Part shown: positions 1 through 39,254 of the stretch, in pieces | How the letters are laid out: each line of letters begins with the position of its first letter | Position numbering within the stretch: position 1 is the stretch's first letter | Assembly (NCBI GenBank): GCA_016212885.1 | Contig: JACRDO010000103.1 | Span: 1 to 39,254 of the forward strand | Length of the DNA: 39,254 nucleotides | Source: Elusimicrobiota bacterium | Lineage (GTDB): Bacteria > Elusimicrobiota > Elusimicrobia > UBA1565 | Reading direction: 5' to 3' | Made by a program: the position numbers and the translations under genes | The notes under the pieces: generated by a model | What the model was told of the DNA's origin: nothing | Seen by the model: the letters and a program-made list of their open reading frames with translations, nothing else | The model's database searches: none

Positions 1-2906
1 CGGCTCGGCGAAGCCGCCTACAACGCCAAGGATTGGGGCCCCGCGATCGAGGAATGGCGGAAGGTCGAGAAGGATTACGGCAGGGAATACGGCAAGACCT
101 ACATCGTGCCGGAATCCTGGATGGGCATCATCTTCGCGAACCTCGCCCTCGAGCAGTTCAGCCAGGCCGAGGCGAACCTTTTCCTGCTCGGGGAGACTTA
201 TCCGAACTACCTCAAGGTCCCGGAGGTTCTCTACGCCCAGGGCATCGTGAACCTCCACAAGCCCGATTACCCGAGCGCCGAGCGCGCGCTGAGGCTCGTG
301 CATACCCCGGAGGCCCTCTTCTACCTCGGCAAGACCTACCTGCTTTCAAAGCGCCCCTTCCTGGCCGCAGCCACCTTTGAGCAGCTCATCCGGGAGTTCC
401 CGGATTCCGTGCTCAAGGAAGAAACGGAGTTCTTCATCGGCGACTCCTTCTTCCTGGCCAAGGACTTCGACGGGGCGATCACGAAATACCAGCGCTTCCT
501 GGCGCAGTATCCCGACTCGCAGCTCAAGGTCTCGGCCGTCTTCCGCATCGGCTCCTCCCACTTCCAGAAGCGCAACTTCATCGAGGCCCGGGCCCACTTC
601 CAGTCCGTCATCGACCGCTATCCGCGGGACTTCTTCGCTCCCCTGGCGCAGTACTTCATCGCCGAATCCTACCTCACCGCGGACCAGTTCCGAGAGGCGC
701 TCTTCGCCTATACCAACGTCATCACCAAGTATCCCGAGACCATCAAGATCTCGCCGCTGGCGCACTACAAGCTGGCGTGGTCCCAGTACCAGGTCGGGGA
801 CTGGATGCAGACCGCCCAAACCTGCCGGAACTTCCTCCAGCTTTACCCGACGAACTCGCTCGCGAAGAACATCTACCTGATCCTCGGCAACTCGCTGCTC
901 CAGCTCAAGCAGTACAACGAAGGGATCACGGCGTTCATGCGCATCATCGACCTCGCCCCGACCTCGGACGTCGCGGAGCAGGCCCTTTTGACCATCCTCC
1001 AGACGCAGTACCAGCAGAAGCACTTCAACTCGATCCTGACCTCGTACCAGTTCATCTTCCGGCACCTGCCCCCGTCCCAGTCGAAGTGGCGGCCCATGAG
1101 CAACCTCTACGCCGCGGAGGCCTACCTCGAAATGGGCCGCGTCGAGGAGGCGAAGGCCATCTATGAGATGATCCTCAAGGTGTATCCAAACGACGCCGCG
1201 GCATTCTACGCCCAGGACGGGCTCGCCTGGGCCTACTCCTTCCTCGGAGACGACGCGAAGGCGCTGGAGGAGCGCAGGAAGCTCAAAGACATGCTGCAGC
1301 TCGCCAGATCCTCGGCCACCTTCTCGGGCCGCAACGAGCTGGGCATCGCCGACAGCATGTACAACCAGAAGGAGTTCGAGGAGGCCCAGGACCTCTACGC
1401 GAAATTCGTCCGCGAGAACCCCAAGGCCCCCGAGGCCCCGCTGGCCCTCTACCAGGCCGGCATGAGCCTCTACCACCTGCGCTACTACACCGACGCCATC
1501 GAGAAGTGGCGCCAGCTGCGCGAGCAGTACCCCGAAGCCCCCGAGACCCCCAAAGCCGAGTACCAGATCGCCGACACGCTCTACCGCCAGCAGAAATACG
1601 CGGAGTCCGTCGCCGCCTACAAGCGCATCGTCGAAAAATACCCGCGGTCCAAGGAGCTGCCCTTCGCATACCTGCGCATCGCCCAGGCCCATTTCTACGC
1701 GGGTGAGGACGCGGCCGCGGTCCAGCAATGCCAGGCCCTGCTCGCCCGGTTCGCCTCCTCGCCGGAGGCAGCTGACGGCCTCGACCTCATGGAGCTGGTC
1801 TTCGACCGGGCGCCCTCCTTCGACTTCAAGCGGGCCCTCGGCGCGGTCGTGGAGGGCGCGCCGCACACGCCGGCGGGCGGCGACGCGCAGTTCCGCATCG
1901 CCCGCCGCTTCTTCGAGGCCAAGAAGTTCGCCGACGCCGCTGCGGAATTCCAGAAGTTCAGCGTGGACTACACGGGCAGCCCCCAGCTCAAGAAGGCCCA
2001 GTTCCTCCTGGCTGAGTCCTACTTCAACGCGGGCAAGTACGGCGACTCGGTCTTCGCCTTCCAGCGGTTCCTGGACAATTTCCCGAAGAACGAGGACACC
2101 GCGCTGGCGGTCTTCCACCTCGCGAGCGCCCACTACGGCATGAAGGACTACGAGCCGGCCGCCCAGCACTACCAGCGCCTGCTCGACGAGTACCCCGACT
2201 CCGAGTACGCCAAGCCGGCCCAGTACAACCTCGCCCTGTCTTATAAGGCCACCGGCAAGCTCGACCGCGCGCAGGAGGCCTTCGCCCGCTACGCCAACCA
2301 GGCCGGCGCCAAGGACGAGAGCGGCAGGGGCGCCCTGTGGGAGGTCTTCGGCCTGATGAAGGACCAGAAGAAGTACACCGATGCCCTGACGACCCTCGAC
2401 CGCCTCACCGGCGAGGACTCAGACCCCGAGACCTCCATCGAGGCCGTGTACCACAAAGGGGAGGTCCTCATCCTCATGAACCAGAAGGACGAGGCGGTCC
2501 GGACCTGGGAGACCCTCGTCGCCAAGGATCCCAAGAACAGCAGCTACCGCCTGCAGGGCCTCATCGAGCTCGGCAAGGTCTACGAGGACGCGCAGGACTA
2601 CGGGAAGGCCATCTCCATCTACGAGGACCTGGCCCGCAACGCCCCGGCCGCGCAGACGGCGAAGGCCGCCCGCGAGCGCGCGGAGGGCTTAAAGCGCCTG
2701 CAGAACGGCAAGGGAGGCGGGGCCGCTCCTCCCAAACGGGCCCCGGCCCCGAGACCCCGGTGGAGGGCAAGACCCAGGTCATGCCCACGGATGAGGAGGG
2801 GGAGAAGCCTCCCCAGGCCCAGCCGCCCGCTCCGGCTCAGCCGGCCAAGGAGAAGGCCCCGAAGCAGAAGAAGACGAAGAAGATCAATCTGCCCGGTACA
2901 AATTAG
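1..2906 (+). CDS. TPR-repeat protein, 5' partial, with an apparent frameshift near its 3' end
   Basis: The reading frame is open from base 1, so the true start lies upstream. It encodes more than 900 residues of repeated 34-residue TPR-like helices (recurring FxxAxxxYxxxxxxYPxS patterns), like the large TPR scaffolds that accompany ExbB/ExbD clusters. Frame 1 stays coding to about base 2750. It then turns into an Arg-rich low-complexity shadow, while frame 3 (from about 2751) gives a sensible Pro/Lys-rich tail ending in the stop at 2904-2906, 8 bases before exbB. The switch lies in a run of G and C homopolymers (about 2719-2751) and needs one inserted base or a -1 shift. A sequencing or assembly indel is the simplest explanation. 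Probable role: periplasmic or envelope scaffold of the downstream proton-driven complex (inferred from context). Confidence 0.8.
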
Positions 2907-2914
2907 GAGACCCT

Positions 2915-3529
2915 ATGCCGGATATCAGCTTCATCGGCGTATTCAAAGAGAGCTTCACGCTCGTCATCCTTTTCTTCTGCTCGATGATCTCCATCGCCTT
3001 CACCATCGAGCGCTGGTGGTACTTCCGGAAAGCCGACATCAACGGGGACGCGCTGCTGGCCGGCCTGCGCAAATCGCTCCAGGACGGCAAGGAGAAGGAA
3101 GCCCTGGCCTCGCTCTCCAAGAACCCCTCTCCTGTCGCGCAGGTAGTCCACTACGCCCTCCTCAACCGCGGCCACTCCAGGGCCGACCTCGAGGAGCTGC
3201 TCGCCACCAAGAGACTGGAGGAGCGCGTGAAGATGGAGCGCTACCTGAGCGTGCTCGGGACCATGGGCAACACCGCCCCCTTCATCGGGCTCTTCGGCAC
3301 GGTGGTGGGCATCATCAAGGCCTTCCAGGACCTGGCCCTCTCGGGCCAAGGGGGGCCGGCTGTGGTGGCCAAGGGCATCGCGGAGGCCCTCGTCGCCACC
3401 GCAGGAGGCATGGCCGTGGCCATCCCAGCTGTCATCATCTACAACTACTTCATGCGGAAGGTGAAGACGATCTCGGTCACGACGGAGGTCGTCTCCTCGC
3501 GCCTCCTCGTCATGCTGGGGGTCAAGTAG
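2915..3529 (+). CDS. exbB: MotA/TolQ/ExbB proton channel family protein
   Basis: A 204-residue inner-membrane protein of the TolQ/ExbB/MotA family, which forms the proton channel that energises TonB or TolA. There is a first membrane helix at about residues 8-30. After a cytoplasmic loop comes the family signature (GNTAPFIGLFGTVVGII, about 112-130) in helix 2 and an AVAIPAVIIYNYF helix 3. The ATG at 2915 is preceded by AGGAG about 6 bases upstream. It sits 8 bases after the TPR gene and is followed by two ExbD genes and TonB, so it is second in a clear operon. Whether it serves TonB-type uptake, Tol-type envelope stability or gliding cannot be told from sequence. Confidence 0.93.
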   Translation: MPDISFIGVFKESFTLVILFFCSMISIAFTIERWWYFRKADINGDALLAGLRKSLQDGKEKEALASLSKNPSPVAQVVHYALLNRGHSRADLEELLATKRLEERVKMERYLSVLGTMGNTAPFIGLFGTVVGIIKAFQDLALSGQGGPAVVAKGIAEALVATAGGMAVAIPAVIIYNYFMRKVKTISVTTEVVSSRLLVMLGVK

Positions 3530-3541
3530 CCCCGCGGGCCT

Positions 3542-4039
3542 ATGGCCTCAAACCCCGCCCAGCGCGACGACGAGCCGATCACCAGCATCAACATCACGCC
3601 TCTTGTGGACGTGAGCCTGGTGCTCGTCATCATCTTCATGGCCATCGCCCCCTTCGCCATCCAGGCGGGGATCAAGGTCCTCGAATCGCGGGCCAGCGCA
3701 GCTGTCGGCAAGGTCTCCGCTTCCGAGAACGTTTCGATCAAGCTCAGCAAGGACGGGAAGCTGACCATCAACGGAAAGGTCGGCGACTTCGCGACGCTGT
3801 TCGTCCGCGTGCAGGCCGCGCTGACGCTGAGCAAGGACAAGATGGTCATCGTGTCGGCCGACGACGAGAACAAGGTCGGAGAGGTGGTCGATATCCTGGA
3901 TGCCGCCAAGCAGGCCGGGGCCATGAAGATCGCGATCCTGCGCGAGGCGGCGCCCAAGGAGGCGCCGTCCTCGGAGGGCGGTCGTTCTCCTCTCCCGGAG
4001 AGGGCGCCGGCCAAGCCCGCGGCGCCGGAGGGTGCATGA
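3542..4039 (+). CDS. exbD: ExbD/TolR family protein (first copy)
   Basis: A 165-residue single-pass inner-membrane protein. The hallmark ITSINITPLVDVSLVLVIIF segment at about residues 14-35 holds the conserved membrane Asp used for proton flow in ExbD/TolR. It is followed by a periplasmic domain of about 100 residues and a Pro/Ala/Glu-rich tail. It starts 12 bases after exbB and its stop overlaps the start of the second exbD copy by 4 bases (ATGA), implying translational coupling. Two different ExbD partners per ExbB are common in such clusters. Confidence 0.93.
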   Translation: MASNPAQRDDEPITSINITPLVDVSLVLVIIFMAIAPFAIQAGIKVLESRASAAVGKVSASENVSIKLSKDGKLTINGKVGDFATLFVRVQAALTLSKDKMVIVSADDENKVGEVVDILDAAKQAGAMKIAILREAAPKEAPSSEGGRSPLPERAPAKPAAPEGA

Positions 4040-4461
4040 GACGCGACGACGACCGCTTCGCGGCCTTCGAAGAGGAGCTGATGGTCGGGATCAACGTGAC
4101 CCCGCTCGTGGACGTGTGCCTGGTGCTCGTCATCATCTTCATGGTCACGGCGCCCCTCTTGACCCGGCCGGCTTTCGAGGTGAAGCTTCCAGCTGCCCGG
4201 ACCCAGGAGGGCGAGGAGAAGGACAAGATCTCGATCTCCCTGGGCACGGAGGGCCGCATGGCGGTCGACTCGGCCCAGGCCCCGACGATCGCGAAGCTCA
4301 AGAGGCTCCTGGCCTACAAGCTGGCCGCCAGCGAATCCAGGCTCGTCGTCATCCGGGCCGACAAGGACGCGACCCACGGCCGGCTGACGGAGGTCATGGC
4401 AGCTGCCAAGGACGCCGGGGCGAGGTCCATCACGATCGCGACGGAACGAAGGAAGCAGTGA
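4036..4461 (+). CDS. exbD: ExbD/TolR family protein (second copy)
   Basis: A 141-residue ExbD/TolR protein with the same VTPLVDVCLVLVIIFMV membrane segment and its Asp at about residues 22-38, then a compact periplasmic domain ending in ITIATERRKQ. The start is the ATG at 4036 inside the preceding gene's stop (ATGA). A much longer open frame runs upstream in the same phase through exbB and the first exbD, but it is a shadow caused by high GC. It probably assembles with the first ExbD on the ExbB channel (family knowledge). Confidence 0.9.
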   Translation: MRRDDDRFAAFEEELMVGINVTPLVDVCLVLVIIFMVTAPLLTRPAFEVKLPAARTQEGEEKDKISISLGTEGRMAVDSAQAPTIAKLKRLLAYKLAASESRLVVIRADKDATHGRLTEVMAAAKDAGARSITIATERRKQ

Positions 4462-4484
4462 GGGTGTCAAACTAAGGGCTGGAA

Positions 4485-5561
4485 ATGGAAGCCAGGCTGC
4501 CGGTCTCCGTCATCACCTCGTTCGCCCTCCACGCCGGGGGGCTGGCCGGCTATCTGCTCATCAGCCAGGCGTCCAGAACGGTCGACACCCGGTTCATCGA
4601 TAACGTGGACCTCATCATGGCCGCTCCGCAGATGCCGAGACCGGCCGCCCCGAAGCCCCTGCAGCCGCCCTCGCTCAAGGACTTCTTGAAGCTCGCCCTT
4701 CCGGCAATCCCGAAGCCTCCTGCGCCGAGCGCCCCGCTGGAGGTGAAGGCCCCGGAGATCGCGCGCAAGCTCATGGACATCAACCAACCCAAGCTCGACG
4801 ACCGTGGCAAGCTCAAGAGGTCCGAGACCCTCGAAGGGCTCGACCTCGGACACAGGCGCGAGAGCCTTGCGAAGATCGACTTGGGGGCCCTGCGCGAGGC
4901 CAAGGCGCCGATCGATGCTCTCCCGAAGCTCGAGGAGGTCGGGGTCCGGCGCGCCTCCAAGAAGGCGGTCGAGATGGCGGCGCTCGCCGATGAGCGCAGC
5001 CGGGAGGCGCCGCAGGCCCTCGCGGCCCTTCCGAGCCCGGCGCTCAGGAGCTCCAAGGCGCTCTCAGCCGCCCCGCTCTTGGCTCCCGAGGCCCCGCGCG
5101 GAGAGGGCGGCGGCTCAAGCCGCATCGCGCAAGCCCTTGCGGCCAGGGAGGAGCAGCCGCCGGCCCTGCAGCCCCGGGCTTTGCCCGCGATCCCGAAGCA
5201 GGGCGCCATCGAGCGCTCCGCGATCGCGCCGCGCAGGCAGGCGGAGGGCCTTCAGGCCGCCCCCAAGAAAGGCGTGGAGATCGAAGGGCCCCTGCGCGAC
5301 CGGCAGGTCGTCGCGTCGAGCATCCCCCCATTCCCCCAGTGGGCGAAGGACCAGGGCCTCGTGGAGGCCGACGTCGCGATCCGCTTCTACGTCGATTTCT
5401 CGGGGCGGGTGCTCGAGAACATTCGCGTCGAGAAGACCTCCGGCTTCGGGCGCCTCGACCGCCTGGTCATCGAGCATCTCAAGGCCTGGCGGTTCGCGCC
5501 CGTGGACCCTTCGGCCGGGAACCAATGGGGGGTCATCACCTTCAGGTTCGTAGCGGAGTAG
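4485..5561 (+). CDS. tonB: TonB family energy transducer
   Basis: 358 residues. A single N-terminal membrane anchor (about residues 5-25) is followed by a long Pro/Ala/Lys/Glu-rich periplasmic linker and a C-terminal TonB domain (about 270-358). The C-terminal domain has the typical pattern: a partner-binding strand, then VDFSGRVLENIRVEKTSG and the AWRFAPV strand before the end. TonB carries energy from ExbB/ExbD across the periplasm to outer-membrane partners. It lies 23 bases after exbD and 4 bases before the next gene. A TolA-like role is possible, but the C-terminal fold pattern fits TonB. Confidence 0.88.
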   Translation: MEARLPVSVITSFALHAGGLAGYLLISQASRTVDTRFIDNVDLIMAAPQMPRPAAPKPLQPPSLKDFLKLALPAIPKPPAPSAPLEVKAPEIARKLMDINQPKLDDRGKLKRSETLEGLDLGHRRESLAKIDLGALREAKAPIDALPKLEEVGVRRASKKAVEMAALADERSREAPQALAALPSPALRSSKALSAAPLLAPEAPRGEGGGSSRIAQALAAREEQPPALQPRALPAIPKQGAIERSAIAPRRQAEGLQAAPKKGVEIEGPLRDRQVVASSIPPFPQWAKDQGLVEADVAIRFYVDFSGRVLENIRVEKTSGFGRLDRLVIEHLKAWRFAPVDPSAGNQWGVITFRFVAE

Positions 5562-5565
5562 CCAA

Positions 5566-6741
5566 ATGAATAGGAACCTCAGATTTTCTTTCGCATCCCT
5601 GCTGGCCGCGGCGTTCCTTGCGGCGCACGTTTCGCCGGCCGGCGCGATCTTCGGAATCGGAGTAAAGAAGAAGACCGAACCTCCCAAGGCGCAGAGCCGG
5701 GATGACGCCCTGCCGGGGCTCGTGCAGGGCCCGGACCAGGCCCTGCCCAAGATGGCCGCGGAGGCCGAGAAGGAGCGCTCCCAGGACGCCCCGCCGGCCG
5801 AGCAGAAGCCGGAAAGCCAGGCGTCAGCCGAGACCAAGGTTTCAGAGTCGGAGACCGCGGTCGGCGCCAATCCTTCTCCGGTCATGGGGGGCGCCATGCC
5901 GCAGGAGGTCGTCATCAAGACCGAGGCTGGGGGGAAGCTCAAAGCCAAGAAGTCGCCGCTGCAGATCCAGGTCGATCCCTTCGAGTCCATCCGGGACTCG
6001 ATCCGTCCCGACCAGCAGCTGCTGCTCGCCGAGTCCCCCTTGACCGTGGTCTGGCGCCGCACCCATCCCGAGTTCCTGCGCAATGCCCGCGTCATCGCGC
6101 CCTGGCGCAGCGCCTTCAGCGAGCGGCCCGGCATGGTCTTCCGCCCGCGCGACATGCTCGGGGAGGTGCTCGGCCGCAGGATCGACCCCAAGGAAGCCAA
6201 GGGCTACCAGTGGAGCCTGACGATCGTCGACGAGGAGGGGAAGGTCTTCCAGCAATTCGACGGCTCAAGCAATCCACCAGAGGAGCTCATCTGGGAAGGC
6301 CAGAACGAACAGGACGAATGGATCAAGGCGGGGAAGGCCTACTCTTCGGTCTATATGTTCACCGATCCGGCCGGCACGCCGTACACGCGCCCGGGCAGGC
6401 CCATCAAGCACAGCGCCTTCCTCCACCAGGAGAGGACGGGCCTGCACATCAGCATCGACTCGACGGCCCTCTTCGGGCCGAACAAGGAGTCCGCTCAGCT
6501 CGTGGGCGACGGCCAAGGGATGCTGCGCGCTGCGGCCGACCTGATCAAGCGCCGCTATCCGGGCGTGCCGCTCCGGGTGGAAGCCTTCGCCTCCACCAAG
6601 GAGCTGGGCGAGCGGCAGGCGCAGACGGCCCAGGAGTATCTCGTCAAGGAGCTCATGCTCATGCCGCAGGACATCTCCGCGGAAGCCGACAAGGCCGGCT
6701 TCTCGGACCAGCGCCTCGAGATCATCATGCTCAATCGCTGA
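5566..6741 (+). CDS. Secreted OmpA-like C-terminal domain protein
   Basis: 391 residues with a Sec signal peptide (about residues 1-27, ending AGA). A charged, disordered Pro/Glu/Lys segment (about 30-130) follows, then a beta-rich middle region with a WEGQNEQDEWI stretch and a C-terminal domain (about 285-391). The last part (a strand beginning LHISIDSTALFGPN, helix AAADLIKRRYP, then the LRVEAFASTKELGERQAQTAQEYL pattern) resembles the OmpA/MotB peptidoglycan-binding fold, but its core is divergent and the usual Asp/Arg pair is not clearly kept. The ATG is 4 bases after tonB. It would be the envelope end of this energy-transduction operon; the exact ligand is unknown. Confidence 0.7.
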   Translation: MNRNLRFSFASLLAAAFLAAHVSPAGAIFGIGVKKKTEPPKAQSRDDALPGLVQGPDQALPKMAAEAEKERSQDAPPAEQKPESQASAETKVSESETAVGANPSPVMGGAMPQEVVIKTEAGGKLKAKKSPLQIQVDPFESIRDSIRPDQQLLLAESPLTVVWRRTHPEFLRNARVIAPWRSAFSERPGMVFRPRDMLGEVLGRRIDPKEAKGYQWSLTIVDEEGKVFQQFDGSSNPPEELIWEGQNEQDEWIKAGKAYSSVYMFTDPAGTPYTRPGRPIKHSAFLHQERTGLHISIDSTALFGPNKESAQLVGDGQGMLRAAADLIKRRYPGVPLRVEAFASTKELGERQAQTAQEYLVKELMLMPQDISAEADKAGFSDQRLEIIMLNR

Positions 6742-7091
6742 TGCTGAAGGACGCCTACGCAGGCTACTACCGCAGGCAGGGCCGCACCTTCGACCAACTC
6801 TGGCAATCCGTCAAGCGCCAAGCCGACCGCCTTGGAGATATAGTGTCGATCTACCCGCCGGCCGCCCTTCCCATGGGCGCTTACCGGACCGTGCGGAGAG
6901 CGATCGGCCAGGGGGAAAGCAGCCTGAAGAAGGAGCTTTCCCAAGAGGACGAGGTCGCGGCCGAGGTGAATCAGGACATCCGGCTTGCGATCCGGAAGGC
7001 GGCGGAAGAGAACCGGATCCAGCTCATCTACGACTCCTCTTCCGGCAATCCGCTGTTCGTGGACCGGCTTTGGGATATGACCGCCGCCTGA
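6741..7091 (+). CDS. Hypothetical protein, last gene of the TonB operon
   Basis: 116 residues, not recognised. The ATG overlaps the previous stop by one base (TGATG), the arrangement expected for reinitiation, so it is very likely translated with the OmpA-like gene. The protein is helical and charged, with no signal peptide, Cys motif or membrane helix. It may be a cytosolic accessory factor. It converges on speA with only 9 bases between the two stops and no visible hairpin terminator. Confidence 0.6.
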   Translation: MLKDAYAGYYRRQGRTFDQLWQSVKRQADRLGDIVSIYPPAALPMGAYRTVRRAIGQGESSLKKELSQEDEVAAEVNQDIRLAIRKAAEENRIQLIYDSSSGNPLFVDRLWDMTAA

Positions 7092-7100
7092 GAAGACCCC

Positions 7101-9263
7101 TTAAGGCTTCGCGACTAGGCCGCCGTTCTTTCCGTTCGCCGCCGGGCTCGGCTGAGCTGGGGCAGGCGACCGAGCGCTATCGCGAGGAAGTGTGACCGAG
7201 CCCTCCGGCGAGGAAATGCCGCTTCCGGACGCCGTCGGAGGGCGGCCCGCATCCGAGGCCATAGGGGCGGCCGCGCTCTGGGAAGCGCCGTCCCCGGAGC
7301 GCGCCGTCGCACCTTTCGCGGAGGGGGCGGCCTGCGGAGCCTGGGCCGGGCCGTTTAGGGTCGAGTCGATGTAGGTGTACTCCCGCATCACCGCTTCGTA
7401 CTGGTTCATCATGTCCACGCCCTCGCGCGGCTTGATGGCGCCCGCCTTGACCTGGGATTCGATGGCGAGCTTCACCATCTTCTCCAGCTCGAAGACGCTG
7501 TACTGGATGCCGGCCAGCACGTCGCGCACGGTCTGGCCGTGGATGACCTCCTCGAGGTAGTAGCCGCCCGGCTCCTCCTCGTCCTCGAAGACGTGCACCT
7601 CGTTGACCCTGCCGAAGAGGTTGTGGATGTCGCCCATGGTCGCCTGGTAGGCGCCCATCAGGAAGATGCCGACGTAGTAGGGGTCGCCGTTCTTCTCCGC
7701 GTGCATCGGGAGCAGGCCGCCCGCTTTCCGGTGGGAGACGAACTGGGCGATCTTCCCGTCTGAGTCGCAGGTGATGTCCACGATGGCGGTCCGCCTGGAG
7801 GGCTCCTCGTCTAAGCGGTGGATCGGCATGATGGGGAAGAGATGCCCAACGGCCCAGCTGTCCGGCAGGGACTGGAAGAGCGAGAAGTTGAAGAGGCTCT
7901 GGTCTCCCAGGTTCCTCGCCATCTCGACCACGTCGTCGGGCGGGTCCTTGACCCTGGACGCCTGCCTGGCGATCTCGATGCGCAGCTTCCAATAGAGGTT
8001 CTCGACCTTGGCCTTGTCATCGAGGCTCAGGTAGCCGAACTTGAAGAGGGACTGGGACTCCTGCTTGAGCTGCATCCCGTCGTGGTAGGCCTCGGCGAGA
8101 TCGTTGGGGTCGATGGAGCGCATCACCTCGCGCATCTCCTGGACCGCCTTGTGCTCGTCCGGAGATTCGTTGAGCTCCAGCGGGGAGGCCCCTCCCTCGA
8201 TGCTGCCGATCATGCTCATGACCAGCATGGAGTGGTGCGCCACGAGCGAGCGGCCGGACTCGGTGACGATGTTCGGCTCGGGGACGGCCTCCTGGCGGCA
8301 AACGTCTTGGATCGTGGAGACGAGGTCGTCGATGTACTCGCGCAGGGTGTAGTTGACCGAGGCGTCGCTCGCCGAATGGGTGCCGTCGTAGTCCACGCCC
8401 AGGCCGCCCCCGCAGTCCAGGTACATCAGAGGCACTCCCATCTTGCGCAGCTTCCCGTAGATGCGCGCGGACTCCTTGACCGCGTCCTTGATCGTGCGGA
8501 TGTCCGTGATCTGAGAGCCGTTGTGGAAGTGGAGCAGCGCCAGGCACTCCAGCATGCCCGCGGCGCGGATCTGCTGGATCGCGTAGAGTATCTCGGCGGT
8601 GGTCAGGCCGAACTTGGCCGCCTCGCCAGAGGAGGTGCGCCATTTGCCGGCGCTCTCGGTCTGGAGCTTCACCCTCATGCCGATCATGGGCCGGACCCCG
8701 TACTCGCTGGCCGCGCGCAGGAGCAGGTCGATCTCGCCCAGCTTCTCGATGACGACCACGACCTTCTTGCCGAGCTTGACCCCCAGCATCGCCAGGCGCA
8801 TCATCGACTCGTCTTTGTAGCCGTTGACAATGGTGAGCGCTTCGGAGGAGTTCATCGCGAGCACGGCGAGGAGCTCGCCCTTGCTCCCAGCCTCCAGCCC
8901 GAACTGGTAGGGCTCGCCGGCGTCGAGGATCTCCTCGACGACCTCCCGGAGCTGGTTGACCTTGATCGGGTAGACGCCCAGGTAGCGGCCCTGGTACTTG
9001 TGGTCGCGGATGGACTTCTGGAACAGCTCGTTCTGCTGCCGGACCCGGTGGCGCAGGATGTCCTGGAAGCGGAAGAGGACGGGCAGCTTGATCCCGCGGG
9101 AAAGCACGTCCTCGACGACGCGGACGATCTCGATGTCCTGGTTCGGGCCGCGGTGGAGCTGGACCACCAGGTTGCCCTTCTTGTTGATGTCGAAGTACTT
9201 CTGCCCCCAGCCCTTCAGGTTGTAGAGCTTTTCGGAGTCCTCGATCGTCCAAGATCTGTCCAT
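7101..9263 (-). CDS. speA: Biosynthetic arginine decarboxylase
   Basis: 720 residues from the ATG at 9261-9263, beginning DRSWTIEDSEKLYN as SpeA proteins do. The open frame extends 50 residues further upstream, but that part is not SpeA-like. The enzyme converts arginine to agmatine with pyridoxal phosphate, the first step of one putrescine/spermidine route. The PLP-binding Lys is K101 in GVYPIKVNQ, followed by FGLEAGSKGEL and the alanine-racemase-like barrel. Glycine-rich phosphate-binding and C-terminal domain motifs (YLDCGGGLGVDYDG, FSLFQSLPDSWAV) are present. The last 60 or so residues are a Pro/Ala/Ser-rich extension that the family does not need. A weak promoter (TGGCAA-17-TATCAT) lies near 9310-9350 on this strand. 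Confidence 0.93.
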   Translation of the reverse strand: MDRSWTIEDSEKLYNLKGWGQKYFDINKKGNLVVQLHRGPNQDIEIVRVVEDVLSRGIKLPVLFRFQDILRHRVRQQNELFQKSIRDHKYQGRYLGVYPIKVNQLREVVEEILDAGEPYQFGLEAGSKGELLAVLAMNSSEALTIVNGYKDESMMRLAMLGVKLGKKVVVVIEKLGEIDLLLRAASEYGVRPMIGMRVKLQTESAGKWRTSSGEAAKFGLTTAEILYAIQQIRAAGMLECLALLHFHNGSQITDIRTIKDAVKESARIYGKLRKMGVPLMYLDCGGGLGVDYDGTHSASDASVNYTLREYIDDLVSTIQDVCRQEAVPEPNIVTESGRSLVAHHSMLVMSMIGSIEGGASPLELNESPDEHKAVQEMREVMRSIDPNDLAEAYHDGMQLKQESQSLFKFGYLSLDDKAKVENLYWKLRIEIARQASRVKDPPDDVVEMARNLGDQSLFNFSLFQSLPDSWAVGHLFPIMPIHRLDEEPSRRTAIVDITCDSDGKIAQFVSHRKAGGLLPMHAEKNGDPYYVGIFLMGAYQATMGDIHNLFGRVNEVHVFEDEEEPGGYYLEEVIHGQTVRDVLAGIQYSVFELEKMVKLAIESQVKAGAIKPREGVDMMNQYEAVMREYTYIDSTLNGPAQAPQAAPSAKGATARSGDGASQSAAAPMASDAGRPPTASGSGISSPEGSVTLPRDSARSPAPAQPSPAANGKNGGLVAKP

Positions 9264-9426
9264 GTACGTAGCGGCCGCCTGCCCCCGGCTCGGCGCACAA
9301 CCGGCTGGCGGAATAGATGATAGCGTAAAGGCGGCGCGGTTGCCATAGGACCTGTTTAGAAAATTGTGATTCAGAACAATATGGGGGTGGCGCCTTGCGA
9401 AAAAATCTTGCACGTGTCACGTGTCA

Positions 9427-9455
9427 TTGACAATCACGAAACCGCAGCATATACT
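9427..9455 (+). promoter_or_regulatory. Strong sigma70-type promoter, downstream gene uncertain
   Basis: TTGACA at 9427-9432, a 17-base spacer and TATACT at 9450-9455, a near-perfect match. Transcription would begin near 9462 and run toward the small ORF at 9541 and then gapA. No other gene explains it. Confidence 0.6.
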
Positions 9456-9540
9456 ATGGTTGTGAGAGCCAGTCGAATACATGAACCTGCCTCCGTCTAC
9501 GCTCGTCCGACCAGAGAATCGCAGAAAGCGAGGACGAAGA

Positions 9541-9675
9541 ATGGGCGTCGAGCTAACTTATTGCAGATGGACGCTGGACACACGTGAATATGTGATCTCA
9601 CTGGAGTTCGAAGACGATAAGCTGACCAAGATTAGAGTGGCGGACTGGAAGAAGATCCCAAGCTTGGCTGAGTAG
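9541..9675 (+). CDS. Possible 44-residue small protein
   Basis: A short frame from the ATG at 9541, with GAGGA about 7 bases upstream, to the TAG at 9673-9675. The product begins MGVELTYCRW and continues with a beta-strand-like, charged sequence ending IPSLAE. It is downstream of the good promoter at 9427-9455, which supports expression. Codon use is less GC-biased than in the neighbours, so it may be acquired or a remnant of a larger gene. An alternative start at 9481 has no ribosome site. Not recognised. Confidence 0.4.
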   Translation: MGVELTYCRWTLDTREYVISLEFEDDKLTKIRVADWKKIPSLAE

Positions 9676-9722
9676 GCTCTAAGGCCCCGATTCGTAACCC
9701 CAAAATATCCCGCTTGAGCTTG

Positions 9723-9752
9723 TTGGTCACCCGTTTTTTTAATTGCTAGAAT
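9723..9752 (+). promoter_or_regulatory. gapA promoter candidate
   Basis: TTGGTC at 9723-9728, an 18-base spacer with a T-run, and an extended -10 (TGC-TAGAAT) at 9744-9752. Transcription would start about 25 bases before gapA, leaving room for the AAGGAGG ribosome site at 9770-9776. Confidence 0.5.
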
Positions 9753-9784
9753 CGGATGGCCGTCACCTTTAAGGAGGCTTCAAC

Positions 9785-10804
9785 ATGGCGATCAAAATTG
9801 GCATCAACGGTTTCGGACGCATCGGACGGCTCATGGTCCGCGCGGGCATCAAGAACCCGGACATCGAGTTCACGGCGATCAACGACCTCTTCGGCCCCGA
9901 CACGCTCGCCCACCTCTTCAAGTACGACTCCACCTTCGGCGCCTACCCCGGGACGGTGGAGGCCCAGGGACCTGCCATCGTCATCGACGGCAAGAAGATC
10001 GAGATCACGGCCGAGAAGGAGCCCGCGAACCTGCCGTGGAAGAAGCTCGGGGTGGATGTCGTCATCGAGTCCACCGGCAAGTTCACCGAGGCGGAGAAGG
10101 CGAAGGCCCACCTCGCCGCCGGCGCCAAGAAGGTCATCATCTCGGCCCCGGCCAAGGGCGAGGACCTCACCATGTGCATGGGCATCAACGAGGACATGTA
10201 CGACCCGGACAAGCACCACGTCCTCTCCAACGCCTCCTGCACGACGAACTGCCTGGCTCCGCTCGTGAAGGTCCTGCATCAGAAGTGGGGCGTCAAGAGC
10301 GGCTTGATGACCACCATCCACTCCTACACCAACGACCAGGTCATCCTCGACTTCCCGCACAAAAAGGACCTGCGCCGCGCCCGCGCGGCCGGCCAGAGCA
10401 TGATCCCCACCTCCACCGGCGCCGCCAAGGCCATCGGCCTCGTCATGCCCGAGATGAAGGGCAGGATGACCGGGGTCGCGATCCGCGTCCCCACGCCGGA
10501 CGTCTCCCTCGTGGACCTCGCCGCGATCCTCGAGAAGCCCGCGGCCAAGGAGGAGATCAACGCCGCCTTCAAGGAAGCCGCCTCCTCCGGGAAGCTCAAG
10601 GGCTATCTGGTCTACAACGACGCGCCGCTCGTCTCCAAGGACTTCACCGGCAACCCGGCCTCCTGCATCTTCGACTCCACCATGACCGATGTCAGCGGAA
10701 GCCTCGTGAAGGTCTTCGGCTGGTACGACAACGAGTGGGGCTACTCGATGCGGCTGGTGGACATGACGGCCTTCATCGCCGGGAAGATGAAGGTGGCGGC
10801 CTAA
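9785..10804 (+). CDS. gapA: Glyceraldehyde-3-phosphate dehydrogenase, type I
   Basis: 339 residues, the usual length. The enzyme oxidises glyceraldehyde 3-phosphate to 1,3-bisphosphoglycerate with NAD in glycolysis. Visible motifs are the N-terminal Rossmann fingerprint (INGFGRIGR, residues 7-15), the catalytic Cys152 in SNASCTTNCLAP, and the WYDNEWGYS motif near the C-terminus. The start has a strong AAGGAGG site 8 bases upstream. It is followed 40 bases later by pgk, which uses its product, and the pair is probably one operon. Confidence 0.97.
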   Translation: MAIKIGINGFGRIGRLMVRAGIKNPDIEFTAINDLFGPDTLAHLFKYDSTFGAYPGTVEAQGPAIVIDGKKIEITAEKEPANLPWKKLGVDVVIESTGKFTEAEKAKAHLAAGAKKVIISAPAKGEDLTMCMGINEDMYDPDKHHVLSNASCTTNCLAPLVKVLHQKWGVKSGLMTTIHSYTNDQVILDFPHKKDLRRARAAGQSMIPTSTGAAKAIGLVMPEMKGRMTGVAIRVPTPDVSLVDLAAILEKPAAKEEINAAFKEAASSGKLKGYLVYNDAPLVSKDFTGNPASCIFDSTMTDVSGSLVKVFGWYDNEWGYSMRLVDMTAFIAGKMKVAA

Positions 10805-10844
10805 GCCCGACGCGCAACCCGACGCGAAGGGAGGATCCGAGCAC

Positions 10845-12056
10845 ATGGAAGACAAGGCTCTCAAGGTGAGGCGGCTTCAGGAGATGGACGTCCAGGGCAA
10901 GCGCGTGCTCGTGCGCGTGGACTACAACGTGCCCCTCAAGGGCGAGAAGGTCTTAGACAACACCCGCATCCGAGAGACCCTCCCGACGCTCAAGCGCCTC
11001 ATCGAGGCCGAGGCGAAGATCGTCCTGATCGCGCACCTCGGACGGCCGAAGGGCAAGCCGGAGGGCAAGCACAGCCTCAAGCCGGTGGCCGCGGAGCTGG
11101 AGAAGCTCTCGAAGTACAAGGTCAACTTCGCGGCGGACTGCATCGGCGAGGCGGCCGATTCCGTGGTGTCGAAGCTCTCGGGCGGAGAGATCGCCCTGCT
11201 CGAGAACCTGCGCTTCCACCCCGAAGAGGAGAAGAACGACGCGGGCTTCGCCAAGCAGCTCGCCAAGCACGGCGAGCTCTTCATCCAGGAAGCGTTCGGC
11301 GCCATCCACCGCGCGCACGCCTCAACGACCGGCGTGGCGAAGTTCCTGCCGGGCTGCATCGGCCTGCTGGTGCAGAAGGAGCTCGAATTCCTGGACCGGG
11401 TCATCAACAACCCTCAGAGGCCCTTCCTGGCCATCCTGGGCGGCGCGAAGGTCTCCGACAAGATCGGCGTGACCCTGCGCCTGCTCGACCGCGTCGACGG
11501 CATGCTCATCGGCGGGGCGATGTGCTACACCTTCCTGCAGGCGCAGGGGGTGTCCATCGGCAAGTCGCTCTTGGAGGCTGAGCGGGTGGAGGACGCCAAG
11601 CGCATCATCGAGAAGGCCTACTCCAAGGAGGTCGAGCTGCTCCTGCCCGCCGACCACCTGGCCGTCAAGGAGATCAAGGAGGACGCCTCCACGCAGCTCA
11701 GCCAGGGCATGGCCGTGCCGGAAGGCTGGATCGGGGTCGACATCGGGCCGCGGAGCATCGAGATCTTCCAGGAGAAGATCGCGGCGGCGAAGACCATCTT
11801 CTGGAACGGCCCGATGGGCATCTTCGAGATGAAGCCCTTCTCCAAGGGGAGCTTCGCCGTCGCCAAGGCGATGGCCGAGGCCACGGCGAAGGGGGCCGTC
11901 ACCATCGTGGGCGGCGGCGACAGCCTGGCCGTGCTGGGCCAGGCGGGACTCTCGGGCAAGATGTCGCACTGCTCGACAGGGGGCGGCGCGAGCCTGGAGT
12001 TCCTCGAGGGCAAGCTGCTGCCCGGGCTGGCTGCGCTCTCCAAAGAACAGCCCTGA
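10845..12056 (+). CDS. pgk: Phosphoglycerate kinase
   Basis: 403 residues. The enzyme transfers phosphate from 1,3-bisphosphoglycerate to ADP, giving ATP. Seen are the N-terminal substrate loop (RVLVRVDYNVPLKG), the AHLGRPKG motif, ENLRFHPEEEKND, and the C-terminal nucleotide-binding GGGDSLAV and SHCSTGGGASLEFLEG motifs. The ATG at 10845 is preceded by GGGAGG; the conserved fold starts a few residues later, near MDVQGKRVLV. It follows gapA directly, the standard glycolytic pairing. Confidence 0.97.
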   Translation: MEDKALKVRRLQEMDVQGKRVLVRVDYNVPLKGEKVLDNTRIRETLPTLKRLIEAEAKIVLIAHLGRPKGKPEGKHSLKPVAAELEKLSKYKVNFAADCIGEAADSVVSKLSGGEIALLENLRFHPEEEKNDAGFAKQLAKHGELFIQEAFGAIHRAHASTTGVAKFLPGCIGLLVQKELEFLDRVINNPQRPFLAILGGAKVSDKIGVTLRLLDRVDGMLIGGAMCYTFLQAQGVSIGKSLLEAERVEDAKRIIEKAYSKEVELLLPADHLAVKEIKEDASTQLSQGMAVPEGWIGVDIGPRSIEIFQEKIAAAKTIFWNGPMGIFEMKPFSKGSFAVAKAMAEATAKGAVTIVGGGDSLAVLGQAGLSGKMSHCSTGGGASLEFLEGKLLPGLAALSKEQP

Positions 12057-12071
12057 GAGCGCCAATTTAGG

Positions 12072-12077
12072 TATAAT
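12072..12077 (+). promoter_or_regulatory. TATAAT -10 box of secG, 8 bases from the ATG
   Basis: A perfect TATAAT ends 8 bases before the secG ATG. A start point 6-8 bases downstream would fall at the start codon, giving a leaderless or nearly leaderless mRNA. No good -35 is seen at 16-18 bases and no Shine-Dalgarno lies in between. Confidence 0.5.
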
Positions 12078-12085
12078 TTGCCCCT

Positions 12086-12481
12086 ATGTACGGGTTCCTG
12101 CTCGCGATCCATCTGACCGTCTGCATCCTGATGATCCTCATCATCCTCCTGCAGGCGGGCCGGGGGGCGGGCCTGTCGGTCTTCGGAAGCAGCGGAGAAG
12201 CCGTCTTCGCCTCCCCTTCGGGCTCGTCCTTCCTGAAGAAGTTCACGGCGATACTGGCCGCCACCTTCGCGGTGACATCGCTGATGCTCACGCTGCTCTC
12301 GGGCCGGTTCGGCAACCGGAGCGTGACGCGCGGGCCCGTCCGCCTGCCGGCCTCCATACCGGGCCAACAGCAGCCGGGTCCCGCACCCGGCTCAAAAGCG
12401 CCGGCCGCGGCCCAGCCTTCGGCGAAGCAGGAGCCGCCGATAGTCGAGAAGCAGGAGGCTCCCAAGCCGGAGAAGAAGTAG
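12086..12481 (+). CDS. secG: Preprotein translocase subunit SecG
   Basis: 131 residues. SecG is the small accessory subunit of the SecYEG channel in the inner membrane. It has the expected two membrane helices (about residues 3-24 and 52-72) joined by the conserved loop with LLQAGRGAGLS and FGSSGEAVFA, then FLKKFT. A Pro/Ala/Gln/Lys-rich cytosolic tail of about 55 residues follows, a common extension. It lies 29 bases after pgk and just before tRNA-Leu, a gene order seen in many bacteria (pgk or tpiA then secG then tRNA-Leu). Confidence 0.93.
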   Translation: MYGFLLAIHLTVCILMILIILLQAGRGAGLSVFGSSGEAVFASPSGSSFLKKFTAILAATFAVTSLMLTLLSGRFGNRSVTRGPVRLPASIPGQQQPGPAPGSKAPAAAQPSAKQEPPIVEKQEAPKPEKK

Positions 12482-12489
12482 TCCCAAAC

Positions 12490-12571
12490 GCGCGGGTGGC
12501 GGAACTGGCAGACGCGTACGTTTGAGGGGCGTATGGGGAAACCCGTGTGGGTTCAAGTCCCACCCCGCGCA
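12490..12571 (+). tRNA. tRNA-Leu (anticodon GAG)
   Basis: An 82-base cloverleaf. The acceptor arms GCGCGGG (12490-12496) and CCCGCGC (12564-12570) pair fully. The D arm is GCG/CGC, the anticodon stem TACGT/GCGTA with loop TTGAGGG gives anticodon GAG, there is a long variable arm (class II), and the T arm is GTGGG/CCCAC around TTCAAGT. The discriminator is A. CCA is not encoded. It lies 8 bases after secG and is probably cotranscribed. Confidence 0.93.
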
Positions 12572-12662
12572 AAAACTTAGCAAAGATAAGGATAATCCGA
12601 GAGCCGCCGGCCTCCGAACGAGGTCGGCGCCTTCGCGTTATGGGGCGCCATGGGAGCACGGA

Positions 12663-12818
12663 TCAATGTTTCGCCTTGGCGAGCAAGGGCTCCAAGGCCA
12701 AGCACGTGCCTATCAACTTGCCGTCTACGAGAACAGCATATTGATCGGCGGCGCGGTCGAGTTTCAGCTTGAGATAAGCCTGAAGATTATGGAAATTATC
12801 TTGTGTGGTAAAAGGCAA
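12663..12818 (-). CDS. Small hypothetical protein, TTG start
   Basis: A 51-residue frame starting at TTG (12816-12818), with AAGGAA about 8 bases upstream and a stop just beyond. The sequence (N-terminal amphipathic helix, then AVLVDGKLIGTCLALEPLLAKAKH) has the shape of the small DUF5678-like proteins, which carry a short beta-hairpin with DGKVIG followed by a helix. This is a by-eye resemblance only. It lies in AT-richer DNA between tRNA-Leu and the HicB-like gene, with no recognisable partner. It may be part of an eroded acquired segment. Confidence 0.4.
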   Translation of the reverse strand: MPFTTQDNFHNLQAYLKLKLDRAADQYAVLVDGKLIGTCLALEPLLAKAKH

Positions 12819-13099
12819 TGACCAATTCCTTCACAAGGCAGCGGAGATCTGCCGAGCGCCGGCATTCGTGAATCTGAGCGCCATGCATGTTGGTTAAGCG
12901 ATTGATGACGGCCTTGCGATTACGCGCGATAGCGCGCACGGGGCGTCCTGTGCCCATCGCGACGCCGAGCTACAACAGTACGTTTCAGTTGACGTCGTCG
13001 TCAGCGCCGTTTGGGACGGAAAGATCGAAGATGGCAAGGTCGCAAATTTCGAAGAATTTTATTAGTTTGGCCGGTCGAACCGGGACTAGGCGGGGCACT
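12819..13099. other. Gene-poor, AT-richer remnant region
   Basis: 281 bases with no convincing intact gene. Two short frames look eroded rather than random: a plus-strand piece ending near 13064 (DGKIEDGKVANFEEFY), which faintly recalls the C-terminal strand and helix of SnoaL/NTF2-like proteins, and a 53-residue reverse-strand frame of basic composition just upstream of the small gene at 12663-12818. The base composition differs from the flanking genes. Confidence 0.35.
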
Positions 13100-13444
13100 T
13101 CACGCCGCCGCCGGAATCGACACGTTCATCTGGCGACGGGCCAAAATATGGGTGGGAATGTTCCTCTGTATCCGCCCGGGCTGCTCGCTCAGACGGGGGA
13201 CGGTATAGCGTTTGTTCTCGGACTTCGTCCATCCGAGTTCGTGCAGCGCCTTGTCAAGCGTGCCCATCTCGACGAGCTCGGTGAAGAACAGCTGGACGGC
13301 GTGGCCGAGGCGCCGGACGGCCTCGGATTGGTTCCGGCCGCAGGAGCCCAGGTTCAGGGCGGGAGTATAGGCCACGATCATGCCGTCTTCCCTGATCAGA
13401 ATTACGGGCAACGCTACCTTGCACTCGAAGCGTATTTCTGGCAT
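13100..13444 (-). CDS. HicB-like protein without a HicA partner
   Basis: 114 residues starting at the ATG at 13442-13444, with GGAGG about 12 bases upstream. The N-terminal half (EIRFECKVALPVIL, then EDGMIVAYTPALNLGSCG, then NQSEAVRRLGHAVQLFF) has the strand-strand-helix pattern of the HicB antitoxin degraded-RNase-H fold. The C-terminal part is basic and may bind DNA. HicB proteins normally neutralise a short HicA RNase, but none is found within a kilobase on either side. It could be an orphan regulator or the survivor of a decayed pair. It has its own well-formed promoter. Confidence 0.6.
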   Translation of the reverse strand: MPEIRFECKVALPVILIREDGMIVAYTPALNLGSCGRNQSEAVRRLGHAVQLFFTELVEMGTLDKALHELGWTKSENKRYTVPRLSEQPGRIQRNIPTHILARRQMNVSIPAAA

Positions 13445-13468
13445 GGGGAGGTTCAATCCTCCGTCCAT

Positions 13469-13497
13469 AGTATAGAGTCTTGCCTTGGGGGCGTCAA
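13469..13497 (-). promoter_or_regulatory. Promoter of the HicB-like gene
   Basis: On the reverse strand TTGACG (13497-13492), a 17-base spacer and TATACT (13474-13469). The predicted start lies about 20 bases before the ATG at 13444. The -35 region sits just beyond the end of the upstream EamA gene. Confidence 0.65.
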
Positions 13498-13512
13498 TAC
13501 CACGCGCTTCGC

Positions 13513-14385
13513 CTATCCCCGCTCCGTCAAGAAGACTCCGGAGAGGACCATCACCGACCCCGCGGCCAGGCCCCAGCCGACCTGTTCGCCGAGGAAGAGC
13601 CAAGCCGCGGCGTAGGTCATCGGAGGGATGGCGTAGAGATAGACCCCCACCTTCTGCGATTCTGTCCGCTCCAGCGCGCGGAAGTAGAGCAGGGTCGCGG
13701 CGAAGGAACAGGTCAAGCCCAGGAAGCCTATCGCAAGCCAGGACATCCAGGAGATGGCTCCAAGCGTCGCGCCGCGCCAGCGCAGCTCCGCCCAAGCGAC
13801 GGGCAGCATGGTGACGGCGCCCAGGATCGTCGCGGCGCCGGTGACGGCCAGCGCTCCCAATTCTTCGCTCAGCTTCTTTCCGCAGACGGTGAACAAGGCC
13901 CAGAGGAAGATGCTCGCGAACACGAGCAGGTCGCCTGCGAGGTGCGAGCGGAGCTCGGCGCAGAGGAGCGCGCCCGGTCCCATGGAAAGGATCACCCCGG
14001 CGCAAGCCAGCAGGATGCCCAGGACCTTGCGGCCGCTCAAGCGCTCTCCCAAGAAGAACGCGGCGATGAGAGCGATGCAGACGGGACAGGTGACCGCGTA
14101 GAGGGAGGCGTTTGAAGCGCTGGTGAACTGCAGGCCCGCGGTCTGTGTTCCGTAGTGGAGGCTCGTCCCGGCGAGGCTTAAGGCGAAGAGTTGCCAGAGG
14201 AGCCGGGGGCTCCAGGCGAACGCCGGCCAGCCGCGCAGCGCGAACCAGGCGATGAAGCAAAGCGCGGAGAGGACGAGCCGGAGGGCCGCGACGCTCAGCG
14301 GCGGGGCGGTTTCGAGAGCGACCTTGCTCGCGATGAAAGAGAGCGCCCAGAGAGCGCAGGCGGCCCAAAGGCCCGGCCGCCGCAT
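13513..14385 (-). CDS. EamA/DMT-family transporter
   Basis: 290 residues made almost wholly of ten hydrophobic helices in two repeated halves of five, the plan of the drug/metabolite transporter superfamily (EamA). Both halves end in the typical FFLGE/LFLGEQ motif (about residues 115 and 267). EamA proteins export amino acids, metabolites or drugs, and the substrate cannot be read here. It begins 1 base after the radical SAM gene's stop, so the two are translationally linked. The transporter might export or import something tied to that enzyme. Confidence 0.85.
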   Translation of the reverse strand: MRRPGLWAACALWALSFIASKVALETAPPLSVAALRLVLSALCFIAWFALRGWPAFAWSPRLLWQLFALSLAGTSLHYGTQTAGLQFTSASNASLYAVTCPVCIALIAAFFLGERLSGRKVLGILLACAGVILSMGPGALLCAELRSHLAGDLLVFASIFLWALFTVCGKKLSEELGALAVTGAATILGAVTMLPVAWAELRWRGATLGAISWMSWLAIGFLGLTCSFAATLLYFRALERTESQKVGVYLYAIPPMTYAAAWLFLGEQVGWGLAAGSVMVLSGVFLTERG

Positions 14386-14386
14386 C

Positions 14387-15892
14387 CTAGAGCGGCTTCG
14401 CGGCCCACTGGGCCGGCATGTCGGGCTTGCGGGTGAGCGCTCTCATGCGGAATGGGCTGGCGAGCAGCCGGAGGATATCGGTCAGCTTCATGTAGCGCGA
14501 AAGGGTGCGCAGGAGCCGGAGTGTGCGCAGCGGCCGCCAGATGAGCCTGCGCGCGAAGAGCAGGGCGTAGCCCTTCATCCGCGCGCGGTTGACCGCGGCG
14601 CTGGGCAGGGCCGTGGGGTCGATGTCGGAGCATTTGAACCATTTGTGCCAGTCCAGCGCGTCGTTGATGATGCCGCGGCCCACGTATTCCTGCCACAGAG
14701 GCGTTCCCCGGTAGGCGCAGAGACGGTTGAAGCCGAAAGTGTCGAGGCCCAGGCGGGCCGCGAAGTGGAAGCTCTGAAGGATGTCCTTCTCGGTTTCTCC
14801 AGGGGAGCCGATCACGAAGAAGCCGTGCACCCGGGCTATGCCGTTGCGCTTGGACTCGGCCACCGCGTGCTCCACCTGGGCGAGGGTCTGGCGCTTGCGG
14901 AGACGGTCGAGGACCTTCTGGCAGCCCGACTCGACGCCGAAGGCGAGGAAATCGCAGCGGGCCTTTTTCATGATCGGCAGCTGGTCCACGGCGGCCGAAT
15001 CCACCCGGCCTTCGCAGCCCCAATGGAACCTGAGCCCGCGTTCGATGATGCCGTCGCAGATCTCGCTGATGCGCCGGCGCTGGAGCATGAAATGGTCGTC
15101 CGTCAGGTAGATGGAGCGGTAGCCCGCGGCGTCGAGCTCTTCCATCTCCCGCAGCACATGGCCCGCGGAGCGGGCGCGCCACTTGCCCTGCGAGATGGAG
15201 GGGATGTCGCAGTAGATGCAGGAGAAGGGACAGCCGCGGGAAGTCTGTACGGTGCAGAACCTGTCCAGCGAGAGGACCGCCGGAACGTCCAAGGGGAGGG
15301 ATTCGATGTAGTCTATGGGCAGGGAGGTCCGGTCCGGAAAGGGATAGGCGTCGAGGTCTTTGATCAGGGGACGCGCGGGATTGCGGACCACCTCTGCGTT
15401 CCTGCGCCACACAAGGCCCGCCACGGAGCCGAGGTCCCCGAGGCGGCTCAGGTATTCGGGAAGGAGGTCTTCTCCCTCGCCCACTCCCACGCTGTCGATG
15501 CAAGGGCAGTCGCGCAGGATGTGGTCCGCGCTCATGGAGGCGAAAGGCCCCCCGATGATGATCGGCACTTGGGGCGCCCTGCTCTTGATGAGCTCGGCCA
15601 GCCTCCGCATGGACGGGTAGGTGGTCGCGGAGATGAACGAGAGGCCGACGGCGTCCGGGGGCTTGGCCGCGGCGGCGTCCGCGACGTGCTCCGCCTTCAT
15701 CCGCGGATGGCAGGTGTCGAAGAGCTGCACGTGGTGGCCAGCCCGGCGAAGGACCGGAGCGAGGGTCTGGATGCCCAGAGGGGGAAAAGCCATGACCTTG
15801 AACCGATGGCCGTTTGGAGAAGCTTGGACGAGGGTTTCCGGAAGCGGCCGGCAGAAGTCTTGGTCCCGAACGTCTACGAGGAAGATGTTCAA
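14387..15892 (-). CDS. Cobalamin-binding-domain radical SAM protein (B12-rSAM)
   Basis: 501 residues. An N-terminal Rossmann-like B12-binding domain (about 1-150, with PPLGIQTLAPVLRRAGH and the GGP/GEGE motifs) is followed by a radical SAM barrel with the 4Fe-4S cysteines C221, C225 and C228 (CPFSCIYC), then IYLTDDHF and a C-terminal domain. Members of this class methylate or rearrange lipids, phosphonates, hopanoids or antibiotics; the substrate is unknown. The TTG start at 15890-15892 is chosen because NIFLVDVRD is a normal first strand and a TATAAT lies 8 bases upstream. It is cotranscribed with the EamA transporter. Confidence 0.85.
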   Translation of the reverse strand: MNIFLVDVRDQDFCRPLPETLVQASPNGHRFKVMAFPPLGIQTLAPVLRRAGHHVQLFDTCHPRMKAEHVADAAAAKPPDAVGLSFISATTYPSMRRLAELIKSRAPQVPIIIGGPFASMSADHILRDCPCIDSVGVGEGEDLLPEYLSRLGDLGSVAGLVWRRNAEVVRNPARPLIKDLDAYPFPDRTSLPIDYIESLPLDVPAVLSLDRFCTVQTSRGCPFSCIYCDIPSISQGKWRARSAGHVLREMEELDAAGYRSIYLTDDHFMLQRRRISEICDGIIERGLRFHWGCEGRVDSAAVDQLPIMKKARCDFLAFGVESGCQKVLDRLRKRQTLAQVEHAVAESKRNGIARVHGFFVIGSPGETEKDILQSFHFAARLGLDTFGFNRLCAYRGTPLWQEYVGRGIINDALDWHKWFKCSDIDPTALPSAAVNRARMKGYALLFARRLIWRPLRTLRLLRTLSRYMKLTDILRLLASPFRMRALTRKPDMPAQWAAKPL

Positions 15893-15900
15893 GAAAGAGT

Positions 15901-15906
15901 ATTATA
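15901..15906 (-). promoter_or_regulatory. TATAAT -10 box of the radical SAM gene, 8 bases from its TTG
   Basis: The reverse strand reads TGG-TATAAT, an extended -10, ending 8 bases before the TTG start. No Shine-Dalgarno fits in the gap. The spacing equals that at secG and rsmD, suggesting a leaderless mRNA. Confidence 0.5.
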
Positions 15907-15936
15907 CCAACTTATCGCTTCGGCGGGGGGAGGAAC

Positions 15937-15974
15937 AAAAGCCGGAAGACCCTCTGGAAGGGCCTCCCGGCTTT
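15937..15974 (-). terminator. Rho-independent terminator of the Trp-rich gene
   Basis: Read on the reverse strand, AAAGCCGG pairs with CCGGCTTT, with further pairing inside (AGGCCCT with AGGGTCT, including wobbles) around a loop of about 5 bases. A T-run follows. It lies 15 bases beyond the stop at 15989 and separates that gene from the radical SAM operon. Confidence 0.75.
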
Positions 15975-15988
15975 CTCTTGAGAACGGT

Positions 15989-16554
15989 CTAAGGGCCTAC
16001 TTGCTGATGACGCAGGCCTGCTCGGTCCACCACTCCTTCTTCCAACTCTTGTTCCACCAGGACCGCATGGGCACCAGGGTCTCGGTCTGCCAGCCGGCCT
16101 TGTTCATCTCGGCCACATCGTTGCAGACCTGCTCCCAGTCGCAGCCGCCCGCCCACGTCAGGTAGTCCCAGTCGCCCGGAACCGAGGCGACGCTGGTGAC
16201 CCAGTCCCACTTCTTGAGGTTCTTCATTTCGCCGTTGAGGTGCGGCGAGCGCATGAACACCCAGGCCCCGACCGGCCACTCCCACCACCACTTCCCGTTC
16301 TTCATGCCTTTGTAGACGAAATGAGTCGAGGTGGCCGCGACGCCCTTCATGCCCCGTATCTCGACGACCTTGCCGTAGAGCTCCTCCCAGTTGCGCGCGT
16401 CGAGCCATACCACGAGGCCCCACTTCCCGGTCACCATCCACGCGCCGATGGTCTGCGGCCAAGACTGCACCTTCTTCCAGACGGCCTCGCCGGTCTTCCA
16501 ATCCGACTGGATGAGAAGATAAGCCGAGCGCTGGTCCCATTCATTCCATGCCAT
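15989..16554 (-). CDS. Tryptophan-rich protein with two Lrp/AsnC-like (RAM) domains
   Basis: 185 residues from the ATG at 16552-16554, with GGAGG about 8 bases upstream. Two tandem halves (about 10-85 and 95-175) each show the strand-helix-strand-strand-helix-strand order of the Lrp/AsnC ligand-binding domain: AYLLIQSD... GAWMVTGKWGLVVWLDA... and GAWVFMRSP... SVASVPGDWDYLTWAG.... There is no DNA-binding helix-turn-helix. About 25 of the 185 residues are Trp, far above the roughly 1% usual in proteins, and many sit where the family has other residues. It may bind an aromatic or hydrophobic ligand. Its own promoter and terminator make it a single-gene unit. The domain call is by eye. Confidence 0.65.
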
Positions 16555-16585
16555 GTTCTCCGCCTCCCGTATGAGTCCTGAAGCC

Positions 16586-16614
16586 ATTAGACACGTTTGC
16601 AGCGGAGCCGTCAA
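16586..16614 (-). promoter_or_regulatory. Promoter of the Trp-rich gene
   Basis: Reverse strand TTGACG (16614-16609), a 17-base spacer and TCTAAT (16591-16586). Transcription would start about 25 bases before the ATG at 16554, leaving the GGAGG site in the leader. Confidence 0.5.
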
Positions 16615-16629
16615 GCGGACCCCCGCCCG

Positions 16630-17742
16630 TCAACGGCTCTTCATCAGCCGGCGCCTCTGCGACGGAAGGAAGCGCCGCCACAGCCGGCCCTTAAGCCGCT
16701 TCCTGGCCCCGGCAGGATCGAGCCCGCCCGCGGCGAAGGCGCAGAGCAACTCCACGGCGCCTAGGAAGTCCCGCTTGTCAATCGTCTCGCAGGCGACGCC
16801 GTGCGCGCCGTTGTTGTGGTAGTTGCCGAGCGGCAGGGCGATGCAGAGGGCCCTGTAGCCAGCCAGGCAGAACACCGTGGCCTCGCAGGCGCCTCCGTCC
16901 ATGAGCTTGCGCTGGAAAAGGAAGCCTTTCCGGGACCGCTGAAGCCCTTGGGCGGCCTCCACGCAGGCCGCGGCCAGGTCCGCGTCGAACACGCTCGCCT
17001 TGTCGCCGACGCGGATGACGGGGCCCGCGCCCTGCGCCACCCCGGCGATGGCCTTGCTGCACTCCAGGACGATCACGGGCCGGCGCCCGGGCACGGTTCC
17101 GTTCTCGACCGCGGCGAAGGCGCCCTTGAAGCCTCCCTCCTCGGCCCGGGTGAAGACGGCCAGAGCGTCCGCATGCGCGCGGCCGGCCGCGAGACGGAGG
17201 AGGCAGGCCGCGATCGCGGCGCAGCCCGCCGCGTCGTCGAGCTCCTTGGAATGGATGAGCGTGCCTTTCAGGGCGAAGGGCGCCAGGTCCGCGTAGCCGA
17301 AGAAGCCCGGCCGGGTCCCGGAGGGGACGCGGAGCAGGATCTCGGCGGTCTTCGTCCCGGGCTTGCGGCCGTCGCCCTTTAGGACCACGGCGGTCCCGAA
17401 GCGCTCACCGGCTTTAGGCCACAGCGCGAGCCTCAGGCCCTTTAGGTCGAAGACCGGCACCTGGCCCAGCCAGCGGCCGCGGGCCTTGCGCCCTTGGACG
17501 GAGAGCACCTCGAAGCCCGGATGGTCCATGTGCGCGGTGAACGCCACCGGCTTCGCGCGGCCCCGGCGATAATGCGCGACCAGGTTCCCGGAGGGATCGA
17601 TCCTGCACTGGATGCCGGCCGACTCTAGGGCGCGGCGAAGCGCGGAGCGCATTCGATGCTCGAAATACGGCGCGGTCGGCTCCCGCAGGAGGCCGGAGAG
17701 GACTTCCATGCTCCGGCGCGCGTCGACGGGGGGCGGATTCAT
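16630..17742 (-). CDS. M42-family metallo-aminopeptidase
   Basis: 370 residues from the ATG at 17740-17742 with AAGGAA upstream. The frame is open further upstream, but that part overlaps the zinc-ribbon gene and is not M42-like. M42 enzymes are cytosolic, often self-compartmentalising aminopeptidases with two metal ions. Matching metal and catalytic motifs are HMDHPG, KELDDAAG, RAEEGGFKG, the LECSK segment, and GNYHNNGAHG near the end. It starts 3 bases after the zinc-ribbon gene's stop, so the two form an operon. Substrate peptides are unknown. Confidence 0.85.
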   Translation of the reverse strand: MNPPPVDARRSMEVLSGLLREPTAPYFEHRMRSALRRALESAGIQCRIDPSGNLVAHYRRGRAKPVAFTAHMDHPGFEVLSVQGRKARGRWLGQVPVFDLKGLRLALWPKAGERFGTAVVLKGDGRKPGTKTAEILLRVPSGTRPGFFGYADLAPFALKGTLIHSKELDDAAGCAAIAACLLRLAAGRAHADALAVFTRAEEGGFKGAFAAVENGTVPGRRPVIVLECSKAIAGVAQGAGPVIRVGDKASVFDADLAAACVEAAQGLQRSRKGFLFQRKLMDGGACEATVFCLAGYRALCIALPLGNYHNNGAHGVACETIDKRDFLGAVELLCAFAAGGLDPAGARKRLKGRLWRRFLPSQRRRLMKSR

Positions 17743-17744
17743 GG

Positions 17745-18023
17745 TCAAGATTCCTTCACGCCCGTGCCGTTGCACTCCGCGCAAAGCTCCTCGGAGACCA
17801 TGCCGCGGCCTTTGCACTTCGGGCAGGTAGGCTGCAGACGGATCTGGGGTTTGGCGGCCCTGCGCTGGGGAGGCCGGAGATCGGGCTGGCCCGGCTTCTT
17901 GGCCCATGGGGAGGTGCGCTTGGCCTGGCAGGATCGGCAGAACCGCGGGCAGTCCTCAAAGCCTGCGACCGTCTCCGTCACCATCTTCCCGCAGCCCGCG
18001 CATTTGAATTCATAAGTCCGCAT
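17745..18023 (-). CDS. Double zinc-ribbon protein with a DnaJ-like CxxCxGxG pair
   Basis: 92 residues. The N-terminal part (YEFKCAGCGK ... CPRFCRSC) is a short zinc ribbon of the FmdB/regulatory type. The C-terminal part (CPKCKGRG ... CAECNGTG) is like one half of the DnaJ cysteine-rich zinc finger, joined by a basic Pro-rich linker. The start has AAGGAG about 8 bases upstream. A possible extended -10 (TGA-TAGAAT) lies near 18075-18083. It precedes the M42 peptidase. It may bind nucleic acid or protein; the function is not known. Confidence 0.75.
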   Translation of the reverse strand: MRTYEFKCAGCGKMVTETVAGFEDCPRFCRSCQAKRTSPWAKKPGQPDLRPPQRRAAKPQIRLQPTCPKCKGRGMVSEELCAECNGTGVKES

Positions 18024-18080
18024 GGCAGCTCCTTGTCAAGACGTTGCGCCGACGACGAAACGCGCGACGGGCCAATTCTA

Positions 18081-18731
18081 TCATATGGGGGGACTTGCCG
18101 GCCGGCTGCTGCGCCCGGTCATCCCTATTGCCTTCAGTTTCTTTATTACACCTGCCCGTATCCTGTTATCAGGGATTTCCTTCGCCCAATATTCCGCTTT
18201 TTTAAAACTGAATGATGAAGTAAAAAATAGTTCCGGGAATTCCGCATACTGCTTTTTCCTGCGTGTGGAAAGGTAAAGGCCGTCAATCAATGCTTTCTCC
18301 GGTTCAGCCATCAAAAAAGAGCCCGTTCCTTTATACCAGTCAAACCCCCGGAAAAACGACGGAGCAATTTGATGAACGGAATATACCCCCAATTTTGTCC
18401 GGATCTTCCGCGAGTGAGTTGTTGACGCCAGCGTAACAAACTGCGGTATCTGCTCTATAATGCCGTGCGCATGCAGAGCGCTGATGAACGAAACATAAGC
18501 CCGGGACCTGGGGAACAAAAAAGGAACGGCCGCGAAACTGTGCATTTGTTCATTGCCTGCCTCGCCCCACACTCCGCGGCAGAGTTTGATGACCAGCCCT
18601 TGCCTCTCAAGGCAGTTCAACGCCTGCGTAACCGAAGAAAGGGATTTCCCGGACAATGCGGACAATTCACGAGTTGTGAAAATAGGCCGCTTCAATTGCC
18701 TGATGTATTTCCACAGCGGCTGATTAGCCAT
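18081..18731 (-). CDS. abiEi: AbiEi-family type IV antitoxin
   Basis: 216 residues. An N-terminal winged helix (about 15-60, TTRELSALSGKSLSSVTQALNCLERQGLV) is followed by the AbiEi C-terminal region (RAYVSFISALHAHGIIEQIPQ, then EPEKALIDGLYL). AbiEi antitoxins repress their own promoter through the winged helix and counter the AbiEii nucleotidyltransferase. It overlaps the toxin gene by 8 bases and lies downstream of it. In the AbiE systems I know the antitoxin comes first. The last 12 or so residues (GRSSRPASPPI) are read from GC-rich flanking DNA, so the natural C-terminus may have been changed at the island edge. Confidence 0.82.
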   Translation of the reverse strand: MANQPLWKYIRQLKRPIFTTRELSALSGKSLSSVTQALNCLERQGLVIKLCRGVWGEAGNEQMHSFAAVPFLFPRSRAYVSFISALHAHGIIEQIPQFVTLASTTHSRKIRTKLGVYSVHQIAPSFFRGFDWYKGTGSFLMAEPEKALIDGLYLSTRRKKQYAEFPELFFTSSFSFKKAEYWAKEIPDNRIRAGVIKKLKAIGMTGRSSRPASPPI

Positions 18732-19509
18732 TTGACGTCATGCTCTCGATGAAATCAGTCGCCTTCAGGACTATTCCGTCCCAGGCCGAAGCTGAATCGT
18801 AAACGCTTTGCTCCTCCGGCCGGAGATAATTCAGCACAGTATCTCTGAACCTGCCGAAGCTGACGGAAAAAGCGCTGTCGCAGGATTTTTTGATCGTGTC
18901 ATGGTCCAAGGCCCGCATACCCCGTGCTGGAGGCCTGGACTGGGGGATAAGCATGTAGATGTCAAAGATGTCCCGGGCCTGCGGCACGGCCCTTGAAGCG
19001 AGCGCACCTATTTTCTGAAGCATGGCCGACTCGGCGTCATAATGGGGAACCAGCAGGGGAGGAAGCCTGTAGGCGCGCAAAACCGCGTCGGAAACCGGTT
19101 CCGCCGGAGCATGACCGCTGAAACCCCTCCTGGAAAATTCTATCTTGGTGAAAAGATCAATTCCCGCGGAATTTGCAAGGTGCGCCTTGAACCTCTGGGT
19201 TGTTTCCGTTTGCTTGGCCTTTGAAATGTCGGGCGGCGCGACTTTGACTATGCCGAAAGGTTTAAGCCCGTCATGAAAGGAAGAAGCCCGCAGGATGTTC
19301 ATTACACAGTCCCTTGCCGCTATCATATTTATATTTTTGATATCCAGGTCCAGGTCTTCCGAATAGCGCGGGCTTTTGAAGAAAAAACGGAGATTCGCGC
19401 CGCCTTTTAGAGCGTAATCAGCCGGCTTGAGCTTTCTGCCGAGCCAGCGCAGAAATTCCAGATGAAAGACTTCCCGTAATTCCAAATCGTTGCGGATATG
19501 GCCGTTCAT
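18724..19509 (-). CDS. abiEii: AbiEii/AbiGii-family nucleotidyltransferase toxin
   Basis: 261 residues from the ATG at 19507-19509, with AAGGA just upstream. A longer frame starting at 19548 lacks a ribosome site. The nucleotidyltransferase core is clear: KGGANLRFFF (about 35-44) then SEDLDLDI (about 50-57), the GG...S-x-D-x-D signature. The AbiEii fold continues with the helical half that includes ESAMLQKIGALASR and ARDIFDIYML. Such toxins modify tRNA or other targets and can abort phage infection (family knowledge). GC content is clearly lower than in the neighbours, suggesting recent transfer. Confidence 0.85.
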   Translation of the reverse strand: MNGHIRNDLELREVFHLEFLRWLGRKLKPADYALKGGANLRFFFKSPRYSEDLDLDIKNINMIAARDCVMNILRASSFHDGLKPFGIVKVAPPDISKAKQTETTQRFKAHLANSAGIDLFTKIEFSRRGFSGHAPAEPVSDAVLRAYRLPPLLVPHYDAESAMLQKIGALASRAVPQARDIFDIYMLIPQSRPPARGMRALDHDTIKKSCDSAFSVSFGRFRDTVLNYLRPEEQSVYDSASAWDGIVLKATDFIESMTSNG

Positions 19510-19553
19510 GCTTTCCTTGCCCCGTAAATTGAATTCCCGAAAAGGCAATATGA

Positions 19554-19582
19554 ATTATAGTTTAGTTTTTACTAAACTGCAA
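19554..19582 (-). promoter_or_regulatory. abiE promoter with an inverted-repeat operator in the spacer
   Basis: On the reverse strand: -35 TTGCAG (19582-19577), a 17-base spacer, -10 TATAAT (19559-19554). The spacer is almost filled by a perfect inverted repeat, AGTTTAGT (19559-19566) and ACTAAACT (19571-19578), with 4 bases between. A protein bound there would block polymerase, fitting autorepression by AbiEi. Confidence 0.7.
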
Positions 19583-19684
19583 TACATAATTAAAAGGGCT
19601 TTTCAATGCCCTGCCCGAAGCGCTTTCGGTCGCACGGTGCTACTCATGATGTTATCAATTCCACAAACCAGGACGCGGGCGCAG

Positions 19685-19713
19685 TTGCCCTCAGCAAAAA
19701 GTAGTGGTAAAAT
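19685..19713 (+). promoter_or_regulatory. Promoter candidate for the repeat/tRNA-Ala transcript
   Basis: TTGCCC (19685-19690), a 17-base spacer and TAAAAT (19708-19713) with TGG before it (extended -10). Transcription would start near 19720, at the first base of the first hairpin repeat. Confidence 0.5.
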
Positions 19714-19721
19714 GAATCGTT

Positions 19722-19768
19722 CGGCCTGCACATGCGCCTTCGGCGCAGTGCTGGCCCGCAGCAAGCGA
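19722..19768 (+). repeat. 47-base hairpin repeat, copy 1
   Basis: Identical to copy 2 (19784-19830), with a 62-base period. Inside, GGCC-T-GCAC-A-TGCGCC pairs with GGCGCA-GTGC-T-GGCC around a TTC loop, leaving one bulged A and one T-T mismatch. Confidence 0.8.
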
Positions 19769-19783
19769 GTTGCGAACGTTGGA

Positions 19784-19830
19784 CGGCCTGCACATGCGCC
19801 TTCGGCGCAGTGCTGGCCCGCAGCAAGCGA
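19784..19830 (+). repeat. 47-base hairpin repeat, copy 2
   Basis: A perfect copy of 19722-19768, separated from it by 15 bases and ending 17 bases before the tRNA-Ala. The identity suggests recent duplication or selection on the RNA structure. Confidence 0.8.
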
Positions 19831-19847
19831 AAAAACGACACAATAGC

Positions 19848-19923
19848 GGGCCTGTAGCTCAGCTGGGAGAGCGCCTGCATGGCATGCAGGAGGTCAACGG
19901 TTCGATCCCGTTCAGGTCCACCA
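19848..19923 (+). tRNA. tRNA-Ala (anticodon GGC)
   Basis: A 76-base cloverleaf with encoded CCA. Acceptor GGGCCTG/CAGGTCC, D arm GCTC, anticodon stem CCTGC/GCAGG with loop ATGGCAT (anticodon GGC), T arm with TTCGATC. Its 3' CCA at 19921-19923 is followed by a terminator. It is the only tRNA beside the AbiE island. Confidence 0.96.
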
Positions 19924-19927
19924 CTTC

Positions 19928-19965
19928 AACGACTCAAGCCCTCCTCGGAGGGCTTGAGTCGTTTT
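19928..19965 (+). terminator. Rho-independent terminator after tRNA-Ala
   Basis: A perfect 17-base inverted repeat (19928-19944 with 19947-19963), beginning AACGACTCAAG and ending with TTTT. It ends the tRNA-Ala transcript. Confidence 0.92.
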
Positions 19966-19989
19966 CATGGAGGCTTCCGAGACGGCTCC

Positions 19990-20235
19990 CTACTTCCTCC
20001 TCAGCCGCTCGTACGCTTCCTTGGCTTCCCGGTAGTGCCTTTCCCTGCGCCGGTTCCTCTTCCACTCCTCGAAATCAGCGGCCAACCTCAGCGCCCAGGC
20101 TCCGGCATAAAACAGGATCGCGACGGCGAGGCAGATGCCGGCGCCCCAGATCAGCCAGGAGGGGACCCCTCCGCCGCTGCCGCCGCCGGCCAGGGTCCCG
20201 GCCGCCGCGGCTCCCGCCAACCCTTTCGCTCCCAT
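19990..20235 (-). CDS. Small single-pass membrane protein
   Basis: 81 residues. A Gly/Ala-rich N-terminus, one membrane helix (about 27-50, WLIWGAGICLAVAILFYAGAW), then a very basic helical tail (EEWKRNRRRERHYREAKEAYERLRRK) suited to a cytosolic coiled coil. By the positive-inside rule the C-terminus is cytosolic. It diverges from the response regulator at 20311. No known family recognised. Confidence 0.6.
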   Translation of the reverse strand: MGAKGLAGAAAAGTLAGGGSGGGVPSWLIWGAGICLAVAILFYAGAWALRLAADFEEWKRNRRRERHYREAKEAYERLRRK

Positions 20236-20266
20236 GGCCTGGATATTCTACCACACAAAAAAACAC

Positions 20267-20295
20267 TTGACATGCGGTCGGGCCAAAACTACCAT
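20267..20295 (+). promoter_or_regulatory. Promoter of the response regulator
   Basis: TTGACA (20267-20272), a 17-base spacer and TACCAT (20290-20295). The start point would be about 9 bases before the ATG at 20311, with no Shine-Dalgarno, so the leader is very short. Confidence 0.6.
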
Positions 20296-20310
20296 TACGT
20301 GCAACGGCCC

Positions 20311-20676
20311 ATGCCAAAGAAAATCCTGGTCATCGAAGACGAGCCCGGCTACCAGGACCTCATGAAGTTCGTCTTCAAGGACTACGATCTCTCCATCTGC
20401 GGCGCCATCGAGGACATCGAAAAGAACTTCCCGGGCGTGAAGTTCGACCTCATCATCTGCGACATCAACCTCGGCGGGGCTTCCGGCTTCGAGTACCTCG
20501 TCCGCATGCGGCGCGAAGGGGTGACCGAGAACCTTCCGTTCATCCTCTGGTCCAGCAGCGACACCCCTGAGAACCGCGAGAAAGCCGCGGAGCTCGGGGC
20601 CGCGGGCTTCCTCTCCAAGCCCTTCAAGACCGAAGCCGTCCAGCAGATGGTCGCCCTGCTCCTGCAGGCGCCCTAG
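20311..20676 (+). CDS. Stand-alone response regulator receiver protein
   Basis: 121 residues, a bare CheY-like receiver with no output domain. The acidic pocket is E9/D10, the phospho-acceptor is D51 (IICDINLGG), the switch Ser/Thr lies in LWSSSD (about 80-84), and the conserved Lys is K103 (LSKPF). It would act by protein contact, as CheY or a phosphorelay shuttle does. The start is the ATG at 20311 (MPKKILVIEDE). A longer upstream frame is not receiver-like. Its stop shares CTAG with the stop of the convergent M20 gene. No histidine kinase is in the window. Confidence 0.9.
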   Translation: MPKKILVIEDEPGYQDLMKFVFKDYDLSICGAIEDIEKNFPGVKFDLIICDINLGGASGFEYLVRMRREGVTENLPFILWSSSDTPENREKAAELGAAGFLSKPFKTEAVQQMVALLLQAP

Positions 20677-22052
20677 AGTCTGGCCAGCTCGTCGTAGAGG
20701 TGGACCGAGGAGCGGATAGCCTTCTGCAGGTCCGCGAGGTCGAGGCTTTCGTTCTCCGAATGGGCGTTGCTGTATGGGTCCTCGACGCCGATGAGCAGTG
20801 CCGGGGCTCCGCCCAAGGCCTTGGAAAAAGGGCCCACGAACGGGATCGAGCCGCCCGTGCCGATGTAGACGGCCCGGCGGCCGTAGCCCTTGCTCAGGGC
20901 CCGCCCAGCTGCTTGGAAGACCTTGCCTAAGGGGTCGGTGCCCCACCAATGGCCGGAAGCGACCTTTCGGATCTCCACCTTCACGCCCCAGGGCGCGTTC
21001 TTCTTGAGATGGCCGATCAGGAGCCGGAGCGCCTTGCCCTCGTCCATGTCGGGCACGGTGCGGACCCCGATGCGGCACCACACCCCGTCGTTGATGATGT
21101 TGGCGCAGTCCTTGCGGGAGGAGGCCGCGATCGCGTTGACCGAGACGGAGGGCAGGCGCCACATCTTCTCGGGAGGCGAGGCCTTCCCGCCGATGATGTC
21201 CACGCCGGGCAGCATGCCCGCCTGGGAGCGGTAGAGCGCCTCCGTGTAACGCAGGGACGCGTAGCTCTCCTTCTCCACCTTGTTGAGCGGGCGCACGTCG
21301 TCGTAGATGCCCTTGATCGCGATGCCGCCCTTCGGGCCGCTCAAGCTCGCGATCATCTTCGACAAGGCTATGACCGGGTCCGGGACCGGCCCGCCCCAAA
21401 TACCCGAGTGCAGGGACTGCCGGATCGAGCGCACCGTCACGTCCACCGCCACGAGCCCGCGCAGGGAGGTCGTCATGCTCGGGACCCCCGTCTTGTGGTT
21501 GCCCGAGTCCGCGATGACGAGGACGTCCGCCTTGAGCAACCCCGCGTAGCGCTTGAGGAAGAGGGGCTGGTTGTCCGAGCCGACCTCCTCGTCGCCTTCG
21601 ATCAGGAGCTTCACGTTGAGCGGGAGCGAGCCCGCGGTCTTCAGATACGCCTCGATGGAGGCCGCGTGCACGAGGATGCCGGCCTTGTCGTCCGCCGCGC
21701 CCCGGCCGAAGAGCCGTCCGCCGCGCCGGGTGGCCCGGTACGGGGGGGACTTCCATTTCTTCTCGTTCCCGACGGGCTGAACGTCGTGATGGGCGTAGAG
21801 CAGAACCGTCGGCTTGCCCGGCGCGCGCAGCCAGTCCGCGTAGACGTAGGGGTGCGACTTGGCGACCTTCAGGAGCTGGACGTGCTCTAAGCCCGACCTT
21901 CGGAAGAGGTCGGCCACGCCCTTGGCGGAGCGGACGAGCTCCTCCGGCGGGAATCCGGGGAAAGAGCAGCTCGGGACCGCGACGAGCTTGGCGAGTTCGG
22001 AGACGTACCGCTCGCGGGACTTCTCGGCATGGCGCAGCGCGGCGTCCAGCAT
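20673..22052 (-). CDS. M20-family dipeptidase
   Basis: 459 residues from the ATG at 22050-22052, with GGAGG 8 bases upstream. M20 enzymes are zinc dipeptidases or deacylases. Key motifs: LLYAHHDVQPVG (metal His and Asp), GRGAADDKAG (bridging Asp), EGDEEVGS (catalytic Glu-Glu), and a C-terminal SIPFVGPF followed by NAHSENE with the last metal His. The dimerisation domain is inserted between. It fits the cytosolic carnosinase-type dipeptidase subfamily. It lies 25 bases after the regulator/MBL fusion gene and may be cotranscribed with it. Confidence 0.9.
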   Translation of the reverse strand: MLDAALRHAEKSRERYVSELAKLVAVPSCSFPGFPPEELVRSAKGVADLFRRSGLEHVQLLKVAKSHPYVYADWLRAPGKPTVLLYAHHDVQPVGNEKKWKSPPYRATRRGGRLFGRGAADDKAGILVHAASIEAYLKTAGSLPLNVKLLIEGDEEVGSDNQPLFLKRYAGLLKADVLVIADSGNHKTGVPSMTTSLRGLVAVDVTVRSIRQSLHSGIWGGPVPDPVIALSKMIASLSGPKGGIAIKGIYDDVRPLNKVEKESYASLRYTEALYRSQAGMLPGVDIIGGKASPPEKMWRLPSVSVNAIAASSRKDCANIINDGVWCRIGVRTVPDMDEGKALRLLIGHLKKNAPWGVKVEIRKVASGHWWGTDPLGKVFQAAGRALSKGYGRRAVYIGTGGSIPFVGPFSKALGGAPALLIGVEDPYSNAHSENESLDLADLQKAIRSSVHLYDELARL

Positions 22053-22077
22053 GGGATCCTCCAAGGGTCTTGAAGCC

Positions 22078-23289
22078 TCATATCTCCAGGGCAAGCCCGT
22101 CCCGCACCACGGCGCACGGGATCTGGACGCCCTTCCCTTCCAAGGCGGCTTTGGCGTCGGCCTCCATCTTCTCCAGGACCGCGTCCGGATAGGACGGGTC
22201 CGCGTGGATTAGCAAAAGGTAGCGCACCTCGTTGTCCGCGGCGAATTCGGCGGCGTTGACGACGCTCGAGTGCCCCTCGTCCCTGTGCTGGGCGTAGTCG
22301 GCGTCGGTATAGCGGCCGTCGTGGATCAGCAGATCCGCGGCCCGGACCATGCGGCCGACCTTCTCGTCGTAGTCCTGCAGGGCGGTCGCGGCCTCGCCGT
22401 AGAGCTCGGTATCCGGGCAGTAGACGATGCGCCGCCCGCCGAGCTCCAGGACGTAGCCCAGCGTCGTCGTCGGATGGTTCGCGTAGAACGGGGAGATCCT
22501 CAACCCCTGCGCGAGCTCGTAGCTCTCCTCGCGCACCTCATGGACCTGGATCTTGGCCTTGATCGGCCGCTTGTCGGTCCCCATGGACTTGGACATGGCC
22601 TCTTTCAGGAGCGCCGTGATCTTCTTCTCCGGTTCGCTCGGCCCGATGATGTGCAGATGGAAGGACTCCTCCCTCAGCAGCGGGAGCGCGCCGAGCCCGC
22701 TGACGTGGTCTAAGTGGAAATGGGTGATGAGGAGCCAGGCTTCCTTGTGGCGGCCCTCTTTGAGTATCTCGGCGCCCAGAGCCGCCGCGCCTTTGGAGGC
22801 GTCCAGGATGAAGAGCCGGCCCAGGGCCTCGGCGCAGAGGCAGGGCGTCGAGTCGGCCTCGCGCCGGCCCCAGGCGCGGACCTTGACCGTCGTTTTTTGG
22901 GATGTTCCGCCTTTGCCTTGCGGCTCGCCGATGAGCGTCTTGATCTGCTTGGGGAAGTCCTTGAGATCGTAGGGCTTCTTGATGAACATGTCCGCCCCGT
23001 AGCTCTTGGCGCGCTCCATCTCGGCCTTGAACGTCTTGGCGGAGACGATCGCGACCTTCGTCTGCGCGGTCTGCGGGTCGCTCTTGATCTGGTGGAGAAT
23101 GCTCAGCCCGTCGATGCCCGGCATGAGGATATCGAGCATGACCAGCCGGGGCTTGCGGTCCTTGACCGTGGATAGAGCCAGGCGGCTGTCCGTGACGAGC
23201 TCCGCGGAGAAGCCCGCGTCCTTGAGGACCTCCAGGGAGAGGTTGCCCACCATCGGGTCGTCATCGACAATGACGATCTCAACACCCAT
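22078..23289 (-). CDS. Response regulator receiver fused to a metallo-beta-lactamase-fold hydrolase
   Basis: 403 residues. Residues 1-120 form a receiver: acidic residues D10-D12, phospho-Asp D53 (VMLDILMPG), S83 and K105 (IKKPY). After a short linker, residues 135-403 are an MBL-fold domain with HFHLDH (190-195), a later His in the ANHPTTTLGYVL segment, the Asp of YCPDTE, and a final His in LLLIHADPSY. This is the zinc-site set of RNase Z/cAMP-phosphodiesterase-like and related hydrolases. Phosphorylation could gate a hydrolase, an unusual output. It diverges from rsmD across 28 bases. Confidence 0.85.
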   Translation of the reverse strand: MGVEIVIVDDDPMVGNLSLEVLKDAGFSAELVTDSRLALSTVKDRKPRLVMLDILMPGIDGLSILHQIKSDPQTAQTKVAIVSAKTFKAEMERAKSYGADMFIKKPYDLKDFPKQIKTLIGEPQGKGGTSQKTTVKVRAWGRREADSTPCLCAEALGRLFILDASKGAAALGAEILKEGRHKEAWLLITHFHLDHVSGLGALPLLREESFHLHIIGPSEPEKKITALLKEAMSKSMGTDKRPIKAKIQVHEVREESYELAQGLRISPFYANHPTTTLGYVLELGGRRIVYCPDTELYGEAATALQDYDEKVGRMVRAADLLIHDGRYTDADYAQHRDEGHSSVVNAAEFAADNEVRYLLLIHADPSYPDAVLEKMEADAKAALEGKGVQIPCAVVRDGLALEI

Positions 23290-23303
23290 GATGGGGTATA
23301 TCT

Positions 23304-23309
23304 TATAAT
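23304..23309 (+). promoter_or_regulatory. TATAAT -10 box of rsmD, 8 bases from the ATG
   Basis: A perfect TATAAT ends 8 bases before the rsmD ATG, with no Shine-Dalgarno. It lies in an AT-rich, partly self-complementary stretch (23297-23311) shared with the divergent fusion gene, which may use TATAAG on the other strand. Confidence 0.5.
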
Positions 23310-23317
23310 ATCAGCGC

Positions 23318-23896
23318 ATGAGAATCATCGCAGGCAGCGCCCGCGGACGCAAGATCCTGTCGGTTCCAAAGGATTCGGGGGTCAAGCCCATCTCCGGCCG
23401 CATCAAGCAGTCCCTCTTCGACATCCTCCGCCCGAAGGCCCCGGGCTCGCGCTTTCTGGACCTTTTCGCGGGGACCGGCGCGGTCGGCCTGGAAGCCCTC
23501 TCGCGCGGCGCCCAGAGCGTGGTCTTCGTGGAGCTCGACAAGCGCTGCGCGGCGGTCATCGAGAAGAACCTCGAGCGCTCCGGCTGGAGCGGCAAGGGCC
23601 GGGTCTTCCGGGCGAACATCCTGTCCCCGCTCACGTGGATCCCGTTCCGATCGGGAGTCGAGAAGTTCGACCTCATCTTCCTGGGCCCGCCTTATCGGGA
23701 CGCGTCGAACCGGCCCCTCTTCTACTGCAAGCCCGTGCTCGCGAACATCGCCTCCTCGCAATTGCTTGCCGACGACGGCTGGATCGCGGCCCAGCACCAC
23801 CAGAAGGAGATCCCTCCCGCGCCGGCCGGCTACGACCTGTTCCGCCAGCAGCGCTACGGCGACTCCCGCGTGAGCTTCTTCAAACGGAAGCCCTGA
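23318..23896 (+). CDS. rsmD: RsmD-like 16S rRNA guanine-N2 methyltransferase
   Basis: 192 residues, the normal length. RsmD methylates G966 of 16S rRNA in the assembling 30S subunit using S-adenosylmethionine. Seen are the N-terminal RIIAGSARGRKI, TSGR-like PISGRIKQSLFDIL, SAM motif I FLDLFAGTGAVGLEALSRGA (47-66), and VELDK. The catalytic motif is normally (D/N)PPY but here reads LGPPY, with G123 in the Asp position (GGC for GAC). That may be a sequence error or a real loss of activity. The start follows an 8-base gap from TATAAT. Confidence 0.88.
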   Translation: MRIIAGSARGRKILSVPKDSGVKPISGRIKQSLFDILRPKAPGSRFLDLFAGTGAVGLEALSRGAQSVVFVELDKRCAAVIEKNLERSGWSGKGRVFRANILSPLTWIPFRSGVEKFDLIFLGPPYRDASNRPLFYCKPVLANIASSQLLADDGWIAAQHHQKEIPPAPAGYDLFRQQRYGDSRVSFFKRKP

Positions 23897-23945
23897 ATTC
23901 ACATTACGCACAGAATCCGAGCACACATAACTCAGATTTCGCGGC

Positions 23946-23951
23946 TATAAT
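23946..23951 (+). promoter_or_regulatory. -10 box candidate for the prepilin gene
   Basis: A perfect TATAAT 29 bases before the prepilin ATG, leaving an ordinary leader with AGGAGG. The -35 at 17 bases is poor. Confidence 0.4.
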
Positions 23952-23980
23952 TGTATAGAGAGATTCAGGAGGAACCCTAA

Positions 23981-24460
23981 ATGGAAAAGCATGGAATCGT
24001 CCGCGGACGCGGTGAACGGGGCTTCACGCTCATCGAGCTGCTCGTCGTGGTGCTGATCATCGGCATCCTGGCCGCCATCGCCATCCCGCAGTACTTCAAG
24101 GTGGTCGAGCGCGCGCGCGTCTCCGAAGCCCAGGCCTTCATCTCCACGGTCAAGCAGGCCCAGGAGCGCTACCTCGCCCGCAACGGGAGCTATGCGACGA
24201 CCAACACCGACGTTCAGAGCAACCTGGACATCTCCTTCGCCGGTTCGAGCCCGTATTTCGGGATGAAGTTCTTCAGCGTCTCGATGGGCGGAGGCACCTG
24301 CACCAACCAGGAGCCGGGCTACACCATCACCCTGCAGCGCACGACGGCGAACGCCGGCGTGGCGCCGCGCTACGGCCAGTTTACGCTGTCGTTCGACCGC
24401 TGCACCGGGAAGCTCGATTTCCCGACCTGCGTCCCCTGTCAGACGGACTTCAAGCAGTAG
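23981..24460 (+). CDS. Type IV prepilin / pseudopilin
   Basis: 159 residues. A 14-residue basic leader ends in Gly before FTLIELLVVVLIIGILAAIAIPQY, the class III prepilin cleavage site with Glu at mature position 5 and a hydrophobic N-terminal helix. The globular part has four Cys (about residues 107, 141, 147, 150), suggesting two disulfides, like the D-loop of major pilins. It would be processed by PilD (not in the window) and polymerised into a pilus; pilT at 33992 would retract it. The ribosome site AGGAGG is 9 bases from the ATG. It may be a major or a minor pilin. Confidence 0.92.
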   Translation: MEKHGIVRGRGERGFTLIELLVVVLIIGILAAIAIPQYFKVVERARVSEAQAFISTVKQAQERYLARNGSYATTNTDVQSNLDISFAGSSPYFGMKFFSVSMGGGTCTNQEPGYTITLQRTTANAGVAPRYGQFTLSFDRCTGKLDFPTCVPCQTDFKQ

Positions 24461-24487
24461 CGGGAAAGCCGCAGCCGAACGGATCCA

Positions 24488-25273
24488 TTGGGTCATAACT
24501 GGACGCTCCGGGAGTGGCTCGACGCGCACCCGGCCCCGCCCCGGTATGCCCGGGCGCAGGGCATGGAGATCAGCTATTCCCAGATCCGCGCCTACATGGA
24601 CTGCCCCTGGCTTTTCAAGCTCGTGTACGCGGACCGCAAGCGGCCCCCGCTGAACCCGAAATCCTCCCTCGGCGTCTCCATCCACCGGGCCCTGGAGGCC
24701 TTCCACCGGGCCGGGGGAGGGGACCTTCCGAAGCTGCTCGACTTCTACGACGAGCAATGGCTGCACGCCGGCTACGCCACGCCCCAGGAGCAGATGGACT
24801 GGCACCGCAGAGGCCGGCGGATCCTGGAGCTCTACCCCGCCCAGGAGCGGGAGAGGCGCTCCGAGATCCTCGCGGTCGAAAAGGACTTCCTCTTCCCGCT
24901 GGAGCCGCACGTGATGCGCGGCACCATCGACCGCATCGACCGCAGGCCGGATGGCGCCATCGAGGTCATCGACTACAAGACGCACCTGGACATCGAGGAC
25001 GAGGAGGAGGCGGCGCGCAACCTCCAGCTGGGCATCTACGGCCTGGGGGCCCGGGAGAGCCTCGGGTTTTCGGCCGCCTGGCTGACCCTCTACTACGTCG
25101 CCGCCGGCAGGAAGACGACGGTCCCCTGCGATCCCTCGCGCGAGGTGGAGATCGCCGAGCTCATCGTCCGCGTCGCGGACCTCATCGCGTCGTCGAAGGC
25201 CTTCAAGCCCGACGTTTCCCGCTGCCCCGCCTGCGACTTCCGCAAAGCCTGCGCGCACGCCGCGCAGGGGTGA
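24488..25273 (+). CDS. PD-(D/E)XK nuclease-family protein with a 4-Cys (Fe-S type) site
   Basis: 261 residues from a TTG at 24488; an ATG at 24563 would remove 25 residues. The earlier start is favoured because third-position GC stays high upstream of 24563, though neither start has a good ribosome site. The fold is RecB/Cas4-like: ISYSQIRAYMDCPWLFKL near the start, a helical SIHRALEAFH, then RGTIDRID and IEVIDYKT, which carry the catalytic Asp, Glu/Asp and Lys. One Cys (DCPW) plus three at the end (CPACDFRKAC) match the Fe-S staple of AddB/Cas4 nucleases. It is stand-alone: no helicase or CRISPR array is nearby. It probably acts on DNA ends. Confidence 0.82.
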   Translation: MGHNWTLREWLDAHPAPPRYARAQGMEISYSQIRAYMDCPWLFKLVYADRKRPPLNPKSSLGVSIHRALEAFHRAGGGDLPKLLDFYDEQWLHAGYATPQEQMDWHRRGRRILELYPAQERERRSEILAVEKDFLFPLEPHVMRGTIDRIDRRPDGAIEVIDYKTHLDIEDEEEAARNLQLGIYGLGARESLGFSAAWLTLYYVAAGRKTTVPCDPSREVEIAELIVRVADLIASSKAFKPDVSRCPACDFRKACAHAAQG

Positions 25274-25283
25274 GGGCCTGCCC

Positions 25284-25335
25284 TTGACACGGCCTATGCA
25301 GCTTGAGTATCATATGGTTAGTTGAATATATATTC
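25284..25335 (+). promoter_or_regulatory. arsR-type gene promoter with a palindromic operator candidate
   Basis: TTGACA (25284-25289), an 18-base spacer and TATCAT (25308-25313). Just downstream, across the predicted start point, is a perfect 12-base palindrome, GAATATATATTC (25324-25335). ArsR-family repressors bind such AT-rich palindromes over their own promoter, so autorepression is likely. Confidence 0.6.
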
Positions 25336-25350
25336 CTAAAGGCAATCGAG

Positions 25351-25683
25351 ATGGCAAGCGAGGATCTGGTTTTCAAGATCAAAGCGGATTTCCTGAAGTG
25401 CCTGGCCCATCCCATCCGGCTGGCGATCATCGAGCATCTCAAGCATGGGGAGAAATCGGTGGGCCAGATGGTCCAGGCGCTCGGAGTGGAGCAATCCGGC
25501 TTGTCCAAGCATCTGGCGCTGCTGCGCCAGGCCGGGATACTCAAGTCCAGGCAGGAGAAGGTCACCGTCTATTACTCCATCCGGGACAAGGATATCTTCC
25601 ATGTGCTGCGGCCTATCTCGGAGATCCTCCGGAAGAAGCTCGAGGAAAGCCAGCGAGTGCTGAGCCATTTGGGAAGGGCATGA
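25351..25683 (+). CDS. ArsR-family winged-helix regulator
   Basis: 110 residues from the ATG at 25351 (AAAGG about 8 bases upstream). The ArsR plan is clear: an N-terminal helix with FLKCLAHPIRLAIIEHL, then the helix-turn-helix VGQMVQALGVEQSGLSKHLALLRQAGIL (about 35-64), and the wing SRQEKVTVYYSI. The classical metal box in the recognition helix (ELCVCDL) is absent. The only Cys is in KCLAHP, so a metal sensor is not supported and the inducer is unknown. It heads the cluster that runs to 28665. Confidence 0.85.
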   Translation: MASEDLVFKIKADFLKCLAHPIRLAIIEHLKHGEKSVGQMVQALGVEQSGLSKHLALLRQAGILKSRQEKVTVYYSIRDKDIFHVLRPISEILRKKLEESQRVLSHLGRA

Positions 25684-25767
25684 TAATTTTTTTGCTTATA
25701 TATGCTAATAGGCTCATATGACCATATTATCAGGACAGAAATCGAATCGCGAAGCTCGGAGGCCGAA

Positions 25768-26052
25768 ATGAAAACATCCGCTCGAGGGCCGGCCTGCGTC
25801 GGGGTGACCGAGGTTCGTCCGGTGACCTCGCGGCTCTATGGAATCCGCGTCCAGCGCCATCTCATCTCCAAGCTCAAGAAAGTTCCTGAGCTGCATCATC
25901 CCAATCCAAAGAGCGACCTTTTCTGCGTCGAGGTCGGCAGCATGGAGAACTCGCCCGAGGGAGCCCTGATGCGGTTTGGGAAGATCGTGGCCAAGGCCGG
26001 CCTGGGGCTCTACTTCGGCATCGAGACTTCCGGCCAAGACGCGATGAAGTGA
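25768..26052 (+). CDS. Hypothetical 94-residue protein of the PEPCK-like cluster
   Basis: From the ATG at 25768, with GGAGG 6 bases upstream. Not recognised. It has a mixed alpha/beta look (VTEVRPVTSRLYGIRV, LISKLKKVPELHH, LFCVEVGSM, LMRFGKIVAKAGLGLYFGIET), two separate Cys and no membrane segment. It sits 16 bases before the PEPCK-like gene, so a direct functional link is likely. An HPr role would suit the neighbouring EIIA-like domain, but no HPr active-site motif is seen. Confidence 0.6.
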   Translation: MKTSARGPACVGVTEVRPVTSRLYGIRVQRHLISKLKKVPELHHPNPKSDLFCVEVGSMENSPEGALMRFGKIVAKAGLGLYFGIETSGQDAMK

Positions 26053-26068
26053 CCCTCGCGGAGCGGAT

Positions 26069-27286
26069 ATGCCTTTGGATGCCCTGACGGAGAATCCGTG
26101 GTCGAAGACCCACCCCGAGTTGAAGCTCCTCGACAATCCTTCCATGGAGGACATGAGAGCCTTCGCCAAGGCCGAAGAGATCACGACGGAGTTCGGCGCG
26201 CCGGCCTACCTTACGCATCACTCTTCTGGCCTGGGCGCCGAGAACCTCTGCTTCGCCGTGGAGGGGGTCAAGACGGGCCGGCTTCAACAGCGCATGAAAG
26301 CGGAGCCGGCCAGGGCCGTGGTCCGCGGCGTGCGCGCCGCGATGCCCCTGGTGGAATGGCTGAGCCTGGACCGGTGCCTCGGGCGAGAGGATGTCCGCTT
26401 CCATTGCCGCCTCCTCATCCCCAAGGCCTATTCCAGGGTGGGGCTCTTGTGGGCGAAGCTGCTTTTTCCGGCCGAGGAGGCCCTGCGCGACCCTCAGCGC
26501 GGACCGGATTTCCTGACGATCTGTTTCCCCAATATTGCGGAGTGCGCCCCTTCGGGCCTCGGGAAGGCTCCCGCGCGCATCATCCTGATCCAGCCCGAGG
26601 CCGGCGTCACGCTGGTGCTGGGAACGGACTCCGCCGAGGCGGTCAGGATGTCCTTCCTCATGCAGGCCATGTATCGGACCAAGCAGTTCGGCGGGATGGC
26701 GTTTCACGCAGGCTTGAAACTGGTGCGGGTGGCCAAAGGCGAAGGATTTCATGACCGCGGGATGCTCCTGGTCGGCCGCTCCGGGTCCGGGAAGACGGCG
26801 CTCGCCATTGACGACCATGGCTTCAAGCCTCCGGAGGCCGTGAGCGTCCTCCAGGACGACATCGTGCTCGTGACGCCGGACGGAAAGGCGCACGGCACGG
26901 AGGAAGGCAACAGGCTCTACGAGTTCCTGAAAGCCCACCCGGACATCGAAGCCTACCTCCTGAACACGGGTTCGGTCGGGAAAGGGGCGGACGCCAAAGG
27001 GTTCGGCTCCAACGGCGCCCAGATCCTCCAAGATGTGTCCTCAAAGCTCCTGGCGTTCGTCGCGCGCCAGGAGCCGGGGTGCTCCGCCGGCTGGGCGCGG
27101 GACCCGGACTGGGGCTATGAGGTGCCGAAATGCGTCCCTGGGGTGACTCCGTGGAACATGTACGAGCCGAGACGATACTACACGCCGGCCGCGTACCGGC
27201 GCTTGACCGACCAACTGCGCGAAGAACGGCGCGCTTGGCTCGGGCAGTTCACTCGATTGCCCGCCGCGGTCCGCCGGGCGATCTGA
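26069..27286 (+). CDS. Divergent ATP-type phosphoenolpyruvate carboxykinase-like protein
   Basis: 405 residues, against about 530 in true PckA. The order of PckA landmarks is kept: KTGR (68-71; the PEP/oxaloacetate Arg loop is YTGR in PckA), a long middle segment matching the PDFTVINAP region (PDFLTICFPN, 146-155), MAFHAG (210-215, where PckA has LPMHCSAN with the metal His), the P-loop GRSGSGKTA (236-244; PckA GLSGTGKTTL), QDD at 262-264 for the kinase-2 GDD, and LLNTGSVG (297-304, PckA VNTGWTGG). The signature GDDEHGW and the EGGCYAK segment are not kept. It may decarboxylate or phosphorylate a different substrate, or act as a P-loop kinase such as HprK, which shares this fold. Confidence 0.7.
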   Translation: MPLDALTENPWSKTHPELKLLDNPSMEDMRAFAKAEEITTEFGAPAYLTHHSSGLGAENLCFAVEGVKTGRLQQRMKAEPARAVVRGVRAAMPLVEWLSLDRCLGREDVRFHCRLLIPKAYSRVGLLWAKLLFPAEEALRDPQRGPDFLTICFPNIAECAPSGLGKAPARIILIQPEAGVTLVLGTDSAEAVRMSFLMQAMYRTKQFGGMAFHAGLKLVRVAKGEGFHDRGMLLVGRSGSGKTALAIDDHGFKPPEAVSVLQDDIVLVTPDGKAHGTEEGNRLYEFLKAHPDIEAYLLNTGSVGKGADAKGFGSNGAQILQDVSSKLLAFVARQEPGCSAGWARDPDWGYEVPKCVPGVTPWNMYEPRRYYTPAAYRRLTDQLREERRAWLGQFTRLPAAVRRAI

Positions 27287-27297
27287 GAGGAGGACCC

Positions 27298-27483
27298 ATG
27301 GGCCTATCGCGAGATTTCGTGATCACCAAAGGAGAGGCTTTGCGCATCCTTGGGATCAAAGGGGTTTCTCTGGATGACCTGGAACATGTCGCGAAGATCC
27401 CGAGCCTTCACGACAGGGAAGGGTATACCTCGACGGAACTGAAGCGCCTCATGGCAAGCCTGCGGAGGATCCTGAGCCGATAA
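27298..27483 (+). CDS. Small helical protein, possible excisionase/MerR-like DNA-binding fold
   Basis: 61 residues, ATG at 27298 after GGAGG. KGEALRILGIKGVSLDDLEHV ... GYTSTELKRLMASLRRIL looks like a small winged helix or MerR-type N-terminal domain, in which a helix pair is followed by (R/G)YTxxELxRL. It lies 11 bases after the PEPCK-like gene and 1 base before the next gene, so it is certainly in the same operon. It could be a second regulator or an adaptor. Confidence 0.6.
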   Translation: MGLSRDFVITKGEALRILGIKGVSLDDLEHVAKIPSLHDREGYTSTELKRLMASLRRILSR

Positions 27484-27484
27484 T

Positions 27485-28111
27485 ATGCCTTTGCGATCAG
27501 TCTGCCCGATCTGCAAGACCGTGTTGAGCAAGATCCGTTTTTCCGACATGGAATCGGAATACGGCTGCGAGAAATGCGGGAAATGGTTCACCTCCAGCGA
27601 TCTTCCCCAGCGCGAGGATGCGCCGCTCAGGCGTCCCAGGGAAAGCCGGCTGGCGTCGCCGCCAGGCCTTCTGGGTCTTACCAAGATATCCATAATCCTC
27701 AACCTCAAGTCCGCCAGCCTTACGGAAGCCGTCCAGGAGCTTGTTCCCAAAGCTCTGCATGGAACTGGGAACGCTTTCCTTGAGAGCGCCAAGATCGCCG
27801 GGGCCCTGGGAGAAGGGATCGCTGACGGCCGTTGCGTCGAATTCCACAAGGGCTTGGCGTTCCTGCACCTCCGGGTGGATGAACTTCGCGAATCCCGAGC
27901 GGCTGTAGGCGTCTCGGCGGACGGCTTGAGCGCCGGAGGCAATGCTCAGGGCCGCGTATTCGTGGCGGCCTTGTTCCTCAAGCCCAGGCTCGAATCCGGA
28001 GGAGATGTGCCGCATTGGGCCCGGAAGAAATTCTCAGACGAGCGGACGATCTATAGGCTCCGTACGGCTTCGGATCTTGAGGCCGTGTTCAAGCTGCTTC
28101 AAGACGCGTGA
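27485..28111 (+). CDS. Zinc-ribbon protein fused to a PTS EIIA (fructose/mannitol type)-like domain
   Basis: 208 residues. Residues 7-31 carry a zinc ribbon (CPIC ... CEKC). After a linker, residues 68-208 match the PTS EIIA-2 plan: ILNLKSASLTEAVQEL, a helix with AFLESAKIAGALGEGIADG, then CVEFHKG with H121 in the place of the phospho-His (family: GNGIAIPH), a VDELRESRAAVGVSADGLSAGG strand pair, VFVAALFLKP, and the final DERTIYRLRTASDLEAVFKLLQ. EIIA domains accept phosphate from HPr; here the zinc ribbon suggests a regulatory version. No HPr, EI or sugar permease is near. The call is by pattern only. Confidence 0.65.
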   Translation: MPLRSVCPICKTVLSKIRFSDMESEYGCEKCGKWFTSSDLPQREDAPLRRPRESRLASPPGLLGLTKISIILNLKSASLTEAVQELVPKALHGTGNAFLESAKIAGALGEGIADGRCVEFHKGLAFLHLRVDELRESRAAVGVSADGLSAGGNAQGRVFVAALFLKPRLESGGDVPHWARKKFSDERTIYRLRTASDLEAVFKLLQDA

Positions 28112-28167
28112 CTGTTCTGTGAGAATGTGACGGAAGCGATCCAAAATACGGACCAGGAGGGATCAAG

Positions 28168-28422
28168 ATGCCAGTGGACTACGTATGCGTCATGAATAAG
28201 AATCACAAGAGCTCCTTTGGGACGCCGGTGACCCCGCCGCCGCAGTGTTGCGGCAAGCCTATGATGCTGGAGGGGAGCTCCCCGCAGCCAACGGCTCTCG
28301 CCCAACCGACAGCCGCCGCTTGCGCCCAACCGGCAGCCGCGGCGCAGGCCTGCCCCCAGGCGGCTCCGAAAGCCAAGCCGTCCTTGCCGCAGCGGCCAAG
28401 GAAGGGAGCGCGGAAGGGGTGA
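28168..28422 (+). CDS. Small Cys-rich protein with CCGKPM motif (first paralogue)
   Basis: 84 residues, ATG after AGGAGG. The first 36 residues (YVCVMNKNHKSSFGTPVTPPPQCCGKPMML) resemble a rubredoxin- or desulfoferrodoxin-like metal knuckle: Cys, then PPxCCGKPM. The rest is a Gln/Ala/Pro-rich disordered tail ending in basic residues. It may bind zinc or iron. It pairs with the paralogue 24 bases downstream. Confidence 0.6.
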   Translation: MPVDYVCVMNKNHKSSFGTPVTPPPQCCGKPMMLEGSSPQPTALAQPTAAACAQPAAAAQACPQAAPKAKPSLPQRPRKGARKG

Positions 28423-28446
28423 TCCGCTTTTATAGGAGGGATCGAA

Positions 28447-28665
28447 ATGCCGCAGTATGTGTGCGCCGCGAATAAGAGCCACACGCAGTATTTTGGGCTG
28501 GCGATGGACAAGCCGCCACAATGCTGCGGCAGGCCCATGATGCTCGCCCAAGACGCGCAGCAGTCTGCAGCGGCCGCCAAGCCCCAGACGGTGTCGCCCT
28601 ACGAGCGATCCGCTCCGCAGCAGTCCCAGACGGGGCAGAAGAAATGGTGGCAATTCTGGAAATAG
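28447..28665 (+). CDS. Small Cys-rich protein with CCGRPM motif (second paralogue)
   Basis: 72 residues, ATG after GGAGG. The N-terminus (YVCAANKSHTQYFGLAMDKPPQCCGRPMML) aligns with the previous gene along its whole metal-knuckle part. The tail differs and ends KKWWQFWK. It is a tandem duplication with diverging tails, the last gene of the ArsR-led cluster. Confidence 0.6.
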   Translation: MPQYVCAANKSHTQYFGLAMDKPPQCCGRPMMLAQDAQQSAAAAKPQTVSPYERSAPQQSQTGQKKWWQFWK

Positions 28666-28681
28666 CTGCGAAACAACCGAT

Positions 28682-29335
28682 TCACGGGTGGCGGGCTTTG
28701 AAGGCTTCGAGGATCTTCGGGAGGGTCGTGCGCGGGGTGTCGTAGAGGCAGAGCCACCGCTCTCCCGCCTCGGCCATCTTCGCGGCCGCGCGGCGCGCCG
28801 CGGCCGCGGTGGCTTTACGCACGAAGAGGATCTGCGAGCCGTAATAGAAGCGCAGGCCCAGGCTCCTCAGAGCCTGGGTGAACCAATCCGGCGTTGCGGT
28901 CTGGATGGAGAATTCGCGTCCGTCCTTCAGGATGGCCTCGACCACGGCGCTGCAGAGCGCGGGCGCGGCCTGTGGCTCGATATTCCTTATAGAGGCCGCG
29001 GCCAGCGCGGCCGGCTTCGCCGGCGGGGCCGAGACCGCGTTGTAGTACCGCAGCCAGTAGCCTCCGAGGTCCGCCGCCATCCGATCCACCGCTTCACGGA
29101 TAGAATCCGGATCGAACCGGGCGACGTAGAGCACGGGCGGACGGAAGACGAAGTCCGCGCCGGCATCGGCCATCCAGCGCCCCGGCCGGTCCGGGGTGGC
29201 GACCGCGAACCGGGAGCCGCGGCCGTCCTCGAGCGAAACGACCGCCTCCGCTTCGCCGGAGCCTTCTTCCGGGCCCGCGGAGGGAGCCGCGAGTCCGATG
29301 GAGCGCACCCGGGCTGGGGGCATATCGGCCGACAT
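28682..29335 (-). CDS. Hypothetical protein with a duplicated domain
   Basis: 217 residues, ATG at 29333-29335. After a low-complexity start (1-28) come two copies of one domain: about 29-98 (VVSLEDGRGSRFAVATPDRPGRWMADAGADFVFRPPVLYVAR ... YWLRYYN) and about 128-205 (VVEAILKDGREFSIQTATPDWFTQALRSLGLRFYYGSQILFVRK ... WLCLYD). Shared points are the DGR/F/ATPD start, a strand ending in (L/I)(Y/F)V(A/R), a long helix and a final W-L-x-x-Y. Not recognised. It diverges from the AAA+ gene across 56 bases, so the two may be co-regulated. Confidence 0.6.
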   Translation of the reverse strand: MSADMPPARVRSIGLAAPSAGPEEGSGEAEAVVSLEDGRGSRFAVATPDRPGRWMADAGADFVFRPPVLYVARFDPDSIREAVDRMAADLGGYWLRYYNAVSAPPAKPAALAAASIRNIEPQAAPALCSAVVEAILKDGREFSIQTATPDWFTQALRSLGLRFYYGSQILFVRKATAAAARRAAAKMAEAGERWLCLYDTPRTTLPKILEAFKARHP

Positions 29336-29391
29336 GATAATAAAAAAAAGCGTTATTGACCGATAAGGAGCGAATAAAGTAGTTTGTCAAC

Positions 29392-30921
29392 ATGCAGGAG
29401 GCCGCTGAGTCGGCCGCCGAGACCGGGGACCTGGGCGAGCTGGAAACCCTCATCCGGGCGCGCTATCCTATCCTCTACGCCGTGACTTGGGAGGAGGCGC
29501 GGCTCGAGCAAGCCGTCATCCGCATCGCCCGGAAGCTCGGAAAGAACGCCTTCACTTGGTCCATCACGCGCGGGATCGCGCCCGCGGGCGCGTCGGTCCA
29601 GTCCAAGAAGATCCTCACGGCCGGGACCGCGGACCCCCTCTCGGGACTGCGGGAGGTGCTGGAGCGGATGGACCCCTCCATCTATCTCTTCAAGGACTTC
29701 CATCCGTACTTGACCAACCCGGAGGTGGTGCGCACCCTGCGCGACCTCGCGGGCCATCTGCGCCAGTCCCCCAAGACGCTGATCCTGCTCTCCCCGCAGA
29801 TGCAGCTCCCCGTGGAGCTGGAGAAGGCCGTGACCGTCTTGGACCTGCCCCTGCCCTCCTATGGGGAGATCGAGAAATTCTTGAGCGAGCTGGCCTGCGA
29901 CTTGGAGAAGAAGGGCAAGATCCGCGTTTCCCTGAACCCCGCGGCCAAGGAGCGCATCGTCAAGGCTCTGGCGGGGCTCACCCTCGAAGAGGCCGAGAAC
30001 GTGCTGGCGAAGTCCATCATCCTCCGCCAGCAGCTCGACGAGTCCGCCCTGCCGAGCGTCATCTCCGAGAAGAAACAGATCATCCGGAAGTCCGGAGCCC
30101 TGGAGTACCAGGACTTCCAGGCGGGGCTCGACCGGGTGGGGGGGCTTAAAGCCCTCAAGGACTGGTTCAAGCGGCGCCAGCTCGCCTTCACGGATAGAGC
30201 CCGGGACTTCGGCCTCCCGGCTCCCAAGGGCATCCTCCTGCTCGGAGTGCAGGGCTGCGGGAAGAGCCTCTGCGCCAAGGCGGTCTCCGCGGCGTGGCAG
30301 CAGCCGCTTCTGCGCCTGGACGTGAGCAAGATCTTCTCCAGTCTCGTGGGATCCTCCGAGAGCAACATCCGCCAGGCCGTCAAGATCGCGGAATCGGTGG
30401 CCCCGGCCGTCCTCTGGGTGGATGAGATCGACAAGGCCTTCGCCGGGGTCCAGAGCTCGGCCTTCTCCGATTCGGGGACCACGGCGCGGGTCTTCGGAGG
30501 ATTCATCACCTGGCTCCAGGAGAAGACCTCGCCGGTCTTCGTCATCGCCACCGCGAACTCCGTCGTCAGCCTCCCGCCCGAGCTGCTCCGAAAGGGCCGC
30601 TTCGACGAAATATTCTTCGTGGACCTGCCGGAAGCCGAGGAGCGCCGCGAGATTTTCTCCATCCATCTCGTCCTGCGCAGCCGGGATCCGCGGAAATTCG
30701 ACCTGCCGGCCCTGGCCGCCAAGAGCCCGGGCTTCAGCGGGGCCGAGATCGAGCAGGCGGTCATCTCGGCGCTCTACGCCGCCTTCGACGCGGGCCGCGA
30801 TCTCGGCACCGGGGACATCCTGGCCGCCTTGGGCGAGACCGTCCCGCTTTCCAAGACCATGTCGGAGCAGATCGAAGAGATGCGCCGCTGGGCGAAAGGG
30901 AGGGCCAGGCCCGCCTTCTAG
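29392..30921 (+). CDS. Ycf46-like AAA+ ATPase
   Basis: 509 residues. An N-terminal domain (1-240, [25 protein letters not shown]) precedes the AAA+ module: Walker A GVQGCGKS (285-292), Walker B VLWVDEID (340-347), sensor 1 IATAN and an arginine-finger region [16 protein letters not shown], then the lid. This is the Ycf46/ClpX-like family known from cyanobacteria and many other bacteria. The ATG at 29392 has no ribosome site before it. The next three or four genes are its usual partners, so it probably drives an uncharacterised remodelling machine with them. Confidence 0.88.
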
Positions 30922-30937
30922 GCCTGAGCGAATCGAC

Positions 30938-31393
30938 ATGTCCGCAGTCTGCGTCTTCACCCCGGTCGTCATGGAGATGGCCTGGCCTCTTGTTTCTTCG
31001 ATCGCAGCCTCCGCGCTGGTCTCCCTGGGCTACCAGGTGGTCCAGCAGGAGGCGGCGCAGGAGGAGCAGGAAGCCGGAAGCAGCGTGGACCTGGAGGTCT
31101 CCCAATCGCACGGGTTCGAGGAGACCCTGGGCGAGGAGGAGAAGCTCGTCGTGCAGAAGGGAGAGGTCACCCTGACCATGAAGAAAGGGGCGGAGGGCAA
31201 GCTCCACATCTGCGCCGCTGGCAAGGGGATCTCCGAAGCGGAGCTGAAGGCCGCCGGGACCGAGGCGATGAACCGGTTCCTGCAGGCCTACGTCCGCAAG
31301 AAGGTGGGCGACGAGCTCAAGAAGCGCGGCTTCGCTTTTGAAGAGGAAACGCTTCCAGGCGGCGCCATCCGCCTGAGGGCCAAGAAGTGGTGA
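30938..31393 (+). CDS. DUF1257-like protein (Ycf35-type)
   Basis: 151 residues from the ATG at 30938, 16 bases after the AAA+ stop. It begins SAVCVFTPVVMEMAWPLVSSIAASALVSLGYQVV and continues with a long acidic region and a conserved-looking end (RKKVGDELKKRGFAFEEETLPGGAIRLRAKKW). DUF1257 proteins share this plan and co-occur with Ycf46-like ATPases. Its stop overlaps the next ATG by one base (TGATG). Function unknown. Confidence 0.7.
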   Translation: MSAVCVFTPVVMEMAWPLVSSIAASALVSLGYQVVQQEAAQEEQEAGSSVDLEVSQSHGFEETLGEEEKLVVQKGEVTLTMKKGAEGKLHICAAGKGISEAELKAAGTEAMNRFLQAYVRKKVGDELKKRGFAFEEETLPGGAIRLRAKKW

Positions 31394-32184
31394 TGGCGAC
31401 CGAACGCTTCGACTGGCTCGAGGTGGACAAGCCCAAGGCGCGGCAAAGCGCCCGGGAAGAGGGCGAGAGCTTCGACGCGCGCGCCTACCTCCAGCGGGCC
31501 GAGCGGGCCTACCGGCGCGGCGAATACGAGTTCGCCCTGCGCCACTACGGAAAGGCCCTCCGGGAGGACCCCATGCTCTGGGAGGCTTGGCTCGGCCAGG
31601 TGAGCTGCCTGAGCGAGCTCGGCGAGCTGGAGGAGGCCCGGGTCTGGGTCAACAAAGCCATCGAGCGGATCCCCGAATCTCCCGAACTCCTCGCCGCCAA
31701 AGGGGTGGTCTCGGCGAAGATGGGCGACGCGGCCGACGCAATGACCTTCTCGGACCGGGCGATCCAGAAGAAAGACCCCTCTGCGCTCGTCTGGCTCCAG
31801 CGCGGCCTGATGCTTCTCTACGCGGCTTGCGAAGGCCGGCACGAGAGCTGCTTCCGCAAGGCCCTGGAGGCGGACGCCCGGGATTCGTTCGCGGCCCTTC
31901 GCATCGGCATGGGCTACCTCGAGCAGGGAGACCTGCTGAAGTCCAAAGGCTACCTGGCCCAAGCCGTCGAGGAGGACAGCGACAACCCACTGGCCTGGTA
32001 CAAGCTCGGCCTCTGCTGCGAGGGCCTGCGCGCCTGGGGCCGGGCGATCTCCTGCTACGAGAGGGCGCTGTCGCTCAAGCCGGAGTTCAAGGACAAGGTC
32101 GTCATCGCGTTGAGCAGGATCTTACGGCGGGGCTTCTTCGACAGGATGATCGGCCGCATCCGCAACCTGTGGACGGGGGACTGA
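31393..32184 (+). CDS. TPR-repeat protein of the Ycf46 operon
   Basis: 263 residues from the ATG at 31393, inside the previous stop (TGATG). About six TPR units: AYRRGEYEFALRHYGKALREDPMLWEAWLG, AVEEDSDNPLAWYKLGLCCEGLRAWGRAISCYERALSLKP and others. No signal peptide or membrane helix, so it is probably cytosolic. It would be an adaptor that links the AAA+ ATPase to its target. Its stop overlaps the DUF2997 ATG by one base. Confidence 0.85.
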   Translation: MATERFDWLEVDKPKARQSAREEGESFDARAYLQRAERAYRRGEYEFALRHYGKALREDPMLWEAWLGQVSCLSELGELEEARVWVNKAIERIPESPELLAAKGVVSAKMGDAADAMTFSDRAIQKKDPSALVWLQRGLMLLYAACEGRHESCFRKALEADARDSFAALRIGMGYLEQGDLLKSKGYLAQAVEEDSDNPLAWYKLGLCCEGLRAWGRAISCYERALSLKPEFKDKVVIALSRILRRGFFDRMIGRIRNLWTGD

Positions 32185-32372
32185 TGGAGCTCGACATAAC
32201 GATCGCGCCGGATGGGACCCTGCACCTGGACATCAAAGGCGTCAAAGGGAAGGCCTGCCTCGAGACCGCGGAGCTGTTCAAGAAGATCGTCGGCCCCGAG
32301 GCGAAGAAGAAGCTGACCTCGGAGTACTATGAGCCCGGCGCCCACATCACCCGGGACGTACGGCGCAGGTAG
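32184..32372 (+). CDS. DUF2997-like small protein
   Basis: 62 residues from the ATG at 32184 (TGATG overlap with the TPR stop). MELDITIAPDGTLHLDIKGVKGKACLETAELFKKIVG ... YYEPG is the DUF2997 pattern (DITIxPDG, V/IKGVKGKxCL). Such proteins occur with Ycf46-like ATPases and DUF1257; no biochemical role is known to me. The next gene starts inside it, 44 bases before its stop. Confidence 0.8.
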   Translation: MELDITIAPDGTLHLDIKGVKGKACLETAELFKKIVGPEAKKKLTSEYYEPGAHITRDVRRR

Positions 32373-33246
32373 GGGCGAGGACCCCTACTATCCTCCGAGG
32401 GCGTCGGCGGGGGCCTCCCGCCTGCGCAGGCTCGCCCGCCCCTTCGAGAGATTCCTGAACCTCTTGACGGGGCGGCTTGCGGGCTCCGCGCCGCGCGTCC
32501 TGCTCGAACCCTTCCTCTGCGCCTCGCTGTCCCTCCTCCCGGGCCTCGGCCACCTCTGGGTCGAGAAGCGGATCTGGAAATCCCTGGCCCTCTTCGCAGT
32601 CTTCCTGGCGCTCCTCCTCTTCGCCGCCTTCGCGGTCGCCTCCACCTTCCTTTGGATGCTGCTCTTCTCCTACCATGCGTGGCTCCTCTCGGACACCTAT
32701 GCGAGGGCCCGCGCGAACCTGGGGCTCAAACGACTTTCGCGCTGGGGGCTGATCCGAAGCTCGCTCATCTCGACGCTTTTCTTGGGCCTGACCTACCTCT
32801 GGGCCGGGCAGATCTCGCGGGCGCATTTCTCCATCGTCTCCATCACGGACGCCCGCTTCGAGCCTTTCATCCATGAAGGCGACAGGCTGATCTTCCTCAA
32901 GAAGGCCAGCTACCAGCGGGGGGACATCGTCTATTCGCGCCGGCACAGGAGCTTCGAGCGCGTCGTGGCCGCGGGCGGCGATTCCATCCGGGTCGACAAG
33001 GACACCCTGTATGTCAACGGGAGGATCCCGCCCAGAGGCTTCGCGCCGCTCTCCCCCAACATCCTGAGCACCGGCATGCTGGACGGCGCGGAGCTCACCC
33101 TGCCCCCGGGAAGGTACTGCGTCCTCTTCCCGTCCCGTTCCTATTACCTCCGCGGCATGAGGCTGATGGAGAACTACATCGTATCGGCGGATCAGCTGGG
33201 GGGCCGTCTTTCGTACAGCTATCTCGGCGACTGGAGGACTTTCTGA
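32329..33246 (+). CDS. S26 signal-peptidase-fold protein lacking the catalytic dyad
   Basis: 305 residues. The ATG at 32329 lies inside DUF2997, with GGAG about 9 bases upstream; no later start is plausible. The N-terminal third has three hydrophobic helices (about 62-75, 84-107 and 109-122) and another at 145-160. The C-terminal part is a type I signal peptidase fold: EGDRLIFLKKASYQRGDIV and ERVVAAGGDSIRVDKDTLYVNG align with family boxes C-E. But the catalytic Ser position (SMxP box) is R176 (RFEP) and the Lys position (KRVxxxPGD box) is E210 (ERV). It should not cleave peptides and may be a membrane scaffold for the AAA+ system. Confidence 0.75.
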   Translation: MSPAPTSPGTYGAGRGEDPYYPPRASAGASRLRRLARPFERFLNLLTGRLAGSAPRVLLEPFLCASLSLLPGLGHLWVEKRIWKSLALFAVFLALLLFAAFAVASTFLWMLLFSYHAWLLSDTYARARANLGLKRLSRWGLIRSSLISTLFLGLTYLWAGQISRAHFSIVSITDARFEPFIHEGDRLIFLKKASYQRGDIVYSRRHRSFERVVAAGGDSIRVDKDTLYVNGRIPPRGFAPLSPNILSTGMLDGAELTLPPGRYCVLFPSRSYYLRGMRLMENYIVSADQLGGRLSYSYLGDWRTF

Positions 33247-33255
33247 AGCGACGGC

Positions 33256-33432
33256 TTAGGTCGTCTTGGCCCTTTGGATGCGGGCGAATTTCTCGCTTAA
33301 TTGCGCAAACGCCTGGATGGCCTTTTGATAATATGCAATTTGTTCTGCCGGGGGCAAATCCTTGATGTCTTGATAAATCTCCTCTTGGATTTTATCCTTC
33401 ATCCGCACGCAGTCAAATATCTTCGTCCTCAT
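33256..33432 (-). CDS. Small protein downstream of a PIN toxin, likely partner
   Basis: 58 residues from the ATG at 33430-33432, with the strong GGAGGTGG site just upstream inside the PIN gene; the two overlap by 20 bases. Helical and acidic/basic mixed (DIKDLPPAEQIAYYQKAIQAFAQLSEKFARIQ), like the short partner that often accompanies PIN proteins of this shape. Probably the antitoxin or a modulator, although it lacks an obvious DNA-binding domain. Confidence 0.6.
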   Translation of the reverse strand: MRTKIFDCVRMKDKIQEEIYQDIKDLPPAEQIAYYQKAIQAFAQLSEKFARIQRAKTT

Positions 33433-33883
33433 GGACCACCTCCTTCGGAGATCGTATTTCAATACCCCGATATCCCAAGGACAGGTTCACCGCATTATAT
33501 TGCCTGATCTTCTCAAAGTGCACAAGATGTTTGAAATTCCAGCTGACGATGATATCGACTTCGGCCACGGTGGCCAGCGCCACGTGCGCGGCGTCATCCA
33601 AGCGCATCGGGGAGAGGATGCCTTCTCGCACGTAGCGATCTCTCACGGCAATGGCTTCCGAACTCAGTTCTATCCGCTCCATGGACTCATCGGGCTGCGC
33701 CAAGAAGAAATTCACGATTTCAGCGGGAGCCTTTTGTATTTCGCGGACGGTTACATCCGAAATCACGATTCTATAGCGCCCCTGCCGGGCTTCCTCGAAA
33801 AAACGCTTCGAGGATTCGGCAAACTCCTCGTCAAAGCACCCTCCAAAAACCGAAGTATCCACGTAAATGCGCAAGCGTTTCAT
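33413..33883 (-). CDS. PIN-domain RNase, VapC-like toxin
   Basis: 156 residues. The PIN acidic site is visible: D9 (YVDTSVF), E48 (TVREIQKAP), D96/D97 (RLDDAAHVALA) and D110 with the SWNFKHL motif. PIN toxins cut tRNA or rRNA with Mg. The gene is AT-richer than its neighbours, and the unit sits between the SPase-like gene and pilT like an insert. Its companion is the small gene that overlaps its 3' end. Toxin-first order is less common than antitoxin-first. Confidence 0.85.
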   Translation of the reverse strand: MKRLRIYVDTSVFGGCFDEEFAESSKRFFEEARQGRYRIVISDVTVREIQKAPAEIVNFFLAQPDESMERIELSSEAIAVRDRYVREGILSPMRLDDAAHVALATVAEVDIIVSWNFKHLVHFEKIRQYNAVNLSLGYRGIEIRSPKEVVHEDEDI

Positions 33884-33956
33884 GATCCGTTGTTTCTTAT
33901 TATAACCGGCTTCTAGGAGCAGGTCAATCCGCCCGGCTCGAAAGTCGACGCTGTTG

Positions 33957-33965
33957 TGGTATTAT
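33957..33965 (+). promoter_or_regulatory. pilT extended -10 candidate
   Basis: TGG-TATTAT (33957-33965), an extended -10, 26 bases before the pilT ATG; TGGAGGA lies in the leader. The -35 is weak. Confidence 0.4.
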
Positions 33966-33991
33966 ACATGCTCTCTGGAGGATTTTCTGAA

Positions 33992-35065
33992 ATGAACATC
34001 GAAGCCCTCATCCAAAAAGCCACATCCATGGGAGCCTCGGACATCCACCTGGTCACCGGGCTGCCCCCGAGCGTGCGGGTGGCCGGGGAGATCCTCATGC
34101 TCGACGGAGACGTCCTCGAGGAGGGAGAGGCCCGGGAGCTGATCCAAGGGCTCCTCAGCGAGGGCCAGCGCAAGGAGTTCGAGCGGGAGCTCCAGCTCTG
34201 CTTCTCGACCCTCTTCCACAACCTCGCGCACCTGCGCGTGAGCATCTACACCCGCTTGGGCCGGCTGGAGGCCGCCATCCGCCTGCGCTCGAGCGAGCTG
34301 CGAACCCTCGAGGATCTCGGCCTGCCGCCCTCCGTGGCCGAGCTCACGCGCCGGCCCAACGGGCTCGTGATCATCACGGGGCCCACGGGAGTCGGCAAGA
34401 CGACGACCTTCTACTCGATGATCGACCTCATCAACCGCGAGCGCCGCACGAAGGTCATCACGGTCGAGGACCCCATCGAATACCTCCACAGCCACAAGCG
34501 GAGCATCATCATCCAGCAGGAGATCGGCCGCGACGCCCGCTCCTTCCCGGCGGCCCTGCGCCATATCCTGCGGCTCGACCCGGACGTCATCTGCATCGGG
34601 GAGATGCGCGACCCTGAGACCATCTCCACGGCCCTGCTCGCCGCGGAGACGGGCCACCTGGTCATCGCCACCCTGCACACGACGAGCGCGGCGCAGACCA
34701 TCGAGCGCATCGTCACCGCTCTTCCGGAGACCGAGAAGAGCGGGGCGGCCCTCCAGCTCGCCAACTGCCTGCGCGGGGCCATCACCCAAGCCCTCCTGCC
34801 CACCGTGGACAAGAAGTCCCGCGCGCTCGCCTACGAGATCATGCTGGCCAACACCGCGGTGAAGAACAACATCCGGGAGCTCAACCTGCCCAGCCTGAAC
34901 ATGGCGATCCAAAGCGGCGGCGACGAAGGGATGAAGTCTATGGACATGTGCCTGAAGGAGCTCTACCAGTCGGGACAGATCACCTACGAGACCGCGATGA
35001 TCTACGCGCGGGACCCGAAGATGATCCGCGGCGAAGGGCACAAGGCCCCAGGCGCCCCCCTTTGA
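33992..35065 (+). CDS. pilT: PilT-like twitching motility retraction ATPase
   Basis: 357 residues from the ATG at 33992, with TGGAGGA about 8 bases upstream. An earlier ATG at 33956 lies in the promoter. Begins NIEALIQKATSMGASDIHL, as PilT does. The core has Walker A GPTGVGKTTT (130-139), the Asp box TVEDPIEY, Walker B ICIGEMRDPET and the His box HLVIATLHTTSAAQTIERI. It lacks the short AIRNLIREGK-like C-terminal motif in exact form but has AVKNNIRELNL. It powers pilus retraction; the prepilin at 23981 is a possible partner. Confidence 0.93.
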   Translation: MNIEALIQKATSMGASDIHLVTGLPPSVRVAGEILMLDGDVLEEGEARELIQGLLSEGQRKEFERELQLCFSTLFHNLAHLRVSIYTRLGRLEAAIRLRSSELRTLEDLGLPPSVAELTRRPNGLVIITGPTGVGKTTTFYSMIDLINRERRTKVITVEDPIEYLHSHKRSIIIQQEIGRDARSFPAALRHILRLDPDVICIGEMRDPETISTALLAAETGHLVIATLHTTSAAQTIERIVTALPETEKSGAALQLANCLRGAITQALLPTVDKKSRALAYEIMLANTAVKNNIRELNLPSLNMAIQSGGDEGMKSMDMCLKELYQSGQITYETAMIYARDPKMIRGEGHKAPGAPL

Positions 35066-35631
35066 ACCTGCGCGTCGGCCGGACACTCGAAAGGAGCTCG
35101 GCCAACGGCCCCGGGGAGCGCTTCGTGGTCTGGGTCCAGGGCTGCAGCCTGGCCTGCCCAGGCTGCTTCAACCCGGAGCTTTCCGACCCCGGCGGAGGAA
35201 CGGAGGTCCGCGTCCAGGAGCTCGCGGAGCGCATCAACAAGACGGCGGGCATCCGGGGGCTCACCTTGTCCGGAGGAGATCCTCTCGAGCAGGCGGAGGC
35301 GGTCTTGGAGCTTCTAAAGCGCCTCGACCGGCGCCTGGACGTCGTGCTTTTCACAGGCTTCACCCCGCAGGAGATCGCGTCGGACCCCGCGAAGGCCCGC
35401 ATCCTGCGGCATGTCGATCTGATGGTCGCCGGCCGCTACGAGCGCGCCCGGGCCTTGGAGAACGACCCTTGGAGGAGCTCCTCGAATCAGGAAGTCGTGG
35501 AGCTCAGCGGGCGCATCCGCCTCGGCGAGGGGCCCGGCTGCCGCGTGGAGATCTTCATCGGGCCAGGCGGAAAATTCCTCCTGACGGGCTTGCCGATACG
35601 CGGGCTCGCGGAGGCTCTGCGCGGGGAGTGA
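35062..35631 (+). CDS. Small radical SAM protein, NrdG/PflA-like activating-enzyme type
   Basis: 189 residues from a TTG at 35062 that overlaps the pilT stop (TTGA). The cluster motif is CSLACPGC (CxxxCxxC), preceded by VVWVQG, followed by LTLSGGDPLEQ (SAM-binding GGD/E motif) and DVVLFTGFTPQEI. This is the 4Fe-4S single-cluster activase plan of NrdG, though C-terminally extended (residues 120-189). No anaerobic ribonucleotide reductase or other glycyl-radical partner is in the window. Coupling to pilT is unusual and may only reflect operon packing. Confidence 0.82.
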   Translation: MNLRVGRTLERSSANGPGERFVVWVQGCSLACPGCFNPELSDPGGGTEVRVQELAERINKTAGIRGLTLSGGDPLEQAEAVLELLKRLDRRLDVVLFTGFTPQEIASDPAKARILRHVDLMVAGRYERARALENDPWRSSSNQEVVELSGRIRLGEGPGCRVEIFIGPGGKFLLTGLPIRGLAEALRGE

Positions 35632-35634
35632 GGG

Positions 35635-36633
35635 TCAGTCGTCCGCCAGCTCGGCGGACATCACGACCTTGAAGACGTGGTCCGCGGTCTTCTCGCAGAG
35701 GCCCTTGAGCACGGCGTCCACCGCGGAATCGGAGTCGCGGGCCGCCTCCTGGCCCGACTCCTCGAAGCGGGTGAAGACCTCGCCCGTGGCCCCGTAGCTC
35801 ATCTTGACCAGGATCGAGCCCTTGGCCCAGACCCACAGCAGGTTCTCGGCGGGCAGGGGCGCGCCCTGGGCCTTCGCTTCGACGAGGATGTCCGGGGTCT
35901 TGGGGTTCTTCTCCACGGCCTTCAAGCCGTAGACGTTCAAAGCGTCGATGATGCGGCTCGCCAGGGCCTCGCCGTTCTCCCCGGCCACGTCCACCTGGAA
36001 GGTGATGGAGACCGCGGCCTTCCGGGCCTTGGCCGCGACGTCGGAGAAGGAGGCCGGTGCCGGGATCCCCTTCCCTTCGGGGTTGAGAACGCGGAAGTCC
36101 TCGTTGATCCTGCGGCGGTCCTTCACGAGGCGGAGCATGCGCAGCGCGGTCCTCAGGCGCAGGAACTTGCCCTCGGCCTTGCCGAGCGCCGAGCTCATGT
36201 CCGCGAAATCCCGGTCGAATTCATCGAGCTTGTCGCGGAAGATTTTAAGGCTGTGCTCCCGGTTGAGGACCGCCAGCGCGTAATGGCCGTCCGGGCCCTG
36301 CCAGTACTGCGCGATCTCCACGCCGTCTAAGACCTTGGCCGTCGACGACCTCACGTCGTCGGATATCTGCTGGGAGTAGTTCGACGCGGACCCGTCGGAG
36401 GTTTCACGCGCCGCAACCGAGGTGGCCGCCTCGATCGAAAGGCTGAAGCTCTTGGCCAGCTCGGCGCGGGCCTTGTCCGCGGCCTTCTCCTGGGTCGGCC
36501 CGCGGCCCACGCCGATGAGGTACACGCTCTTGGGATAAGCGGCGCTCGCGCCGCTGACCCAGTCGGGCTTGTCTGCTGCGGCGGCGAGGGAGGGGGCCAA
36601 AGCCAGGAGGAGGACAACGAGATTCATTGTCAT
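35635..36633 (-). CDS. LPP20-like secreted protein
   Basis: 332 residues, ATG at 36631-36633 (or the ATG two codons later). A Sec signal peptide (about 1-20, LALAPSLAAA) has no lipobox Cys. PDWVSGASAAYPKSVYLIGVGRGPTQEKAADKARAELAKSF at about 23-65 is the LPP20 pattern (YLxGVGxG, then ARxELAK). The rest is helical, then beta-rich (about 190-332). LPP20 members are periplasmic or outer-membrane-attached; function is unknown. The promoter TTGACA-17-TATACT lies 9 bases from the ATG. It converges with the radical SAM gene, 3 bases apart. Confidence 0.75.
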   Translation of the reverse strand: MTMNLVVLLLALAPSLAAAADKPDWVSGASAAYPKSVYLIGVGRGPTQEKAADKARAELAKSFSLSIEAATSVAARETSDGSASNYSQQISDDVRSSTAKVLDGVEIAQYWQGPDGHYALAVLNREHSLKIFRDKLDEFDRDFADMSSALGKAEGKFLRLRTALRMLRLVKDRRRINEDFRVLNPEGKGIPAPASFSDVAAKARKAAVSITFQVDVAGENGEALASRIIDALNVYGLKAVEKNPKTPDILVEAKAQGAPLPAENLLWVWAKGSILVKMSYGATGEVFTRFEESGQEAARDSDSAVDAVLKGLCEKTADHVFKVVMSAELADD

Positions 36634-36642
36634 TAGGGTGAG

Positions 36643-36671
36643 AGTATAGCGGGCGCGCCGCAGGGTGTCAA
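36643..36671 (-). promoter_or_regulatory. Promoter of the LPP20-like gene, 9 bases from the ATG
   Basis: Reverse strand TTGACA (36671-36666), a 17-base spacer, TATACT (36648-36643). The -10 ends 9 bases before the ATG at 36633, so the transcript starts at or within a few bases of the start codon. Confidence 0.7.
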
Positions 36672-36730
36672 GAACGCCTTGACGGCCGCCTATCAGTTCA
36701 GGTAGCCTTTAAAGTTGGAACGGCTGCTCC

Positions 36731-38890
36731 ATGAAACGAAAAGGCTTTCTGGCCGCGACGCTCTCCCTGGGCTGCGGCGCCGCCATGGCGCTCTTATGGG
36801 CGCTGGGCGTGTTCGAGGGCCTGGAGCTCAAGACCCTCGACTTCCGCTTCCGCCTCTTCCCCCAGGTCCGGCGCGCGAGCGCCGACGTCGTCATCGTCGC
36901 CATCGACGAAAAGAGCCTGCTGGAATTCAAGCGCAACGAGGTCGTCTGGAAATGGCCCCGGGATTTCTACGGCGCGCTGACGAGCCATCTCCAGCGATGC
37001 GGCGCGAAGGTCATCGTCTTCGACGAGCTCTTCTCGGACCCCGACATCGACCGCAAAGGCAGCGACGGCGCGGAGACCGACGGCGCCTTCGCCGCGGCGA
37101 TGAAGGAGGCCGGCAGCGTCGTGCTGGCCATGCAGCTCTCGCCCGAGCAGACGCTCATCACGCATGAGAATCCGCTCGTCAAGCCGCCGCAGCTCTCTCT
37201 GGGGCCTCAGGAAGCCCTGAACGCTCTGCGGAAATACGGCGAAGCCGTGATCCCCATCGAGCCGTTCCAGAGAAGCGCGCTGGCGCTCGGGGCCTCGAAC
37301 TTCACCGAAGACCGCGACGGGATCTTCCGGCGGGTCCCGCTCTTCTTCTCGTACCACGGCGCGGCGATCCCGCACCTGGGCATGGCGGCCTATCTGGCGG
37401 CCAAGGGGATCCGAAGCGCGGAGTTCGCCGGCGCAGGCTGCATCCGCTCCGCCGATGGGGACATCCCTTTGGACCCTCGCGGAAGGTTCCTGGTCTACTG
37501 GTACGGACGCGGCGGGCCGAGCGGGGCCTTCAAGTACTACTCTTTCGCGGGGGTCCTGCGCTCCATGCAGGAGATGGCCCGCAAGATCGAGCCTCTGATC
37601 CCCGCCTCGGCTTTCAAGGACAAGGTCGTCATCATCGGGGCCAATGCAGCCGGCCTCTTCGACTACCGGAGCACTCCTTTCACCCGGGATGAGAGCTACC
37701 CGGGGATGGAGATCCACGCGACCATCGCAAGCAACCTTCTGCAGAAGGATTTCCTCAGGCGCGCTCCCGGCGCCCTCACCATCGCGGCAATCTTCCTGTT
37801 CGCCGCGGCGGTCTGCTTCCTGTTCCTGCTCGGCTCCCGCGCCCATGACGTCATCCTCGTCACGCTCGGCTGCGCCTCCGCCTGGGTGGCCCTGGCGGAG
37901 CTCCTCTTCCGCTCCCAGCGGCTGTGGCTGGACGTCGCGGCGCCCGAGGCCTCCCTGGCCCTGGCTTTTGCCGCCTCCGCGGCGACCAGCTACGCGCTCG
38001 AGGGCAAGGAGCGCCGCAAGCTCAAGACGATGTTCAGCCGCTACCTCAGCCCGGTCGTCATCTCGGAGGTCCTCGAGCAGCGCGAGGCCGTGGCCTTGGG
38101 CGGACAGGAGCTCGTCGGCACGGCGTTCTTCTCGGACCTCAAGGACTTCACCTCCACCAGCGAGAAGATGACGCCGCGCGACCTGGTCGCCTTCCTCAAT
38201 GAGTACTTCTCCCTGACCACCGACGTCATCCTGCTCAAAGAAGGCCTGCTGGACAAATACATCGGCGACGCCATCATGGCGGTGTTCGGAGCCCCTTTGC
38301 CGTCGAAGACCCATGCCCAGCAGGCCTGCGCGGCCGCGCTGGAGATCCAGCGCCTGCTGGGCTCGACCCGCATTTCGCGGGGCCCGAGCCCGTCGGCGCA
38401 GAAGACGCGCATCGGCATCAACACCGGCCCCATGGTGGTCGGCAACATCGGCTGCCCGAGCCGGATGGACTACACCGCCATCGGCGACACGGTCAACCTC
38501 GCCTCGCGCCTCGAAGGGGCCAACAAGAACTACGGGACGGAGATACTCATCGGCGAGACCACCTTTCAGGAGGCGGGGGAGCACTTCGAGACGCGCGAGC
38601 TCGACCGGATCGCGGTGAAGGGCAAGCGCTGCGCGGTCGTGGTCTACGAGCTGCTCGGCAGGAAAGGCTCCCTCCCCGAGGCCCTGGCCGCCAAGAAGCG
38701 GCTCTTCAAGGAGGGCCTGGGCCGATACCGGAACCGCGAGTTCGCCGGCGCTCTCTCCGTCTTCGAGTCGGTCCTGGCCGGCGAGCCCGGCGACGGCCCC
38801 TCCGAGCTCTACGTCCGCCGCTGCAGGAAATTCCTCGCGGAGCCTCCGCCCGCGGATTGGGACGGAGTCTTCCATTCCGAATCCAAATGA
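36731..38890 (+). CDS. CHASE2-domain class III adenylate/guanylate cyclase
   Basis: 719 residues. One N-terminal membrane helix (about 5-25), an extracytoplasmic CHASE2 sensor (about 35-345, VVIVAIDEKSL and KDKVVIIGANAAGLFDYRSTPF), three membrane helices (about 345-425), then a class III cyclase domain (about 455-640). Metal-binding Asps are D469 (FFSDLKDFT) and D513 (YIGDAIMAVFG). RIGINTGPMVVGNIG and the DYTAIGDTVNLASRLEGAN motif complete the site. The C-terminus is a short TPR-like helix pair. It would make cAMP in response to a periplasmic signal. The ATG has no strong ribosome site. No cAMP receptor is in the window. Confidence 0.93.
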   Translation: MKRKGFLAATLSLGCGAAMALLWALGVFEGLELKTLDFRFRLFPQVRRASADVVIVAIDEKSLLEFKRNEVVWKWPRDFYGALTSHLQRCGAKVIVFDELFSDPDIDRKGSDGAETDGAFAAAMKEAGSVVLAMQLSPEQTLITHENPLVKPPQLSLGPQEALNALRKYGEAVIPIEPFQRSALALGASNFTEDRDGIFRRVPLFFSYHGAAIPHLGMAAYLAAKGIRSAEFAGAGCIRSADGDIPLDPRGRFLVYWYGRGGPSGAFKYYSFAGVLRSMQEMARKIEPLIPASAFKDKVVIIGANAAGLFDYRSTPFTRDESYPGMEIHATIASNLLQKDFLRRAPGALTIAAIFLFAAAVCFLFLLGSRAHDVILVTLGCASAWVALAELLFRSQRLWLDVAAPEASLALAFAASAATSYALEGKERRKLKTMFSRYLSPVVISEVLEQREAVALGGQELVGTAFFSDLKDFTSTSEKMTPRDLVAFLNEYFSLTTDVILLKEGLLDKYIGDAIMAVFGAPLPSKTHAQQACAAALEIQRLLGSTRISRGPSPSAQKTRIGINTGPMVVGNIGCPSRMDYTAIGDTVNLASRLEGANKNYGTEILIGETTFQEAGEHFETRELDRIAVKGKRCAVVVYELLGRKGSLPEALAAKKRLFKEGLGRYRNREFAGALSVFESVLAGEPGDGPSELYVRRCRKFLAEPPPADWDGVFHSESK

Positions 38891-38900
38891 AGAGGTCATC

Positions 38901-39254
38901 ATGAAACATCCAGCCGCCGCTGTTCTCCTCTCGGCTGGCCCTTTGGGCAGCCGATGCACGCCGTTGGCATCGGCGATGAGGAAACCCAAAGAGCTAGCGC
39001 TGCGACCGGGCCATAACGCCCGTTTTGGCCGCGCGATTTCTGGAGCGAGCCGAAGCGACGCGAGGCGAGCAGGCCTGAAGGCCTGTAAGCCGTCCCGAAC
39101 ATCCAAACGGCGTAGGTTCGGGACGTCCCAAACCAACAGACTTTGGATGTTTGGGACGAGCGGCGCGAAGGCGCAGCCCGAAAGCGCGCGGCCCGCCTCA
39201 CATAGCTCAAGCTATCCTCGCTCCTCGCGCCTAGCGCTCTCCTCAATCTCGGGC
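38901..39254 (+). other. Palindrome-rich region; possible start of a secreted protein, runs off the window
   Basis: An ATG at 38901 with a GAAGAGG-like site opens a frame that has no stop to the window end (118 codons). Its first residues (MKHPAAAVLLSAG) look like a signal peptide, but the rest is Arg/Ser/Ala-rich and unlike protein. The DNA is dense in inverted repeats: CTTTGGG (38941-38947) with CCCAAAG (38985-38991), nested around GCCGATGC/GCATCGGC (38950-38957, 38967-38974); and a larger pair at 39092-39157. More likely a repeat element that has replaced or interrupted the gene. Confidence 0.45.
39092..39157. repeat. Nested inverted repeat with two alternative foldings
   Basis: Outer arms 39092-39107 and 39142-39157 match at 15 of 16 positions. 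Inside, GTCCCGAAC (39092) pairs with GTTCGGGAC (39116-39124), and GTCCCAAAC (39125-39133) pairs with GTTTGGGAC (39149-39157). The outer stem and the two inner hairpins exclude each other. Confidence 0.75.

Follow-up and report, generated by a model that had tools for sequence, protein, structure and literature searches.

A cluster of seven genes in an uncultured Elusimicrobiota bacterium (GCA_016212885.1, contig JACRDO010000103.1; genome G000), led by a gene for an ArsR-family regulator, shares its regulator, its operator and several small proteins with loci in related Elusimicrobiota, where the regulator is frequently found close to the genes for Ehr. As described in PMC6349859 and PMC10284858, Ehr complexes are membrane complexes related to hydrogenases that lack the Ni-Fe ligands and have no known function. 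Taken as a whole, the cluster is best explained as an autoregulated operon, part of a module that may tune the PEP/pyruvate node and Ehr to an energy or redox signal; we give this explanation slightly less than an even chance. Gene conservation, the operator, Ehr linkage, enzyme interchange, the EIIA fold and the deletion were computed. The whole stretch of DNA that was analysed (39,254 nucleotides) is hereinafter referred to as the window.

Organization and conservation of the operon

Seven co-directional ORFs, all open, were found between 25351 and 28665 downstream of a TTGACA-18-TATCAT promoter, exactly where the original prediction had placed seven genes on one strand, and codon use was coding-like in six of them. 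Two promoter-like sites were present in the region, compared with a mean of 0.7 in shuffled sequences. The features are as follows.

25284 to 25313, + strand: sigma-70-like promoter TTGACA-18-TATCAT for arsR (11/12 consensus matches)
25309 to 25326, no strand: predicted operator O1 (ATCATATGGTTAGTTGAA), overlapping the -10 element (PWM score 16.7, weaker than O2)
25351 to 25683, + strand: ArsR-family regulator, 110 aa, without conserved Cys (NF033788, 84.7 bits)
25713 to 25730, no strand: predicted operator O2 (CTCATATGACCATATTAT), lying between arsR and the U94 gene (PWM score 23.0)
25768 to 26052, + strand: U94, conserved protein without fold match (profile hits in 11 of 341 genomes from the phylum)
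26069 to 27286, + strand: PEPCK-like protein of 405 aa that carries an internal deletion (junction near 26900-26905)
27298 to 27483, + strand: s61, small HTH-like protein with the motif [ILM]T.KEA..LGI...SL..LE (kept in at least 8 loci)
27485 to 28111, + strand: ZnEIIA, N-terminal zinc ribbon (C7, C10, C28, C31) and EIIA-fold domain
28168 to 28422, + strand: C84, CCGKPM protein (C-x5-H-x13-CC) with an Ala/Pro/Gln-rich tail
28447 to 28665, + strand: C72, CCGRPM protein with a C-terminal WWQFWK motif

ArsR and the 94-residue protein U94 were found together at 12 loci in 11 genomes of related Elusimicrobiota, and every U94 gene with readable surroundings was paired with ArsR. These loci usually also encoded s61, ZnEIIA and CCGKPM proteins. 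The common gene order, found across many genomes from different families, and the shared operator already contradict the view that unrelated small genes came to lie behind an ArsR gene by chance, which is most improbable, although the PEPCK-like gene is mostly located elsewhere in other genomes.

Three families of small proteins, U94, s61 and the CCGKPM proteins, are defined by the module, and none has a clear match to a known family or fold. The predicted model of U94 (pLDDT 79) gave no match at E<0.001 in a PDB fold search, and assignments to ribosomal protein S21 or colicin immunity proteins were dropped, as the Pfam matches were weak and no fold match was found. A defence island was likewise rejected, since searches with PADLOC models for defence proteins returned only generic HTH matches for ArsR.

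ArsR regulator and its predicted operators

The regulator, predicted as an ArsR protein, was clearly identified as such (84.7 bits with NF033788, whose cut-off is 55), carried a winged-helix ArsR domain (NF033788, PF01022, PF12840) and was 67-81% identical to its orthologues. Across 17 aligned orthologues, no conserved Cys was found and His84 also varied, leaving neither a canonical metal site (Cys/His/Asp) nor a redox Cys pair; the conserved His residues are located in the AHP.R and SKHL motifs, which are common to the whole alignment.

The original claim of a palindromic operator at arsR proved right and could be made stronger: the window contains two sites, and the motif (ATCATATGATCATATGAT) also occurs in relatives, upstream of ArsR, between arsR and the U94 gene, and upstream of one ArsR-less copy of the operon. 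Sites at the module loci were almost confined to the two expected places. Among 19 new ArsR genes held out as a test, 8 had a site with a score of 12 or more, whereas shuffled sequences would yield 0.5; several ArsR orthologues had no operator scoring above 12. ArsR may bind these predicted operators and repress transcription. Within the window genome, O2 was the sole site at one mismatch or fewer, and a genome-wide ArsR regulon was thus dropped. Elsewhere, the operator preceded an ArsR-less ZnEIIA operon in G010 (L049) and, with a score of 18.4, the HTH-EIIA/Ehr operon in G019; weaker sites were seen in G018, G020, G052 and G005.

ZnEIIA and CCG proteins

ZnEIIA alone matched PF00359 weakly (12.2 bits). 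The EIIA-like domain was nevertheless confirmed by the family profile, which retrieved stand-alone PTS_EIIA_2 proteins (PF00359) at 1e-15, and by the AlphaFold model (pLDDT 87), which resembled PtsN (3urr) with a TM-score of 0.79 over the target. The candidate phospho-histidine is His128 (codon 27866-27868), conserved in the 7 closer members, whereas 5 divergent ones have R, I, S or W instead; the second active-site His of EIIA was not conserved. An alternative phospho-histidine at the EFH position (His122) was discarded, because alignment with canonical EIIA placed the active His at GLAFLH128. The absence of EI and HPr, claimed for the neighbourhood, held locally but not genome-wide, since a single HPr-EI pair is encoded on contig C11. 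This pair may phosphorylate the EIIA domain, and the module may plausibly sense PEP or phosphate state.

In the CCG proteins, a Cys-His-Cys-Cys set was invariant across 16 members, and WWQxWK-type C-termini were also present at L036, L049, L071 and L073. The sole family touched was Desulfoferrod_N (PF06397), weakly and by 3 of the 16 members (best E=0.055). They carry C-x5-H...CC rather than the C-x2-C...CC iron site of desulforedoxin/desulfoferrodoxin, and a PDB search for a solved rubredoxin or desulforedoxin gave no match.

These residues could instead point to a redox- or metal-stress operon run by ArsR, in which the CCGKPM proteins and the zinc ribbon form a functional core that handles zinc or iron, with the carbon enzymes carried along as passengers. 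The invariant Cys and His residues, the sole contact with Desulfoferrod_N, the retention of zinc-ribbon Cys in most ZnEIIA members and the closeness of ArsR to metalloregulator models are all consistent with this. However, the regulator lacks a conserved Cys and has conserved His only in its alignment-wide motifs, the zinc ribbon has been lost at L048, L049 and L051, and neither a metal transporter nor a redox enzyme was recurrent among the loci read, so that we consider such an operon unlikely.

PEPCK-like protein and its interchangeable position

The predicted similarity to PEPCK is real (PF01293, E=1.5e-17, 63.9 against a cut-off of 26.5; NF006821, E=6e-63, 213 bits, under the cut-off of 369), but it goes beyond mere divergence: about 121 internal residues, retained in relatives, are missing between GTE and EGNRL. 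The deleted segment includes the E297- and R333-equivalent region with catalytic residues, and no full-length PEPCK catalytic domain with this region was found in the window protein. Given this loss, PEPCK activity of the window protein is improbable. A canonical PckA gene is located on a separate contig, and a literature search for PEPCK pseudoenzymes gave nothing relevant.

The position of this gene is interchangeable, being occupied by the PEPCK-like gene in the window and at L036 (G010), by PPDK at L048, L070 and L071 (one genus), and by GTP-PEPCK at L045 (G037). The pairing of a PEPCK-like with a zinc-ribbon/EIIA gene, whose recurrence had been named originally as the test for support, was seen just once more, at L036, whereas the wider module recurred often; outside these two loci, the PEPCK-like gene is scattered. 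The original interpretation is partly supported. Of the two links that it proposed, the PEP-linked one is favoured because PPDK and GTP-PEPCK, which also interconvert PEP, take the PEPCK position in other lineages, and the metal/redox one is weakened by an ArsR without conserved Cys or canonical metal site, although the small proteins retain their invariant Cys-His-Cys-Cys set.

Linkage to Ehr

The ArsR subfamily was found within ~12 kb of Ehr in 15 of the 24 Ehr genomes of the order, and in the Ehr operon itself in G023, G039 and G049, directly upstream in two cases. The first gene of the Ehr operon in relatives encodes an HTH-EIIA fusion, whose HTH_17 part was weakly matched by s61 (hhalign P=0.002). 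The NuoD-like large subunit lacked the Ni-Fe CxxC motifs (L069, L050, L133), and a genuine [NiFe] hydrogenase as neighbour was dropped because the Cys ligands were missing. We infer that ArsR may control Ehr; no regulator or EIIA/PtsN partner of Ehr was described in the literature searched. The window genome contained no Ehr, only Nuo-type matches (~22-27% identical), and no match to the HTH-EIIA gene.

The strong ArsR-Ehr linkage would also fit a cassette for Ehr assembly or control, of which the window copy is a relic decaying after Ehr loss; the lack of Ehr in G000, the deletion in the PEPCK-like protein and decayed ZnEIIA remnants in G003 and G209 agree with it. In contrast, the window ORFs remain open with largely coding-like codon use, ZnEIIA still has its conserved zinc-ribbon Cys and His128, and the module also persists in G041, which, like the window genome, has no Ehr, making two such lineages. 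We regard the cassette as rather unlikely.

Proposed function

In the favoured explanation, the operon would be an autoregulated copy of a module conserved among Elusimicrobiota. Its ArsR-type repressor, in which neither a metal nor a thiol sensor is recognisable, would bind TCATAT-N4-ATATGA at its own promoter and again in front of the U94 gene, thereby switching U94, the HTH-like protein, the zinc-ribbon EIIA, the desulforedoxin-like CCGKPM proteins and, in several lineages, a PEP-interconverting enzyme. The EIIA domain would read the phosphorylation state supplied by the HPr/EI of the genome. Most likely, the module would tune flux at the PEP/pyruvate node and, where present, Ehr to an intracellular signal, presumably of energy or redox state. 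In the window genome, which has no Ehr and whose PEPCK-like protein is short of catalytic parts, it would be a remodelled or partly decayed version. Points against this explanation are the lack of Ehr and of an HTH-EIIA gene in that genome, the PEPCK-like gene being in the operon at two loci and scattered otherwise, the variable EIIA active-site His residues, the ArsR orthologues without an operator scoring above 12 and the weakness of O1.

It is possible, if somewhat unlikely, that this constitutes an undescribed system, in which ArsR and the zinc-ribbon EIIA make expression of Ehr, and of a PEP-forming enzyme specific to the lineage, depend on the PEP/pyruvate (PTS phosphorylation) state; U94 and the CCGKPM proteins would then be new families of partners. 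The data hint that carbon metabolism and energy conservation are connected in a way not yet described. The conserved regulator and operator that Ehr and PEP-node enzymes have in common would offer a way to learn when Ehr is produced, and they lead to the prediction that the signal is PEP or phosphate state. The window copy illustrates persistence of the module without Ehr.

Comparison with known systems

The window ArsR shares with ArsR/SmtB repressors the fold, the layout for autoregulation and an AT-rich palindromic operator, but its subfamily lacks a conserved set of metal, arsenic or thiol ligands. The PEPCK-like protein resembles ATP-dependent PEP carboxykinase (PckA) in sequence, P-loop and kinase-2-like DD, whereas it forms a separate subfamily and its window copy is ~121 residues shorter. 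With regard to Ehr, the ArsR subfamily adjoins the operon in most genomes of the order that carry Ehr, unlike in the Ehr-less window genome. As in PTS-Ntr, an EIIA fold like that of EIIA-Ntr (PtsN; 3urr) occurs in a genome with EI and HPr and without an apparent permease role here, and ZnEIIA is plausibly a regulator rather than part of a transporter. In contrast to PtsN, it is fused to a zinc ribbon, has LH in place of the PHA motif and an active-site His that is not universal, and is encoded in an ArsR operon with PEP enzymes instead of the rpoN locus.

Organization and conservation of the gene cluster

In a draft genome of 3.8 Mb, the window is contig C51; its same-order relatives are records titled Elusimicrobia bacterium, of groundwater origin. 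Between a Cas4/PD-(D/E)XK nuclease gene on one side and, on the other, a convergent gene whose function is unknown, seven co-directional genes were found, with a TTGACA-18-TATCAT promoter upstream of the first.

Co-directional genes of the cluster in the window
25351-25683, gene 1, ArsR
25768-26052, gene 2, U94 (94-aa protein)
26069-27286, gene 3, PEPCK-like protein (405 aa)
27298-27483, gene 4, s61 (HTH-like)
27485-28111, gene 5, ZnEIIA (zinc-ribbon/EIIA protein)
28168-28422, gene 6, first CCG(K/R)PM protein
28447-28665, gene 7, second CCG(K/R)PM protein

The cluster proteins were used as queries in relatives. ArsR and U94 occurred together in 12 loci from 11 of the 341 phylum genomes, followed in most loci by s61, ZnEIIA, and CCG proteins (one to three copies); some loci had TPR proteins interposed, or a small ORF resembling a lipoprotein. 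Because this gene order recurs, the cluster is not a chance one; it is real and conserved.

A short lipoprotein-like ORF with a lipobox-like Cys lay between ArsR and U94 in L036, L073, and L074, and was missing in the window. One CCG protein type ends in a conserved WW(Q/H)xW(K/Q) motif (window 28642-28662; L036, L049, L071, L073), a possible interaction or membrane tail. Decayed ZnEIIA remnants next to intact ArsR (L053 1689-1907 and L074 5943-6299; genomes G003 and G209) show module erosion. Elsewhere in the window, an AbiEii toxin nucleotidyltransferase (PF08843, 9.7e-16; 18081-19548, minus strand) adjoined a weak AbiEi-like antitoxin; the patch that holds them has ~52% GC, against 64% for the contig, and seems to be a recent acquisition. 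A PIN-domain-like protein (score below cut-off) and a small downstream ORF (33256-33883, minus strand) possibly form a toxin-antitoxin pair.

PEP-related enzymes in the module

Only two clusters, those of the window and of G010 (L036), included the PEPCK-like gene; seven other genomes had it elsewhere. Both module copies formed the longest branches among full-type sequences in the tree, with no resolved placement. Relatives are ~525-540 aa long, whereas the window copy has 405 aa: its sequence is continuous up to GTE and picks up again at EGNRL, with ~121 aa gone in frame. The gap spans the segment aligned with ENV (E297) and ENTR (R333) of canonical PEPCK, plus the PPV.LTPEQA helix (residue roles as in PckA of E. 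coli), but leaves the P-loop and DD in place. We infer from these losses that the protein is probably not an active PEPCK, although the gap may also stem from an assembly error. A canonical PckA (711 bits) is encoded on contig C166 of the same genome. Another PEPCK-like protein, highly divergent and with internal losses of a separate kind, was encoded in L044 of G071 (5056-6400), adjoined by proteins without Pfam matches.

In three loci of one genus (L048, L070, L071), the co-directional downstream gene encoded pyruvate phosphate dikinase (PPDK; PF01326, PF00391, and PF02896 tested on L048), and in L045 a GTP-PEPCK (PF00821, PF17297) lay downstream on the same strand. The PEPCK position is thus interchangeable among ATP-PEPCK-like protein, PPDK, and GTP-PEPCK, all of which act at the PEP node or derive from its enzymes. 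The chance of PEP enzymes in four independent lineages was roughly estimated as near 1e-7, assuming that ~4 of 3500 genes are of this kind and that 4 slots lie downstream, a guide rather than a test for a theme chosen post hoc. The PEP-linked reading of the original prediction gains support from this interchangeability; the mechanism of the module is an inference.

Predicted operator and regulon of ArsR

A motif search over the upstream regions of ArsR and U94 yielded an 18-bp palindrome, ATCATATGATCATATGAT. Strong sites in module loci were almost exclusively upstream of these two genes. Of 19 ArsR genes left out of motif building, 8 reached a site score of 12 or more (0.5 expected). Across the window genome, a site with at most one mismatch was seen only before U94 in the window, and on this basis ArsR appears to act only locally there. 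Predicted operator sites were also carried by a ZnEIIA-CCG operon without ArsR in G010 (L049). A lone ArsR orthologue without the module (67%; L127, G025:C16) had two overlapping operator-like sites close upstream in its contig.

No conserved Cys was common to 17 ArsR orthologues, and shared His residues sit in general motifs; the metal/redox alternative in the original prediction thus gains less support than the PEP link. ArsR probably responds to a small molecule or to a partner protein.

ZnEIIA and possible phosphotransfer

The single-protein Pfam match of ZnEIIA was insignificant (12.2 bits). Its family profile matched stand-alone EIIA proteins of 152-165 aa (E down to 1e-15); a check of one of these gave PF00359 (1.5e-43). 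The structural model (pLDDT 87) matched PtsN (TM-score 0.79). It also matched the cytoplasmic domain of Band-3/AE, another member of the EIIA-type fold, which lacks a phospho-His. In alignment with canonical EIIA, GLAFLH128 corresponds to GIAIPH; His128 is invariant in seven closer members and substituted in five divergent ones. Adjacent HPr and EI genes are present on contig C11 of the window genome, so a phosphoryl donor exists.

Linkage to Ehr operons

In relatives, neighboring operons encoded NuoL/N/H-like, HyfE-like, and large- and small-subunit-like proteins of Ehr, a hydrogenase-related membrane complex. The first gene of the Ehr operon was usually an HTH_17-PTS_EIIA_2 fusion. Such fusions head Ehr operons across the order (L069 15946-16596; L134-L157), and all 23 aligned copies keep the PH histidine of the active site. 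The pair of s61 and then ZnEIIA resembles a split HTH-EIIA fusion, with weak support (s61 against the HTH part, hhalign P=0.002).

In the 24 order genomes with a strong fusion match (E<1e-35), an ArsR orthologue was within ~12 kb in 15, elsewhere in 4, and absent in 5. In G023 and G039, a gap of 14-22 bp separated ArsR from the fusion gene downstream of it, and U94, ZnEIIA, ArsR, and Ehr were on one strand with minimal gaps in G049. Operator-like sites were found before the fusion gene in G019 (18.4); those in G018, G020, G052, and G005 were weaker. The original prediction did not include this linkage of ArsR to Ehr. Neither Ehr nor the fusion was found in the window genome (91.6% complete), and G041 also retains the module without Ehr; the module in the window has accordingly either been remodelled or is a relic.

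The Ehr large subunit has AESICGDT and DPSFHNW in place of the CxxC Ni-Fe ligands, the absence of which separates Ehr complexes, of unknown function, from hydrogenases (PMC6349859; PMC10284858).
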